From Azospirillum cavernae (GTDB lineage: Bacteria; Pseudomonadota; Alphaproteobacteria; Azospirillales; Azospirillaceae), in NCBI RefSeq assembly GCF_003590795.1, contig NZ_QYUL01000002.1:372001-436000 (forward strand): DNA of 64,000 nucleotides, written 5' to 3'. The translations under genes were made by a program, and so were the position numbers. A model generated the notes under the pieces. The model had not been told where the DNA came from. It was given only the letters and a program-made list of their open reading frames with translations, and made no database searches. Positions 1 through 64,000 of this stretch are shown here, in pieces (within the stretch, counting starts at the first letter, position 1; every line of letters begins with the position of its first letter).

Positions 1-956
1 GCGCCGCCCACCGTTCCGATGACCAAAGTGTGCGGTCCCAGCGGTTCGACGTCTCGCACCTTCAAGGTGACGGTCGGCAGGTCGCGGCCCTCGGCGACCG
101 TGTGTTCGGGACGGATGCCGAGCACGACGGCCAGTCCGTTGGTGGTCTCGGATCGCAAGGGCGTCGGGATGGCGACGCCGTCGGCGGCGCGGAACAGCGG
201 CCCTTCCGGGCCGGTCGCCAAATGACCGTCCAGGAAATTCATGCTGGGAGAGCCGATGAAGGCGGCGACGAAGAGGTTGCGCGGCGCTTCATAGAGGGTG
301 ATCGGGTCGGCGGCCTGTTCGATCCGGCCCGCGTTCATCACCACCACGCGGTCGGCCATCGTCATCGCCTCGACCTGATCGTGGGTGACGTACACCACGG
401 TGGTTTCCAGCCGACGGTGCAGCGATTTGATTTCGGTGCGCATTTCGATGCGCAGCTTGGCGTCCAGATTGGACAGCGGTTCGTCAAACAGGAAGACGTC
501 GGGTTTGCGCACGATGGCCCGGCCAATGGCCACGCGCTGGCGCTGACCGCCCGACAATTCGCGCGGTTTGCGGTGCAGATAGGGGCCGAGATTCAGGATG
601 CGCCCGGCCTCCGTCACGGCGGCGGCGATGTCCTCCTTGGGAAGACCGCGCACCTTCATGCCATAGCCGATGTTCTCGGCGACGGTCATGTGCGGGTAGA
701 GCGCGTAATTCTGGAACACCATCGAACAGTTGCGCAAGCCGGGGCGCTGGTCGGTCACGTCGCGGTCGCCAATCATGATGGTTCCCGACGTCGCCGTCTC
801 CAAACCCGCGATCATGCGCAGCGTCGTCGTCTTGCCGCAGCCCGACGGGCCGACCAGCACGACGAACTCGCGATCGGAAATCTCAAGATCAAGCGGCGGG
901 ATCACGCTGTGGTCGCCGAATGACTTGGTGATCGACTTCAGACTGACTCGGGACAT
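1..956 (-). CDS. Sugar ABC transporter ATP-binding protein (UgpC/MalK type), 3' end outside the window
   Basis: ATPase subunit that powers uptake through the two permeases encoded upstream in the same operon. About 318 residues are visible, starting MSRVSLKS at an ATG. Walker [10 protein letters not shown] is at residues 36-44, the Q-loop region reads FQNYALYPH, the ABC signature LSGGQ is near residue 134, and Walker B plus D-loop read [12 protein letters not shown]. The switch histidine is in [14 protein letters not shown]-type C-terminal domain has begun (IRPEH motif) when the window ends, as in the CUT1 sugar-transporter ATPases, which are usually 350-370 residues. It is the last visible gene of the deoxyribose operon, about 100 bases after the binding-protein gene and behind a strong hairpin. 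The substrate is inferred from context only. Confidence 0.93.
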
Positions 957-983
957 GACGGGTTTCTTCTCTGTTCGCGGCCT

Positions 984-1010
984 CCGCCCCGACCAGGCCG
1001 GTCGGGGCGG
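984..1010 (-). other. Intercistronic hairpin between binding-protein and ATPase genes
   Basis: A perfect 11-bp inverted repeat (CCGCCCCGACC / GGTCGGGGCGG) with a 5-nt loop lies between the stop of the binding-protein gene and the ATPase start. No T-run follows on the transcribed strand, so it is not a classic terminator. Hairpins in this place often protect the upstream message and so raise the binding-protein yield relative to downstream subunits. That role is inferred. Confidence 0.6.
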
Positions 1011-1055
1011 AAACTTGCGGGCCTTGGTTTGCGTGAACGGATATCCCCGCTCCGG

Positions 1056-2513
1056 TTATTTCGCCGCCAACCCCATGGCGGCGCGGTAGGCGACGCGTTG
1101 CTTGTCACGCCCGAACTCGTCGGTCAGGCGGTTCCATTCCGTCGCCACCGTATCCAACGCCTGTTTGGGCGTGACCTGCCCGGCGAGCGCCTTCGACAAC
1201 TCGATCTCCAACACTTCGGTGTAGGAGAAATAGCCGGGAAGGCGCATGTCGAGCGCCACATTCTTGGCCGCGATCGACGCCGCTTGCGCGCCAAGATACT
1301 CCTTGGCCTCCCGGTCGGTGAACAGCTTCGACCACAGCGCCAGATTGCTGGTGTGCGAGGCGCGGTAGGGGTTCACGCCGGTGCCGCCGGTGATGGCGGC
1401 CAGACCGGACACCGCCGGGCTGGTCACGAACTGAATGTAGTTCCAGGCCGCGTCCTTTTTCGTCGAGGTCGCCGGAACCGCCGTCTGCCAGCCGCCAAAG
1501 GCCATGAAGGGCGAATAGACCACCTCGGCGAATTTGTCCCACTGCTTGGTCTTGTAATTGTACAGCTCGTTCGAGCCGGGCAGGATCGCCGAGCCGACCT
1601 TGCCCGCGATCTTCGACTGCTTGGGATCGGCGGCGATCACGCCGGTGTCGCCCCAACCGATGGATTCCGCCACCTGCCCACCGGCCACGGCGGCGTTGAC
1701 CTCGCCAAAGGAGAAGTTCAGCGCGTTGGGCGGGGCCAGCTTCGAGACGCGGATGTATTCTTCCAGGCCGCGCACCCAGCCGGGATTGTTGACCTGCGCC
1801 GCCATCGTGTCGGGATCGAAGAACATCGAGCCGGGGTTGCTCGGATGGTTGGTGTAGGCGGCGACATGGCTGAACAGGAACCAGAATTGTTGCCCGCCCC
1901 GGCGGAACGCCTCGGCGGTTCCCCACAGATTTTTGTCGGGGCGGGTGAAGAATTCCGCGATGTCCGTGTATTCTTTCCAAGTCTTGGGAATGGCCAGCTC
2001 ATAGCCGTATTTGGCTTTGAAGGCGTCCTTTTCCTTGGGATCCTCGAACAGGTCGATGCGGTAGGTGTAGGTGTGGACGTCGCCGTCCATGCTTTGCGAC
2101 AGGGTCTTGCCGTTCCACACCATCAAGCGTTCGCGATACACCGGCGCGATGTCGTCCCAATCGGCTCCCTGGCGCATCGCGGCGGGCATTTCCGACAGGC
2201 TGTCGGCAAAATCCGGCGTCCAGGCCGGGGCGAAGGACACCACGTCAAAGGCGTCTTCCCCCGAGGTCAGCGACGTGACGATCTTGGGATACAGCTCCGA
2301 CCAGGGGAATTCGACGACGTTGACCTTGCCGCAGGTCTTCTTGGTCCATTCGTCGCCCGCCATCTTCAGGGCCGAGGCGATGTAGGGGCCGGTCTGGGCG
2401 GCGACGGTCAGCGTGACTTTGGAGTAATCAGGGCTGCACGCGGCAATGGCCGCGCCGGAACCGGCGATGGACAGCGTGACGGCGGTGGTCGTCGCGAGAA
2501 GCCAGGATTTCAT
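1056..2513 (-). CDS. Extracellular sugar-binding protein of an ABC transporter (family 1)
   Basis: Periplasmic solute-binding protein, 485 residues from ATG at 2513 (MKSWLLATTTAV). I chose this start because a signal peptide follows directly; upstream in-frame codons are out of context. The leader ends at about residue 25. The sequence IAAC at residues 23-26 fits either signal peptidase I cleavage (AIA|A) or a lipobox. The mature part has the family-1 features of CUT1 sugar-binding proteins, including a C-terminal stretch with the W-x-Y-I-Q-F helix. It belongs with the two permeases and ATPase next to it. With deoC and a sugar kinase in the operon, deoxyribose or a deoxynucleoside is the likely ligand, but the ligand cannot be read from the sequence. 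Confidence 0.88.
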   Translation of the reverse strand: MKSWLLATTTAVTLSIAGSGAAIAACSPDYSKVTLTVAAQTGPYIASALKMAGDEWTKKTCGKVNVVEFPWSELYPKIVTSLTSGEDAFDVVSFAPAWTPDFADSLSEMPAAMRQGADWDDIAPVYRERLMVWNGKTLSQSMDGDVHTYTYRIDLFEDPKEKDAFKAKYGYELAIPKTWKEYTDIAEFFTRPDKNLWGTAEAFRRGGQQFWFLFSHVAAYTNHPSNPGSMFFDPDTMAAQVNNPGWVRGLEEYIRVSKLAPPNALNFSFGEVNAAVAGGQVAESIGWGDTGVIAADPKQSKIAGKVGSAILPGSNELYNYKTKQWDKFAEVVYSPFMAFGGWQTAVPATSTKKDAAWNYIQFVTSPAVSGLAAITGGTGVNPYRASHTSNLALWSKLFTDREAKEYLGAQAASIAAKNVALDMRLPGYFSYTEVLEIELSKALAGQVTPKQALDTVATEWNRLTDEFGRDKQRVAYRAAMGLAAK

Positions 2514-2551
2514 CGTTTCACTCCCATGGATGATTTTTTGGAACGGAGCGG

Positions 2552-3580
2552 TCATTTGATCGCGCCAAGCAACAGGCCGGACCGCATCAACCTGCTGAGA
2601 AGAGCCGCCATGACCATCATCGGGATGATCGCGATCAGGGCCGCCGCAGAAATCGCCCACCATTCATCCCCGCGCTGGCTGTTCTGACCGGCGACGAGAA
2701 TGGGAAGCGTCTGCCATTTGGAGGTCGTCAGGAACAAGGCGAACAGGAACTCGTTCCAAACAAAAGCCAGGGTGATCATGAAGGTGGCGATCAAACCCGG
2801 CATCGTCATCGGAACGACGATGTCGGTGAAGATCCGCCAGGAGGGGACATTGTCGACCATCGCCGCTTCCTCGACCTCGATCGGCAAGGCGGCGAAGAAA
2901 TCGCGCATCAGCCAAACGACGATCGGCAGCGAAAAGGCGACATAGGCCAGCGTCAGCCCGAGATAGGTGTCCACCATCTTGAACCCCATGCGCCCGAACT
3001 CGGTGTACATCAGGAACAGGGCGAAGGCGGCGACGATGGGCGGGAACATGCGCTGGCTGACGAACCAGAACACGATGTCGTCGTTGCCCAGCACCGGACC
3101 CGGCAAGGGCAGCCGGTTGGCCAACACCGACAAAAGCAGGGCCGCCGCGAAGGCGTCGAGCATCGCCGGAGCGCGCGGCAAGCCAAACCAAAGAGTGCCC
3201 GCCAGATACCCGCCCAACGCGACCACGAAAAAGAGGATCGCCGACCCCAGCCGAACCCGGAACGGGAAACGAACCAGCGCGTAGGCCGCCATCGCGCCGA
3301 TGGCCGTGGCGATCACCGCCGCCGTCACCCCAATCAGCGAGGAGGCCAGGAAGGTCGAGGAGAATTGACCGCGATTCCCGGAAAACAGATCCCGCCACGC
3401 GTTCAAGGTCGGCTCGAAATCAATGAAGGGCAGATAGGTCGGGCCATCGACCACCGACACCGGCGTTTTGAAGGACGTGATGACGATCCAGTAGAGCGGA
3501 AACATGGTCAGGACGAACCAGATCAGGCAACCGGCGAAGGCGAGCAGCCGCCCGCCGCCCTTGAGACCCCGGGCGCTCAT
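2552..3580 (-). CDS. Sugar ABC transporter permease, MalG-like, with an extra hydrophobic insertion
   Basis: Inner-membrane permease, 342 residues from ATG at 3580, which overlaps the stop of the preceding permease (ATGA). The EAA loop that contacts the ATPase is visible as EEAAMVDNVPSWRIFTDIV, followed by the PMTMPG turn. MalG-type proteins are usually 270-300 residues. Here about 50-60 residues, containing two hydrophobic stretches (around FFVVALGGYLAGTLWFG and AFAAALLLSVLA), separate the normally adjacent segments ARFPFR and RMFPP. This predicts two additional membrane segments in the middle of the permease. Operon position fits the partner of the MalF-like subunit. Confidence 0.9.
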   Translation of the reverse strand: MSARGLKGGGRLLAFAGCLIWFVLTMFPLYWIVITSFKTPVSVVDGPTYLPFIDFEPTLNAWRDLFSGNRGQFSSTFLASSLIGVTAAVIATAIGAMAAYALVRFPFRVRLGSAILFFVVALGGYLAGTLWFGLPRAPAMLDAFAAALLLSVLANRLPLPGPVLGNDDIVFWFVSQRMFPPIVAAFALFLMYTEFGRMGFKMVDTYLGLTLAYVAFSLPIVVWLMRDFFAALPIEVEEAAMVDNVPSWRIFTDIVVPMTMPGLIATFMITLAFVWNEFLFALFLTTSKWQTLPILVAGQNSQRGDEWWAISAAALIAIIPMMVMAALLSRLMRSGLLLGAIK

Positions 3581-4449
3581 CGGTATTTCTCCAGATAGGG
3601 TTTCAAGATGGCCAGATAGACGACGCCGATCACGGTGATGACGATCAGGAACAGGAAGCTCAGGGCCGACGTGTAGCCCAGGTTGAACTTCTTGAAGCCC
3701 TCTTGATAGGCGAACAAAGTCAGGGTTTCGGTGGACACGCCCGGCCCGCCGCCGGTCATGACGAACACGGTGTCGATGATCTTGTAGCTTTCGATGATGC
3801 GGACGAAGACCACGGCGACCGACACCGGCAGCATCATGGGAAAGGTGATGCCCCAAAATTGTTGCCATGGCGTGGCGTTTTCGATGTCCGCCGCCTCATA
3901 CACGTCATGGGGCAGGGTTTGCAGACCGGCCAGCAGCATCAGCACGACGAACGGCGTCCATTGCCAAACCTCGACGGCGATGATCGCGCCCAACGCCCAC
4001 GGGGTTTCGGTCAGATAAGGCAGATTGGGAAAGCCCAAACGCGTCATCAGATGGTTGAGCGGCCCCATGGTCGGGTTGAACATTTGGCGGGCGATCAGCG
4101 CGACGGCGACGGGGGCGATCAGCATCGGCAGCAGAAAGCCGACCCGGAACAGCTTTTCGCCGGGAACCCGCGCGTTGAGCGCCAGCGCCATGGTGAAACC
4201 GATGACATACTGCAAGGCGACCGACAGGAAGGCGATCAAACTGGTGGTGCCAATCGCGTTCCAGAAGCGCGGATTCTGCAAAAGGCTGGTGTAATTGTCG
4301 ATGCCGACAAAGCGCGACGGCGTCGGCGGCACCAAACGGAAGCTCATGAAGCTCGTGGTCAGCGAGTAGATCAGCGGAAAGATCGACACGCCCAGCACCA
4401 CCAGCAGGGCGGGCCAGATGAAAAAATACTTGATCGGGTCGTTGCGCAT
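3577..4449 (-). CDS. Sugar ABC transporter permease, MalF/UgpA-like
   Basis: Inner-membrane permease, 290 residues from ATG at 4449 (MRNDPIKYFFIWPALLVVL), seven bases after the kinase stop. Several hydrophobic segments span the length. The EAA loop reads YEAADIENATPWQQFWGITFP, typical of CUT1 permeases. The short N-terminus leading straight into the first membrane helix supports this start over the longer, Arg-rich upstream open frame. It pairs with the MalG-like permease, whose start overlaps its stop. Confidence 0.9.
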   Translation of the reverse strand: MRNDPIKYFFIWPALLVVLGVSIFPLIYSLTTSFMSFRLVPPTPSRFVGIDNYTSLLQNPRFWNAIGTTSLIAFLSVALQYVIGFTMALALNARVPGEKLFRVGFLLPMLIAPVAVALIARQMFNPTMGPLNHLMTRLGFPNLPYLTETPWALGAIIAVEVWQWTPFVVLMLLAGLQTLPHDVYEAADIENATPWQQFWGITFPMMLPVSVAVVFVRIIESYKIIDTVFVMTGGGPGVSTETLTLFAYQEGFKKFNLGYTSALSFLFLIVITVIGVVYLAILKPYLEKYR

Positions 4450-4456
4450 CGCCGTG

Positions 4457-5404
4457 TCACGCCTTCGCCAACAAGGCGTCAACCTCGGCGCGGGTCGGCA
4501 TCGCCGGGGCGGTGCCGCGCCGCGTGACCGCAATTCCGGCGACCGCGCCGCCAAAACGCGCCGCCGCGACCGGATCCTCGCCCCGCGCCAGAGCGGCGGC
4601 GAATCCGCCGACAAAGGCGTCGCCCGCCCCGGTCGTGTCGATCACCGTTCCAGCGGACAGCGCGGGCAGATGGATCGACCGATCCCGGTTGTGAAACAGC
4701 GCGCCGCGTCCGCCCAACGTAATCAACGCCGTTCCCACGCCGCGTGCCAACAGCGCGTCGCCCACCCGTCGCGCGTCGTCGAGCGTGTCGACCGGCAAGC
4801 CGGTGAGCGCCGCCGCCTCGGTCTCGTTCGGCACGATGTAGTCGCACAGGCCATAGATCGCCTCGGGGACCGGCTCCGCCGGGGCTGGGTTGAAAATGGT
4901 GGTGACGCCCGCCCGCCGGGCGATCTCCAACCCGCGCCGCGCGGCGGCGACCGGCTGCTCAAGCTGGGTGACGAACACCCGCGCGGCCTCGATCACGGCG
5001 GCGGCCTCGTCCACATCGGCGGGCGACAGGGTGGCCGCCGCGCCGGGATAGACGATGACCGCGTTCTCGCCGGTCTGGTCGTTGACATAGATGAAGGCGG
5101 CGCCGGTGGGGTCGGTGGCCGATTGCGGCGCCCGCGCCGTGACGCCTTCCCGCGCCCAGGCGGCCAAGGCCATGTCGCCGAAGGTGTCGCGTCCGATCTT
5201 GGAGATGAACGTCACCGCCCCACCGGCGCGGGCCGCCGCGACCGCTTGGTTCGATCCCTTGCCGCCCGGCCCCATGGCGAAGCCCGACCCGGCGATGGTC
5301 TCGCCGATTTTGGGCAGCCGGGGGGCCAGAAAGGCGACGTCGGCGACGAAAATGCCCAAAATGGCGATGCGCGCGCTGTTGTCCGTGGTCGTCATGTCCG
5401 TCAC
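4457..5404 (-). CDS. rbsK: PfkB-family sugar kinase (ribokinase type), probable deoxyribokinase
   Basis: Cytosolic ATP-dependent sugar kinase, up to 315 residues. The N-terminal PfkB signature GGKGSNQAVAAARAGG is present. So is the C-terminal signature DTTGAGDAFVGGF, whose Asp is the catalytic base. The GTG at 5404 overlaps the stop of the mutarotase gene (GTGA); an ATG at 5395 is equally possible. Ribokinase homologues in deoxyribose operons phosphorylate 2-deoxyribose to the 5-phosphate that DeoC cleaves. That substrate is inferred from the neighbours, since ribose would fit the protein equally well. Confidence 0.88.
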   Translation of the reverse strand: MTDMTTTDNSARIAILGIFVADVAFLAPRLPKIGETIAGSGFAMGPGGKGSNQAVAAARAGGAVTFISKIGRDTFGDMALAAWAREGVTARAPQSATDPTGAAFIYVNDQTGENAVIVYPGAAATLSPADVDEAAAVIEAARVFVTQLEQPVAAARRGLEIARRAGVTTIFNPAPAEPVPEAIYGLCDYIVPNETEAAALTGLPVDTLDDARRVGDALLARGVGTALITLGGRGALFHNRDRSIHLPALSAGTVIDTTGAGDAFVGGFAAALARGEDPVAAARFGGAVAGIAVTRRGTAPAMPTRAEVDALLAKA

Positions 5405-5856
5405 TCAGCCGTCGGCGGGATGACGCCCTTGGTGAACAGGAAGCAGCCGTAAAAGCGCGTCTCGCCGGTCGCGATCACGCAATAGGCGCGCTTGGCCTGC
5501 TCGTAAAAGGCCATGCGTTCGACCGAGACCAACGGCCAGGAGCGGCCCTCGGCGTGGTCGATTTCGCGTTGCAACTCCTGCTGGACCGGGGGCAATTCGT
5601 CGGGGCTGCCGACAATTTCCATCCGGGCGGCGGCGTCATCGACAAAGCTGTCGAGCGGCATCACCGACAGGATGGCGCGGGCGGCGCGGGCCGCCGACAC
5701 CCCGTCGATGCGCAGCAACCGGCCAAGCGCGGTCTGCCGGGCGATGGAGTCCGCCGGGAAATTGGTGTCGCACAACACCAGCCGGTCGCCATGCCCCATC
5801 GCCTTCAAGGCGTAGAGCACATCGGCGTTCAGGAGCGGGTCGAGGGTCTTGAGCAA
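5401..5856 (-). CDS. fucU: RbsD/FucU-family sugar mutarotase
   Basis: Small cytosolic protein of 151 residues starting MLKTLDPLLNADVLYALKAM. The GHGD motif near residue 21 and the C-terminal FYGCFLFTKGVI are characteristic of the RbsD/FucU family, which interconverts sugar anomers or ring forms before phosphorylation. It sits directly ahead of the kinase with a 4-base overlap, so it probably supplies the anomer the kinase prefers. The length matches FucU (about 140-150 residues). Family assignment is firm; the sugar is inferred from the operon. Confidence 0.88.
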   Translation of the reverse strand: MLKTLDPLLNADVLYALKAMGHGDRLVLCDTNFPADSIARQTALGRLLRIDGVSAARAARAILSVMPLDSFVDDAAARMEIVGSPDELPPVQQELQREIDHAEGRSWPLVSVERMAFYEQAKRAYCVIATGETRFYGCFLFTKGVIPPTAE

Positions 5857-5901
5857 GGCGTGTCCTCCTGTCTTGGCGTGGAACGGTTGCGATTCGGCGG
5901 C

Positions 5902-8286
5902 TCACTCGCCGTAGGGAATCCAGACATTCTTCACCTGAACGGCGTGGGGCAGGAAAATCCGGCCTTCCGCCGCCGCCGGGTCGTGCCAATCGGTCAGCAG
6001 CCCGTTGTCGACCAGCGTCCGTTTCAGATTGCCGACCGACAGACGTTCGGCCAGCGCCGAAACCTCCGCGCTGTTGAAGACCCACAGCGCGTCGACGTCG
6101 TCATGCTCGGCCAGCGTTTTCGCCAGATCGGCGGACGCGCCGGTGACGATGTTCACCACGCCGGCGGGCAGATCCGATGTTTCCATCACCTGATAAAAGT
6201 CGGTGGCGGCCAGCGGGTGGCGTTCGCTTGGCGCCACGACCACGCGGTTGCCCATGGCGATGGCCGGGGCGACCAAACTGATGAAGGCGAGCAGCGGCGC
6301 CTCGTCGGGGCAGACGACGCCGACGACGCCAATCGGCTCGTTCAGGGCCAGGGCGACGCCGCGCAGGGGCGGCGTGTGAACAGTCCCTTCATACTTGTCG
6401 GCCCACGCGCCATAGCTGAACAGGCGGGCGACCGCCGCCTCCACCTCGGCCAGCGCCTTGGCGGGCGGGGCGTCGGTCATGGCGGCGATGCGGGCGGCGA
6501 ACTCGTCGGCGCGGGCCGACAGGTTTTCCGCCAGATAATAGAGAATCTGAGCGCGGTTGTGCGCCGTCGCCCGCGACCAACCGTCCGCCGCGCGCGCCGC
6601 CGCCACGGCGTTGCGGATGTCCTTGCGGTTGCCTTCCCCGACCTCGCCCAGCCGAACGCCCTTGGGCGACAGCACGGGCCGGGAGTGATTGCCGTCCGGT
6701 CGGGCCTGCTTGCCGCCAATGAACAGCTTGGCGGTGCGATCAAGCGTCGGCGTGGCGAAGCGTTGCTCCACGCGCCGCGCCGTTGGCGGCGCGGCGACCA
6801 CGCGCGGCTTGCGTCCGGTCCAGGCTTTCGGCTTGAGATACTCCAGAACGCCCTCGCGCCCGCCTTCCCGGCCAAAGCCCGATTCCCGGCAGCCGCCGAA
6901 CCCGACGGCGGCGTCGAACAGATTGGTGGCGTTGATCCACACGACGCCGACCTGAAGCTTTGGCGCGATGTCCAGCGCAAGGCCTATGGTCTCGCTCCAC
7001 ACGCTGGCCGCCAGCCCATAGCGGCTGTTGTTGGCAAGCGCGACGGCCTCGTCGGGCGTGCGGAAGGTCATCGACACGACCACCGGGCCAAAGATCTCTT
7101 CACAGGCGACGGTGGCGCTGGGCTGCACCCCGCTCAACAAGGTCGGCGGATAAAAGCAGCCGGTTTGCGGCAGCTCCACATCGGCTTGGTGCAAGGTGGC
7201 GCCTTCGGCCACCCCGATGGCCACCAGCCGCTGAATCCGCTCCAACTGGACCGGGGCGACGATGGCGCCGAGATCAATGGTTTTGTCGAGCGGATGGCCC
7301 ACCCGCAGCGTCGCCATCCGCCGCTTCAGCTTGTCGAGGAAGACCGGGGCGACGCTCTCTTGCACCAGCAGCCGCGACCCGGCGCAACAGACTTGCCCCT
7401 GGTTGAACCAAATGGCGTCCACCACCCCCTCGACCGCGCCGTCGAGATCGGCGTCGTCGAACACGATGAAGGGCGATTTGCCGCCAAGCTCCAGCGTCAG
7501 CGACTTGCCCGACCCGGCGGTGGCGGCGCGGATCATCCGCCCGACCTCGGTCGAGCCGGTGAAGGCGATCTTGTCGACATCGGGGTGGGCGACCAGCGCC
7601 GAGCCGGTCGCGCCGTCGCCCGTCACGATGTTCAGAACCCCCGGCGGCAAACCGGCGTCGGCGGCGATTTCCGCGAAGAGAAGCGCCGTCAAAGACGTGA
7701 ACTCCGCCGGTTTCAGCACCACCGTGTTGCCGAGCGCCAAGGCGGGGGCAATCTTCCAGGCCAGCATCAGCAGCGGAAAATTCCACGGAATGATCTGGCC
7801 GATCACGCCGACCGGCCCATGGTCGGGAAATTCGCGCTCCTGAAGCTGCGCCCAACCGGCGTGGTGGTAGAAATGGCGGGCGACCAGCGGCACGTCGATG
7901 TCGCGCGTCTCGCGGATCGGTTTGCCATTGTCCAGCGCCTCCACCACGGCCAACAGCCGGGCGTGACGCTGAACCGCGCGGGCAAGCGCGTAGAGATGGC
8001 GGGCGCGGCCATGGCCGCCCAGCTTGGCCCAGGGCGCTTGCGCCTTGCGCGCGGCGGCGACGGCGGCGGCGACGGTGGCGGCGTCGCCCTGGGCGATCCT
8101 CGCCAAAACCTCGCCGGTGGCGGGGGCGATGGTGTCGAAACGGGCGCCGTCGGTCGGCGGAACCAGCGCGCCGCCAATGACGTGATGAAAGCCCTCGGCG
8201 TGACGTTTCAGCCAGGCGCGCGCCTCGCTGTCGGATTCAGGGGCGGGGGCGTAGGACATTTCGTCGAAATACCGTGCGACGTTCAT
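5902..8286 (-). CDS. Two-domain aldehyde dehydrogenase (ALDH16-like)
   Basis: 794 residues, about 300 more than an ordinary ALDH. Residues 1-500 form a complete ALDH domain with the general-base Glu266 (LELGGK), the nucleotide-site motif FTGSTEVGR and the active-site Cys300 in FNQGQVCCAG. From about residue 525 a second ALDH-like domain follows (RPVLSPKGVRLGEVGEG to the C-terminus). It lacks the LELGG and catalytic Cys motifs, so it should be inactive. ALDH16 enzymes have this architecture: an active domain plus a degenerate second one; bacterial members are active. The gene starts 4 bases after deoC. DeoC releases acetaldehyde, so oxidation of acetaldehyde to acetate is the natural role here, inferred from context. 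Confidence 0.88.
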   Translation of the reverse strand: MNVARYFDEMSYAPAPESDSEARAWLKRHAEGFHHVIGGALVPPTDGARFDTIAPATGEVLARIAQGDAATVAAAVAAARKAQAPWAKLGGHGRARHLYALARAVQRHARLLAVVEALDNGKPIRETRDIDVPLVARHFYHHAGWAQLQEREFPDHGPVGVIGQIIPWNFPLLMLAWKIAPALALGNTVVLKPAEFTSLTALLFAEIAADAGLPPGVLNIVTGDGATGSALVAHPDVDKIAFTGSTEVGRMIRAATAGSGKSLTLELGGKSPFIVFDDADLDGAVEGVVDAIWFNQGQVCCAGSRLLVQESVAPVFLDKLKRRMATLRVGHPLDKTIDLGAIVAPVQLERIQRLVAIGVAEGATLHQADVELPQTGCFYPPTLLSGVQPSATVACEEIFGPVVVSMTFRTPDEAVALANNSRYGLAASVWSETIGLALDIAPKLQVGVVWINATNLFDAAVGFGGCRESGFGREGGREGVLEYLKPKAWTGRKPRVVAAPPTARRVEQRFATPTLDRTAKLFIGGKQARPDGNHSRPVLSPKGVRLGEVGEGNRKDIRNAVAAARAADGWSRATAHNRAQILYYLAENLSARADEFAARIAAMTDAPPAKALAEVEAAVARLFSYGAWADKYEGTVHTPPLRGVALALNEPIGVVGVVCPDEAPLLAFISLVAPAIAMGNRVVVAPSERHPLAATDFYQVMETSDLPAGVVNIVTGASADLAKTLAEHDDVDALWVFNSAEVSALAERLSVGNLKRTLVDNGLLTDWHDPAAAEGRIFLPHAVQVKNVWIPYGE

Positions 8287-8290
8287 GGTC

Positions 8291-9286
8291 TCAGCTCATC
8301 GGGTGACGGTTGAAGGCCGAATAGCGGCCTGTCACATGGTGTTCGAGTTGCCGTTCAATGTCGGCGAGCAGGCTCGACGCGCCGATGCGGAACAGGGTCG
8401 GCTCCAGCCACGGGCGGCCCAGCTCCTCCTTCATCAAAATCTGATAGTCGAGGATGTCCTTGGCCGTCGAAATGCCGCCGGCAGGCTTGTAGCCGACGAT
8501 GGCGCCGGTGCGGCCGTGGTAGTCGCGGATGGCCCGGATCATCGCCAGCGTCACCAGACGGGTGGCGTTGACGCCCTCCTTGCCGGTCGAGGTCTTGATG
8601 AAGTCGGCCCCGGCCATCATGCAAACCAGCGAGGCGCGAACGACGTTGCGCAGAGTCTTGAGATCGCCCGTCGCCAAAATCGCTTTGACGTGGGCGTTGC
8701 CGCAAGCGGCGCGGAAATCGCGCATCTCCTGATACAGCGCGGTCCAATTGCCGGTCAGCGCGTGTTCGCGGGTGATGACGATGTCGATTTCGGCGGCGCC
8801 GTCGCGCACCGACGCTTCAATCTCCCGCAGCTTGACGTCGTGCGGCGCCAGACCGGCGGGAAAGCCGGTGGACACGGCGGCGACGGGAACGCCGCTTCCG
8901 GCCAGAGCGTCCACCGCCGTCGCGACAAAACGGTGGTAGACGCAGACCGCGCCGGTGGTGACGCCGCGTTCGGCCATGCCAAGGGCGGCGAGCACATCGG
9001 GACGAACCGGCGAACGGGCCTTGGCGCAAAGCCGCTTGACCCGTTCCGCCGTGTCGTCGCCGTTCAGCGTCGTCAGATCCATGCAGGTGACGGCCTTCAA
9101 CAGCCACGCCGCTTGCGCGTCCTTCTTGACGGAGCGGCGTCCGGGCAGGCTGGCCACGCGGCGTTCCGCCGCCGAAAGATTGATCCGAACATCCTGAACC
9201 CAGGACAAATCAAGCGGGATTCCGCCATTGCGCGCGGGATGGGCGTCACCGGACCGAACGTCCGAAGCGAGCGCAAGATGAGTCAT
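8291..9286 (-). CDS. deoC: Deoxyribose-phosphate aldolase
   Basis: Cleaves 2-deoxyribose 5-phosphate to acetaldehyde and glyceraldehyde 3-phosphate in the cytosol. 331 residues from ATG at 9286 (MTHLALASDV), with an AGGAGG ribosome site 8 bases upstream. The Schiff-base lysine is Lys231 in DFIKTSTGK; the second active-site lysine is Lys267 in VGYKPAGGI. The length is that of the longer, DERA-like class rather than the 250-residue E. coli type. It is the first gene of the catabolic operon, with the DeoR-type regulator upstream and operator-like palindromes in the gap. Confidence 0.95.
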   Translation of the reverse strand: MTHLALASDVRSGDAHPARNGGIPLDLSWVQDVRINLSAAERRVASLPGRRSVKKDAQAAWLLKAVTCMDLTTLNGDDTAERVKRLCAKARSPVRPDVLAALGMAERGVTTGAVCVYHRFVATAVDALAGSGVPVAAVSTGFPAGLAPHDVKLREIEASVRDGAAEIDIVITREHALTGNWTALYQEMRDFRAACGNAHVKAILATGDLKTLRNVVRASLVCMMAGADFIKTSTGKEGVNATRLVTLAMIRAIRDYHGRTGAIVGYKPAGGISTAKDILDYQILMKEELGRPWLEPTLFRIGASSLLADIERQLEHHVTGRYSAFNRHPMS

Positions 9287-9413
9287 GAGACGCCTCCTGA
9301 CGTCGAAACAAGAGATGCCGAACACCGGACGGCATGGAGGGCGCTCAAGGCCGCGCGGCGCGGGCCTCGCTCCAACCCACGCGCTTGGCCTTGGTCGGGT
9401 CTTTGGGTGCTTC

Positions 9414-9428
9414 GTTCGTTCAACGAAC
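9414..9428. promoter_or_regulatory. 15-bp palindrome upstream of deoC
   Basis: GTTCGTT-C-AACGAAC is a perfect 7+1+7 palindrome 128 bases upstream of the deoC start. It lies in the 318-base gap (9287-9604) between deoC and deoR, which otherwise holds no gene. It is an operator candidate for a second regulator or part of the leader; no match to a known site is claimed. Confidence 0.45.
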
Positions 9429-9447
9429 AGATTGAACACTGAAGGAC

Positions 9448-9508
9448 AATGTTAGGATCGTCAAGGAATTTTGCGCTCGCACGTCACTTTTGTTATTATT
9501 TTAACATT
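9448..9508 (-). promoter_or_regulatory. Candidate DeoR operator and promoter region of the deo operon
   Basis: TGTTA-TTATTT-TAACA at 9491-9506 has the same 5-6-5 architecture and the same arms as the E. coli DeoR operator (TGTTA-N6-TAACA). A further half-site AATGTTA lies at 9448-9454 and is the inverted partner of TAACATT at 9502-9508. On the - strand a -35-like TTGACG (9464-9459) sits next to the proximal half-site. Two spaced sites would allow repression by looping, as DeoR does in E. coli. The arms are seen directly; binding is inferred. Confidence 0.6.
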
Positions 9509-9604
9509 ACTGACCGGCGGCGCGCAGGCGCGCCTCGGCAAACGTCGCCAAGCCGCGCAACCGCTTATTCAGTCAGGACATGATGGAAACGCCACAGAAG
9601 GCGA

Positions 9605-10330
9605 TCACCGCGTGGCGCGCACGCCCTCTTCGGTGACGATGGCGTGGAAATCGGTGAGTTGGGCAAAAAAAGCGGGGCGAAGACGCCCGATCTTGCTGGT
9701 GTCGACCACAAGATAGCTGGCCAACGCGCTGGCGATGGCCTTTTGCTTGATCGCCACTTCGTGAAAATTGGAACAGCTGACGCCGCGCGCGGCGTCAACG
9801 CCGCCCGCCGACAGGAACGCCTTGTTGATGCCAAAGCGACTGAGCGTCTCGCCAGCCTCCCCGCCGGAAAAGGAGGCCGACACCGGGTGATAGAGGCCGC
9901 CAAGCAGAATCAGGCGGACGCTGGGTTTGCGGATCAAGCGTTCCGCCACATTCATCGAATAGCAGATCGCCGTGATGGAAAAATCATCGGGAATCTGGTC
10001 GATGAGATGAACCAGCGTCGTGCCGCAATCGATGAAAATCGTGTCGTCCGGTTCGATCAGCCGCCCTGCGTTGGCGCAGGCGCGAAGCTTGGCCTCGGCA
10101 TGGCTGCCCGCCTCTTGATCGATTTCATAATTCTGGCTGCCGCCAATGTCGCCAGCTTTGACGATGTGACCGCCCAGATACGCAAAACGGTCAGGGTCGG
10201 ACGCGATGTCGCGCCGGACGGTCATTTCCGACACATTCAGCATCTCCGCCGCCTCGCGAAGACGCAGCACGCCACGTTTGGCCAGAACCTCGGCCAAAAG
10301 AATGGCGCGCTCCGCTCTGCGGTTCGACAT
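9605..10330 (-). CDS. deoR: DeoR-family transcriptional regulator of the deoxyribose operon
   Basis: 241 residues from ATG at 10330 (MSNRRAERAILLAEVL), preferred over upstream in-frame starts because GGAGA lies about 12 bases upstream and the N-terminus aligns with E. coli DeoR. The N-terminal DeoR helix-turn-helix reads LREAAEMLNVSEMTVRRDI. The C-terminal sugar-sensing domain carries DCGTTLVHLIDQIP (phosphate-binding loop) and FLSAGGVDAARGVSC. Members sense phosphorylated sugars; here deoxyribose 5-phosphate is the likely inducer. TGTTA-type repeats occur both downstream of it (before deoC) and upstream of its own start, which suggests autoregulation. Confidence 0.87.
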   Translation of the reverse strand: MSNRRAERAILLAEVLAKRGVLRLREAAEMLNVSEMTVRRDIASDPDRFAYLGGHIVKAGDIGGSQNYEIDQEAGSHAEAKLRACANAGRLIEPDDTIFIDCGTTLVHLIDQIPDDFSITAICYSMNVAERLIRKPSVRLILLGGLYHPVSASFSGGEAGETLSRFGINKAFLSAGGVDAARGVSCSNFHEVAIKQKAIASALASYLVVDTSKIGRLRPAFFAQLTDFHAIVTEEGVRATR

Positions 10331-10454
10331 GATCGCGACGCGTCTCCCAGCGCTTACCACCATGGAATCAACGATCCGCACTCCGCAGACCGTCCATGGG
10401 CGCTTTCAGAGTGGGATCCGAGACGGCTTGATGTCAACAGAAACTGTCCATTTT

Positions 10455-10471
10455 ATAACATTTGGTGTTAT
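10455..10471. promoter_or_regulatory. Inverted TAACA/TGTTA repeat upstream of deoR
   Basis: ATAACA-TTTGG-TGTTAT is a perfect 6-5-6 inverted repeat 125 bases upstream of the deoR start. It uses the same pentamer as the element before deoC but in the opposite (everted) order. It probably serves autoregulation of deoR. The surrounding gap 10331-10577 has no gene; a GC hairpin (CCGGGCG at 10516-10522, CGCCCGG at 10528-10534) lies just past the otnK stop. Confidence 0.5.
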
Positions 10472-10577
10472 TGACGCCGATTGATGGGGATCGTCCTGAT
10501 TCGCATCCCTCGCCTCCGGGCGTCGCGCGCCCGGCGGCCTGTCTGGTGTCACGCGCCTTGGGAACGACGCCCCTCGG

Positions 10578-11882
10578 CTATCCCATCAGCGCCAGCGCGT
10601 TGGCGAAGAAATCCCGCCCGCCGAAATTGCCTGATTTCAGGGCCATCAAGCGGTCCCCGCCAGCGAGACCGGCGGCGCGCAGAACCGGCACGCCAGGGGC
10701 GATTTCCGGGCCGACCAGGAAGGCCGGAACGACCAGCCGATCCACCACGGCGCCGGACGTCTCGCCGCCCGCCACCACCAGACGCCGGACGCCGCGTTCG
10801 GTCAGGCCCGCCGCGATGTCCGCCAACGCCTGTTCGACGCGGTGGCCGACCGCTTCCCGGCCATGGCGGGCTTGCAGCGCGGCGACGCGCTCCGGCGTGG
10901 CGCTGGATGCGATGACGACCGGCCCAGCGCTCAGACGCGCGTCGGCGAAGGCCAGCGCGCGGGCGACTTCGGCGGTGGGGTTGTCCAGCAGCGCGTCGGT
11001 GTCCAGGCGCAGGACCGGATACAGCGCCTCCGCTGCGGCGAGTTGCTCCAACGTGGCTTTGGAGCAGCTTCCCGCCAGGATCGCCGCCGGACCGCCAACC
11101 GGACGGGCGACGTCCGCCACGCCGTTTTCCGCCGGACGGACGCGCCCCGACGCGACCAGCGCGCGGGCGAGGCCCAGCCCCAACCCCGATGCGCCAGTGG
11201 ACAGCGGCCCGTCCAGCGCCACCGCGCCGATGATCGCCAAATCGGCGTCGGCCACCGCGTCGATGATGGCGGCGCCCTGCCCCGTCGCGCCCAATTCGTC
11301 CCGCCGCGCCCGCACCGCGTCGGCGCCGCGCGCCACCGTCATGCGGTCGATCAACCCGACCCCGGCCTGCGACTGGCGGGCCAGCACGCGGACCAGATTG
11401 GAATCGCGCATCGGGTTCAGCGGGTGATCCTTCAGCGGGCTTTCGTGCAGCGGTTGGCTGCCGACGAACAGATGTCCCATGAAAACGGTGCGCCCGGTTT
11501 CCGGGAAGGCGGGCGTCACCAACACCGGGCCGCCGCCGCAAGCGGCGCGCAGCGCGTCGGTGACGGGACCGATGTTGCCCTGATCGGTCGAATCGAAGGT
11601 CGAGCAGATTTTGAACAGCGTGTGGCCTGCGCCGCGCGCCGCCAGCCAACGCTGGGCGTCCAACGCCATGGCCACCGCCGCGTCCGCCGCGATGGAGCGG
11701 CTTTTCAGCGACACGACGACCGCGTCCACCTCCGGCAGCTCCAACCCGTCGGCGGGCACGCCGATGGTCTGAACGGTGCGCAAACCCGCGCGGGTCAGGG
11801 TGTTGGCGAGGTCGGACGCGCCGGTGTAATCGTCGGCGACGCAGCCAAGCGCCAGGGTTGTTCCAACGGTCATCGCCGTCAC
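10578..11882 (-). CDS. otnK: 3-oxo-tetronate kinase (four-carbon acid sugar kinase, DUF1537)
   Basis: Cytosolic kinase that phosphorylates 3-oxo-tetronate at C4 in threonate/erythronate catabolism. About 434 residues. The N-terminal substrate-site motif ADDYTGASD is near residues 16-24, CSTFDSTDQGNIG follows, and the C-terminal nucleotide site reads VAGGETSGAVV. The length is that of OtnK (about 420-430). A GTG at 11882 overlaps the otnI stop (GTGA); the ATG at 11873 (MTVGTTLALG) is an alternative start. It is the last gene of the - strand set ltnD-otnI-otnK, and its partner decarboxylase otnC lies across the divergent promoter. Confidence 0.92.
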   Translation of the reverse strand: MTAMTVGTTLALGCVADDYTGASDLANTLTRAGLRTVQTIGVPADGLELPEVDAVVVSLKSRSIAADAAVAMALDAQRWLAARGAGHTLFKICSTFDSTDQGNIGPVTDALRAACGGGPVLVTPAFPETGRTVFMGHLFVGSQPLHESPLKDHPLNPMRDSNLVRVLARQSQAGVGLIDRMTVARGADAVRARRDELGATGQGAAIIDAVADADLAIIGAVALDGPLSTGASGLGLGLARALVASGRVRPAENGVADVARPVGGPAAILAGSCSKATLEQLAAAEALYPVLRLDTDALLDNPTAEVARALAFADARLSAGPVVIASSATPERVAALQARHGREAVGHRVEQALADIAAGLTERGVRRLVVAGGETSGAVVDRLVVPAFLVGPEIAPGVPVLRAAGLAGGDRLMALKSGNFGGRDFFANALALMG

Positions 11883-12667
11883 TCCCCCGCGCCGGTGGAG
11901 CGCTGGGGCGTGAACCAGCCCAGACCGGCCAGGGTTCCGGCGCGCGGGCGGTATTCGCAGCCGACGAAACCCGCATAGCCCAGCCGATCCAGCTCCTCGA
12001 ACAGGAAGGGATAATTCAACTCCTCCCCCGCCGGTTCATGGCGCGAGGGGACCGACGCGATTTGGATGTGGCCGGTGATCGGCAGCAAACGGCGCAGCGC
12101 CATCGTGCAATCGCCATGCAGGATCTGCCGGTGGTACAGGTCGAACTGAAGCTTGACGTTCGGGCGGTCGAGGTCGGCGATCAGCCGTTCGGTCGCGGCG
12201 AAATCGTTCAGGAAATAGCCGGGCATGTCGCGCCCGTTGATCGGCTCCAGCAGCAGATCAAGGCCGCGTTCGGCCAGCGCGTCCGCCGCGTGGATCACGG
12301 CGCGGCGGTAGCTGGCCCGCGCCGCCGGGTCCGCCGGATCGGCCAAACCCGCCATCAGATGCAGACGGCGGCAGCCGGTGGCCTCGGCGTAGCGCAACGC
12401 CGTCTCAACCCCGGCCTGAACCTCGGCGAACCGCTCCGGCAAGGCCGCCAGCCCGCGTTCCCCCGCCGCCCAGTCGCCGGGCGGCATGTTGAACAGCGCC
12501 TGGGTCAAACCGTTGCGCCGCAACCGCGCCGCGACCGCGTCGGGCGGATGGTCGTAGGGGAACAGATACTCCACGGCCTGGAATCCGGCGTCGGCGGCGG
12601 CGTCGAAGCGGTCCAGGAACGACCATTCATTGAACATCATGGTCAGGTTGGCGGCGAAGATGGGCAT
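11879..12667 (-). CDS. otnI: 2-oxo-tetronate isomerase (hydroxypyruvate-isomerase family)
   Basis: TIM-barrel sugar isomerase converting 2-oxo-tetronate to 3-oxo-tetronate. 262 residues from ATG at 12667 (MPIFAANLTMMFNEWSFLDRF), with AGAGG about 10 bases upstream; the GTG at 12676 would leave too little space for it. The family signature FNMPPGDW is near residue 80. Metal/substrate motifs include LEPINGRDMPGYFL and QFDLYHRQILHGD. The stop overlaps the otnK start, so the two are translationally coupled. The assignment to OtnI rather than hydroxypyruvate isomerase rests on the neighbours ltnD, otnK and otnC. Confidence 0.92.
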   Translation of the reverse strand: MPIFAANLTMMFNEWSFLDRFDAAADAGFQAVEYLFPYDHPPDAVAARLRRNGLTQALFNMPPGDWAAGERGLAALPERFAEVQAGVETALRYAEATGCRRLHLMAGLADPADPAARASYRRAVIHAADALAERGLDLLLEPINGRDMPGYFLNDFAATERLIADLDRPNVKLQFDLYHRQILHGDCTMALRRLLPITGHIQIASVPSRHEPAGEELNYPFLFEELDRLGYAGFVGCEYRPRAGTLAGLGWFTPQRSTGAGE

Positions 12668-12715
12668 GGCGGTCACGGCCTCTTGTCGGCTTTGGCGGCG
12701 GTCTCAGGCGTCAGC

Positions 12716-12760
12716 GTCTTAGACGGCGGCGTCTTAAACGGCGGCGTCTTGGGCGCTGGT
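12716..12760. repeat. 15-bp tandem repeat spanning the ltnD stop codon
   Basis: Three adjoining 15-base units (GTCTTAGACGGCGGC, GTCTTAAACGGCGGC, then a diverged GTCTTGGGCGCTGGT) run through the 3' end of ltnD on the opposite strand. The copying gives two in-frame-like TAA stops in succession. It looks like a recent slippage duplication with no evident function. Confidence 0.6.
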
Positions 12761-13690
12761 TTTGGCGGCGTCGGGCAGAACCGCGCCGGACAGCGCGGCG
12801 TAGATGCGGGCCAGCGACGAATCATCGTCCCGCCCCATCCCGGCCCCCGCCGTGGCGAGATACATCTGCAACGCGGCGGCGGCCACCGGAACGGGATAGC
12901 GCGCGCTGCGCGCCATGTCCTGGATGATGCCCAGATCCTTGACGAAAATCTCCACCGCGCTCAAGGGCCGGTAATCCCCGGCCAGAATGTGCGGCACTCG
13001 ATTCTCAAACATCCAGGAATTGCCCGCCGACGCGGTGATGACCTCATAAACCTTGCCCAGATCCAACCCCTGCTTGGCGGCGAAGGCCATCGCCTCGCAG
13101 GCGGCGGCGATGTGGACCCCGGCGAGAAGCTGGTTGACCATCTTGAAGGCGGCGCCGGTCCCCGCCGACTCGCCCAGCTCGTACAGCTTGCCCGCCATGG
13201 CGTCGAGCGCCGGGCGCGCCTTGGCGAAGGCGGCCTGCGAGCCGGAGGCGAGGATGGTCAATTGCCCCTGCGCCGCTTTCGCCGCGCCCCCGCTGATCGG
13301 CGCGTCCAGATAGAGCCGCCCGGTCGCTTCCAGCCGGTCGGCCAGACGGCGGGCGATCTCCGGCGCCATGGTGGCCGAGGACAGGAAAACGGCGCCGTCC
13401 GCCATCGTCTCCGCCGCGCCCGCCGGGCCGAACAGCACGGTTTCGGTCTGGTCGGCGTTGACGACGACGCAGACCACCACGTCGGCGTCGCACGCCGCCT
13501 CCGCCGGGCTGGCGGCGGCGTGACCGCCCTCAGCCACCAGCCGCTCGACATTCGCGGCGGTCACGTCGCAGCCGACGACGCGGAACCCAGCCCGCAGCAG
13601 CGATTGCGCCATGCCGACCCCCATCGATCCCAAACCGATGACGGCGGCCTTGCCCCCGGCGGGCGCGGCGTTGGACGAAACACTCATCAT
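12734..13690 (-). CDS. ltnD: L-threonate dehydrogenase (beta-hydroxyacid dehydrogenase family)
   Basis: NAD-dependent oxidation of L-threonate (or D-erythronate) to the 2-oxo acid, the first step of the pathway completed by OtnI, OtnK and OtnC. 318 residues. The Rossmann motif GLGSMGVGMA is near residue 19, the substrate motif DAPISGGAAKAAQG is near 130, and the catalytic Lys lies in FKMVNQLLAG. The start MMSVSSN has GGAG 7-10 bases upstream. The last codons run into a small tandem repeat. Family membership is clear; the specific substrate is assigned from the complete otn gene set around it. Confidence 0.9.
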   Translation of the reverse strand: MMSVSSNAAPAGGKAAVIGLGSMGVGMAQSLLRAGFRVVGCDVTAANVERLVAEGGHAAASPAEAACDADVVVCVVVNADQTETVLFGPAGAAETMADGAVFLSSATMAPEIARRLADRLEATGRLYLDAPISGGAAKAAQGQLTILASGSQAAFAKARPALDAMAGKLYELGESAGTGAAFKMVNQLLAGVHIAAACEAMAFAAKQGLDLGKVYEVITASAGNSWMFENRVPHILAGDYRPLSAVEIFVKDLGIIQDMARSARYPVPVAAAALQMYLATAGAGMGRDDDSSLARIYAALSGAVLPDAAKTSAQDAAV

Positions 13691-13811
13691 TCACACTCCA
13701 GTTGGATGGCAACCGCGCCAGACGCGCGAAAAAAGGGGCGGGACGCCGGGTCGATGTCACGGCGGCGCGGCGTCCCGCCCAAGGTTCGCGCACCAGCGCG
13801 CGGGAGGACCC

Positions 13812-15116
13812 TCAGCGATTGACCAGCTTGGCCGGGACGGTCAGGACGGCGCCCGCGCCGATCACCAGCACGGCGGCCAGCGCGTACATGCCAAACGCGG
13901 TGCTGCCGGTGAAATCTTTAATCGCGCCAATCAGATAGGGACCGGCGAACCCCGCCAGATTGCCAACCGAATTGACGATGGCGATGCCCGCCGCCGCGCC
14001 GGTTCCGGTCAAAAAGGCGGTGGGCAAGGACCAGAAGAGCGGGGCGCAGGTGATGACGCCGGCGGCGGCCACCGACAGGCAGGCGATGGCGAGCGGCGTG
14101 CTGGTCGCCGTCGCCGCAACGATGAAGCCGACCGCGCCGCAGAGAGCGGGAACCACCAGATGCCAACGACGTTCGCGCATCCGGTCGGCGCTGCGACCGC
14201 ACAGGATCATGACCACCACGGCGCACAGGAAGGGGATGGCGCTGATAAGCCCGATGTTGAAATTGCCGACCACGCCGGTCGCCTTGACCAGAGACGGCAT
14301 CCAGAAGGTCAAGCCATACTGACCGATGACGAAGGTGAAGTAGATCAGGCACATCAGCCACACCCGGCCATCCTTGAAGGTGGCGGCGGTGGTCTGCGGG
14401 CTTTGCTTGGTCCGGCTGTCCGCCTCGATGTTGCGGGCGAGCAGCTCCTTTTCGTCATCCTCCAGCCACGCCGCATCCTTGATCGAGTTGTCGAGGTGGA
14501 GGAAGACGGCCACGCCCATCAGCAGGGCGGGAACCGCTTCGATCAGGAACATCCATTGCCAGCCCGCCAGACCATGGCTCTGGTTGAAGCTGTCCATGAT
14601 CCAACCCGACAGCGGGTTGCCGAAGATGCCCGACACCGGGATCGCCGACATGAAGATCGCGATGATCTTGGCCCGACGGTTCGACGGATACCATTGCGTC
14701 AGATACAGAATCACGCCGGGGTAAAAGCCCGCCTCGGCCAAACCCAGCAGGAAGCGCAGGGCGTAGAACATTTCCGCCGAATCCACGAACATGAAGGCGG
14801 CGGAAATGACGCCCCACGTCACCATGATGCGGGCGATCCACAGCCGCGCGCCGACCCGGTGCAAAATCAGGTTGCTCGGCACCTCGAACAGGAAATAGCC
14901 GAGGAAGAAGATCCCCGCCCCCAGCCCGAACACCGTTTCGCTGAAGCCCAACGCCTGCGACATCTGGAGCTTGGCGAAGCCCACATTCACGCGGTCGAGA
15001 TAGGCGACCACATAGCACAGCATCAAAAACGGCACGATCCGCCAGAACACCTTGCGGTAGGCGCGCGTCTCGACGGCTTCAACCGGGCCGTCCGCCGCCA
15101 GCACTTGCTGCGACAT
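13812..15116 (-). CDS. MFS transporter, anion:cation symporter family, probable threonate/erythronate uptake
   Basis: Inner-membrane carrier with about twelve hydrophobic segments, 434 residues from ATG at 15116 (MSQQVLAADG), with GGAGG 7 bases upstream. Motifs typical of the ACS family of sugar-acid carriers are visible: YLDRVNVGFAKLQM in the first loop, EAGFYPGVILYLTQWYP, and SGWIMD after helix 5. It is the first gene of the - strand threonate set and faces the LacI regulator across three operators, so it is probably the inducible importer for the substrate. The substrate is inferred from context. Confidence 0.88.
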   Translation of the reverse strand: MSQQVLAADGPVEAVETRAYRKVFWRIVPFLMLCYVVAYLDRVNVGFAKLQMSQALGFSETVFGLGAGIFFLGYFLFEVPSNLILHRVGARLWIARIMVTWGVISAAFMFVDSAEMFYALRFLLGLAEAGFYPGVILYLTQWYPSNRRAKIIAIFMSAIPVSGIFGNPLSGWIMDSFNQSHGLAGWQWMFLIEAVPALLMGVAVFLHLDNSIKDAAWLEDDEKELLARNIEADSRTKQSPQTTAATFKDGRVWLMCLIYFTFVIGQYGLTFWMPSLVKATGVVGNFNIGLISAIPFLCAVVVMILCGRSADRMRERRWHLVVPALCGAVGFIVAATATSTPLAIACLSVAAAGVITCAPLFWSLPTAFLTGTGAAAGIAIVNSVGNLAGFAGPYLIGAIKDFTGSTAFGMYALAAVLVIGAGAVLTVPAKLVNR

Positions 15117-15186
15117 CGTTTCCTCCAAGGGGTTTTTCCTGCGGGCGTTGCGTCGCCCTTTCGCCGCCGCCAGAGTCAAATTTGAA

Positions 15187-15202
15187 TTGGCAGCGCTGCC
15201 AA
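15187..15202. promoter_or_regulatory. LacI-type operator 1
   Basis: TTGGCAGCGCTGCCAA, a perfect 16-bp palindrome with the central CG typical of LacI-family sites. It is the copy nearest the MFS gene, 71 bases before its start. Confidence 0.8.
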
Positions 15203-15218
15203 ATGGTCATAACATTCA

Positions 15219-15234
15219 TTGGCAGCGCTGCCAA
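15219..15234. promoter_or_regulatory. LacI-type operator 2
   Basis: A second identical TTGGCAGCGCTGCCAA palindrome. Its centre is 32 bases (about three helical turns) from operator 1, so both would lie on the same face of the DNA. Confidence 0.8.
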
Positions 15235-15240
15235 TCAATT

Positions 15241-15256
15241 TTGGTGGCGCTGCCAA
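15241..15256. promoter_or_regulatory. LacI-type operator 3 (imperfect)
   Basis: TTGGTGGCGCTGCCAA differs from the other two at two positions in the left arm. Its centre is 22 bases (about two turns) from operator 2. It is the copy nearest the regulator gene (71 bases before its start) and may be the weaker, autoregulatory site. Confidence 0.75.
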
Positions 15257-15326
15257 CAATTGTTGCGGCGCACCGGCGGAAGGCGGAGAATGTCCAAAGT
15301 TTTGAAGCTTTTAAGGACATGCGACG

Positions 15327-16331
15327 GTGGACGGACGTGCCAAATCAGCGGCGGCGGTGACGCTGGCGGAGGTCGCGGCGGCGGCGGGGGTGGGGGAAAG
15401 CACCGTGTCGCGCGTGCTGCGCAACCACGGCTCCTTTTCCGCCAAAACGCGGGACCGGGTGATGGACGCGGTGAACCGGCTGGGCTACGTCCCCAACATG
15501 ATCGCCGGGACGTTGGCCTCGGCGGGGTCGCGTCTGGTCGGCGTGATCGTGCCGTCCTTTTCCAACATCGTCTTCGCCGACGTGCTGCGCGGGGCCAGTC
15601 AGGCGCTGGACGACAGCGGCCATCAATCGGTGATCGGAGTCAGCGACTATGACCCGGCGCGGGAGGAGGAATTGATCGCCTCGATGCTGTCCTGGCGTCC
15701 GGCGGCGATCCTGCTGGCCGGGCTGGAGCACACCGAACGCGCCCGCGCCATGCTGAAGGGCGGCGGCGCGCGGGTGGCGGAGATGCTGGACATCGACGGG
15801 AACGGCCTTGATCTGGTCGTCGGTTTCGCCACCGCCGAAACCGGACGGGCCAGCGCCCGCCATCTGCTGGCGCGCGGCTACCGGCGCATCGGCTATGTCG
15901 GCCATGATCTGAGCCGCGACACCCGCGCCGCCAAGCGGCTCGCCGGGTTCGAGGACGCCTTGGCCCAATCCGGCCTCTGTCTGATCGACCGCGAGATCGC
16001 GCCGGTCCCCTCCTCCGTCGAGGTTGGGCGGGATGGGCTGGAGCGGTTGCTGGCCCGCCGCCCGGATCTGGACGCCGTCTATTTCTCCAACGACGACATG
16101 GCGGTCGGCGGCTATTTCCTGTGCCTGTCGCGGGGAATCGCCATTCCGGGGCGGTTGGCGCTGTTTGGTTACAACGGTTTGGACGTCGCCCGGCTGACGC
16201 CGCAGCCCATCGCCACGATCCGCACGCCGCGCGTGCTGATCGGCGAAACGGCGGCGCGGCTCGCCCTGACTGGCGCGCCCGCGCAAACCGTCGACGTCGG
16301 GTTTGAACTGATCGAGGGGGCCACGGCCTGA
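15327..16331 (+). CDS. LacI-family transcriptional regulator of the threonate/erythronate genes
   Basis: 334 residues from GTG at 15327 with AAGGA about 9 bases upstream. The LacI helix-turn-helix is textbook: TLAEVAAAAGVGESTVSRVLRNH near residues 12-34, then NRLGYVPNMIAGTLAS in the hinge. The periplasmic-binding-like sensor domain follows from about residue 65 (GVIVPSFSNIVFADVLRG). It is divergent from the MFS-ltnD-otnI-otnK set and is followed by otnC. The three operators in the shared 210-base gap are the obvious targets. It resembles GntR-type gluconate repressors in layout; the effector is probably a pathway intermediate. Confidence 0.9.
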   Translation: MDGRAKSAAAVTLAEVAAAAGVGESTVSRVLRNHGSFSAKTRDRVMDAVNRLGYVPNMIAGTLASAGSRLVGVIVPSFSNIVFADVLRGASQALDDSGHQSVIGVSDYDPAREEELIASMLSWRPAAILLAGLEHTERARAMLKGGGARVAEMLDIDGNGLDLVVGFATAETGRASARHLLARGYRRIGYVGHDLSRDTRAAKRLAGFEDALAQSGLCLIDREIAPVPSSVEVGRDGLERLLARRPDLDAVYFSNDDMAVGGYFLCLSRGIAIPGRLALFGYNGLDVARLTPQPIATIRTPRVLIGETAARLALTGAPAQTVDVGFELIEGATA

Positions 16332-16363
16332 CCGCTGGCCCGACAACAGGCAAGGAAGCAGCG

Positions 16364-17059
16364 ATGAGCGACAGCAAACTGCGCGAGGACATGTGCCGCT
16401 ATGGCCGGTCCCTGTTCGAGCGCGGCCTCACCCCCGGATCGTCGGGCAACATCTCCATCCGCCTGGACGATGGCGGGTGGCTGGTGACGCCGACCAACGC
16501 GTCGATGGGTTTTCTCGACCCGGCCCGGCTGGCCCGGCTGGATCGGAATGGCCGTTTGCTGTCCGGCGACCCGCCGACCAAGGAAATCCCGCTGCACAGC
16601 GCGCTGTACGACACCCGGTCCAGCACCCAGGCCATCGTCCATCTGCACTCCACCCACGCGGTCGCCGTGACCATGCTGCCGGAAATCGACCCGCGCGTGG
16701 TTCTGCCGCCGATGACGCCCTACGGCCTGATGCGGGCGGGCCAGACGGCGTTGATCCCCTACTACCGCCCCGGCGACCCGGCGGTCGCCGACGCCATCCG
16801 GGGGTTGGCCGGGCGCTACTCCTCCGTTCTGCTGGCCAACCACGGGCCGGTGGTCGCCGCCACCACGCTGGAGGGCGCGGTCTTCGCGACGGAGGAGTTG
16901 GAGGAAACCGCCAAGCTCTATCTGCTGCTGCGCGGCATGAACCCCCGCTGTTTGACCCCGGCGCAGGTCGCCGACCTTGTCGCGACCTTTGGCTTGGAAC
17001 TGCCGCACCCCGATCATGTCCATGGGCATGATGGGCGTTGTCACGGGTCGGAGGATTGA
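16364..17059 (+). CDS. otnC: 3-oxo-tetronate 4-phosphate decarboxylase (class II aldolase family)
   Basis: Converts 3-oxo-tetronate 4-phosphate to dihydroxyacetone phosphate and CO2, the last step of threonate/erythronate breakdown. 231 residues, start ATG with AAGGAAG 7 bases upstream. Class II aldolase features: GSSGNISIRL near residue 26, catalytic Glu in TKEIPLHSALYD near 73, metal-binding His residues in HLHSTHAVAV near 93, and a third in LANHGPVVA. It is encoded 32 bases after the LacI regulator on the + strand, apart from the other pathway genes, so it is co-expressed with the repressor. Confidence 0.92.
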   Translation: MSDSKLREDMCRYGRSLFERGLTPGSSGNISIRLDDGGWLVTPTNASMGFLDPARLARLDRNGRLLSGDPPTKEIPLHSALYDTRSSTQAIVHLHSTHAVAVTMLPEIDPRVVLPPMTPYGLMRAGQTALIPYYRPGDPAVADAIRGLAGRYSSVLLANHGPVVAATTLEGAVFATEELEETAKLYLLLRGMNPRCLTPAQVADLVATFGLELPHPDHVHGHDGRCHGSED

Positions 17060-17066
17060 CGCCCCC

Positions 17067-18409
17067 TCAGCGAAAACTCTCGATGGGCAGGCCCAGGCGG
17101 CGCAGGCGGTCGTAAAGCGTCTTTTTCGGGAGCTTCAGCGCCTCGCTGGCCGCGCCGACGTCGCCGCCGGTCAGCCGCATGGTTTCGGCGATCAGCGAGC
17201 GCTCGAAGCTTTCCAACTGCTCCGCCAGGGACGGTTCCTGCTCGCTGGGTTTGGCGGTCAGGTCGATGACGCCGCCCTGGACGCGCAGGACGAAGCGGTC
17301 GGCGATGTTGCGCAATTCCCGCACGTTGCCGGGCCAGGCGTGCGCCATCAGGCGCAGCATCTGGCCCTGCGTGGCGATGGGGGCGTCGCGGCCATAGCGG
17401 GCGGCGGCCTGAAGGACAAAATGCTCGAACAGCATCGGAATGTCCTCCCGCCGTTCGCGCAGCGGCGGCAGGTCGATGGTGACGACGTTCAGACGGTAAT
17501 AGAGATCCTCGCGGAAGCGCTGCTTGCGGCTCAGCTCGACCAAATCCTCCTTGGTCGCGGCGACGACGCGCAAATCAATGGGAATCGGGCGGTTGGCCCC
17601 CAGACGCTGGACCGAGCGCTCCTGAATCACCCGCAACAGCTTGACCTGAAGCGCGACCGGCATGGATTCGATTTCGTCCAGGAACAGGGTGCCGCCGTCG
17701 GAATATTCGAACTGCCCGACCCGCGTGCGGATCGCCCCGGTGAAGGCCCCGGATTCATGGCCGAACACCTCGCTTTCAAACAAGGCTTCGGGCATGCCGC
17801 CGCAGTTCAGCGCGACGAAATTGCGGTCGCGCCGGTTGGAATATTGGTGCAGGCAACGCGCGACCATCTCCTTGCCGGTCCCGGTTTCCCCCCGGATCAG
17901 CACGTCGGCGCCGGTGTCCGCCACATGCAGGATGGTCGCCCGCACCGCCACCATGGCGGGCGACTGACCAAGCAGCAGCGCCTCGACGCCCTGGCGGTCG
18001 CTCAAGCGGCGGCGCAGCGTGTCCACCTCCAGCATCAGGCTGCGGCGCTCCAACGCCCGCTGCGCGGCGTCCACCAGCCGGTCGGAGGCGAAGGGCTTTT
18101 GAATGAAGTCATAAGCCCCGCCGCGCATCGCCTCCACCGCCATCGACACGTCGCCATGCCCCGTCACCAGCACCACCGGCAACCGGGATCCACGGCGATG
18201 GCGCGGCGCAGCAGCTCCAACCCGTCCATGCCGGGCAAACGGACGTCCGTCACCAGAATGCCGGGGAAATCCGCGTGGATCAGGGCCAGCGCCGGGGCGG
18301 CGGACATGAAGCCCCGCACCTCCAACCCGGCCAGCCGCAGCGCCTGGGTGGCTCCGGCCAGAACGTCGGCATCATCCTCGACCAGCAGGACGGTCAGGCT
18401 GTGGGGCAT
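17067..18409 (-). pseudogene. dctD: C4-dicarboxylate response regulator DctD (NtrC family), one-base frameshift
   Basis: Two open frames together make one DctD. Residues 1-75 (MPHSLTVLLVEDDADVL, phospho-acceptor Asp in VTDVRLPGMDG) end abruptly near 18183. The next frame resumes with LPVVLVTGHGDV and runs to the Fis-type helix-turn-helix at 17067. One base is missing around 18181-18184; restoring it gives about 447 residues, the usual DctD length. The AAA+ domain is intact: GETGTGKE (Walker A), the sigma-54 contact loop ESGAFTGA, and GTLFLDEIESMP (Walker B). As written, no full-length protein can form without frameshifting. A sequencing error or a recent mutation are both possible. Confidence 0.8.
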
Positions 18410-20213
18410 TGCGGTTCCTTGATGGTGGGAAGCGGAAGCGGGTCGGCGGCGGGCAGGTCCAGCGTGAAGACGCAGCCCCCGCCATCCTCCGGCGTTTCAG
18501 ACTGGTGGCGCAGGGTTCCGCCGAGTTCGCCGACGATGGCGGCGGAGATCACCAGCCCCAACCCCAGCCCCTGGCCAATCGGCTTGGTGGTGAAGAACGG
18601 CTCGAACAGGCGTGCGGCCACGTCGGGGGGAATCCCCGGCCCGTTGTCCTGGACCTCGATCACCACGCGATCCGCGACGCGGGCCGCCGACACGCGCAAA
18701 CAGGGCGCCTCGCGTTCGGCCAGCGCGTCGAGCGCGTTGCTGAACAGGTTCAACAGCACCTGCTCCAACCGTTCGGGATCGCCGGGGACGGCCAGCCTGT
18801 CGGGAATTCCGGCCTTGTCCACGCGAACTCCCGCGCGCCGTATCCGCTCGTCCAGAAAGGACAGGGCGTTGGCGGCGCAGCTCTGAATCCGGCAGGGCAC
18901 CGGATCGCCCGAGCGATGGGCGAAGGAGCGCAACGGCCCGGTGATGCGGCCCATCCGGTCCACCAGCCGCGTGGACGACGCGAGATTCTCCAGCACCGCG
19001 TCGGGCTGCTCCCGCCGCAAAAAGACGGCGGCGTTGTCGATCATCATGCGCAGCGCGGCCAAGGGCTGGTTGAGTTCATGCACGATGCCGGCGGCCATCT
19101 GCCCCAAGACCGCCAGCTTTTCTTTCTGGATCAATTCCGCCTGCGCGGCGCAAAGCGCGGCGGTGCGCGCCGTCACCCGTTCCTCCAAAACATCGTTGGC
19201 CCGTTGCAAGGCCGCCTTCGCCGCCATCTGCTGGCGGAACGCGGCGTGGCGCTGGGCCAGCGCCAGCAGAATCAGCAAAAGCACGACGCCGCCAAGACCG
19301 CTGACCAACGCCGCCTCCCGCCCGGCTTGGCGAAAGGGATCGAGCGGCGACAGGATCGTCATGCGCCAGCCAGTGCCGGGCAAGGGGCGGGTGTGGGCCA
19401 GATAGGCGACGGTGGGCGCGTCGTTTTCGGCCAGAGCCACCACCCGCGCGCCGTCCCCCGATCCTCGCGCTCCTCGACCGGCAGGGGTTTCAGCGTCACC
19501 GCGCCATATTGGCGGGTCAAGCTGGCCGTCGTCCACATCGGTTCGGACAAGGCGGCAGTCATGCCGAATTTCCAGGAGGGAACGGACGTCAGGATGACGA
19601 CGCCCAGCCCGTCGGCGACGAACACGCGCTCGTCGCCGGGCGCCCAGCTCTCTTCGATCCGCTCCAGGCTCACCTTGGCCGCCGCCACGCCCAACACTTG
19701 ATCGCCATCGCGGATGGCGACCGCGAAATAATAGCCGGGCCGCCCGTTGGTGGTGCCGACGCCGTAAAAACGCCCCTCGCCCCGCCTCCCCGCGTCCTGG
19801 AAATAGGGGCGGTAGGACAGATCCATGCCGACAAAGCTCAAAGGCGCCCGCCAGTTGCTGGCGGCCAGCACCCGGCCCGAGGGATCAAGCAGATAGAGAT
19901 CCCCTGCCCCGGCCTCGGCGTTCAACCGCTCCAGATACTGGTTGGCCGTCGCCGCGCGCGCGCCGTCGCCGGGATGGCGCAGCGCGTCAAGGACGGAGGG
20001 GTGCAGGGCCAAGGTCTTGGGCACATAATCATATTTCGCCAGCGCGCTTTCCAGACCGGCGGAATACAGCTCCGACACATGACGGACGCGCTGCCCCCAG
20101 GCGGCCATGGCCGCGCGTTCGGCCCAGCCGCCGCCGACGGCCATGACGACCGCCAACAGGACCAGGGCCGCAAGCCCGACAAACAACCGGACGGCGAAGG
20201 ACCCAGTCCGCAT
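18394..20213 (-). pseudogene. dctB: C4-dicarboxylate sensor histidine kinase DctB, one-base frameshift
   Basis: Membrane sensor that phosphorylates DctD. The first frame (20213 to about 19460) has an N-terminal membrane helix and the periplasmic double-PAS sensor (LYLLDPSGRVLAAS, GVGTTNGRPGYYFAVAI). The second frame continues from about 19458 through a second membrane helix, a coiled coil, the H-box HELNQPLAALRMMIDNA, the N-box NLFSNALDALAE and the ATP-lid motifs DNGPGIP and GLGLGL to 18394. The break falls in a run of five C (19455-19459). One more base would restore a single frame of about 606 residues, the normal DctB length. It overlaps dctD by a few bases. Confidence 0.8.
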
Positions 20214-20240
20214 CACGCTCGTCGCCTTCCCCGCTTCATC

Positions 20241-21617
20241 CTAATGCAGCTTAACGCGCGGTTCGGTGCGATGCACGATCATGCGGGCCAGGGTGTCCAG
20301 CGTGGTCTTGATCGGGCCATGCAACGCCAACTCATGCTTCTTGTAGAGCGACAGATACATCAGGCGGGCGAACAACCCCTGCACCACCAGACTGCCGCCG
20401 ACCAGCCCGCCCATCAAGCTGCCGACCGTGCTGTAGGCCCCCAGGGAGACCAGCGATCCGAAATCGCGGTAGCGGAAGGCGGTCAGCGGTTGGCCCGCGA
20501 TGCGCCGCTTGATCTGCCGAACCAGATGCGCCGCCTGCTGGTGCGCCGCCTGCGCGCGCGGCGGCACCGTGCCGCCGGTTTCCGGCCAATGGCAGGACGC
20601 GCAGTCGCCCAGCGCGAAAATGTCGGGATCGCCGACGACCTGAAGCGTCGGTTCGACGAGAAGCTGGTTGATCGGGTTGGTTTTCAGCCCGTCCAGGGTC
20701 GCCAGCACTTCCGGCGCCTTCACCCCCGCCGCCCAGACCACCAGCTCGCTGTCCAGGAACCGGCCATCGGTCAGCCGGACGCCGCCGCTTTCGACCGCCG
20801 CCACCCGCGCGCCGGTGACGACCTCCACCCCCCGGCTGCGCAACAGCTCCTCCGCCGAGCGCGACACCCGGTCGGGCAGGACGGGCAACAGGCGATCCGC
20901 CGCCTCCAGCACCGTCAGGTGGATGTCCTTGCCCGGATTGATGCGGTCGAGGCCGTAAGACACCACGGCGGGCGTGGTCCGTTGGAGTTCCGCCGCCAGC
21001 TCGACCCCGGTGGCCCCGCCGCCGATGATGACGACGTGCAACTGTTCGGGCCGCACCGTGCCGGGCTGGGCGTGGGCGCGGATGCAGGCGTTGACCAGAC
21101 GACGGTTGAAGCGCGCGGCCTGCGCGGCGGTGTCAAGCGTGAAGGCGTGCTCGCGCACCCCCGGCGTGCCGAAATCGTTGGAGCGCGCGCCGACCGCGAT
21201 CACCAGCGTGTCATACCCGATGGAGCGCAGGGGCGTGATGAGCTGGCCGTCCTCGTCATGGGTCGGGGCGATCAGCAGCTTCTTGCCGGTCCGGTCGAGG
21301 CCGATCATCTCGCCGTAGCGAAAGCGGAAGCCGTGCCAATGGGCTTGCGCCAGCAAATCGACCTCATGATGGTGCAGATCCATGCTGCCCGCCGCCACCT
21401 CGTGCAACAGGGGTTTCCAGACATGGCTGCGGCTGCGGTCGATCAGCGTCACCTGCGCCCGCCCCCGACGGCCATAGCGGTCGCCAAGGCGGGTGGCCAG
21501 CTCCAGCCCGCCCGCCCCGGCGCCGACGATGACGATCTGATGCCGGGACGGGTCGCGCCCCTCCACCAGCGACGGGGTGGACGGGTCGTTGTCGGGTGGG
21601 ACGGGATCTTGCGGCAT
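20241..21617 (-). CDS. ndh: Type II NADH:quinone oxidoreductase (NDH-2 like)
   Basis: Non-proton-pumping NADH dehydrogenase at the inner face of the membrane, 458 residues. The FAD-binding motif VIVGAGAGGLELATRLG is near residue 28, the second Rossmann motif VIIGGGATGVELAAEL is near 197, and the FAD-contact motif DIFALGDCASC is near 335. The C-terminal 80 residues carry amphipathic/hydrophobic stretches (SLMGGLVGGSLVVQGLFARLMYLSLY) that anchor NDH-2 to the membrane. It lies between dctA and dctB. An NADH re-oxidation route next to malic enzyme and pyruvate dehydrogenase, which both yield reducing power, makes metabolic sense. Confidence 0.88.
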   Translation of the reverse strand: MPQDPVPPDNDPSTPSLVEGRDPSRHQIVIVGAGAGGLELATRLGDRYGRRGRAQVTLIDRSRSHVWKPLLHEVAAGSMDLHHHEVDLLAQAHWHGFRFRYGEMIGLDRTGKKLLIAPTHDEDGQLITPLRSIGYDTLVIAVGARSNDFGTPGVREHAFTLDTAAQAARFNRRLVNACIRAHAQPGTVRPEQLHVVIIGGGATGVELAAELQRTTPAVVSYGLDRINPGKDIHLTVLEAADRLLPVLPDRVSRSAEELLRSRGVEVVTGARVAAVESGGVRLTDGRFLDSELVVWAAGVKAPEVLATLDGLKTNPINQLLVEPTLQVVGDPDIFALGDCASCHWPETGGTVPPRAQAAHQQAAHLVRQIKRRIAGQPLTAFRYRDFGSLVSLGAYSTVGSLMGGLVGGSLVVQGLFARLMYLSLYKKHELALHGPIKTTLDTLARMIVHRTEPRVKLH

Positions 21618-21674
21618 GATGGGGCGTCTCCGTCAGATGGCGAATGGGGGACCGGGCCGGGTTCCGCCTCGCCT

Positions 21675-21787
21675 GCCCCCTCCCCAACCCTCCCCCGCTT
21701 TTCAGCGGGAGAGGGGGCCTGGAGCCTTGTCGGCGTTCGGCGGAGTTCCCTCTCCCGCCAAGGGCGGGGGAGGGATAGGGAGGGGGC
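21675..21787. repeat. Dispersed intergenic palindromic repeat, copy A (113 bp)
   Basis: The ends are 22-base inverted repeats: left GCCCCCTCCCCAACCCTCCC and on, right its near complement ending GGGAGGGGGC, matching at 20 of 22 positions. An inner hairpin (CCCCCGC-TTTTCA-GCGGGAGAGGGGG) follows the left arm. The same structure occurs at 48384-48488. It fills the ndh-dctA gap and would form a strong RNA structure between the two messages. Confidence 0.75.
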
Positions 21788-21829
21788 AAAGCGTCGCAAA
21801 ACCCGCGCCTGTCTGTTGGGCGATCAGCC

Positions 21830-23215
21830 TCAACCGGCCGATTTGGCGGCGGCGGGGCCAAGGCCGATGCCCATGGCCTCCTCCTCGCTGACCAGCACGG
21901 ATTCGGGATCGTCGGCTTCCGCCTCGGTTTCCTGATTCAGATGCCGGTGCAGCTTGGCGGTGTCGAGCGCGCCCTCCCACTTGGCGATGATGACGGTGGC
22001 GACGCCGTTGCCGATCAGGTTGGTCAGCGCGCGGGCTTCGGACATGAAGCGGTCCACCCCCAGGATCAGGGCGATGCTCGCCACCGGAATGGTGCCGACC
22101 GAGGCCAGCGTGGCGGCCAGCACGATGAAGCCGCTGCCGGTCACGCCCGCCGCCCCTTTGGAGGTCAACAGCAGCACCCCGACGATGCCAAGCTGCTGGA
22201 CGAAGGTCAGATCCGTGCCGGTCGCCTGGGCCAGAAACAGCGCCGCCATGGTCAGATAGATGCAGGTGCCATCCAGATTGAAGGAATAGCCGGTCGGCAC
22301 CACCAACCCGACGACGGACTTCTCGCAGCCGAGAATCTCCATCTTCGCCATCATCCGGGGCAGCACCGATTCCGAGGAGGAGGTGCCAAGGACGATCAGC
22401 AGCTCTTCCTTGATGTAGGCGATGAACTTGATGATGCTGAATCCGGCCAGCCGGGTGACGGCGGCCAAAACCACGAAGATGAAGATCAGGCAGGTCGTGT
22501 AGAAGGCCGCCATCAGTTGGCCCAGCGACAGCAGCGTGCCGACGCCGTATTTGCCGATGGTGAAGGCCATGGCGCCGAAGGCGCCGATGGGCGCCGCCTT
22601 CATGACGAAGCCGACCACCTTGAAAAAGGCGTGGGCGCCCTGGTCGATGATGCCCAGCATCGGCTTGCCGCGCTCGCCCAGCGCGAACAGCGCGAAGCCG
22701 AACAGCAGCGAGAAGAACAGCACCTGAAGGATTTCACCCTGGGCGAAGGCGCCGACCACGGTGTCGGGAACGATGTGGGTGATGTAGTCGATCACCCCCT
22801 GTTCCTTGGCCTTGGCGGTGAAGGTGGCGACGGATTTGGCGTCGAGCGCGTTGGGATCGATGTTCATCCCGGCGCCGGGCCGCCAGATGTTGACCACGGC
22901 CAGACCGACGACCAGGGCCAGGGTGGTCATCACCTCGAAATAGATCAGCGCCTTCACCCCGACGCGCCCGACCTTCTTCATGTCCTCCATGCTGGCGATG
23001 CCGTGGACGACGGTGCAGAAGATGATCGGGGCGATCAGCATCTTGATCGTCTTGATGAACAGGTCGCCCAACCATTTCAGGCTGGCCCCGAAATCGGGAA
23101 AGAAGTGACCGACAAGGACGCCGACCACGATGGCGCTGAGAACCTGGACATACAGGTGTTGGTAAAACTTCTTGTGCTCGGCGGGGGTGCGGACGGGCGT
23201 GCTGGAAACGGACAT
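21830..23215 (-). CDS. dctA: C4-dicarboxylate:cation symporter DctA (DAACS family)
   Basis: Inner-membrane importer of succinate, fumarate and malate. 461 residues with the multiple hydrophobic segments of the glutamate-transporter fold. Family signatures are seen: the serine-rich hairpin [26 protein letters not shown], and [18 protein letters not shown]. The C-terminal tail is acidic and cytosolic. It begins 14 bases after the maeB stop in the same - strand run, so it is likely co-transcribed with malic enzyme, which consumes the imported malate. The dctB/dctD regulators lie downstream in the same direction. Confidence 0.95.
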
Positions 23216-23229
23216 GGCGCGCTCTCTTT

Positions 23230-25548
<2,319 letters not shown>

Positions 25549-25584
25549 GAATGCCTCCCTGGGGCGGTGCTGTGTGGCGGGGGC

Positions 25585-27330
25585 TTATTTGCGTTTGGGC
25601 AGATAGAGGTCGGTGATCGACCCCTCGAACACTTCGGCGGCCAGACCGACGGTTTCGGACAGGGTCGGGTGCGGGTGAATGGTCAGGCCGATGTCGTGGG
25701 CGTCGGCCCCCATCTCGATGGCCAGCGCGGCTTCGGCGATCAGATCCCCGGCGTTGCTGCCGACGATGCCGCAGCCGATCAGACGCCCCGTCGCCTCGTC
25801 GAACAAAACCTTGGTCAACCCCTCGTCCCGGCCCAGCGACAGCGACCGACCGTTGGCGGCCCAGGGGAAAACGCCCTTGCCGTATTTCAAGCCCTTGGCC
25901 TTGGCCTCAGTCTCGGTCAGGCCGACCCAGGCGACTTCGGGATCGGTGTAGGCGACCGACGGGATGACGCGGGCGTCAAAGACGCTGGCGTGGCCCGCCG
26001 CCACCTCCGCCGCCACCTTGGCCTCGTGCACCGCCTTGTGCGCCAGCATCGGTTGGCCGACGACGTCGCCGATGGCGAAGATGTGCGGCACGTTGGTCCG
26101 CATCCGCTTGTCCACCGGGATGAAGCCGCGCTCGTCCACCGCGACCCCGGCCAACTCGGCCCCGATCAAACGACCGTTCGGACGACGGCCCACGGCGACC
26201 AGGATTTTGTCGAAACGGTCGGTCGTCGCCCCCGTCGGCCCTTCAAAATGGACGGTCAAGCCATCCGCCCCGGCGTCCACCCGCGTGACCTTGGTTTTGA
26301 GGTGGATCGCCTCATACTGGCGCTGGATCCGCTTGGTCAGCGGCGTGACCAGATCCTTGTCGGCGCCGGGAATCAACTGGTCCATCCATTCGACCACCGT
26401 CACCCGCGCGCCCAACGCGCGGTAGACCGTGGCCATCTCCAGCCCGATGATGCCGCCGCCGATCACCAGCAGCCGATCCGGCACGCCGTCGAGCGCCAAG
26501 GCGCCGGTGCTGTCGATGACGCGCCGGTCGTCGTGGGGGATGAAGGGCAGAGTCACCGGCTCCGACCCGGCGGCGATGATCGCCTGATCGAAGGAGACGC
26601 TTTGGCTGGATCCGTCCGCCCCCGTCACCACCAGCCGGTTGGGTCCGGCGAAGCGGGCGGTTCCGGTCAGGGTGGCGACCTTGCGTTGCTTGGCCAGCCC
26701 GGCCAAACCGCCGGTCAGCCGCTTGACCACGCCGTCCTTCCAGGCGCGCAGCGCGTCGAGATCAATGGTCGGCGCGCCAAAACGGACGCCGTGCGCCGCC
26801 ATGTCCTCCGCCTCGTCAATCACCTTAGCCGCGTGCAGCAACGCCTTGGACGGGATGCAGCCGACGTTCAGGCAAACGCCGCCCAGCGTCGGCCAACGAT
26901 CCACCAGCAGCACCGATTTGCCGAGATCGGCGGCGCGGAAAGCCGCCGTGTAGCCGCCCGGCCCGGCCCCGATCACCACCAGCTCGGCGTGACGGTCGGC
27001 CTTGGGCTGGTTGTCGGGCGCCGGGGCGGGAGTTGGGGCCACGGTCGCCGGAGCCGCGACGGCGGGTGGCGCGGCTTGCGGCGCGGCGGCGGCCCCGCTG
27101 TTCAGCACCAGCAGCAGGTCGCCTTGCGACACGCGGTCGCCGACCTTGACCTTCACCTCATGGACGGTTCCGGCGCGGTCGGTGGGGACCTCCAGCGTGG
27201 CCTTGTCGGATTCCAACGTCACCACCGGATCCTCGGCGGCGAGCGTCGCGCCCGGCGTCACATGCAACTCAATGATCGGCACGTCCTTGTAATCGCCGAT
27301 GTCCGGGACGCGAATCTCGATCATGCTCAT
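25585..27330 (-). CDS. lpdA: Dihydrolipoyl dehydrogenase with N-terminal lipoyl domain (PDH E3)
   Basis: E3 of the pyruvate dehydrogenase complex, 581 residues. An N-terminal lipoyl domain (residues 1-80, lipoyl-Lys in ESDKATLEVP) and an Ala/Pro-rich linker precede the flavoprotein. FAD site VIGAGPGGYTAAFRAADLG near residue 119, redox disulfide GGVCLNVGCIP near 150, NAD site VIGGGIIGLEMATVY, second FAD motif IFAIGDVVGQPMLAHKA, and active-site base in HPHPTLSE. Lipoyl-bearing E3 enzymes are known from complexes with an AceE-type E1. It follows aceE and aceF in the same run. Confidence 0.95.
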   Translation of the reverse strand: MSMIEIRVPDIGDYKDVPIIELHVTPGATLAAEDPVVTLESDKATLEVPTDRAGTVHEVKVKVGDRVSQGDLLLVLNSGAAAAPQAAPPAVAAPATVAPTPAPAPDNQPKADRHAELVVIGAGPGGYTAAFRAADLGKSVLLVDRWPTLGGVCLNVGCIPSKALLHAAKVIDEAEDMAAHGVRFGAPTIDLDALRAWKDGVVKRLTGGLAGLAKQRKVATLTGTARFAGPNRLVVTGADGSSQSVSFDQAIIAAGSEPVTLPFIPHDDRRVIDSTGALALDGVPDRLLVIGGGIIGLEMATVYRALGARVTVVEWMDQLIPGADKDLVTPLTKRIQRQYEAIHLKTKVTRVDAGADGLTVHFEGPTGATTDRFDKILVAVGRRPNGRLIGAELAGVAVDERGFIPVDKRMRTNVPHIFAIGDVVGQPMLAHKAVHEAKVAAEVAAGHASVFDARVIPSVAYTDPEVAWVGLTETEAKAKGLKYGKGVFPWAANGRSLSLGRDEGLTKVLFDEATGRLIGCGIVGSNAGDLIAEAALAIEMGADAHDIGLTIHPHPTLSETVGLAAEVFEGSITDLYLPKRK

Positions 27331-27399
27331 GGGGTATTCTCCGCAAACGGTGGAACGCGATGAAGGGCGGACGGGGCGCCGCGTCCGGCGCCCGCCCGG

Positions 27400-28680
27400 T
27401 CAGTGCAGCAGACGGCGCACATCCTCCAACACGTGACCCAGATGCCGGGTGAAGCGGGCGGCCAGCGCCCCGTCGATCACCCGGTGGTCGTAGGACAGCG
27501 ACAGCGGCAGCATCAGGCGCGGAACAAAGTTTTCGCCGTTCCACACCGGCGCCATTTTGGAGCGGACCACCCCAAGGATGGCGACCTCCGGCGCGTTGAC
27601 GATGGGGGTGAAGCTGGTGCCGCCGATGCCGCCCAGGCTGGAGATGGTGAAACCCGCCCCCTGCATGTCGGCGGGCGTCAGCTTGCCGTCCCGCGCCTTT
27701 TTGGAGGCGCTGGCCAGCTCCTGGCTCAGCTCCACAATGCCCTTGCGGTCCACGTCGCGCAGAACCGGCACGACCAGCCCGTCGGGCGTGTCGGCGGCGA
27801 TGCCGAGATGGTAGTAATTCTTCAAGATCAAGCTGTCTTTCTCCGGCGACAGCGAGCTGTTGACCTCCGGGAAGGCTTTAAGCGCCGACACCGCCGCCTT
27901 GATGAGGAAGGCCAGCAGGGTGACGCGATAGCCCTTGTCCTTGGCCGCCGCGTCCAGCTCCTTGCGGTAGGCCTCCAGATCGGTGATGTCCGCCTCGTCG
28001 GTGTGGGTGACGTGCGGGATGTTGAGCCAGGCGCGGTGCAGATGCGGCCCGGACAGTTTTTTGATGCGCGGCAGCGGGCGCGTTTCGATGGGGCCGAATT
28101 TGGAGAAATCGACCGCCGGGATCTCAGGAATCCCAGCGCCGCCCGCCGGAGCGGCGGCGACCGGGGCGGCGGCGGGGCCGCGCAGGAAGGCGGTCAAATC
28201 CTCTTTGGTGATCCGGCCCTTTTCGCCGGTTCCCTTCACCTTGGTCAGATCGACGTCCAGTTCACGGGCGGCGCGGCGCACGCCGGGGCTGGCGTGGACC
28301 TGCCCGAAATCGATGATCGGCGCGCGGCCATCCGGGAGCGCTGCGGCGGGCGCGACCGGGGCGGGCAGGGCCGCCGGGTGCGGCTCTTGCTGGCTGAGCA
28401 GGGTGTTCGGTTGCGACAGCCCGCCGTCGCCCGCCGTCAGCTCCAGAACCGGCGCGCCCTGGCTGACCCGGTCGCCGACCTTGACCAGCAGCTTGCCGAC
28501 GGTCCCGCCGAAGGGGGCCGGAATCTCCATCGTCGCCTTGTCGGATTCCAGGACGAGCAGCGGATCCTCGGCGTTGATCCGGTCGCCTTCCTTGACGTGG
28601 ATCTCGATGATGGGAATGTCTTTGAAATCACCGATATCGGGGACCGTCACCGTCGTGATGGGCATCGTGTTTTCCACCAT
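27400..28680 (-). CDS. aceF: Dihydrolipoamide acetyltransferase (PDH E2)
   Basis: Core acyltransferase of pyruvate dehydrogenase, 426 residues. One lipoyl domain (residues 1-85, Lys in ESDKATMEIP), a linker, the peripheral-subunit-binding domain (SPGVRRAARELDVDLTKVKGTG near residue 135), then the catalytic domain ending in the DHRVIDG active-site motif near residue 400. E. coli AceF has three lipoyl domains and about 630 residues; this one has a single one, with a further lipoyl domain carried by the adjacent E3. Starts at 28680 and 28665 (MPITTV) are both possible. Confidence 0.95.
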   Translation of the reverse strand: MVENTMPITTVTVPDIGDFKDIPIIEIHVKEGDRINAEDPLLVLESDKATMEIPAPFGGTVGKLLVKVGDRVSQGAPVLELTAGDGGLSQPNTLLSQQEPHPAALPAPVAPAAALPDGRAPIIDFGQVHASPGVRRAARELDVDLTKVKGTGEKGRITKEDLTAFLRGPAAAPVAAAPAGGAGIPEIPAVDFSKFGPIETRPLPRIKKLSGPHLHRAWLNIPHVTHTDEADITDLEAYRKELDAAAKDKGYRVTLLAFLIKAAVSALKAFPEVNSSLSPEKDSLILKNYYHLGIAADTPDGLVVPVLRDVDRKGIVELSQELASASKKARDGKLTPADMQGAGFTISSLGGIGGTSFTPIVNAPEVAILGVVRSKMAPVWNGENFVPRLMLPLSLSYDHRVIDGALAARFTRHLGHVLEDVRRLLH

Positions 28681-28763
28681 GGTCGTCAGTTCCTATTCCC
28701 AGCGCCCCGCCGTCTTCGCGACGACTCGGGCGCGGCGTTGTCTATGCTGCCGAGCGGGAGCGC

Positions 28764-31433
<2,670 letters not shown>

Positions 31434-31491
31434 GTCGGGTGGTCCTCACAAGATCGAAAGTCGGTCGGGTCGGCGTCTTGCGGGCGGGGCG

Positions 31492-32214
31492 TCAGTACAT
31501 GTGCTGACCGCCGTTGATCGACAGGGTCGAGCCGGTCATGAAGCCGTTGTCGTCGCTGACGAGATACAGAACCGCGTTGGCGATTTCCGACGCGCGGCCA
31601 AGCCGCCCGACCGGGATGCGGGCGACGATCTTTTCCAGCACGTTGGCGGGGACCGCGCGCACCATGTCGGTGTCGATGTAGCCCGGCGCGATGGCGTTCA
31701 CGGTGATGCCCTTGGCGGCGCTTTCCTGCGCCAGCGCCTTGGTGAAGCCATGGATGCCCGACTTGGCGGCGGCGTAATTGACCTGCCCGTATTGACCGGC
31801 CTGCCCGTTGATCGAGCCGATGTTGACGATGCGGCCAAAGCCGCGCTCGCGCATGCCGTCGATGACGTTGCGGCACATGTTGAAGCAGGAGGACAGGTTG
31901 GTGTGGATCACCGCCTCCCACTGCTCGTAGGTCATGCGGTGCATGACGCCGTCGCGGGTGATGCCCGCGTTGTTGACGAGGACGTCGATGGGGCCGAGAT
32001 CGGCGGCGATCCGGGCGACGCCGTCCTTGCAGGCCTCAAAGCTCGCCACGTCGAATTTGTAGGCGGGGATGCCGGTGCGGGCGGTGAACTCCTTCGCCGC
32101 CTCGTCGTTTCCGGCGTAGGTCGCGGCGACGCTGTAACCGGCCCTCTTCAAACCAACGGCGACCGCTTCGCCGATGCCGCGCGTTCCACCCGTGACGACC
32201 GCAACTTTGGACAT
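31492..32214 (-). CDS. phaB: Acetoacetyl-CoA reductase
   Basis: NADPH-dependent short-chain reductase giving (R)-3-hydroxybutyryl-CoA for PHB synthesis. 240 residues from ATG at 32214 (MSKVAVVTGG), with GGGAGTG about 10 bases upstream. Cofactor motif TGGTRGIG is at residues 8-15, NNAGITRD near 86-93, catalytic Ser in IGSINGQAGQYGQVNYAAAK with the YxxxK pair, and the PhaB-typical C-terminus STLSINGGQHMY. No PHB synthase gene is in the window, so polymerisation must be encoded elsewhere. phaA lies about 100 bases upstream. Confidence 0.94.
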   Translation of the reverse strand: MSKVAVVTGGTRGIGEAVAVGLKRAGYSVAATYAGNDEAAKEFTARTGIPAYKFDVASFEACKDGVARIAADLGPIDVLVNNAGITRDGVMHRMTYEQWEAVIHTNLSSCFNMCRNVIDGMRERGFGRIVNIGSINGQAGQYGQVNYAAAKSGIHGFTKALAQESAAKGITVNAIAPGYIDTDMVRAVPANVLEKIVARIPVGRLGRASEIANAVLYLVSDDNGFMTGSTLSINGGQHMY

Positions 32215-32313
32215 GAACAAACACTCCCATCAGGACAGGGTCCGTCGCGCCGCGACGGCGGCGGCGACGGGGAATTTTCGTGTGAGGTTTCGTGTGGGGG
32301 GTTGGGGCGCCGA

Positions 32314-33489
<1,176 letters not shown>

Positions 33490-33502
33490 CGCGTGCTTCC
33501 TC

Positions 33503-33571
33503 TCCCCTGGGCGTTTTCGTCGTCCAGACCGCCCGCCTTGCGGCGGCGACGGCGGTCTGTCGCCCAGGGGA
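33503..33571 (-). other. Two-stage inverted repeat in the phaA leader
   Basis: Outer arms TCCCCTGGGCG (33503-33513) and CGCCCAGGGGA (33561-33571) are perfectly complementary over 11 bases. Nested inside, CAGACCGCC (33525-33533) and GGCGGTCTG (33551-33559) pair over 9. In RNA the 3' outer arm abuts the phaA ribosome site (GAGGAAG). It could be a translational control structure or, as DNA, a protein site. There is no T-run, so it is not a terminator for the upstream TPR gene. Confidence 0.55.
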
Positions 33572-33575
33572 CAAC

Positions 33576-33590
33576 GCATGTTCCGTGCCA
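33576..33590 (-). promoter_or_regulatory. Candidate sigma-54 promoter of the phaA-...-dctA run
   Basis: Read on the - strand: TGGCACG-GAAC-ATGC. The GG and GC dinucleotides are 10 bases apart, as the -24/-12 promoter requires, and only one base departs from TGGCACG-N4-TTGC. Transcription would start near 33564, about 75 bases before phaA. DctD, the enhancer-binding protein that classically drives such promoters for dctA, is encoded at the end of the same run. Confidence 0.55.
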
Positions 33591-33673
33591 TGTTTCAGGA
33601 ACCGCGCGCGATCAATCAACCCATTGAAACGGCGTTTATTTTCTCATTCGCGCAACGGCGTTTCCCCGCGCGT

Positions 33674-33689
33674 TTCCGAAAATTCGGAA
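33674..33689. promoter_or_regulatory. Palindrome upstream of the sigma-54-like promoter (possible DctD enhancer site)
   Basis: TTCCGAA-AA-TTCGGAA is a perfect 16-bp inverted repeat centred about 117 bases upstream of the predicted start point. That is within the usual range for sigma-54 enhancer sites. It lies in the 304-base gap 33490-33793, which has no gene. The sequence is seen directly; the link to DctD is inferred. Confidence 0.45.
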
Positions 33690-33793
33690 CATGTATGTTT
33701 ATATGGCTGATTGTACGGACAACAAGCGTTAAGCGGCGGTGGACCGCGCGAGACGCTGGATCCCGTGGTTCCAGAGCGACAGGGCGCCGGATG

Positions 33794-35995
33794 TCAATCT
33801 TCACGCCCAAACCTCAGCCGCGTCGCCACCCAACGCCGCCAGAGCGCGCGGTAGGCGCGCTCGATCTGCCGCGCCCGCAGCGGCCCGTTCAGCGTCGGCG
33901 AGGCCGCCAGCCGCTGGCGCAAACTCGCGTGGTACAGCGCCCGGCGGTCGGGCGCGGCGGCCAGATCCGCCGCGATGGCGACGAACTCATCGGCGTCGCG
34001 GGCGATCAACTCAGGCGCGCCCACCGCCTTCAGATGCGCGGCGGACACCCGGCCCATCATGTTGGTTCCCGGCAGCGTCACCAGCGGCACCCCCATCCAC
34101 AGCGCCTCGAAACTCGTGGTCGCCCCGCTGAAGGGGAAGCTGTCGAGCGCGATGTCGATGTCGTGATAGATGGCCAGATGATGCCGCCGGTCGGTCGCGC
34201 CGTCGGGAAACAGCAGGCGGTCGGCCCCAACGCCGCACCCCGCCAGAACGCCGACGACGTGGCGTTGCAAGGTCGGCTCCAGAAACTGCCCCTTGTAGCG
34301 CAGCAGCAGCCGGGCGCCGGGAACGGCGATCAGCGCGCGCGCCCACAGGGCGAGCACCGCGTCGTTCACCTTGGCCGGGTTGTTCAAGCTGCCGAACACC
34401 AGCGGACGCCCCGCCGCCAGTTCCACCGGATGGGGCGGCGGGGCGTCGAGCGGGACCGGAAAGGAATAGAAGCCCGGCAAGCGGAACGGCCGTTCGGTGA
34501 AGCGCTCCGGCCCGCCGCGCGGGGCCAGGATCCTGTCGGTCAAAAGCGCGTCCACCCCCGCCAGACCGCTGGTCCCGCCGTCATGCGCGCTGACCAACAG
34601 CGGAGCCGGACGGTGCGCCGCGACCAAGGGCCGGTTGGCGTCAAACCGCCCGCCCAGCATCACCAGAAGATCAACCCCATCCCCCCGGATCCGCTCGGCG
34701 ATGGCGGCCTCGCTCAACCCGTCCACCGGGTGCCAAAGGTCGGCCCAGCCGCGCAGCCGCTCCGTCATCGCGTCCGACCGGGAATCGCTGGAATACAGCG
34801 CGATCTCGAACGCTGCATGGTCGTGATTCGCGAGGATCGACTCCATGTTCCGGGCAATCGGATGATCGTGAAAATCCGACGACAGATAGCCAATCCGCAG
34901 CCGCCGGTCGGGCGTCGGGTCGTTGCGGAAAGGGGGGGCGGCGACCGACGGCGCCCGGCGATGGGCGAAGGCCAACGCCTCGGCGAAGCGCGCCTCTTCG
35001 TCCAGGGTGGGGTCGTAGAGGATGGCCGACAACAGGCCGCGTTCGGAATCGTAATTGCCCAGCCGCGCGCCGCGCCGCAACAGCGGCAGCCCCGCCGTCA
35101 CCGCCCCCAACGACCGCAGGCCGCTCGCCAGATTGCTCAAGGCCGGGCCGCAAGCCGGATCCAGGGCCAACGCCCGCCGAGCGGCGGCGACGGCGGCGGC
35201 GTGGCGGCCCATCCCGAGAAAGGCCGCGCTTCGGTTGATCCAGGCGGCGACCAACGTCGGGTCGGCGACCAGCGCGCGGCGTCCGCCGGTCAGGGCGGCG
35301 GCGACCGCCCCGCGCTCGTCCAGCAGGGCGGCGGCGTTGGCCCAGGCGTCGGCCCGCTCAGGGGCCAGCGCCAGAGTCCGGCGGAATCCCGCCTCGGCGG
35401 CCCGGCGGTCGCCCGTCGCGTAGGCCAGTTGCGCCGCCTCGAACCGTAGATCAGCGGAGTGGGGGGCAAGCGTCAGCGCCCGCCGCAACAGGCCGCGCGC
35501 GTCCGCCAGCCGCCCGGCCTCCCGCTCCCCCAAGGCGCGCCGGCGCAGCAGCAGGACGGCCCGCCCGGCGGACGCGCCGTCCGACGGGTCCAGCGCCGCC
35601 GCGCGGGTCAGCGCCGCGATGGCCCCGTCGCCATCGCCCAGCCGATGGCGCGTCGCCCCCAGCCGCGCCCAGGCGGTCGCGAAATCCGGGCGCAGCGCCA
35701 ACGCCCGGCGATAGGCCGCCGCCGCGCGCTGCGGCTCCGCGTTCGCGTCGAACAAGGACCCCAGATTCGATGGGTAATCGGCGGCGTCGGGCCGCAGCGC
35801 CATCGCCTGCCCGATCAGGTCGATCCCCAAGGCGGCGCGCCCGGTCTGCCCGGCCAGAACCCCCAAAAGATGCCGTGCGTCGGGCTGCGCCGGGTCGGCG
35901 TCGAGAATGCGGCCATAGAGGGTTTCGGCAGCCTCCAGCCGCCCGCCCAAATGATGGTCCAGCGCCAGCGCCAGCGCTTCCGCAATCGTCGCCAC
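33794..35995 (-). CDS. TPR-repeat protein with O-GlcNAc-transferase-like C-terminal domain
   Basis: 733 residues from a GTG at 35995 with GGGGA just upstream. Residues 1 to about 330 are tandem TPR units (repeated A-Y-R-R-A-L-A-L-R-P type motifs, Ala/Arg rich). From about 370 the sequence becomes a GT41-like domain: LRIGYLSSDFHDHPIARN, then GSLNNPAKVNDAVLALWARAL, and the donor-site motif PFSGATTSFEALWMGVPLVTLPG near residue 640. Bacterial proteins of this layout (SPINDLY/OGT-like) are predicted protein or glycan glycosyltransferases. No substrate is suggested by the neighbours. It is monocistronic and upstream of the phaA control region. Confidence 0.85.
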   Translation of the reverse strand: MATIAEALALALDHHLGGRLEAAETLYGRILDADPAQPDARHLLGVLAGQTGRAALGIDLIGQAMALRPDAADYPSNLGSLFDANAEPQRAAAAYRRALALRPDFATAWARLGATRHRLGDGDGAIAALTRAAALDPSDGASAGRAVLLLRRRALGEREAGRLADARGLLRRALTLAPHSADLRFEAAQLAYATGDRRAAEAGFRRTLALAPERADAWANAAALLDERGAVAAALTGGRRALVADPTLVAAWINRSAAFLGMGRHAAAVAAARRALALDPACGPALSNLASGLRSLGAVTAGLPLLRRGARLGNYDSERGLLSAILYDPTLDEEARFAEALAFAHRRAPSVAAPPFRNDPTPDRRLRIGYLSSDFHDHPIARNMESILANHDHAAFEIALYSSDSRSDAMTERLRGWADLWHPVDGLSEAAIAERIRGDGVDLLVMLGGRFDANRPLVAAHRPAPLLVSAHDGGTSGLAGVDALLTDRILAPRGGPERFTERPFRLPGFYSFPVPLDAPPPHPVELAAGRPLVFGSLNNPAKVNDAVLALWARALIAVPGARLLLRYKGQFLEPTLQRHVVGVLAGCGVGADRLLFPDGATDRRHHLAIYHDIDIALDSFPFSGATTSFEALWMGVPLVTLPGTNMMGRVSAAHLKAVGAPELIARDADEFVAIAADLAAAPDRRALYHASLRQRLAASPTLNGPLRARQIERAYRALWRRWVATRLRFGRED

Positions 35996-36187
35996 AGCGT
36001 CCCCAACGGATCCAGGATTGTCCGCCCCTGTTGTCGCCCGGCCTCCGGGCCACGTCCAGGAAATCCGCGCCCGCCGGATTGGTCACGCCCACGGAATCGC
36101 ACAGCCGCTCTTCAATTCTGACAGGCTGCGGCGCAGGCTCGATGACGGCAGACTGCGACCAACGCCCACCAAACAGGATCACGCCCC

Positions 36188-36823
36188 ATGGCCGACGCCA
36201 CGCCGCCCGCCGTCCCCAACGCAACCGCCCCCAACCCAACCGCGATGAGCGACCGCATCCGCGTCCGCGACGTCACCGTGTTGTCGAACGACTGGTATGT
36301 GCTGAAGAAAACCACCTTCGACTACCGCCGCCGCGACGGATCGTGGCAGACCTTGAGCCGCGAGACCTACGACCGGGGCAACGGGGCGGCTCTGCTGCTC
36401 TATGATCCGACGCGCGGCACGGTGCTGTTGACCCGCCAATTCCGCTATCCGGCTTACGTCAACGGCCACCCGGAACCGCTGCTGGAGGTTTGCGCCGGTC
36501 TGCTCGACGACCGCAGCCCGGAGGACGCCATCCGCGCCGAGGCGGTGGAAGAGCTGGGCGTCGCCGTCGCCGCGCCGCGCCGGGTGTTCGACGCTTTCAT
36601 GAGTCCCGGCTCCGTCACCGAAAAGCTGGCCTTCTTCGTCGCCGAATACCGCGCCGCCGACCGGGGCGAGGGCGGCGGCAATCTGGAGGAGGGGGAGGAC
36701 ATCGACGTCGTCGAGTTGACCTTGGCCGACGCCCTTGCCATGGTCGAACGCGGGGCCATCGTCGATGGCAAAACCATCATGCTGCTGCAACACGCCGCCT
36801 TGCGCCGCCTGATGGAGGTCTGA
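36188..36823 (+). CDS. nudK: Nudix hydrolase, NudK-like (GDP-mannose/ADP-sugar pyrophosphatase)
   Basis: 211 residues. The body from Met20 (MSDRIRVRDVTVLSNDW) aligns with NudK, so translation might also begin at 36245; the first ATG has AGGA in better position. YDRGNGAALLLYD and LTRQFRYP are NudK-like. The Nudix box reads GLLDDRSPEDAIRAEAVEEL: the REUxEE-type helix is kept (AEAVEELG), but the residue that is usually Glu after GX5 is Ser. It is followed 3 bases later by a LysR gene. It would hydrolyse a nucleoside-diphosphate sugar; the exact substrate is unknown. Confidence 0.87.
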   Translation: MADATPPAVPNATAPNPTAMSDRIRVRDVTVLSNDWYVLKKTTFDYRRRDGSWQTLSRETYDRGNGAALLLYDPTRGTVLLTRQFRYPAYVNGHPEPLLEVCAGLLDDRSPEDAIRAEAVEELGVAVAAPRRVFDAFMSPGSVTEKLAFFVAEYRAADRGEGGGNLEEGEDIDVVELTLADALAMVERGAIVDGKTIMLLQHAALRRLMEV

Positions 36824-36826
36824 GCC

Positions 36827-37747
36827 ATGAATCCAGGCGGCGACGGGGGATGGATGATCGACGATGGGGCGCTTGATTGGGAGGACATCCGCGCCTTCCT
36901 CGCCACCGCCCGCAGCGGCAGCCTGACCGACGCCGCCCGCGCCCTGGCGCTCAGCCAACCCACCTTGGGGCGGCGGTTGAAACGTCTGGAAAACGCTCTC
37001 GGCGCGCCGCTGTTCGACCGTCTGCCCAACCGGCTGGCGCTGACGCCGCTGGGCCGCGCCGTTCTGGAGTCCGCCGAGGCGATGGGCGCGGCGGCGGCGG
37101 CCTTCGCCCGGCGGGCCGACCGGCAGGTCGCCGTTCCCCAGCCGGTGCGGGTCACGGCCACCTCGTCGGTCTCCACCTTTCTCACCATCCATCTGCCGGA
37201 GTTGCTGAGCGACACCGGCGCGGATCTGACCATCCTCAGCACCCGCGCCGCGCTCAACCTCGCCCAGCGCGAGGCGGAAATCGCCCTGCGCATGGACCGC
37301 GTGCCGGTGGAAGGCGATCTGGTGACGCGGCGGCTGGGGCGCTTCGGCTTCACTCTCTACGCCGCGCGCGGCTTGCGGCCCGACTGGTCGGGGCCGTGGA
37401 ACGGCGCGCCGGTGATCGGCCTGCCGGAAACCCGGCGGCGGCCCTCGCAATCGGGTTGGGTGGACGACACGGCGGCGGCGCGGGGCGGGCGGATCGTCGC
37501 TCGGCTCAGCGAGTTGCCAATGCGGCTCGACGCTGTCCGGCGCGGGTTGGGTGTGACGCTGCTGCCCTGCGTGCTGGGCGACCGCGACGCCGATCTGGTC
37601 CGCGTGGTCGAACCGCCCGAAGAATTGCGCGAAGACGTCCATCTGCTGACGCACCGCGACGTGCGCGAGCTTCCGGCGGTGGCGGCGGTGGCCGAGGCGC
37701 TGGTCCGCCTGTTCCGCCGCCACGCCGACGCCCTGGCGGGCGTTTGA
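36827..37747 (+). CDS. LysR-family transcriptional regulator
   Basis: 306 residues from ATG 3 bases after the Nudix gene. The N-terminal helix-turn-helix reads DIRAFLATARSGSLTDAARALALSQPTLGRRLKRLENALG near residues 19-58, with FDRLPNRLALTPLGRAVL following. The C-terminal effector domain is shortish but complete. The last 17 bases of the gene are duplicated in tandem just after the stop. The tight spacing suggests co-transcription with nudK; its targets cannot be read from the sequence. Confidence 0.88.
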   Translation: MNPGGDGGWMIDDGALDWEDIRAFLATARSGSLTDAARALALSQPTLGRRLKRLENALGAPLFDRLPNRLALTPLGRAVLESAEAMGAAAAAFARRADRQVAVPQPVRVTATSSVSTFLTIHLPELLSDTGADLTILSTRAALNLAQREAEIALRMDRVPVEGDLVTRRLGRFGFTLYAARGLRPDWSGPWNGAPVIGLPETRRRPSQSGWVDDTAAARGGRIVARLSELPMRLDAVRRGLGVTLLPCVLGDRDADLVRVVEPPEELREDVHLLTHRDVRELPAVAAVAEALVRLFRRHADALAGV

Positions 37748-37766
37748 GACCCTGGCGGGCGTTTGA
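37731..37766. repeat. Tandem duplication of the LysR gene terminus
   Basis: CCCTGGCGGGCGTTTGA occurs at 37731-37747 (ending in the stop codon) and again at 37750-37766, giving a 19-base tandem unit. It is probably a slippage product with no evident role. Confidence 0.6.
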
Positions 37767-37775
37767 AACGTCGGC

Positions 37776-38990
37776 TCAGTCGTCGCTGAGCGGCAGCGAC
37801 ACTTGCGCGGAATCGGCGGCCAAGCGTTTCGCGCGCTTGCCGCGCATGTCAGCCGCGTCCACCGTCTTCAACGGCACGAAGCCGTCCGGGCGCATGGCGG
37901 TGCCGACGATGGCCTTCAACAAATCGATGTTGGTGCGCTGGACCCGACGGCCACGGCGGACCTGATCGAGGAACTTCGCCGACGGCGTCAGCAGATAGTC
38001 GATGGCGTCGATGCGCTTGCCGACCTTGGTGTATTCCTTGTCGGCCCGATCCAGAATCCCCTCGTCCACCAGGGCGTCCACGGCGGCGGTGACGACGCGC
38101 AGCGTGTCGCGCAGGCGCGACCATTCGTTCATGCCGCTGTTCTTGATGATCTCGTCGGCGCTGATCGCCACCGGCTTGGCCTCATCCTCCGCGCTGTCGC
38201 ATTCGATGGACAGGCGGTTGTAGAGCCAGCGCGACACCGGCGATTTCAGCTTCATCAGCCAAGCATACGAGATGGGCTTGAACTCCAAATCGCGGATGGC
38301 GGCGGAGACCAGCGGGTTGAATTCCAGATAGGTTTCCTCGACGCCGCCGTCCTCGTCCACCAGATCCGGGCGCGAGCGGATCGCCAGCACCGGAAAAGCG
38401 GTCGATTCCAGCAAATTCTGGCCCCGGCTTTTCTTGCCCGGCTCCGGCGCCGGGCCGGTGGAGATGATGATGCGCGAGCGGGCCAGAATGGTCAGCGATT
38501 CGCGGATGTCCTGGATCGACAAAGTGTGATTGACCGCCCGCAGCTCCCGCTGAATTTCATACAGGCTGAAGCGCATCTGCACCTTGTCGTGATTTTCCCC
38601 GGTCAGCGACAGGCGCGAACGATCCATGGCGAGGCGGCGGACGACCTGCTCCACCACCTGCTCGCGTTCGGACGGGAAAATCTCGACTTCCACCAGATCC
38701 GGGGCGGATCCGGGGGCGCGGTCGTCTTTGCGCTGGGCGCTGAGCCGGTCGATACGGGCGGGTTGCACGGTCAGGCGGTAGTTGCGGCCACGGAAGGAAA
38801 ACTCCCGGCGCACCGACTTGATGAAGCTGTCCTTGGTGACGATTTCGCCCTTGTCCTTGGCCTCGTTGTCGCGCGACACGAAAACGAAGCGCGGCGCCAG
38901 ATCATACAGCGCGATCAAATGCGACTGCGAACGGTCTTCCAGCTCAAACAGAATGAGCTGGGCCGCGCTGGTCGGGGCCAATTTGGACAT
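37776..38990 (-). CDS. Replication initiator protein (Rep_3-like winged-helix)
   Basis: 404 residues from ATG at 38990 (MSKLAPTSAAQLILFELED), with GGAG 6 bases upstream; the ATG at 38996 would abut it. The central part has the two-winged-helix look of iteron-binding initiators, including KPISYAWLMKLKSPVSRWLYNRLSIE near residues 240-265 and a later ISADEIIKNSGMNEWSRLRDTL. Similar proteins are found on large alphaproteobacterial replicons; the exact Rep class is my inference. It reads away from an iteron-rich region that begins about 80 bases before its start, the normal arrangement for an initiator next to its origin. Confidence 0.75.
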   Translation of the reverse strand: MSKLAPTSAAQLILFELEDRSQSHLIALYDLAPRFVFVSRDNEAKDKGEIVTKDSFIKSVRREFSFRGRNYRLTVQPARIDRLSAQRKDDRAPGSAPDLVEVEIFPSEREQVVEQVVRRLAMDRSRLSLTGENHDKVQMRFSLYEIQRELRAVNHTLSIQDIRESLTILARSRIIISTGPAPEPGKKSRGQNLLESTAFPVLAIRSRPDLVDEDGGVEETYLEFNPLVSAAIRDLEFKPISYAWLMKLKSPVSRWLYNRLSIECDSAEDEAKPVAISADEIIKNSGMNEWSRLRDTLRVVTAAVDALVDEGILDRADKEYTKVGKRIDAIDYLLTPSAKFLDQVRRGRRVQRTNIDLLKAIVGTAMRPDGFVPLKTVDAADMRGKRAKRLAADSAQVSLPLSDD

Positions 38991-39071
38991 CGTCATCTCC
39001 GAAGGTCGAGAGTCAGCATGGCGCGGCCCGACGCTTCGCGCAACAAAAGCGCCGAATCCCCCCGTCGCGGC

Positions 39072-39154
39072 GTGGAGCGACGGCCCGCGATCATAACGCT
39101 TTTCCCCGCGATGATGGCGCGACAGCCCGCGATGATGGAGCCTTTGCCCGCGAT
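39072..39154. repeat. Origin iterons, array 1 (four copies, inverted orientation)
   Basis: Four 20-base copies start at 39072, 39093, 39114 and 39135, exactly 21 bases apart. The best read GTGGAGCGACGGCCCGCGAT and ATGGAGCCTTTGCCCGCGAT. Consensus in forward orientation: ATCGCGRGC-N5-CTCCAT. Two helical turns per unit put every copy on the same face of the DNA. This is the array nearest rep and probably also autoregulates it. Confidence 0.8.
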
Positions 39155-39192
39155 TCGTCGCCACACCAAGCGAATCGAGAGGCCCTGGCGGA

Positions 39193-39244
39193 ACCGCGAG
39201 CAAACACTCCATCCCGAACGGCGAATCGCGGGCTAAAACTCCAC
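39193..39244 (+). repeat. Origin iterons, pair in direct orientation
   Basis: ACCGCGAGCAAACACTCCAT (39193-39212) and ATCGCGGGCTAAAACTCCAC (39225-39244), both forward. They lie between array 1 and a 170-base stretch (39245-39413) that holds the most A/T-rich, pyrimidine-biased segment of the origin (around 39298-39345), a possible opening site. Confidence 0.75.
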
Positions 39245-39413
39245 AAAAGCCGGTTGCCCGTTCCATCATCCGTTCCGACCAAGGCTGCCCGCCCGAAGAG
39301 TGACAGAAAAAAGTCCCTTTTCTTTGCCCTCTCCCTCCTCTGACCAAGGCTTTGCGGTCATTCCCATCCCTTCATCACCGCCAACCGGGATCAAGCCCAA
39401 GTCACGGCGGCTA

Positions 39414-39609
39414 ATCGCGAGCAATCGCTCCAGGGCATTTGGCCGGGAATCGCGAGTCAAGGCTCTATAGTCGCGACCAAAGACACCAGGAATCCGATTC
39501 GGGCGGGCATCGCGAGCTGCGACTCCATGGTCGCGGGCTGTCGCGTCATGGTCGCGGGCCGTGGCTTTCGGGCCGCGAGCAATGACGTCATAGAGCGCTT
39601 GCCCGCGAT
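39414..39609. repeat. Origin iterons, array 2 (eight copies)
   Basis: Forward copies start at 39414, 39449, 39470, 39509, 39530, 39551 and 39572, with one inverted copy at 39590-39609 overlapping the last. Good examples are ATCGCGAGCAATCGCTCCAG and ATCGCGAGCTGCGACTCCAT; those at 39470, 39530, 39551 and 39572 are more diverged on the right half. Steps of 21 bases dominate, with 35- and 39-base steps. The whole gap 38991-39684 has no gene and is interpreted as the replication origin. Confidence 0.8.
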
Positions 39610-39684
39610 TCGACTTTCCCACCGTCCGCTCCGAATCCTCGCCGCCAATCACCCCATCACGACTGGCGGAGGCCCATCCCCATC

Positions 39685-40467
39685 ATGACCCATGACCCGA
39701 GCGAACACAGCGCCCCGCCCGAACGCGGCGGGACGCGATGGGGGCGTATTCCCGCCTGGTGGCTCGACCATCCGGATTTGGACGCCGACGGGCTGGCCGT
39801 GCTGGCAGCGCTGAGCACCTACGCCGATGAGGCGGGAGTTTGTTGGCCCTCGCAAACCACCTTGGCGGCCAAGCTGAAACGCAGCCGCCCGACAATCAAC
39901 CGCATCGTCGGTCGGTTGGAGGCCATCGGGCTGGTCGCCGTCGAACACCGCAGCGCGGCCAATGGCGGACGTTTGACCTGCCGTTATCGGCTGTCGCTGA
40001 CATCGCCCACCCTGACTCACGCACAAACAGCCCCTGACTCGGCAGCGGACTCCCCCTGTTCAGCCCCGAGTCACGAACAGCTTCAAACAAAACAAATTCC
40101 AGACTCGCTCTCCAAGCGCGAGCGAGCGGCTTCACCGTCAGCCTTGATCGACGAAGTTCCGGACAACTGGTCGCCGAGCGCCGATGACCGCGTTTGGGCG
40201 ACGACCCGCTTTCCGGACGCCGACCTGGATCGCCACGCCGAACTCTTCGTCCGGCGCTGCCAAGCCCACGGCTACCGTTACAAGGATTTTGGCGCGGCGT
40301 GGCGGTCCTGGCTGTTGCAGGATATTCCGGCGCAAACGCGCGTTGCTCCGCCGCCCCGCAAGGACAGCGCCGCCGCGCGTCAAGACGCCGCCGACAACCG
40401 TTTGTCCGCCTGGACCAGCGTCGCCAACCGCTTGAACGCCGCCGTCCCCCCCTCACCCTGGGCGTAA
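39685..40467 (+). CDS. Helix-turn-helix protein, probable replication-accessory protein
   Basis: 260 residues starting directly after the iteron region. The N-terminal winged-helix (HTH_36 type) reads LAALSTYADEAGVCWPSQTTLAAKLKRSRPTINRIVGRLE near residues 40-80. The middle is low-complexity (Ser/Thr/Pro). The C-terminal part FVRRCQAHGYRYKDFGAAWRSWLLQ resembles the DNA-binding tail of DnaT/primosome-like and phage replication proteins. Family membership beyond the helix-turn-helix is not certain. Position between origin and parA supports a role in replication or copy control. Confidence 0.65.
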   Translation: MTHDPSEHSAPPERGGTRWGRIPAWWLDHPDLDADGLAVLAALSTYADEAGVCWPSQTTLAAKLKRSRPTINRIVGRLEAIGLVAVEHRSAANGGRLTCRYRLSLTSPTLTHAQTAPDSAADSPCSAPSHEQLQTKQIPDSLSKRERAASPSALIDEVPDNWSPSADDRVWATTRFPDADLDRHAELFVRRCQAHGYRYKDFGAAWRSWLLQDIPAQTRVAPPPRKDSAAARQDAADNRLSAWTSVANRLNAAVPPSPWA

Positions 40468-40470
40468 AAA

Positions 40471-41112
40471 ATGGCTAACCTGCATTCCCTGCCCACGCCG
40501 CCGACCCGCCCGCCGGTCAGCTTGGCCTTCGACCCGGCCTTGCCCGCCGCGCGGCGCCGCCAAAGCCTGATCGACGCCTTGCCCCCCGCCTTGCGGACGG
40601 TGTTGGACGGCGGACGGATCGACCGACGCAGCCGCTTCACCGAAGACGGCTTCGTCGGCATCGCCGAAGATTGGACGCCACCCGACGACGTCACGCCGCG
40701 TCACGCGCTGTTGGCCCGGCAGGCGCTGAACGAGCTGGTTGTGGAGATTTTGGTTCCCGCCACGCCCAACCATTTGTTGGGCCGGGTTCTGGCGTTGCTC
40801 AGCCATTACCCGGCCAAGGCGACCAGCCCGGATGTGGAGCAATTGCTCGCGATGGACTGGGCCGACGATCTGGGCGAGTTTCCCGCCTGGGCCATCGACC
40901 ACGCCGCGCGGATCTGGCGGCGCACCCGCAAATGGCGGCCCAGCATCGCGGAAATCCGCGCCTTGTGCGAGGATGCCTGCGCCTCGGAACGCGCTCTGGC
41001 CGACCGGCTGCGCGCGGTGATCCAGGCGGGGGAGGCCGCTTCAGGGGGCGCCGCCGACCGTTCCGCGCCGCGCGCGGTTACGGCGACGGTGCGGCGCATG
41101 CCGGGGGTGTGA
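40471..41112 (+). CDS. Hypothetical protein in the replication module
   Basis: 213 residues starting 3 bases after the previous stop, so the two form a unit. No family is recognised with confidence. The segment WAIDHAARIWRRTRKWRPSIAEIRALCEDA near residues 140-170 resembles a motif seen in phage-type replication loader proteins. The C-terminus is Ala-rich and probably helical. There is no signal peptide or membrane segment. The location makes a helicase-loading or origin-associated function plausible, but this is inference. Confidence 0.6.
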   Translation: MANLHSLPTPPTRPPVSLAFDPALPAARRRQSLIDALPPALRTVLDGGRIDRRSRFTEDGFVGIAEDWTPPDDVTPRHALLARQALNELVVEILVPATPNHLLGRVLALLSHYPAKATSPDVEQLLAMDWADDLGEFPAWAIDHAARIWRRTRKWRPSIAEIRALCEDACASERALADRLRAVIQAGEAASGGAADRSAPRAVTATVRRMPGV

Positions 41113-41122
41113 CCGGCAAATA

Positions 41123-41148
41123 CAAAGCTAAGACATGTCTTAACTTTG
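41123..41148. promoter_or_regulatory. 26-bp near-perfect palindrome upstream of parA (parS or operator candidate)
   Basis: The core TAAGACATGTCTTA (41129-41142) is a perfect 14-bp palindrome. It is flanked symmetrically by CAAAG on the left and CTTTG on the right, with one mismatched pair between, giving 26 bases with 24 in register. It lies in the 99-base gap before parA. Such sites serve as partition centromeres or as operators autoregulating par operons. Confidence 0.65.
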
Positions 41149-41211
41149 CCCCGCGCCACGGGTCTGCTATCAGGGGACGGCGCGCAGGAATTTGGTGAAA
41201 AAGGAACGGGA

Positions 41212-41874
41212 ATGACCATCATCGATGGGCAAGCGCCCTTGAAACGGCTGTTGGTCAACGGCCCGAAGGGGGGCGTCGGCAAGACCACCCTCAGCCGCAA
41301 CATCGCGGTGGCGGCAGCGCTGGATGGCTGCTCCGTCGCGACGCTCGATCTCGACCCGCAGCGCAGCCTGACCAAATGGTTCGCCAAGCGTCCCGACGGC
41401 ATGGCCCCGATCACCCATTTCGAGGCGGGCATGACCCCCGCCGACATCCGCGCCGCGCTGGTCGGCATCAAGGGCTTCGATCTTCTGGTGATCGACACGC
41501 CACCCTCCATCGAGGATCACCCGGAGGAGTTCAAGCTGTTGGCGCTGTCGTCCGACCTGATCGTCGTGCCCACCGGCCAGTCCGACGATGATCTGGATTC
41601 GGTGCGCCCCTGGATGCGCTTTGTCCGCCGTTACGGCAAGAACGCCGCCTTCGTGATGAACCGGGTGAAGCCGCGCACGCGGGGCTTCACCGAGGCGCAG
41701 CGCAAGCTGTTGGGCGATGGGCGGATCTGCCCGGTCGAGGTGCCGGATTACGAAGACATCCAATTCACCGCCGGGCGCGGCCTGGGGCTGCTGGAGTTGA
41801 AGGGCGGCAAGGGCATCGAGCATGTCGCCGGGGTGTGGGCCTTTGTCCGTCACGAGCTGGAGTTGGGGCAATGA
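41212..41874 (+). CDS. parA: ParA-family partition ATPase
   Basis: 220 residues from ATG at 41212 (MTIIDGQAPLKRLLVNGPKGG), with AAGGA 6-10 bases upstream. Deviant Walker A KGGVGKTTLSRNIAVAAALDG is near residue 20, LDLDPQRSLTKW (A' motif) near 50, and LLVIDTPPSIED (Walker B) near 95. It is the short type without the N-terminal helix-turn-helix of P1 ParA, so autoregulation would need the partner protein. The stop overlaps the start of the next gene by 4 bases. It moves replicon copies apart on the nucleoid. Confidence 0.9.
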   Translation: MTIIDGQAPLKRLLVNGPKGGVGKTTLSRNIAVAAALDGCSVATLDLDPQRSLTKWFAKRPDGMAPITHFEAGMTPADIRAALVGIKGFDLLVIDTPPSIEDHPEEFKLLALSSDLIVVPTGQSDDDLDSVRPWMRFVRRYGKNAAFVMNRVKPRTRGFTEAQRKLLGDGRICPVEVPDYEDIQFTAGRGLGLLELKGGKGIEHVAGVWAFVRHELELGQ

Positions 41875-42437
41875 GCGGCTTCAAGCAGGTTTCCAAGGCG
41901 CAGGCCCGCCGTCACATGGCGGTGGATGAGCGGATCGAGCGGATGGCCGAAGCGCCGCTGGATCTGCTGCTGCGCGAAGAGTTCGTCCATGAAATCGCCA
42001 CGCTGTGGCGCAGCGCTCAGGAAAAATTCCTGCTGATCGGGCGCTATCTGGTGCAGGCGCGCCAGCGGCTGCCGCATGGCGAATTTCAGGCGATGGTCGA
42101 AAACGAACTGCCCTTCGGCTATCAGGTCGCCTATCAGCTCCGCATGGTGGCCGAGGCGGTGGACAGCGGGCGTTTGCCGGGCGCCAAGCTGCCGCCCAGC
42201 TACGCCACGGTTTACCAATTGGCGACGCTGACCACCGAACAGCTTCGCTTGGCCGACCAGCGCAACCTGATCCGCCCGGACGTGACGCGGCCCGAGATCG
42301 TCCGCTTCAAGCGCGATTTGCGGGAAACCGCCATGCCCGCGCCCGACCAGCGCGAGGCGTTGATCGCCGAACGCGACCAGTTGCGCGCCCGTCTGGCGGT
42401 GATCGAAGCCGCGTTGGAGTCGTTGGGCGAGGTCTGA
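41871..42437 (+). CDS. Small ParA-partner protein (ParB position, DUF3102-like)
   Basis: 188 residues, start overlapping the parA stop (ATGA). It does not look like ParB: no RXXR/ParB-N box. The middle, FLLIGRYLVQARQRLPHGEFQAMVENELPFGYQVAYQLRMVAEAV near residues 50-95, resembles the DUF3102 helical DNA-binding type. A coiled-coil-like C-terminus (REALIAERDQLRARLAVIEAAL) suggests dimerisation. Gene order and coupling make it the centromere-binding adaptor; the 26-bp palindrome before parA is its natural target. The function is inferred. Confidence 0.7.
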   Translation: MSGFKQVSKAQARRHMAVDERIERMAEAPLDLLLREEFVHEIATLWRSAQEKFLLIGRYLVQARQRLPHGEFQAMVENELPFGYQVAYQLRMVAEAVDSGRLPGAKLPPSYATVYQLATLTTEQLRLADQRNLIRPDVTRPEIVRFKRDLRETAMPAPDQREALIAERDQLRARLAVIEAALESLGEV

Positions 42438-42459
42438 GGCTGGACCGAAGGGACGGGCG

Positions 42460-43368
42460 ATGCTGGATCTGAAAGCGCTGGAAACCTTCATCTGGACCAT
42501 GCGGTTGGGCGGCTTTCGCAAGGCGGCGGAGCGTTTGAACACCACGCAGCCCGCCATTTCCGCCCGCATCGCCCAGCTTCAGGACGAGTTGGGTGTGTTG
42601 CTGTTTGAACGGGTCGGGCGGCGGGTCGCCCCCACCCCACAGGCGATGGTTCTGCTGACCTACGCCGAACGGATGATGGCCTTGCGCGCCGAACTGCTGG
42701 ACGCGGTGGCCGACCGCCAGGCGATCCGGGGCGTCATTCGGCTGGGGGTGGCCGAGACGGTGGTTCACACCTGGCTCAGCCGCCTGATCGAACGGTTGAA
42801 CGCGCTATACCCCGCCGTGTCGCTGGAGATCGAGGTGGAAACCTCGCCCAGCCTGCGCGAGGCGCTGTTGCGGCATGAAATCGACATCGCGGTGATGCTG
42901 GGGTCCTACACCGACATCCGCTTCAAAACCGTGCCGGTTGGCAATTACCCGTTGGGTTGGGTGGTCAGCCCGGCGCTGAATCTGCCGCCGGAGCCGGTTT
43001 CTCTGCACGAGCTGTCGGCTTGGCCGATCATCACCTTTTCCCGCACCACCCAGCCCTATGGGGTGATCCGCGAGTTGTTTTCCTCGCAAGGGATTCCGGT
43101 GCGGATGTTCGGCAACAGCTCGCTGGCCAGCGTGGTGCGGATGGCGCTGGATTCCGTTGGGGTCAGCGTCATCCCCATCGCCATCGTCCAGCGGGAATTG
43201 ACCAACGGAACGTTGCGGCTGATCCGTTCGCAGTCGCCGCTGCCGGATCTGTCCTTCTCCGCCGCCTACCCGGCCAACCACGACAACCACATGGCGGCCA
43301 TCGTCGCGCAGCTCGCGGTTGAGGTGGCGACCGACTATGGCGCGTTGGGGCCTGAGTCGGGCGATTGA
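42460..43368 (+). CDS. LysR-family regulator, probable activator of the downstream transporter operon
   Basis: 302 residues, ATG at 42460. Helix-turn-helix ALETFIWTMRLGGFRKAAERLNTTQPAISARIAQLQDELG is near residues 5-44. The effector domain includes GVIRLGVAETVVHTWLSRLIERL near 90. It lies directly upstream of the Liv-type operon in the same orientation, with a TTGATA-N9-TATCAA repeat straddling its stop codon. It probably responds to the compound the operon imports. Confidence 0.88.
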   Translation: MLDLKALETFIWTMRLGGFRKAAERLNTTQPAISARIAQLQDELGVLLFERVGRRVAPTPQAMVLLTYAERMMALRAELLDAVADRQAIRGVIRLGVAETVVHTWLSRLIERLNALYPAVSLEIEVETSPSLREALLRHEIDIAVMLGSYTDIRFKTVPVGNYPLGWVVSPALNLPPEPVSLHELSAWPIITFSRTTQPYGVIRELFSSQGIPVRMFGNSSLASVVRMALDSVGVSVIPIAIVQRELTNGTLRLIRSQSPLPDLSFSAAYPANHDNHMAAIVAQLAVEVATDYGALGPESGD

Positions 43369-43385
43369 TAGAAATCCGTTATCAA
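43365..43385. promoter_or_regulatory. LysR-type binding site candidate
   Basis: TTGATA-N9-TATCAA, a 21-bp interrupted palindrome containing the T-N11-A core of LysR boxes. It overlaps the end of the LysR gene and lies about 140 bases before the first transporter gene; the gap 43369-43523 has no gene. Confidence 0.5.
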
Positions 43386-43523
43386 TCTGTATCAAAATAT
43401 TCGATTGGACGGCATCAGTACTGTTCGTGCCATCATCGGCTCAAGCGCACAATCATTTCAGCCGACAAGGCAGCGCCTCAGCCAACGACGAAAAACGACG
43501 GCACGAACAGAGGAGATTTTACG

Positions 43524-44849
43524 ATGCGGTTTACGGTTGCGAAGGCCAAGGGTCAACACGCCGCCACCCGCCGACAGACGATCACGCGGTTGATGGCGAC
43601 GGCGGCTTTGCTGGCGACCACCGCGCTGACCGGCCTGGGATTTGGCATGAGCAGCGCGCGGGCGGAGGACGAAATCCGCATCGGCGTGATCTACCCGCTG
43701 ACCGGGGCCGCCGCCTCGACCGGCGTGGAGCTGAAGGCCGCCGCCGAGCTGGCCGCCGCCATGGCGAACAAGGAGATCGCCACGCCGGACGGTCTGGTGG
43801 TGGGCGCGGGCATGCCCCATCTGAAGGGCGCCAAGATCAAGCTGATTTTCGGCGACCATCAGGGCAACCCGCAGGTGGGCGCGACGGAGGCCGAACGCCT
43901 CATCACCACCGAAAAGGTCGTGGCGCTGACTGGCGCCTATTTCTCCAACGTCACCGCCACCGCCAGCCAAGTGGCCGAGCGCTACGGCGTGCCGTTCCTG
44001 AACGGCGAATCCTCCTCGGCGTCGCTGACCCAGCGCAAATTCAAGTGGTTCTTCCGCACCACGCCGCACGACGATCTGTTCGTGACCAACTTCTTCACCT
44101 TCCTTGAGGAGATGGAGAAGAAGACCGGCAAGGAGCTGCGCACGCTGGGCCTGTTCAACGAAAACACGCTGTGGGGCAACGAAACCACCAAGCTCCAGGT
44201 CAAGCTGTCGGACGAGCGCAAGTTTAAGATCACGGAAAAGATCATCTACCCGGCCAAGACCACGCAAATGACGTCGGAGGTGCAGCGCCTGAAGGCCGCC
44301 AACCCGGCGGTCATCATGCAAAGCTCCTATCTCGGCGACGCCATCTTGTCGATGAAGACCTACAAGGAGTTGGGCTTCTCGCCGAGCATGCTGCTGGCCA
44401 ACGACGCCGGGTTCAACGACAGCGAGTTCCTCAAGACCCTGGGCAAGGACGGCGAATACATCATCAGCCGCGAGGTCTGGGCGCTCGATCAAGCCGAACG
44501 CAACCCGCTCATCAAAAAGGTCAACGACCTGATGCGCGAGCGGTCCGGCGTGAACTTCAACGGCAACTCGGCCCGCGCCTTCACCGGCATCGCCGTGCTG
44601 GCCGACGCCATCGACCGCGCCGGGTCGACCAAGCCTGAGGACATCCGCAAGGCCCTGCAAGAGACCAACATCCCGGCCAGCGGCCTGATTATGCCTTGGA
44701 AGGGCATCAAGTTCGACGCCAGCGGCCAGAACGAGCTTGGCCAGGGCATCATCGTGCAGGTCCAGGACGGCAAATACATGACCGTTTGGCCCTTCGACGT
44801 GGCGACCAAGGACATCGTGTTCCCGATGCCCGCTTGGGACAAGCGCTGA
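43524..44849 (+). CDS. Branched-chain-amino-acid/amide-type ABC transporter binding protein
   Basis: Periplasmic binding protein of the Liv family, 441 residues from ATG at 43524 with AGGAGA 8 bases upstream; the longer upstream frame is not used. The leader is long with TRRQTITRLM before the hydrophobic segment, which resembles a Tat signal, and ends near ARAEDEIRIG. The mature protein opens with IRIGVIYPLTGAAASTGVELKAAAELA, typical of type I periplasmic-binding folds. It heads a complete livHMGF set. The hydro-lyase and oxoprolinase genes downstream suggest an amino-acid-derived or amide ligand rather than leucine. Confidence 0.88.
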   Translation: MRFTVAKAKGQHAATRRQTITRLMATAALLATTALTGLGFGMSSARAEDEIRIGVIYPLTGAAASTGVELKAAAELAAAMANKEIATPDGLVVGAGMPHLKGAKIKLIFGDHQGNPQVGATEAERLITTEKVVALTGAYFSNVTATASQVAERYGVPFLNGESSSASLTQRKFKWFFRTTPHDDLFVTNFFTFLEEMEKKTGKELRTLGLFNENTLWGNETTKLQVKLSDERKFKITEKIIYPAKTTQMTSEVQRLKAANPAVIMQSSYLGDAILSMKTYKELGFSPSMLLANDAGFNDSEFLKTLGKDGEYIISREVWALDQAERNPLIKKVNDLMRERSGVNFNGNSARAFTGIAVLADAIDRAGSTKPEDIRKALQETNIPASGLIMPWKGIKFDASGQNELGQGIIVQVQDGKYMTVWPFDVATKDIVFPMPAWDKR

Positions 44850-44888
44850 GTTTCTGACGCTTTCACAGGGGCTTTGACGGGGGTGAGT

Positions 44889-45031
44889 CCCTCTCCCGAC
44901 GCGGGAGAGGGCGGCGCGATCCGCGCCGGTTGAGGGGGCTTTTCAGGATCGGCGCGTCCGGTCCCCGCCGTCCCCTCGCCCTTCCCATGCCATCGGGCAT
45001 GGCCCCCCTGCCTCTCCTAGACCGGGAGAGG
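44889..45031. repeat. Structured intergenic segment, degenerate palindromic repeat copy C
   Basis: Contains CCCTCTCCCG-ACG-CGGGAGAGGG (44889-44911), then a CATGCC/GGCATG hairpin and CCTCTCC...GGGAGAGG (45011-45031). Base composition and hairpin type match the repeats at 21675 and 48384, but the long terminal arms are not preserved. It fills the gap between the binding protein and livH. Confidence 0.5.
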
Positions 45032-45076
45032 TCCAGCAAAGCCCTTCGGCCCACCCTGTTTCATGGGGGCGCGGCA

Positions 45077-45943
45077 ATGACCGCCGACATTCTCCTTCAA
45101 GTGCTCGTCTCGGGCCTGCTGATCGGGCTGATCTACGCCCTGGTCGCGGTTGGCCTGACGCTGATCTACGGCGTGATGGACATCGTCAATTTCGCCCATG
45201 GCGAATTTCTCATGCTGGGCATGTACGCCAGCTTCTGGGCCTTCACCCTGTTCCACGTCGATCCGGTGATCGCGCTGCCCATCACGGCGGTGCTGCTGTT
45301 CGGGGTCGGCATCGTCGTCTATCAGACGGTCATCCGCCGGGTGTTGAAAGCGCCGATGCTCTCGCAGATTTTCGCGACCTTCGGCCTGATGATCCTGCTG
45401 CGCGGTTTGGCGCAATTCTTCTGGAAGCCCGATCACCGGCTGATCCCCGATTCTCTGGTCAGCGGCAACATCGCCCTGGGGCCGGTGCAGTTCGGTCTGC
45501 CGCAGGTGATCGCGGCGCTGGGGGCGGTGGGCGTCACCGGGGCCTTGTGGTTCTTCCTGCACCGCACCCGTCTCGGCACCGCGCTGGAGGCCACGGCGAT
45601 TGACCGCGAGGCCGCGACCCTGATGGGCATCGACGGTCAGAAGATGTTCGCCCTGGCCTGGGGCATCGGCGCCGCCTGCGCCGGGATCGCCGGTGGGTTG
45701 ATCGCCACCTTCTTCCCGATCTTCCCGGAGGTTGGCTCCAACTTCATCCTGATCGCCTTCGTCGTCGTCGTGTTGGGCGGGTTCGGCAGCGTCGCCGGCG
45801 CCTTTCTGGCGGGCATCATCGTCGGCCTGATCGAGGTGGTCGGCGGGTTTGTGATCGGCCCGGAATACAAGACCGCCATCGTGCTGTCGTTGCTGCTGAT
45901 CGTTCTGCTGGTGCGCCCGAAGGGCCTGATGGGGAAAGCGTGA
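45077..45943 (+). CDS. livH: Liv-type ABC transporter permease LivH
   Basis: Inner-membrane permease of 288 residues from ATG at 45077 (MTADILLQVLVSGLLIGLIYALVAVG). Eight or so hydrophobic segments. The N-terminal GLTLIYGVMDIVNFAHGEFLMLGMY is the LivH signature, and GIGAACAGIAGGLIATFF lies in the conserved loop region. The stop overlaps the livM start (TGATG). It forms the channel with LivM. Confidence 0.93.
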   Translation: MTADILLQVLVSGLLIGLIYALVAVGLTLIYGVMDIVNFAHGEFLMLGMYASFWAFTLFHVDPVIALPITAVLLFGVGIVVYQTVIRRVLKAPMLSQIFATFGLMILLRGLAQFFWKPDHRLIPDSLVSGNIALGPVQFGLPQVIAALGAVGVTGALWFFLHRTRLGTALEATAIDREAATLMGIDGQKMFALAWGIGAACAGIAGGLIATFFPIFPEVGSNFILIAFVVVVLGGFGSVAGAFLAGIIVGLIEVVGGFVIGPEYKTAIVLSLLLIVLLVRPKGLMGKA

Positions 45944-46941
45944 TGTCGAACCGACCCGTCCTTGAACCGCGCAAGGCCCTGGGAGCGCTCGCTCTTCTCG
46001 CCTTCGCCCTTGTTCTGCCGCTGAGCGTCAGCGATCCGTCGCGGCTGAACTTCTTTGTCCTCATCCTGATGGGCGCGCAAATGGGCGTCGCCTGGAACAT
46101 CGTCGGCGGCTACGCCGGGCAGGTCTCGCTGGGCCATGCGGTGTTCTATGGGATCGGCGCCTACACCTCGACCATGCTGGCCCTGTCGCTGGGGCTGTCG
46201 CCCTGGATCGGCATGTTGGCCGGTGGGCTGGTGGCGGTGGTCTTCGCGTTGGCCATGGGCTGGCCCTGCTTCCGCCTGAAGGGCCATTACTTCGCGATGG
46301 CCACCATCGCGGTGGCCGAGATCGTCCAGATCCTGGTGACGAACAGCGATTTCCTGGAAGGCGCCGTCGGCCTTTCGCTGCCGCTGGACCGCAGCGGTTG
46401 GGGCGCGATGGTCTTCCTGTCCAAGCTGCCCTACTACTACATCATCCTCGGCCTGCTGGTGGTGACGATCCTGGCGGCCTGGGCGATTGAGCGCAGCCAC
46501 ATCGGCTACTACTTCCGCGCCATCAAGGACGAGCCGGAAGCGGCCCGCGCGCTGGGCGTCAACCTGACCCGCTACAAGCTGATCGCGCTCAGCGTGTCGG
46601 CCTTCCTGACGGCGGTGGGCGGCAGCTTTTACGCCCAGAAGGAAATGTTCATCGATCCGGGTTCGGTCTTCGCCACCTCGATTTCGATCAAGATCGCGCT
46701 GGTCGCCATCCTGGGCGGCGTCGGCACCCTGATGGGGCCGGTGCTGGGCGCGGTGATCCTCATCACCATCGAGGAATACAGCCGGACCCTGTTCGGCAGC
46801 ACTGGGTCGGGCACCGACATGATCATCTACGCCCTGATGATTATTCTGGTGGCCGTGTTCAGCCCGGCGGGCGTCCTGGGACTTTTGCAGGATTTGCGCC
46901 GCCATCTGCCCGGTTCGGGCAAGACTTCGGAGACGCGCTGA
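45943..46941 (+). CDS. livM: Liv-type ABC transporter permease LivM
   Basis: 332 residues from ATG at 45943 overlapping the livH stop by one base; a GTG one codon earlier is also possible. Signature GYAGQVSLGHAVFYGIGAYTSTM is near residue 50, and the cytoplasmic ATPase-contact motif AIKDEPEAARALGVNLTRYKL near 200. About ten hydrophobic segments. The end overlaps the start of livG by one base, so livHMGF are tightly coupled. Confidence 0.93.
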   Translation: MSNRPVLEPRKALGALALLAFALVLPLSVSDPSRLNFFVLILMGAQMGVAWNIVGGYAGQVSLGHAVFYGIGAYTSTMLALSLGLSPWIGMLAGGLVAVVFALAMGWPCFRLKGHYFAMATIAVAEIVQILVTNSDFLEGAVGLSLPLDRSGWGAMVFLSKLPYYYIILGLLVVTILAAWAIERSHIGYYFRAIKDEPEAARALGVNLTRYKLIALSVSAFLTAVGGSFYAQKEMFIDPGSVFATSISIKIALVAILGGVGTLMGPVLGAVILITIEEYSRTLFGSTGSGTDMIIYALMIILVAVFSPAGVLGLLQDLRRHLPGSGKTSETR

Positions 46942-47660
46942 TGAACGCTCCCCCTCTCTTGGCCGTGGACGGCCTGGGCAAGGCCTTTGACGGTCTGGTC
47001 GCCAACCGCGACATCAGCTTCATCATCCACCACGCCGAAATCGTCGGCCTGATCGGCCCCAACGGGGCGGGCAAGACGACGCTGTTCAACTGTCTGGCCG
47101 GGTTCCACACCCCGACCACCGGGCGCATCAGCTTCGAGGGCCAGGACATCACCGGCACGACGCCGGAAGCGGCGGCGGCGCTCGGCATCGCCCGCACCTT
47201 CCAGATCGTCCGCATCTTCCATTCGATGACGGCGTTGGAAAATGTGATGGTCGGCGCGATGCTGCGCAGCAAGCGGGTGGCCGACGCGCGATACCGGGCC
47301 GAACAGGAGTTGGCCTTCGTCGGGCTGTCGCACCGGGCCGACAATCAGGCGTCGGATTTGACGGTGTCGGAGCAAAAGCGGCTGGAGGTCGCCCGCGCGC
47401 TCGCCACCGAACCGAAGCTGATCCTTCTGGACGAGGTGATGGCCGGTCTGAACCAGACCGAGGTGCGCGAGGCCTCGCAACTCGTCCACCGCATCCACCA
47501 GCGCGGCATCGCCAGCATCATCGTGGAGCATGTGATGGAGGGCATCATGCCGATCGCCCATCGCATGCTGGTGTTGGATTACGGCGCGAAGATCGCCGAC
47601 GGCACCCCGGCGGAGATCGCCGAAAACCCGGCCGTCATCGCCGCCTATCTGGGGGAGTGA
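46941..47660 (+). CDS. livG: Liv-type ABC transporter ATPase LivG
   Basis: 239 residues. Walker A GPNGAGKTTLFNCLAG is near residue 38, signature-region LTVSEQKRLEVARALATEP near 140 (SEQ in place of SGGQ, as often seen in LivG), and Walker B LILLDEVMAGLN near 158. LivG supplies one ATPase half-site; LivF follows 4 bases later. Confidence 0.93.
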   Translation: MNAPPLLAVDGLGKAFDGLVANRDISFIIHHAEIVGLIGPNGAGKTTLFNCLAGFHTPTTGRISFEGQDITGTTPEAAAALGIARTFQIVRIFHSMTALENVMVGAMLRSKRVADARYRAEQELAFVGLSHRADNQASDLTVSEQKRLEVARALATEPKLILLDEVMAGLNQTEVREASQLVHRIHQRGIASIIVEHVMEGIMPIAHRMLVLDYGAKIADGTPAEIAENPAVIAAYLGE

Positions 47661-47664
47661 GACC

Positions 47665-48369
47665 ATGCTTGAGGTCCGCAACATCCAATCCAGCTACCGC
47701 CGCGTCCCCGCCATCCGCGACGTCAGCCTGACCCTGAACAAGGGCGAGATCGTCGCCATCGTCGGCGGCAACGGCAACGGCAAATCCACCACGCTGCGCG
47801 CCATCGCCGGTCTGAACGCGCTGGACGGCGGCTCGATCACCTTGAAGGGGCAGGATCTCTCCACCGTCCCGGCCCATGAGCGGGTCAAGAAGGGGCTGGT
47901 CCTGGTGCCGGAAGGCCGCCGCCTGTTCCCCCGCCTGACGGTCGAACAAAACCTGATGCTGGGCGGCTTCACCACGCAGGACGCGCACAAGCGGCAGGAA
48001 ACCATGCAATTCGCCTACGACACCTTCACGGTGCTGGGCGAACGCCGCCGCCAGCAGGCGGGCACCCTGTCGGGCGGCGAACAGCAATTGCTGGCCATGT
48101 GCCGGGGGCTGATGAGCCAGCCGGATCTGCTGATGCTCGACGAACCGTCCTGGGGCGTCGCGCCGAAGCTGGTGACGCGCATTTTCGAGACGATCCAACT
48201 CATCAGCCAACGCGGCATCACCATCCTGCTGGTCGAACAGAACATCCACCGCGCTTTGGAAATCGCCGACCGAGGCTATGTCATTCAGACGGGCCGCGTG
48301 GTGATGGAAGGCAGCGGCGCCGATCTGCTCGGCAACGACGAGGTGCGGCAGGCGTATTTGGGCATGTGA
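47665..48369 (+). CDS. livF: Liv-type ABC transporter ATPase LivF
   Basis: 234 residues. Walker A GGNGNGKSTTLRAIAGL is near residue 34, with Asn in place of the usual Ala/Ser before the GKS. The signature is LSGGEQQLLAMCRGLMSQP and Walker B LLMLDEPSWGVAP; the switch His is replaced in LLVEQNIHRALE as in other LivF proteins. Last gene of the transporter core; a large palindromic repeat separates it from the hydro-lyase gene. Confidence 0.93.
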   Translation: MLEVRNIQSSYRRVPAIRDVSLTLNKGEIVAIVGGNGNGKSTTLRAIAGLNALDGGSITLKGQDLSTVPAHERVKKGLVLVPEGRRLFPRLTVEQNLMLGGFTTQDAHKRQETMQFAYDTFTVLGERRRQQAGTLSGGEQQLLAMCRGLMSQPDLLMLDEPSWGVAPKLVTRIFETIQLISQRGITILLVEQNIHRALEIADRGYVIQTGRVVMEGSGADLLGNDEVRQAYLGM

Positions 48370-48383
48370 GCGCTCTTCCGGTT

Positions 48384-48488
48384 GCCCCCTCCCCAAACCC
48401 TCCCCCGCGTTGCGGGAGAGGGGGCCTTGCGGAGAACCGGCATCCGTCCCCTCCACCGCCGCAGGCGGGGGAGGGTTAGGGAGGGGGC
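48384..48488. repeat. Dispersed intergenic palindromic repeat, copy B (105 bp)
   Basis: Begins GCCCCCTCCCCAAACCCTCC and ends with the near-exact inverse (GGGTTAGGGAGGGGGC). The inner hairpin CCCCCGC-GTT-GCGGGAGAGGGGG matches that of copy A at 21675-21787. It lies between livF and the hydro-lyase gene. Confidence 0.75.
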
Positions 48489-48542
48489 TTTCGAAGCCTG
48501 CCTTTTTGATCCCATGGACCACCCAACCCCGGAACTCCATCC

Positions 48543-49325
48543 ATGACCATTCTCTCCGCCGCCGCTGAACGCCTCCGCATCCGTTCGGGCGCCTATTCCG
48601 GGCAGACCGCCGGGTTGGCGCGCGGGCATGTTCAGGCGAACCTCGCCATTCTGCCCGCCGATTGGGCGGGGGATTTCCTGCGCTTCTGCCAGGCCAACCC
48701 GAAGCCCTGCCCGCTGCTGGCGGTGTCGGAGGTTGGCGACCCGACCTTGCCGACGCTGGGCGCCGGCATCGACATCCGCACCGACGTGCCGCGTTACCGC
48801 GTCTACCGGGACGGCGTGTTGATGGACGGCCCGACCGACATCACCGACCTGTGGCGCGACGATTTCGTCAGCTTCCTGATCGGCTGCTCCTTCTCCTTTG
48901 AGGAAGCCCTGTTGGCCGACGGCGTGCCGGTGCGCCATGTCGAGCTGAACCGGAATGTGCCGATGTACGAAACCAACATCGACTGCGTCCCCGCCGGGCG
49001 CTTCTCCGGCAAGATGGTGGTGTCGATGCGGCCGATGACGCCGCGCGACGCCATCCGGGCCATTCAGATCACCTCGCGCTTTCCCTCGGTCCATGGCGCG
49101 CCGGTGCATTTCGGCGATCCCGCCGCCATCGGAATCCGCGACATCGCCGACCCCGAGCATGGCGAGGCGGTTCCCATCGCGCCGGGCGAGGTGCCGGTGT
49201 TCTGGGCCTGCGGGGTGACGCCACAGGTCGCGATCCGCACCGCCCGCCCGCCCATCGCCATCACCCACAGCCCGGGAACCATGCTCATCACCGATCTTCT
49301 GAACACGCATTTGTCAGTCTTGTAA
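48543..49325 (+). CDS. Putative hydro-lyase (DUF1445, D-glutamate-cyclase-like family)
   Basis: 260 residues. The family is recognised from [26 protein letters not shown] at the N-terminus, [21 protein letters not shown] near residue 115, [30 protein letters not shown] near 160, and FWACGVTPQ with [12 protein letters not shown] at the C-terminus. Mammalian homologues dehydrate D-glutamate to 5-oxo-D-proline. Bacterial members often sit with oxoprolinase genes, as here (pxpBCA follow), so handling of 5-oxoproline or D-glutamate is the sensible guess. The bacterial reaction is not established from sequence. Confidence 0.88.
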
Positions 49326-49375
49326 TTCGGCTCGCCTCTTCGTGGTTCCATCAGTCCCCTCCGCAGAAGAGGGGA

Positions 49376-49395
49376 ATCGCGAACAAAGACTCCAT
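49376..49395 (+). repeat. Isolated iteron-like copy
   Basis: ATCGCGAACAAAGACTCCAT matches the origin iteron consensus ATCGCGRGC-N5-CTCCAT at all but one defined position. It lies 30 bases before the family-3 binding-protein start, about 10 kb from the origin. Confidence 0.65.
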
Positions 49396-49424
49396 CGATC
49401 CGACGAACAGCGGAGGCTCCTTCC

Positions 49425-50189
49425 ATGTCCCACATCAGCAAGACCGGCGTCCTCGCCACGACCATGCTCGCCACCGGCCTTTTCACGGCCTTGCCCGCGT
49501 CCGCCGACGCGCTGCGCATGGTGGCGCTCAGCTTTCCGCCCTTGATCTACGACGACGGCGGCAAACCGGCGGGCATCGCCTATGAGATCGTCACCGAGGC
49601 GATGAAGACGGCCGGTCACACCGTGTCGGTGGAGATCATGCCCTGGGCGCGCGCGCTCGACACGGTGAAGGAGGGCGGGGCCGACGCCATCTTCACCGCC
49701 TACAAGACTCCCGAACGCGAGCAGTTCCTGAATTATTCGACGGAGGTTCTGGTCCCGCAGGTGGTGTCCTTCTTCGTCACCAAGGATTCGGCCATCACCT
49801 TCGACGGCGATCTGACCAAGCTGGGCAAGGCCAAGATCGGCGTGGTCAACCAGATCAGCTACGGGTCGGTGATCGACGAGGCCATCAAGAGCGGCGTTCT
49901 GGCCAACGTCGAGAAATCGAACGACAGCGACAGCAACGTGAAAAAGCTGCTGTCGGGCCGGTTCGACGTGATGCCCAGCAACCGCTACGTCGCCCAGTAT
50001 TTCCTGAAGCAGCAAGGCGCGCTGGATCAGGTGAAGGAACTGACGCCGGAGGCGCAAAACCTGCCCAGCTACATCGCCTTCACCAAGGCCCGCGACACCG
50101 CCAAGCTGCGCGCCGATTTCGACGCCGGGGTGGCGGCGATGAAGGCCAGCGGCGCTTATCAGCAGGTTCTCGACAAATACGCGCGCTGA
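49425..50189 (+). CDS. Family-3 extracellular solute-binding protein
   Basis: 254 residues with an Sec leader (MSHISKTGVLATTMLATGLFTALPASADA, cleavage after ASA). The mature protein starts LRMVALSFPPLIYDDGGKPAGIAYEIVTEAM, the polar-amino-acid-binding (PBPb) fold. No permease or ATPase of the matching His/Glu transporter type is nearby, so it is either an orphan receptor feeding the Liv system or a partner of a transporter encoded elsewhere. Position just before pxpBCA suggests 5-oxoproline or a related amino acid as ligand. Confidence 0.85.
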   Translation: MSHISKTGVLATTMLATGLFTALPASADALRMVALSFPPLIYDDGGKPAGIAYEIVTEAMKTAGHTVSVEIMPWARALDTVKEGGADAIFTAYKTPEREQFLNYSTEVLVPQVVSFFVTKDSAITFDGDLTKLGKAKIGVVNQISYGSVIDEAIKSGVLANVEKSNDSDSNVKKLLSGRFDVMPSNRYVAQYFLKQQGALDQVKELTPEAQNLPSYIAFTKARDTAKLRADFDAGVAAMKASGAYQQVLDKYAR

Positions 50190-50201
50190 CCCGCGCCTGA
50201 A

Positions 50202-50236
50202 GCGCGCTGGGGGCGGACCCTCCACCCCCAGCGCGC
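50202..50236 (+). other. Intercistronic hairpin after the family-3 binding protein
   Basis: GCGCGCTGGGGG and CCCCCAGCGCGC pair perfectly over 12 bases around an 11-base loop. No clear T-run follows. As with the hairpin after the sugar-binding protein at the left end, it may stabilise the binding-protein message. Confidence 0.6.
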
Positions 50237-50275
50237 CCCTCATCCCATTCCCTTTCTCGTTCCTTGGGACCGACC

Positions 50276-51043
50276 ATGAGCGTGACATCACCGTCGTCGC
50301 CCAGCCTGTCGCCGCGCCTGCTTGCCGCCGGCGACGGCGCGCTGATCGTCGAATTGGGCGAGGGCGTCGCCCCCGCGCTGAACGCCGCCGTCCACCGGCT
50401 GGACCGCCGCATCGCCGACGCCGGTTTGCCGGGGGTGGTGGAGACGGTGCCGACCTACCGTTCCGTTCTGGTCGTGTTTGATCCGGCGCTGACCTCGCCC
50501 GACGCGCTTGGCCCGGCCTTGCTGGACCTGGCGCGGGATCTCGCCCGCCCGACGGCGGAGCCGCAACGGCGTTGGATCGTGCCGGTCTGCTTTGGCGGCG
50601 CGCATGGCGAGGATCTGGACGACGTCGCCCGCCGCGCCAACCTGACCAGCGACGAGGTGGTGGCCCTGCATTGCGCCGCCGATTATCGGGTCTACATGCT
50701 GGGCTTTTCGCCGGGCTTCGCCTATCTCGGCGGGCTGCCGGACGCGCTGCACCAGCCGCGCCGGGAAAATCCGCGCATGGTCACTCCGGCGGGCAGCGTC
50801 ATGCAGGGCGGGGCGCAGGCGGCGATTTCGCCCATCGCCATGCCCAGCGGTTGGCATCTGCTGGGGCGCACGCCGATCAAAACCTTTGATTTGCGGCGGA
50901 CCCCGCCCTTTCTTCTGGCGCCCGGCGACCGCATCCGTTTTTCCCCGATCACGGCGGCGGAGTATGACCGTCTGGCCGCGCGCGACGGGCTGTCGCCCGA
51001 CCAGGAAACCGTGACCGACGACCAGCAGGGAGCCGCCGCATGA
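50276..51043 (+). CDS. pxpB: 5-oxoprolinase subunit PxpB
   Basis: Subunit of the ATP-dependent 5-oxoprolinase that opens 5-oxoproline to glutamate. 255 residues from ATG at 50276 (MSVTSPSSPSLSPRLL). KipI-family signatures: VETVPTYRSVLVVFDP near residue 55 and YMLGFSPGFAYLGGLPDALHQPRRENPRMVTPAGSV around 140-180. The stop overlaps the pxpC start by 4 bases. The three subunits lie in order B-C-A. Confidence 0.94.
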   Translation: MSVTSPSSPSLSPRLLAAGDGALIVELGEGVAPALNAAVHRLDRRIADAGLPGVVETVPTYRSVLVVFDPALTSPDALGPALLDLARDLARPTAEPQRRWIVPVCFGGAHGEDLDDVARRANLTSDEVVALHCAADYRVYMLGFSPGFAYLGGLPDALHQPRRENPRMVTPAGSVMQGGAQAAISPIAMPSGWHLLGRTPIKTFDLRRTPPFLLAPGDRIRFSPITAAEYDRLAARDGLSPDQETVTDDQQGAAA

Positions 51044-52062
51044 CCACCCATCTGCGCGTCGCCGCCGCCGGTCCCAGCTCCACCGTGCAGGATCGCGGAC
51101 GGGTCGGCTATCAGCGCTACGGCGTGTCGGTGGCGGGCGCCGCCGATCCGCTGCTGCACGCCGTCGCCAACGCCCTGGTTGGCAATCCGGCCAGCGAGGG
51201 GGCGGTCGAGTTCACCATGCTTGGCGACACCCTGACCGTCGAAGGCGGGCCGGTGCGGCTGGCGGTGGCCGGGGACGCCGCGCTGTTCGTCGATGACCAG
51301 CCGGTTCCGTCCTGGACCAGCCTGCGCCTGCGCGACGGCGAGACGCTGCGCGTCGGCGCCCTGCGCGAGGGCACGCGCGGCTATTGGGCGGTGGAGGGCG
51401 GCTTCGCCCTGGATCCTGTGCTGGGCAGCGTCGCCACCCACAGCCGCAGCCGCATGGGCGGCCTGCACGGCACGGCGCTGAAGGCGGGCGACCGCATCCC
51501 GCTGCGGCTCGACGCGGCGGCGGATCGTGGCGAAGCCACCCTCGACCCGTCGTTGTTGCCGACGCGCGGCGAGGCGATCCGGGTGGTTCTGGGGCCGCAG
51601 GACGACGCCTTCACCCCGGCGGGGATCGCCGCCTTTCTCGACGGCGATTACAGCGTCAGCCACGAGGCCGACCGCATGGGCTACCGCCTGACCGGCCCGG
51701 TGATCGAACACGCGCGCGGCTTCAACATCACCTCCGACGGCATCCCCTTGGGCGCGGTCCAGGTGCCGGGAACCGGGCAACCCATCGTGTTGCTGGCCGA
51801 CCGGCAGACGACCGGCGGCTATCCGAAAATCGCCTGCGTCATCGGGCCGGACGTGGCGGCGCTGGCGCAGAAGAAGCCGGGCGACCGCCTGCGCTTCCGC
51901 GCCGTCAGCGTCGCCGAGGCCCAGGCGATCCACGCCCGCCACCGGACGGCGTTGGCGGGTCTGCCCGGCCTGTTGCGCGCGGCGGGCGGCTTCGCGTTGT
52001 ATGACAGCGCGCGGCTGTTGGGCTTCAACCTGATCGGCGGGGCCGTGACGGGCTGGGAATAG
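51040..52062 (+). CDS. pxpC: 5-oxoprolinase subunit PxpC
   Basis: 340 residues, ATG overlapping the pxpB stop. KipA/AHS2 family: [31 protein letters not shown] at the N-terminus, [18 protein letters not shown] near residue 185, and [27 protein letters not shown] near 265. Works with PxpB as the ATP-dependent half of 5-oxoprolinase; related domains occur in urea amidolyase and allophanate hydrolase. Confidence 0.94.
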
Positions 52063-52079
52063 AGGGGGATTTGCGGATC

Positions 52080-52841
52080 ATGCCGACCATCGATCTGAAT
52101 TGCGACATGGGGGAAGGCTTCGGCGCCTGGGCGATGGGCGACGACCGGGCGATGCTCGACATCGTCACCTCCGCCAACATCGCCTGCGGCTTCCACGCCG
52201 GGGATCCGTCGATCATGGCGGAGACGGCGCGGCTGGCGCGGGAGAAGGGGGTGCGCGTCGGCGCCCATCCCGGCTTCAACGACATCCTCGGCTTTGGCCG
52301 CCGCAACATCCAGGGCGACAGCCCGGCGGTGATCGAGCGGATGGTCGCCTACCAGATCGGCGCGTTGCAGGCCTGCGCCGCGCTGTCCGGCCACCGCGTC
52401 ACCCATGTGAAGCCGCACGGCGCGCTCTACAACATGGCGGCGCTGGACGCCGACATGGCCCAGGCCATCGCCCGCGCGGTCAAGGCGGTGGATCCCGCCC
52501 TGCTGTTCGTCGTGCCGCCGCTGAGCGCCATGGACAAGGCGGGGGAGGCGCTGGGCCTGCGGGTGGTGCGCGAGGCCTTCGCCGACCGCAGCTATGAGGA
52601 TGACGGCACGCTGACCCCGCGCAAGATCGCCGGATCGGTGATCCATGTCCCCGAATTGGCGGCGGAGCGGGTGGTCCGCATGGTTCTGGACGGCGCGGTG
52701 ACGAGCCGCCATGGCAAGCGCCTGCCGATCAGCGCCGACACCATCTGCGTCCATGGCGACACCCCGACCGCCGTGGCGATGGCGGCGGCGGTGCGGGCGG
52801 CGCTGGAAGCGGCGGGGGTGACGGTGCGGGCGGTCGAATAA
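52080..52841 (+). CDS. pxpA: 5-oxoprolinase subunit PxpA (LamB/YcsF family)
   Basis: 253 residues from ATG at 52080 ([22 protein letters not shown]). Family signatures are [21 protein letters not shown] near residue 38, [15 protein letters not shown] near 65, and [10 protein letters not shown] near 110. The upstream TTG at 52071 is unlikely. Last gene of the + strand operon that begins with the Liv transporter; it ends 4 bases from the convergent MarR-like gene. Confidence 0.94.
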
Positions 52842-52845
52842 CCCC

Positions 52846-53355
52846 TTACAGCGAGGTCGCCGCCCGCGCCGCTTGGTCGTAGATGCCCGACAGGGCGCGC
52901 AGCAGGTTGGCGGCCTCGCCGATCTGCTTGTGATCGACGGTGCCCAACGCCTCCAGCGAACGGATCAGGCAATCCTCGCGGATGGCGCGGTAGCGGTTGA
53001 CGGCGTCCTTGCCGACGTCGGACGTGCGGTAGGTCACTTCCTTGCCGCGCTTGCCGCGTTCGACCAGCCCCAGCCGGTGCAGCTTCTTCAGGGCGTAATT
53101 GACGATGTGGGTGTCTTCGATGTTCAGGACGAAGCTGATGTCGGCCAGGCTTTTGTCGCGGGCGCGGTGGTTGACGCTGTGCAGCAACAGAACCTCCAGC
53201 GCCGACAGATCCGGCAGGCCCGCCGCCGTCATGCAGCGCACGACCCAACGGTGAAAGGCGTTGCCCGCGACGATCAGGCCATACTCGAACTCGCTGGTTT
53301 CGCCGCTGTGTTCGGACGCCAGATGGGATGACGAAACGATCGGTTGAGCGTTCAT
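52846..53355 (-). CDS. MarR-like winged-helix transcriptional regulator
   Basis: 169 residues from ATG at 53355 (MNAQPIVSSSHLASEHSGETSEFEYGLI). The winged helix reads LSALEVLLLHSVNHRARDKSLADISFVLNIEDTHIVNYALKKLHRLGLVERG near residues 55-105, with a basic wing KRGKEVTYRTSDVGKDAV. It resembles the predicted MarR group often found next to 5-oxoprolinase or ABC transporter genes in Proteobacteria. It converges on pxpA and so may repress or activate that operon from the far end. Its effector is unknown. Confidence 0.82.
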   Translation of the reverse strand: MNAQPIVSSSHLASEHSGETSEFEYGLIVAGNAFHRWVVRCMTAAGLPDLSALEVLLLHSVNHRARDKSLADISFVLNIEDTHIVNYALKKLHRLGLVERGKRGKEVTYRTSDVGKDAVNRYRAIREDCLIRSLEALGTVDHKQIGEAANLLRALSGIYDQAARAATSL

Positions 53356-53593
53356 CGGGTCGTTTTCTTTCGCCAAGCCCCCGAACGCGCGCCGAAGACG
53401 CAAGGTTTCAGAGGTCAATTCGCAATCTTGCTTGGCAATTTATCGACATATCGCCGTCGTCTCAACCGGAACCGATGATCCGGTCGTCGATGGCGATCCC
53501 GGTTCGGGCGGCCAGCGGTCCGCCCGAAGGCGTCGGCTGTCCTTGTCTCCCCTGCATGTCCGGGGCGGTCGCCGCCACTCCTCCCGACTGGAG

Positions 53594-53628
53594 CGGGTCC
53601 AGCCTTCGCGCTGGACCCGTCTTTTTTT
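53594..53628 (+). terminator. Rho-independent terminator without an evident upstream gene
   Basis: CGGGTCCAG (53594-53602) and CTGGACCCG (53611-53619) form a 9-bp stem closed by a further C-G pair, followed by TC and seven T. The T-run is only on the + strand side. No + strand gene ends within 750 bases upstream (pxpA ends at 52841), which suggests either readthrough of that operon or a small RNA ending here. Confidence 0.8.
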
Positions 53629-53643
53629 GGGCGAAACCGGGCA

Positions 53644-53663
53644 ATCGCGGGCGGGGACTCCAT
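53644..53663 (+). repeat. Isolated iteron-like copy
   Basis: ATCGCGGGCGGGGACTCCAT fits the origin consensus ATCGCGRGC-N5-CTCCAT at every defined position. It lies 118 bases before panD. Confidence 0.7.
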
Positions 53664-53781
53664 AGGCGCGACGGATGAGGGCGACCGGCGGAATGTTGCG
53701 CCGCACAAAGATCGCTTGCCCTTTCCATCATGGGCTTTACAAACGCTCTCCTCTGTCACAGACGATTCGGGGGACGCGTCG

Positions 53782-54210
53782 ATGATCAAAGTGGTTCGGG
53801 CGAAGCTGCATTGCCTGCGGGTGACGGACGCCAATTTGAATTATCAGGGGTCGATCACGCTCGATCCTGAACATTGCGAGGCCGTCGGCATCGTGCCGCT
53901 GGAGTTCGTCGAGATCTGGAACAAGAACTCCGGCACGCGGATCAGCACCTATGTGATCTATGGCGAGCGCGGGTCGCGCGCCTGCGTGCTGAACGGATCG
54001 GCGGCGCGCAGTTGCCAGCCGGGGGACGAGGTGATCGTCGCCGCCTCCTGGTACTGCCAGCCGACGGAGATCGCCACGCTGAAACCGCGCGTGCTGACCT
54101 TCAACGCCGACAACAGCGTCGACAAGGCGCTGCATTACGACGTCACGGCGCTGGAGGAAGGGCGCTACGGCTTCGCCATCCGCGAGGGGTTGATTCCCGA
54201 AACGGCCTAA
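53782..54210 (+). CDS. panD: Aspartate 1-decarboxylase (pyruvoyl enzyme)
   Basis: Makes beta-alanine for pantothenate and CoA. 142 residues from ATG at 53782 (MIKVVRAKLHCLRVTDANLNYQGS). The proenzyme self-cleaves between Gly23 and Ser24 in YQGS, leaving a pyruvoyl group on the alpha chain. IWNKNSGTRISTYVIYGERGSR around residues 47-68 holds the substrate Arg and Tyr regions, and LNGSAARSCQPGDEVIVAA follows. About 15 residues longer at the C-terminus than E. coli PanD. A core biosynthetic gene on this replicon is notable. Confidence 0.92.
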   Translation: MIKVVRAKLHCLRVTDANLNYQGSITLDPEHCEAVGIVPLEFVEIWNKNSGTRISTYVIYGERGSRACVLNGSAARSCQPGDEVIVAASWYCQPTEIATLKPRVLTFNADNSVDKALHYDVTALEEGRYGFAIREGLIPETA

Positions 54211-54789
54211 TCAGCGCCGCATTGGCGCGGCGCGGCGGACCAGACGGCGGTCGAGGTCGCCGGACCCGACCGTCGGTTCGCCCAGGCTCTGCATGGCGAA
54301 GGCGAAGGTGTCCATCACCCGGTCCAGCACGATTTCCTGATCGTCGGGGCGGCGGCTGACCGCGATCACCGCGTAACCGGCGGCGCGCGCCACCGCCGGA
54401 TCGCCGCGCAAACCCCGCACGCCCCAGCCCGACAGCGCCGCCTTGCAGCGGAACAGCTCCGCCGCGAAACCGCTGGTCGATTGGGCGCGGCCAATCACAT
54501 AGGCGGCGGCGACCGCCAGCGGGGCCAGCAGCCCGTCCCAATCCAGGCAATCCTCCCGCGACACCCAAACCCCGCCGACCGAGCAGGCGGCGGGGCCGAC
54601 GGCCTCGCCCAGCCCGGCGCGGAAGGCGCGCAGCGACTCCACGGCGTCAATCGCGGGCATTGGCTCCACCCGTTGCCCGTCCGGCATCAGCATCAAACGC
54701 CCAGCCCACTCGGCGGACGGCGGAAGCTGTTCGGTCAGGCGAGCGATCAGCGCCGCGCGGGCGGCGGCGAAGGGGACGACCTCGGGCAT
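54211..54789 (-). CDS. Hypothetical protein
   Basis: 192 residues, ATG at 54789, ending flush against the convergent panD stop. Family not recognised. It is acidic/hydrophobic with Ala-rich helices, no signal peptide and no clear membrane segment. A central stretch AVAAAYVIGRAQSTSGFAAELFRCKAALSGWGVRG may be a core helix pair. Codon use looks like the neighbours. An iteron-like sequence lies inside it at 54650-54669. Confidence 0.6.
   Translation of the reverse strand: MPEVVPFAAARAALIARLTEQLPPSAEWAGRLMLMPDGQRVEPMPAIDAVESLRAFRAGLGEAVGPAACSVGGVWVSREDCLDWDGLLAPLAVAAAYVIGRAQSTSGFAAELFRCKAALSGWGVRGLRGDPAVARAAGYAVIAVSRRPDDQEIVLDRVMDTFAFAMQSLGEPTVGSGDLDRRLVRRAAPMRR
54650..54669 (+). repeat. Iteron-like copy inside a coding region
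   Basis: ATCGCGGGCATTGGCTCCAC matches the origin consensus except for the last base. It lies in the coding region of the hypothetical gene, so it could be chance or a fixed binding site. Confidence 0.45.
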
Positions 54790-54958
54790 CGGGGCCTTGT
54801 TGCGTCAGGGATGCGGATGTGGGGGGAGAAGAAGCCGCAAGACGCCGGATTTGTCAAGATGTTGGCGGCTACTCCTCAATCAGGAGATGTGAAGGCATGC
54901 GACAGCAATGAAAAATCACACCCTTTGGTAAAAAACGCGACGCAACGCGATTTTGTGC

Positions 54959-54987
54959 TTGCCAGACCCTGCGATCACCCTTATAAG
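54959..54987 (+). promoter_or_regulatory. Sigma-70-type promoter of the tRNA pair
   Basis: TTGCCA (54959-54964), a 17-base spacer and TATAAG (54982-54987). Each hexamer has one departure from consensus and the spacing is ideal. The start point would be a few bases before tRNA-Asn at 54999, as expected for a stable-RNA promoter. The gap 54790-54958 has nothing else recognisable. Confidence 0.75.
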
Positions 54988-54998
54988 CCGCACTCCGT

Positions 54999-55074
54999 TC
55001 CCGGTTAGCTCAGTTGGTAGAGCAGCGGACTGTTAATCCGCTTGTCGCTGGTTCGAGTCCAGCACCGGGAGCCA
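54999..55074 (+). tRNA. tRNA-Asn (anticodon GTT)
   Basis: 76 bases including encoded CCA. Acceptor TCCCGGT pairs with the 3' ACCGGGA. The D-loop reads AGCTCAGTTGGTAGAGC, the anticodon loop CTGTTAA carries GTT, and the T-loop is GGTTCGAGTCC. All arms close. Confidence 0.96.
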
Positions 55075-55077
55075 GAC

Positions 55078-55154
<77 letters not shown>

Positions 55155-55310
55155 TTCTCTCAAAGTCTCCCCCCTTTCTGGGGGAAAACCCCCACGATGA
55201 TTGCACGCATTGGCGCCTGCCCCTCGGGCTGGCTTCGCGCTATCATGCGCTGTTTGCCATGCGCCAATCCGCCGCCCGAATGGGCGGCCATTCCGTGGGA
55301 GGATCGTCTC

Positions 55311-56057
55311 ATGCGTCTTGCGGGCAAGGTTGCCGTCGTCACCGGCGGTGGTTCGGGTTTCGGGGAAGGCATCGCGCGACGCTTCGCGGCGGAAGGGGCG
55401 AAGGTCATCGTCGCCGATCTGGACGAGGCCGCCGCCGGGCGGGTGGCCGATTCCATCGGCGACGCGGCGCTGGCCGTCCGCGCCGACGTGGCGGTGGGGG
55501 AGGATTACGGGGCCATCGTGTCCGCCGCGCTGGGGGAATTCGGGCGGCTCGACATCCTCATCAACAACGCCGGATACACCCACCGTTACGGCTCGATGCT
55601 GGAGGTGGACGAGGCGACCTTCGACCGCATCTACGCCGTCAACGTGAAGTCGATCTACCACAGCGCGATCCACGCCGTGCCGGTGTTCCGCGAGCAGGGC
55701 GGCGGGGTGATCCTCAACATCGGCTCCACCGCCGGTCTGCGCCCGCGCCCGAATTTGACCTGGTACAACGGGTCGAAGGGGGCGGTCATCACGCTGACCA
55801 AATCCATGGCGGTCGAACTGGCGCCCGACAAGATCCGCGTCTGCGCCATCAACCCGGTGGCCGGGGAAACCGGCATGCTGCACCGTTTCATGGGGCAGGA
55901 TTCGCCCGAACGCCGGGCGCAGTTCCTCGCCTCCATCCCGGCGGGCCGACTGTCCACCCCGACGGACATCGCCAACGCCGCGCTGTATCTCTGCTCCGAC
56001 GAGGCCGAGTTTCTGACCGGCGTTTGCCTGGAGGTGGATGGCGGGCGCTGCGTCTGA
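55311..56057 (+). CDS. Short-chain dehydrogenase/reductase
   Basis: 248 residues from ATG at 55311 (MRLAGKVAVVTGGGSGFGEG), with GGGAGG about 8 bases upstream; the longer frame to 55197 lacks a site. Cofactor motif TGGGSGFG, then NNAGYTH, catalytic Ser in IGSTAGLRPRPNLTWYNGSKG with the Tyr/Lys pair, and the C-terminal LTGVCLEVDGGRCV. An Asp after the second strand (ADLDEA) indicates NAD rather than NADP. Resembles 3-oxoacyl-ACP-reductase-like or glucose-dehydrogenase-like SDRs; the substrate cannot be told from the sequence. Confidence 0.88.
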   Translation: MRLAGKVAVVTGGGSGFGEGIARRFAAEGAKVIVADLDEAAAGRVADSIGDAALAVRADVAVGEDYGAIVSAALGEFGRLDILINNAGYTHRYGSMLEVDEATFDRIYAVNVKSIYHSAIHAVPVFREQGGGVILNIGSTAGLRPRPNLTWYNGSKGAVITLTKSMAVELAPDKIRVCAINPVAGETGMLHRFMGQDSPERRAQFLASIPAGRLSTPTDIANAALYLCSDEAEFLTGVCLEVDGGRCV

Positions 56058-56071
56058 GTCCGCTGGTTGGG

Positions 56072-56818
56072 TCAGCCAGAAACCCGGCGGGGGCGGACGC
56101 GGATCAGGCCGCTGCCCTCCGGGTCGGCCCGGTCGGGTTTCAGCATGGCGGCCAGAAGCTTCTCGTCGCTGGTCCAATAGGGCACATACCAGCTTCGGTC
56201 GGGATCCATCACCAGAACCCGCCGCGTCGCCGCGTCATAGGCCCCCAGCGGGGCGATGTGGCCGGCGCCGACGTCGCCGGTCAGCGTGCCCTGGTCAAAG
56301 GCCAGGAGGATGATGTCGCCGTCGCTCTGCTCGTTGTCGGCCAGGATGCGGCGCAGGGCGGCGAGCGTGCGCGGCGAGTCGTCTTGCGGGCGAAAGACCT
56401 CGACCTCGGCGTCAAGCCCGTAGGCTTCAAGGCTGCGGCGCACGTAATGGGCCAGATCGGTGAAGGAGATCCCCTCGCCATCCTCGGCCACGGCGTCGCG
56501 CCAACGGTCGTCGTCCACCGCGTCGAGAAGCTGTCTTTGTGTGACGATCCGATCCGCCGCCGCGTTGGGCAGGCCGCGCAGCGCGTTCATCATCATGGCG
56601 ACGCTGGCGACCGAACAGGCGCTGCCCGTGACCTGTGGCACGTAGAAGGGGGCGAGCGCCCAGTAATCCGGGGCAGGCGCGCTGCGCACATAGCTGGCGG
56701 CGCGGGTGATCGGCTCCGCGTCCGGGCCGAATTTCGCCTTGATCGCTTCCTCCGCGTGGACAGGGGTCATCGCGGCCAACCACAGGGCGACGCCAACCGT
56801 TGTGATTCTGCGCATCAT
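56072..56818 (-). CDS. Exported phytochelatin-synthase-family protein
   Basis: 248 residues from ATG at 56818 (MMRRITTVGVALWLAAMTPVHAEEA) with GGAAGGGG upstream; the leader predicts export to the periplasm, with cleavage after VHA. The papain-like catalytic core of the family is visible: Cys in TGSACSVASVAMMMNALRG near residue 70, His in GAGHIAPLGAYD near 195, and Asp in VMDPDR near 210. Bacterial members lack the C-terminal metal-sensing half of plant enzymes, mostly hydrolyse glutathione to gamma-Glu-Cys and make little phytochelatin. A periplasmic form would act on glutathione or similar peptides outside the cytosol. Confidence 0.82.
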   Translation of the reverse strand: MMRRITTVGVALWLAAMTPVHAEEAIKAKFGPDAEPITRAASYVRSAPAPDYWALAPFYVPQVTGSACSVASVAMMMNALRGLPNAAADRIVTQRQLLDAVDDDRWRDAVAEDGEGISFTDLAHYVRRSLEAYGLDAEVEVFRPQDDSPRTLAALRRILADNEQSDGDIILLAFDQGTLTGDVGAGHIAPLGAYDAATRRVLVMDPDRSWYVPYWTSDEKLLAAMLKPDRADPEGSGLIRVRPRRVSG

Positions 56819-56921
56819 CGACACACCCCTTCCGTCACCGATCCCATCCCTGCGTTGCTGGGCGCGAGAAGCCCATATGGTGCAGCGCACTGGGATCGCC
56901 AAGAGGCAATGACGGCGAGAT

Positions 56922-56941
56922 ATGGAGCGTTTGCCCGCGCT
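56922..56941 (-). repeat. Isolated iteron-like copy (inverted)
   Basis: ATGGAGCGTTTGCCCGCGCT on the + strand, the inverse of AGCGCGGGC-N5-CTCCAT. One defined position differs from the origin consensus. It lies between the divergent phytochelatin-synthase-like and enoyl-CoA hydratase genes. Confidence 0.55.
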
Positions 56942-56996
56942 TGTCCCGTGGTCCGGCCCATCACGTCGTTGACGGCGGTCGGGCGCCTCGATACCG

Positions 56997-57021
56997 TACT
57001 TTTGAGTAACATATCTTACTC
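56997..57021. promoter_or_regulatory. TetR-type operator candidate before the enoyl-CoA hydratase gene
   Basis: TACTTTTGAGTAAC (56997-57010) is shared at 13 of 14 bases with the region before the acyl-CoA synthetase gene. It runs into a perfect GAGTAA-N6-TTACTC palindrome (57004-57021). About 60 bases before the gene start. Confidence 0.6.
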
Positions 57022-57081
57022 CAAATCAATCAGCCCGGATCCCGCCGCCCGCGCGATCCCATGTGGAAAGGCCCGCTTCCG

Positions 57082-57885
57082 ATGAACGACGCCGACGCGC
57101 CGGTCCTGCTGTCCCGCGAAGGGGATGTGGCGTGGATCCGCTTGAACCGCCCTGCCGTTCTCAACGCTTTGGACGAGCGAATGGCCGCCGCCCTGCGCGA
57201 CGCCTGCCAAGCGGTGGCGGATGCGCAGGGGGAGGGTGGCGCGCGTTGTCTGGTGCTGGCGGGGAATGGCCGGGGTTTCATGGCGGGCGGCGATGTGGCG
57301 CGCTTCCACGATGATCCGGCGGCGGCCCCGGCGGTGGCGACGGCCATCATTGATTTGTTGCACGAGGCGCTGCGGATTCTCGACCGGCTGGACATGCCGG
57401 TGTTGGCCTCGGTCCATGGCCCGGTGGCCGGGGCGGGGATGAGTCTGGCTTGCGCCGCCGATCTCTGCGTCGCCGCCGACGACGCGCTGTTCACCACGGC
57501 CTACGCCCGGCTGGGGACGACGCCGGACGGCTCCGGCACCCATTCCTTGCCGCGTCTGGTGGGAACCCGCCGGGCGCTGGAGCTGGCGCTGCTGTGCGAC
57601 CGGGTGGACGCCGCCGAGGCGTTGCGGCTGGGGCTGGTCAACCGCGTGGTTCCCGCCGCCGCTCTGGTTGACGAGACCCGCGCGCTGGCCGAACGGCTGG
57701 CCGCCGGGCCGACGCGGGCCTACGCTGGGATCCGCCATCTGATGCGGCAAAGCTGGACGGCCTCGCTCGACGAGCAGCTTGACGCCGAGCGCGCGTCCTT
57801 CCGCGCCTGCGCCGCGACCGGGGATTTCCGCGAGGGCGTGTCCGCCTTCCTCGCCAAGCGCAAACCGACGTTCCAGGGCCGCTGA
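57082..57885 (+). CDS. Enoyl-CoA hydratase/isomerase family protein
   Basis: Crotonase-fold enzyme of 267 residues from ATG at 57082 ([24 protein letters not shown]); an ATG at 57061 is possible but has no ribosome site. Oxyanion-hole segments are [15 protein letters not shown] near residue 68 and [21 protein letters not shown] near 112. The usual second catalytic Glu position reads [22 protein letters not shown], more like isomerase-type members. First gene of the acyl-CoA cluster, 67 bases before the thiolase. Confidence 0.87.
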
Positions 57886-57952
57886 CGGCCCGTTCCAACC
57901 AACAGCCTCCAGCCAACAACCAGAAAAACCACCGGGAAGGATCACCAGAATC

Positions 57953-59134
57953 ATGAAGCAAGACATCGTCATCGTCGGCGCCGCCCGCACCGCCATCGGC
58001 GCCTTTGGCGGCAGCCTCAAGGACGTGCCGCTGACCACGCTGGCCACCACGGCGGTCAAAGCCGCGCTGGAACGGTCGGGGACGGCGCCCGACAGCATCG
58101 GCCATGTGGTGATGGGCAACGTCATCCCGACCGACACCAAGGACGCCTATCTCAGCCGCGTGGCGGCGATTGACGCCGAGATCCCGCTGGAAGTTCCCGC
58201 CTTCAACGTCAACCGTCTGTGCGGCTCCGGCCTTCAGGCGATCATCTCGGCGGCGCAAGCCATCGCGCTGGGCGACGCGGACATCGCCATCGGCGGCGGC
58301 GCCGAATCCATGAGCCGTGGCCCCTACATCGTGCCGACGGCGCGCTGGGGCGCCCGTCTGGGCGACGGCGCGTTGGTCGATTACATGAACGGCATTCTGC
58401 ACGACCCGTGGCAGAAGATTCACATGGGCGTCACGGCGGAAAACGTCGCCGTTCGCTATGGAATCAACCGCGACGACCAGGACGCGCTGGCGCTGGAAAG
58501 CCAACGCCGCGCCGCCCACGCCATCGCCGAGGGCCGTTTCAAGGAACAGATCGTCCCCGTCGAGATCGCCACCCGCAAGGGCGTCGTCCGCTTCGACACC
58601 GACGAGCATGTCCGCGCCGACGCGACCCTTGAGTCGCTTGCCAAGATGAAGCCGGTCTTCAAAAAGGACGGCACGGTGACGGCGGGCAACGCGTCCGGCC
58701 TGAACGACGGCGCCGCCGCCGTGGTGCTGGCCGAGGCGGGCCGCGCCGCCGCCCTGGGCCTGAAGCCGCTGGCCCGTCTGGTCGGCTACGCCCACGCGGG
58801 CGTCGAGCCGGACCATATGGGCATCGGCCCGATCCCGGCGACCCGCAAGGTGCTGGAGCGCACCGGCCTGACCATCGCCGACCTCGACGTCATCGAATCG
58901 AACGAGGCCTTCGCGGCGCAGGCCTGCGCGGTGGCGCGCACGCTTGGTTTCGACCCGGCCAAGGTCAACCCGAACGGCTCGGGCATTTCGCTGGGCCACC
59001 CGGTGGGGGCGACTGGCGCGATCATCACGGTGAAGGCGATCCACGAACTGCACCGCGTCGGCGGGCGCTACGCCCTGGTGACGATGTGCATCGGCGGCGG
59101 CCAGGGCATCGCCGCGATCTTCGAGCGGGTGTAA
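57953..59134 (+). CDS. Acetyl-CoA C-acyltransferase (BktB-like thiolase)
   Basis: 393 residues from ATG at 57953 ([20 protein letters not shown]). Nucleophile Cys90 in [28 protein letters not shown] with the catalytic His, and [10 protein letters not shown] with the second Cys. A second thiolase in the window besides phaA. With an enoyl-CoA hydratase, acyl-CoA synthetase and acyl-CoA dehydrogenase around it, a degradative role on medium or branched acyl-CoA is likely. The start of the upstream open frame is rejected. Confidence 0.9.
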
Positions 59135-59161
59135 GAAAAAGCTTACGGTTGCGCCGGCGCG

Positions 59162-59773
59162 TCAGCGCGGGCGCAACCCGTTCAGCAGCAGCGCGATGGA
59201 TTGCTGGGCCACCGCGTCGGCGTCCAGCGCGCCGTCGGGCTGGTACCAGCGGGCGATCCAGCTCAAGGCGCCGGACAGGGTGAAGGCGGCGATTTTCGGG
59301 TCGCAGGCGGTGATCGACCCCTCGGCGACGCCGCGTTCGATCAGGCTGCGGAATTTCAGGTCGATGCGGCGTTTGAGCGCGCGCAGCGTGCGGCGGCTCT
59401 CTTCGGTCAGCGGCTCTTCGCCGACGCGGATCACGCACATGCCGAAATCCATGGTGACGACGCCGACATAGGCGGTCATCACCGCCACCAGCTCCTCATA
59501 AGCGCTGCCGCCGTGGCCGATCACGTCGTTCGAGGCGGAATCGAGCCGCTCCAGCCCGATGCGCACGCACTCGAACAGGATCTCTTCCTTGTTCTTGATG
59601 TAATAATAGATCGTCGGTTTGGTGACGTTCAGCCGCCGGGCGATGTCGTCCAGCGAGGTGTTGTAATAGCCGACTTCGTTGAACGCCTGCGCCGCCGTCC
59701 GCAGGACGGCGATTCGCTTCTCTTCCCGTTCGTTCCGTCGATCGGTGGATGATTTCCACGGCGATTCCGACAT
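59162..59773 (-). CDS. TetR-family transcriptional regulator of the acyl-CoA cluster
   Basis: 203 residues from ATG at 59773 (MSESPWKSSTDRRNEREEKR) with AGGAG 10 bases upstream. N-terminal helix-turn-helix VLRTAAQAFNEVGYYNTSLDDIARRLNVTKPTIYYYIKNKEEIL is near residues 23-66, a typical TetR domain. The ligand domain has the LSGALSWIARWYQPDG motif of the TetR_C group often tied to fatty-acid or acyl-CoA genes. It lies between the two + strand transcription units and is read oppositely. The repeated TACTTTTRAGTAAC elements on both sides are its likely operators. Confidence 0.9.
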   Translation of the reverse strand: MSESPWKSSTDRRNEREEKRIAVLRTAAQAFNEVGYYNTSLDDIARRLNVTKPTIYYYIKNKEEILFECVRIGLERLDSASNDVIGHGGSAYEELVAVMTAYVGVVTMDFGMCVIRVGEEPLTEESRRTLRALKRRIDLKFRSLIERGVAEGSITACDPKIAAFTLSGALSWIARWYQPDGALDADAVAQQSIALLLNGLRPR

Positions 59774-59906
59774 CGTGCGTTTGCTCCTGTGCCGCAATCG
59801 CCCTTCCTTCCCACCTCGCCCCCGGATGTCCAGCCCCCGCGTTGTCGGCTGTGCGGCAAAATGGTGGTTTGACGAATTGTTCGTAGCACGCCCTTGTGCC
59901 TCGTCC

Positions 59907-59920
59907 TACTTTTAAGTAAC
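59907..59920. promoter_or_regulatory. TetR-type operator candidate before the acyl-CoA synthetase gene
   Basis: TACTTTTAAGTAAC, 13 of 14 identical to 56997-57010. It lies in the divergent gap between the TetR gene and the acyl-CoA synthetase gene, so one site could control both. Confidence 0.6.
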
Positions 59921-59990
59921 GTTCCTTCCAAGAAGTACAAAGGCGCGGGCCGCCGGTGGCCGCGCGCGCGATCGGGGAGGAAAAACGGCC

Positions 59991-61553
59991 ATGGACAGCA
60001 TCGTAGCCGCGCGGGGAACCAGCATTGGCGGCGCTTTGGCGCGGGCGGCCCGCCGCCACGGCGACCGGGTGGCTCTGCGTTACGCCAGGCGGGAGTGGAG
60101 CTTCGCCGCGTTGAACCAAGCGGCCCGGCGGGTCGCCGGACGGCTCCGCGATCTGGGCTTGCGGCCCGGCGACCGGGTGGCGGCCTTCGGACGCAACTCC
60201 GACGCCTATGTGGTGGCGTGGCTGGGCTGCGCGGTCGGCGGCTTCATCCATGTGCCGGTCAACTACGCCCTGACGGGGGAGGAGCTGGCCTACATCCTGG
60301 GCCAGTCCGGCGCGCGTCTGGTTTTGCGCGACGGCGATTTGGCGGGCGTTCTGGACAGCGTCGGCGACGGAGTCGCGGTGGAATGGACGGGGAGTTTCGC
60401 CGACGGCGCGGCGACCGGCGGCGCAGCCTTCGACGCGCTGGCCGTGGCGCTGGATCCGACCGCGCCCGAGCATGAAGGCGCGGCGGTCGAGGCCGACACG
60501 GTGGCGCAGCTTCTCTACACCTCCGGCACCACGGCGGCGCCGAAGGGCGCGATGATGACCCATGGCGGCTTGCTGGCGGAGTATCAGAGCGCCATTCACG
60601 ATTGCCGGTTCTCAGGCGCCGACCGGGCGCTGGCGGCCCTGCCGCTGTACCATTCGGCGCAGATGCATGTTTTCCTGATGCCGCAACTGATGGTCGGGGC
60701 GATGACGCTGCTGATCCAAGCCCCGGCGCTGAAAAGCTGCCTGGAATTGATCGAGGCGCATCGCGTCACCTCCTTCTTCGCGCCGCCGACGGTGTGGGTG
60801 GGGCTGCTGCGTCACGCCGATTTCGACGCGCATGATCTGGGATCGCTGGAAAAGCTCTATTACGGCGCGTCGATCATGCCGGTGCCGGTGTTGCAAGAGC
60901 TGCGGCGACGGCTGCCCAACGCCCGCCCCTTCAACTGCTACGGCCAAAGCGAAATCGGCCCGCTCGCCACCGTCCTGTCCCCGGAAGAGCATGAGGCGCG
61001 TCCGGCCTCCGCCGGGCGTCCGGTGCTGAACGTCGAAACCCGGGTGGTCGATCCCGACATGAACGACGTGCCGGTTGGTCAACAGGGTGAAATCATCCAC
61101 CGCTCGCCGCAATTGATGATCGGTTACTGGGGCAAGGAGAAAGAGACGGCGGAAGCCTTTTCCGGCGGCTGGTTCCATTCCGGCGACGTCGGCGTTCTCG
61201 ATGCGGACGGCTATCTCACCATCGTGGACCGCATCAAGGACGTCATCAACACCGGCGGCGTTCTGGTCGCCAGCCGCGAGGTGGAGGAGGCGCTCTACAC
61301 CCACCCGGCGGTGGCGGAGGTCGCGGTGGTCGCCTTGCCCGATCTGAAATGGATCGAGGCCGTCGCCGCCTTCGTCGTGCTGCGCGAGGGCCGCAGCGCC
61401 GACGCTGAGGAGTTGATCGCCCATTGCCGGGCGCATCTGGCCCCCTTCAAGCTGCCCAAACAGGTGCATTTCGTCGACGCGCTGCCGCGCAACACGGCGG
61501 GCAAGCTGCTGAAACGCGAATTGCGCCGCGCATACGCGGATGCGGCGTCGTGA
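59991..61553 (+). CDS. Acyl-CoA synthetase (AMP-forming)
   Basis: Adenylating acid:CoA ligase, 520 residues. P-loop-like motif LLYTSGTTAAPKGAMMTHGG is near residue 175, A5 region YGQSEIGPLATVL, FHSGDVGVLDADGYLTIVDRIKDVINTGG in the hinge, and the adenylation-essential Lys in NTAGKLLKRELR near 505. Fatty-acid or short-chain-acid CoA ligase type. The stop overlaps the start of the acyl-CoA dehydrogenase gene (GTGA), so the two act on the same acid. Confidence 0.92.
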   Translation: MDSIVAARGTSIGGALARAARRHGDRVALRYARREWSFAALNQAARRVAGRLRDLGLRPGDRVAAFGRNSDAYVVAWLGCAVGGFIHVPVNYALTGEELAYILGQSGARLVLRDGDLAGVLDSVGDGVAVEWTGSFADGAATGGAAFDALAVALDPTAPEHEGAAVEADTVAQLLYTSGTTAAPKGAMMTHGGLLAEYQSAIHDCRFSGADRALAALPLYHSAQMHVFLMPQLMVGAMTLLIQAPALKSCLELIEAHRVTSFFAPPTVWVGLLRHADFDAHDLGSLEKLYYGASIMPVPVLQELRRRLPNARPFNCYGQSEIGPLATVLSPEEHEARPASAGRPVLNVETRVVDPDMNDVPVGQQGEIIHRSPQLMIGYWGKEKETAEAFSGGWFHSGDVGVLDADGYLTIVDRIKDVINTGGVLVASREVEEALYTHPAVAEVAVVALPDLKWIEAVAAFVVLREGRSADAEELIAHCRAHLAPFKLPKQVHFVDALPRNTAGKLLKRELRRAYADAAS

Positions 61554-63340
61554 GCGTCTATCAGCCGCCGCTGCAATCGCTGCGCTTTCTGCTGAACGCG
61601 GTGTTGCGCGCGCCCGAGGCATTGGCCGAGGCGGGGTGGGAGGATCTGTCCGCCGATCTGTTCGACGAGGTTCTGGCCCAGGCCGGGCGCTTGGTCACGG
61701 ACCGATTGCTGCCGCTCAACCTATCGGGCGACGAGGAGGGCGCGGCGGTGGTGGACGGGGGCGTGCGGACCCCCGCTGGTTTCGCCGCTTTCTGGCAGAT
61801 TTGGCGGGCGGGCGGCTGGGCCGGGCTGGCCGGGGATCCGGCCTATGGCGGGCAGGGGATGCCCGCCGTGCTCGACACGCTGGTCACGGAAATGCTGTGC
61901 GCCGCCAATCTGGCCTTCAGCATCACCCCCGGTCTGACTCAAGGGGCGATTCGCGCGCTGGCCGCCCATGGCGACGCGGCGATCAAGGGCTGGTGCCTGC
62001 CGCCGATGATCGCCGGGGAGTGGACCGGCGCCATGGCGCTGACCGAACCGCAGGCGGGCACCGATCTTGGCCTGCTGCGCGCGCGGGCGGATCCGGATCC
62101 GGCGGGCGGCTTTCGGTTGACCGGCCAGAAGATGTTCATCTCGGCGGCCGATCATGATTGGACCGACAATCTGGTTCATCTGGTGTTGGCGCGTCTGCCC
62201 GACGCGCCGCCGGGAACGCGGGGAATCAGCCTGTTCGTCGTGCCCAAGCGTTTGGCCGACGGCGCGCGCAACGGCTGGTCGGTCCTGTCGGTGGAACGCA
62301 AGATGGGGCTGCACGCCTCGCCGACCTGCGTCGTGTCCTATGACGGGGCGTTGGGCTGGCTGGTGGGCGCCCCCCATCGCGGTCTGACCGCCATGTTCAC
62401 CATGATGAATCACGAGCGGCTGTTCGTCGGGCTTCAGGGCGTCGGCGTCGGCGAATGCGCCGCGCAATCGGCGCTGGCCTACGCGCAGGAGCGTTTGCAG
62501 GGCCGGGCGCCGAGCGAGAGCAAGGGGGGCGGAACCGACCAACCCGCCGACCCGATCATCCGCCATCCCGACGTCCGCCGCATGGTGTTGACCGCGCGGG
62601 CGCTGACCGACGCCGGGCGGGCGCTGGCGGCCTGGACCGCCCTGTGGCTCGACCGCGCCGAGAAAAGCGCCGATCCATCCTTGCGGCAGGAGGCGGAGGA
62701 TTGGGCGGCGCTGCTGACGCCGATCATCAAGGCCGCCGGGACCGATTTCGGGTTTGAGGCGGCGGTGCTGGCCCAACAGGTGATGGGCGGTCACGGCTAC
62801 ATCCGCGACAACGGCGTCGAACAGCTGGTCCGCGACGTGCGCGCCACGCAGATTTATGAGGGCGCGAACGGCGTCCAGGCGCTGGATCTGGTCCAGCGCA
62901 AGCTGACCCTGCATGGCGGGCGTCCGCTGGCCCGGCTGGTCGCGGCGGTGGAGGCGGCGTTGGCCGATCTGGCGGCGGATCCCGCCACGGCGGCGCTCGC
63001 CCCGCCCCTGCGCGACGGGCTGGAGCGCCTGCGCGCCTGCGCGGCGTGGCTGACGGCGGCGGAACGCGGGCCGCGCGACGCGGCGGCGGGGGCCAGCGAT
63101 CTGCTGCGGCTGGCGGCGCTGGTCGTCTATGGCTGGATGTGGGCGCTGATGGCCGTGGCGGCGGCGCGGCGGCCCGCTGGCTACGACCCGGCTTTCCTCG
63201 ACGCCCGCGTCGGTCTGGCTGGATTTTTCATGGAACGGCTGTTGCCGGAAACGGCGGCGTTGGAAGCCCGCGCGCGCGGCGGCGACGCCAGCTTGCGCGG
63301 GCCGGGGCTGGCCGAGGATTTGGCGGCGCTTCAGGGTTGA
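61550..63340 (+). CDS. Acyl-CoA dehydrogenase with C-terminal extension (DmdC-like subfamily)
   Basis: FAD-dependent acyl-CoA dehydrogenase, 596 residues from GTG at 61550 (VSVYQPPLQSLRFLLNAVL) overlapping the synthetase stop. About 200 residues longer than ordinary ACADs, as in the subfamily that includes 3-methylmercaptopropionyl-CoA dehydrogenase. Motifs: MALTEPQAGTDLGLLRARA near residue 163, GQKMFISAADHDWTDN, catalytic Glu in ATQIYEGANGVQALDLV near 440, and VMGGHGYIRDNGVEQLVRD. The C-terminal domain (acyl-CoA dehydrogenase C) follows. The substrate is not established. Confidence 0.92.
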   Translation: MSVYQPPLQSLRFLLNAVLRAPEALAEAGWEDLSADLFDEVLAQAGRLVTDRLLPLNLSGDEEGAAVVDGGVRTPAGFAAFWQIWRAGGWAGLAGDPAYGGQGMPAVLDTLVTEMLCAANLAFSITPGLTQGAIRALAAHGDAAIKGWCLPPMIAGEWTGAMALTEPQAGTDLGLLRARADPDPAGGFRLTGQKMFISAADHDWTDNLVHLVLARLPDAPPGTRGISLFVVPKRLADGARNGWSVLSVERKMGLHASPTCVVSYDGALGWLVGAPHRGLTAMFTMMNHERLFVGLQGVGVGECAAQSALAYAQERLQGRAPSESKGGGTDQPADPIIRHPDVRRMVLTARALTDAGRALAAWTALWLDRAEKSADPSLRQEAEDWAALLTPIIKAAGTDFGFEAAVLAQQVMGGHGYIRDNGVEQLVRDVRATQIYEGANGVQALDLVQRKLTLHGGRPLARLVAAVEAALADLAADPATAALAPPLRDGLERLRACAAWLTAAERGPRDAAAGASDLLRLAALVVYGWMWALMAVAAARRPAGYDPAFLDARVGLAGFFMERLLPETAALEARARGGDASLRGPGLAEDLAALQG

Positions 63341-63396
63341 GCGTCGCCGCAGGTCAAACACCACACAAAAACAGGCAAAATGGGGGAGAATGCTTC

Positions 63397-64000
63397 ATGA
63401 CGCGGATTCTTTTGGCGGTTGGCGCCTGCGCGCTGGTGGCGCTGGCGGGAGCGGCGCGCGCCGAGATCTCGGATGATCGGGTCAAAATCGCCGTGCTCAA
63501 CGACATGACCGGCCCTTACGCCGACCCGACCGGGCTGGGATCGGTCGAGGCGGTGCGCATGGCGGTGGCCGAGTTCGGCGGCGTGGTCGGCGGCAAGCCG
63601 ATCGAAATCGTCTTCGCCGACCACCAGAACAAGCCCGACGTCGGCGCGGCGCTGGTCAACGCCTGGATCGACTCCCAGCAGGTGGACGTGGTCGTTGACG
63701 TTCCCACCTCGTCGGTGGCGCTTGCGGTGCAGGAGATCACTCGGCGCAAGAACCGCGTGTTCCTGATTTCCGGCGGCGGCGCGGCGCAATTGACCGGGAC
63801 ATCCTGTTCCCCGACCACCGCGCAATGGACCTACGACACCTACGCGCTGGCCCAAGGCATGGGGACGGCGGGCGTCAAGGCGCTGGGCGGGAGCTGGTAT
63901 TTCCTGACCGTCGATTACGCCTTTGGCCACGCGCTGGAAAAAGATCTGACGGCGGTGCTGAAGGACAACGGCGCCACGGTGCTGGGCGCGGTGCGGCACC
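63397..64000 (+). CDS. ABC transporter substrate-binding protein (Liv type), 3' end outside the window
   Basis: About 201 residues visible. ATG at 63397 (MTRILLAVGACALVALAGAARAE) with GGGGGAGA about 9 bases upstream; cleavable leader ending ARA. The mature start ISDDRVKIAVLNDMTGPYADPTGLGSVEAVRMAVAEFGG is the type I periplasmic fold of branched-chain amino-acid or aromatic-acid receptors. It follows the acyl-CoA dehydrogenase by 56 bases, so it probably imports the acid that the synthetase activates. The rest of the transporter should lie to the right. Confidence 0.87.
   Translation, partial: MTRILLAVGACALVALAGAARAEISDDRVKIAVLNDMTGPYADPTGLGSVEAVRMAVAEFGGVVGGKPIEIVFADHQNKPDVGAALVNAWIDSQQVDVVVDVPTSSVALAVQEITRRKNRVFLISGGGAAQLTGTSCSPTTAQWTYDTYALAQGMGTAGVKALGGSWYFLTVDYAFGHALEKDLTAVLKDNGATVLGAVRH

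Follow-up and report, generated by a model that had tools for sequence, protein, structure and literature searches.

In Azospirillum cavernae (genome of 6.46 Mb), a gap of 694 bp between a replication gene, rep, and a gene encoding a helix-turn-helix (HTH) protein contains 14 copies of a non-palindromic 20-bp site, and solitary copies of it are scattered elsewhere. The gap occupies positions 38991-39684 of the window, by which we mean the whole stretch of 64,000 nucleotides analysed here (contig C2, 372001-436000). We think it rather likely that a large secondary Azospirillum replicon starts its replication here, from an iteron origin, and that the outlying copies take part in its negative control by titration or handcuffing. 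Sequence comparison establishes the array, its conservation, its change together with the rep module and the outlying copies; the results suggest that the outlying sites help control the copying frequency of a second-chromosome-like replicon.

The iteron array and the genes around it

The iterons follow the consensus ATCGCGGGC-N4-RCTCCAT. The sites of the window were scored with a matrix built only on origins, to which 19 relatives contributed 230 sites and the window none. An earlier matrix had 173 training sites, of which about 17 were non-origin sites (about 10 outlying ones located 1.3-1.4 kb before rep, and seven mostly downstream outlying ones); in the main tests, the origin-only matrix agreed with it or gave stronger results.

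The original prediction had counted about 14 copies between rep and the HTH gene, and we found all 14. Four of them form the announced inverted array with an exact 21-bp step, on the minus strand at 39072-39091, 39093-39112, 39114-39133 and 39135-39154 (rep -101, -122, -143 and -164; scores 24.4, 17.3, 27.1 and 30.0). The two direct copies are also present, on the plus strand at 39193-39212 (24.3) and 39225-39244 (24.5). The second array does have eight copies, seven on the plus strand at 39414-39433 (26.0), 39449-39468 (18.5), 39470-39489 (weak, 12.4), 39509-39528 (25.7), 39530-39549 (21.3), 39551-39570 (the weakest, 8.3) and 39572-39591 (15.2), and one on the minus strand at 39590-39609 (25.8). 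Its phase, however, is uneven, with steps of 35, 21, 39, 21, 21 and 21 bp, the last copy being inverted 18 bp further on. The 21-bp phasing itself is real: four copies stand exactly in step, and over 28 regions including the window this same-strand step is by far the commonest (145 times, followed by 42 bp with 20 occurrences). Cooperative loading of the initiator on one face of the DNA, which had been deduced from this phasing, is plausible. Twelve of the 14 copies score at least 15. With the earlier matrix, 13 scored at least 10 and 12 at least 15; in 2000 shuffled versions of the 694-bp sequence with its dinucleotides preserved, that matrix found on average 0.010 sites of at least 10 and 0.002 of at least 15, with a maximum of 1.

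The array is widely conserved: 28 of 30 Azospirillum regions, window included, have 11-17 sites scoring at least 10 within 900 bp upstream of rep. The other two, G029 and G011, have 1 and 2 sites, perhaps because the rep start was misassigned or because these genomes use a different site. In closer relatives the block at -164/-143/-122/-101 recurs at nearly identical places, and three of its four copies are kept in the A. brasilense type and in G044.

The rep gene (37776-38990, minus strand) encodes a probable initiator of 404 amino acids. Homologues with 84-95% identity occur in another 21 genomes of the genus, in one case as a partial match; the closest named ones, at 91-94% identity, belong to A. 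griseum, A. agricola and A. doebereinerae. A tblastn search with this Rep retrieved 1270 plasmid records, many of them enterobacterial, and placed the same Rep on a 681,723-bp replicon of strain B510. The match to the Pfam family RPA (PF10134) is weak: 0.059 for the window copy, which is below the cut-off, and 0.1 or less in seven of 22 Rep homologues, with 0.0012 as the best value. The top Foldseek matches of the Rep structure model, a low-confidence one (pLDDT 55.6), are iteron initiators, but the TM-scores reach no more than 0.2-0.4 and the rmsd is 14-18.

On the other side of the array, the plus strand carries the HTH gene (39685-40467), whose product resembles phage O-like replication initiation proteins (phrog_270 2.2e-14, phrog_391 1.5e-13, HTH_36 4.5e-09), and orf213 (40471-41112), a conserved partner that perhaps encodes a helicase loader. 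The orf213 model (pLDDT 85.3) found no PDB match at E<=0.001, and the protein matched phage families of unknown function only. In a gene-content survey, homologues of the HTH protein and of orf213 stood beside rep in all 39 loci. At each of these loci, an O-like HTH gene and orf213 (39685-41112 in the window) next to a plasmid-type Rep combine phage-like with plasmid-like genes.

A. ramasamyi and A. lipoferum 4B have paralogous replicons, whose Rep is 54-57% identical and which carry 12 sites in a like layout, with the consensus AAGCGCGGGCAAA-N-GGGACA: the CGCGGGC half is kept and the other half is replaced. Their origins lie at L189:23364-24130 and L190:23519-24284, and one more copy is found at +53 inside rep and one near +14 to +16 kb. 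AZO_p2 has this paralogous Rep type, and the sections consulted of one report mention that A. lipoferum 4B frequently loses p2 (PMC3899980). The conserved array, the change of site with the rep module and the likeness of the low-confidence Rep model to iteron initiators support the proposal of an iteron origin beside its initiator gene.

Which protein binds the iterons? The O-like HTH protein might do so, as phage O binds iterons, with Rep acting elsewhere. Its phage O-like initiator match (phrog_270) and the presence of a homologue at all surveyed loci would suit this role, and the paralogous replicons do not separate the two candidates: the HTH gene differs there too, so the half-switched site does not single out Rep as the binder. 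Nevertheless, the 20-bp sites are asymmetric and stand next to rep as phased direct repeats, as would suit initiators of the RepE/Pi type, whereas lambda O sites are palindromic, and the low-confidence Rep model again resembles iteron initiators. We regard binding by the HTH protein as quite unlikely.

We infer instead that Rep is the binder, that the HTH protein and orf213 are helpers and that the outlying sites are inhibitory. The rep product, a predicted winged-helix initiator, would bind the 12-14 copies of the 20-bp site and open the origin, and the four 21-bp-phased copies next to rep would probably serve autoregulation as well. The O-like HTH protein and orf213 would then assist helicase loading. 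Outlying single sites would act by titration of Rep, or else by Rep-mediated pairing with iterons of the origin (handcuffing); since they would be duplicated soon after initiation, re-initiation would be hindered.

How the origin opens is less apparent. The spacer of about 170 bp at 39245-39413 was said to hold the A/T-richest segment, and this is true of the origin studied here (43% AT, with 52% in the best 50-mer). In 12 relatives the AT content at this offset is 28-41%, and the spacer interval includes the most A/T-rich 50-mer in only three of 13 regions (the window, G042 and G044), so that we rejected the spacer as a general opener. No DnaA box (TTATCCACA with at most one mismatch) was found in the origin. 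The notion of opposed arrays around a central opening region is thus unsupported, because few relatives share the A/T-rich spacer and it has no DnaA box; the combination of such a box with an A/T-rich opening element, common though not universal in iteron origins, was not found here. A scan of the origin for sigma-70 promoters and terminators returned none.

The GC-skew check that had been proposed speaks neither for nor against the origin, since the skew of C2 is unlike that of one circular replicon. Its cumulative curve climbs steadily through the right half of the contig without closing, and the 1.79-Mb contig may therefore have arisen by fusion, or be a scaffold that joins two or more replicons.

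Copies of the site outside the origin

Outside 38991-39684, the window contains six isolated copies of the site, which the original prediction did not include. The first, D1 (40834-40853, minus strand, score 25.3), lies inside orf213. A weak copy in coding frame (49215-49234, minus strand, 15.9) is identical in 12 of 14 relatives, with flanks nearly as conserved, and another weaker one, located between genes (49376-49395, plus strand, 17.2), is conserved less than its flanks in 10 relatives. The copy at 53644-53663 (plus strand, 19.5), also between genes, has no mismatch to the consensus first proposed and a counterpart at like distance in G042 and G016. The same two genomes have a counterpart of the copy at 54650-54669 (plus strand, 22.2), which is within an ORF on the minus strand (54211-54789), and G042 has one of the apparently intergenic copy at 56922-56941 (minus strand, 26.4). 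With counterparts in one or two scanned genomes, these last three are too few for a selection test. Genes for tRNA-Asn and tRNA-Asp (54999-55154) adjoin the outlying iterons at 53644 and 54650, which fits a chromid.

Allowing at most one mismatch, the pattern occurs at 16 places in the whole genome, 14 of them on C2, and the reversed control at none. Thirteen of the C2 places lie between 411072 and 428941, eight in the origin and five outside. The origin-only matrix gives 23 matches of at least 15 on C2 (12 in the origin, six elsewhere in the window and five farther left) and none in the 1.34 Mb of C2 beyond 440 kb; up to 20 kb from rep, six outlying sites score at least 15 and four at least 18. 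With the earlier matrix there were 26 matches of at least 15 on C2, 12 of them in the origin and four beyond 440 kb (all under 16), and 0 in 200 kb sampled from C1. Sixty column-shuffled matrices produced on C2 a mean of 4.3 matches of at least 15, the worst 31. In 23 genomes, the pattern at one mismatch or less was found at 173 places, versus three for the control; among the matches listed, most are in the origin array, and several genomes have single far copies. The replicon thus bears more copies of the origin site beyond the origin itself than chance would give.

D1 can be examined at the codon level. Across 20 genomes the orf213 protein is 63-74% identical and the mean synonymous identity of the gene is 0.57. 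Within D1, degenerate codons are identical (1.0) wherever the amino acid is kept, which puts it, with two overlapping neighbours, at the top of 199 windows. When A. ramasamyi served as the reference, orthologues were numerous enough (5-14 relatives) for 15 of the 21 genes listed. All five outlying matches that scored at least 14 with the earlier matrix fall in these genes, with 13 or 14 relatives each. Their conservation ranks were 2/199, 4/236, 2/198, 8/506 and 32/237, for a Fisher value of 2.7e-5, which is somewhat favourable because the better of two adjacent windows was taken for each site and the windows overlap.

We then pooled five coding outlying sites, with 16-20 genomes each, and compared them to 74 windows shifted by whole codons. 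Diversity was 0.067, versus 0.141 (sd 0.030) in the controls, and its Spearman correlation with the information content of the origin iterons was -0.65, versus +0.04 (sd 0.18); none of the 74 controls was as extreme in either measure. The pooled sites vary least where origin iterons are most informative. The five were taken from seven G033 matches of at least 14, and all seven together behave likewise (Spearman -0.69; diversity 0.071 versus 0.130; 0/74), and selection for the sites as DNA is detected with five sites pooled as well as with seven and with four. This cross-species comparison shows that the five outlying sites are under selection, with the same base preferences as the origin iterons.

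Could the outlying copies be chance matches or functionless relics all the same, their conservation resulting from protein constraint? Singly, not all sites stand out: the -10.6 kb match is identical in 12 of 14, with flanks 94% conserved. Several matches are indeed no better conserved than their flanks: the -9.3 kb match of G033 has a conservation of 0.88, below the 0.91 of its flanks; the G045 matches at -8.8 and +1.5 kb are below theirs; and the +7.4 kb site does no better than its flanks when G045 is the reference. A site in xdhA, about 75 kb away, was set aside as doubtful: it sits on the codons of a conserved stretch, so that it could reflect protein constraint and may be due to chance. 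A looser pattern, among the matches listed for 12 genomes, has no genome-wide excess over its reversed control. Against this explanation stand synonymous conservation that falls near the edge of the site, substitutions that follow the preferences of origin iterons, and six sites near the origin versus none in 1.34 Mb. We hold this explanation to be very unlikely.

Partition genes and the possible role of the outlying copies

Downstream of orf213, on the plus strand, lie a parA-like gene for a partition ATPase (41212-41874; CbiA 1e-13; NF041546 below cut-off, 96.5 versus 180 bits) and a gene for a DUF3102-like protein (41835-42437; PF11300 6.1e-4, below cut-off), a candidate ParA partner. The survey found parA with this downstream partner in 14 of 39 loci. 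Upstream of parA, the palindrome CTAAGACATGTCTTAA (41128-41143) is a likely candidate for parS or the parA operator: YTAAGACAYGTCTTAR precedes parA in all 20 regions that have the gene, and occurs at one place per genome in eight parA genomes (11 searched).

All 20 parA-adjacent regions have at least one outlying site scoring 18 or more between -11.5 and +8.5 kb (the G012 region covers out to -5.1 kb on the negative side), and D1 scores at least 22 in each of the 20. Among 10 regions without adjacent parA, one has a single outlying site and nine have none. This association, and the fact that the isolated sites lie near the origin and often in coding sequence, would be expected of a centromere-like or origin-domain system in which Rep bound at dispersed sites would cooperate with the neighbouring ParA; parS sites too lie scattered around chromosomal origins, often in coding sequence. 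We nevertheless find such a system unlikely. The co-occurrence is limited to one clade, so that shared ancestry alone could explain it, and origin arrays occur without adjacent parA. The 20-mer was also rejected as the parS of the adjacent ParA, since it is not palindromic and a palindrome of another sequence precedes parA in all 20 regions that have the gene.

By analogy with known systems, negative control is the most likely role of the outlying sites. More tentatively, and with somewhat less than even confidence, we propose that a domesticated plasmid-type replicon wrote initiator sites into resident coding genes, where they would be held through synonymous codons as a distributed counting or titration device for once-per-cycle replication, possibly coupled to the ParA of the same clade. 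Outlying sites scoring at least 18 are absent from seven regions of the A. brasilense type, which share the gene set, as are sites of at least 13 with their own matrix, and such sites are therefore dispensable for this origin type. The A. brasilense-type and paralogous replicons, with few or no outlying sites nearby, offer natural contrasts.

Comparison with known replicons

In RepE/Pi-type iteron plasmids (F, R6K, pPS10), directly repeated sites of about 20 bp adjoin the gene of a winged-helix initiator; the array described here has such repeats too, next to the gene of an initiator predicted to have that fold. The plasmids differ from it in that we found here neither a DnaA box nor an A/T-rich opener of general conservation, and in that an O-like HTH gene, orf213 and single outlying sites tens of kb away are present. 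In lambda-type origins, the O gene is followed by a small second gene (P), as the HTH gene is by orf213. Here, however, there is a separate Rep, the sites are not palindromic, and orf213 has no match to a solved structure at E<=0.001.

With repABC replicons the present one shares large size, an alphaproteobacterial host and a nearby ParA. We rejected this class: there is no RepB or RepC match among the scanned proteins, and ParA scores 33 bits against a RepA cut-off of 348. The parts of PMC3899980 at hand describe as repABC/parAB the secondary replicons of the Azospirillum strains studied in that paper, where p6 is the only replicon of strain B510 called a plasmid.

Extra-origin iterons are already known in Vibrio cholerae, the one described model of outlying initiator sites for such replicons in the portions of the literature surveyed (PMC3937223, PMC6090056, PMC11711613). 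Its chromosome II (ori2, RctB), as presented there (PMC3937223, PMC6090056), likewise has a secondary-chromosome iteron origin with extra-origin sites. The Rep studied here is different, RctB being among its weak fold-level matches only, and its site is a GC-rich 20-mer without the TGATCA core. The outlying sites are closer to the origin, several being inside genes, and it is their cross-species selection that is shown here, binding being a prediction. Deleting a single extra site of chromosome II alone is stated to have no growth phenotype (PMC3937223), and mutating three extra RctB sites (VC0643, VC1643 and VC1042-1043) to have minimal effects (PMC11711613, in the sections consulted), which counts against a strong role for outlying sites.

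The novelty, from the sequence evidence, lies in a different initiator, a replicon of an alphaproteobacterium, solitary sites that fall within genes, and evidence of selection across species. Our literature search, which mostly covered papers outside subscription, turned up no title or opening of an abstract reporting iterons or outlying initiator sites in Azospirillum. In the passages available, a review places iteron chromids in beta- and gammaproteobacteria (PMC6090056); the Azospirillum replicon would be an alphaproteobacterial case. It bears on how plasmid-type origins turn into second chromosomes replicated once per cycle, with outlying sites visible across some 20 genomes under measurable selection. 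As several of these sites are in coding sequence and could be silenced by synonymous changes, models of titration, handcuffing and segregation become directly testable in a soil bacterium. A further parallel is provided by datA and other DnaA-box clusters of Escherichia coli, described in the excerpts consulted as binding sites of the initiator that lie apart from the origin and keep initiation in check (PMC3937223). They belong to the DnaA system of a main chromosome, whereas the outlying copies reported here are single sites for a plasmid-type Rep.
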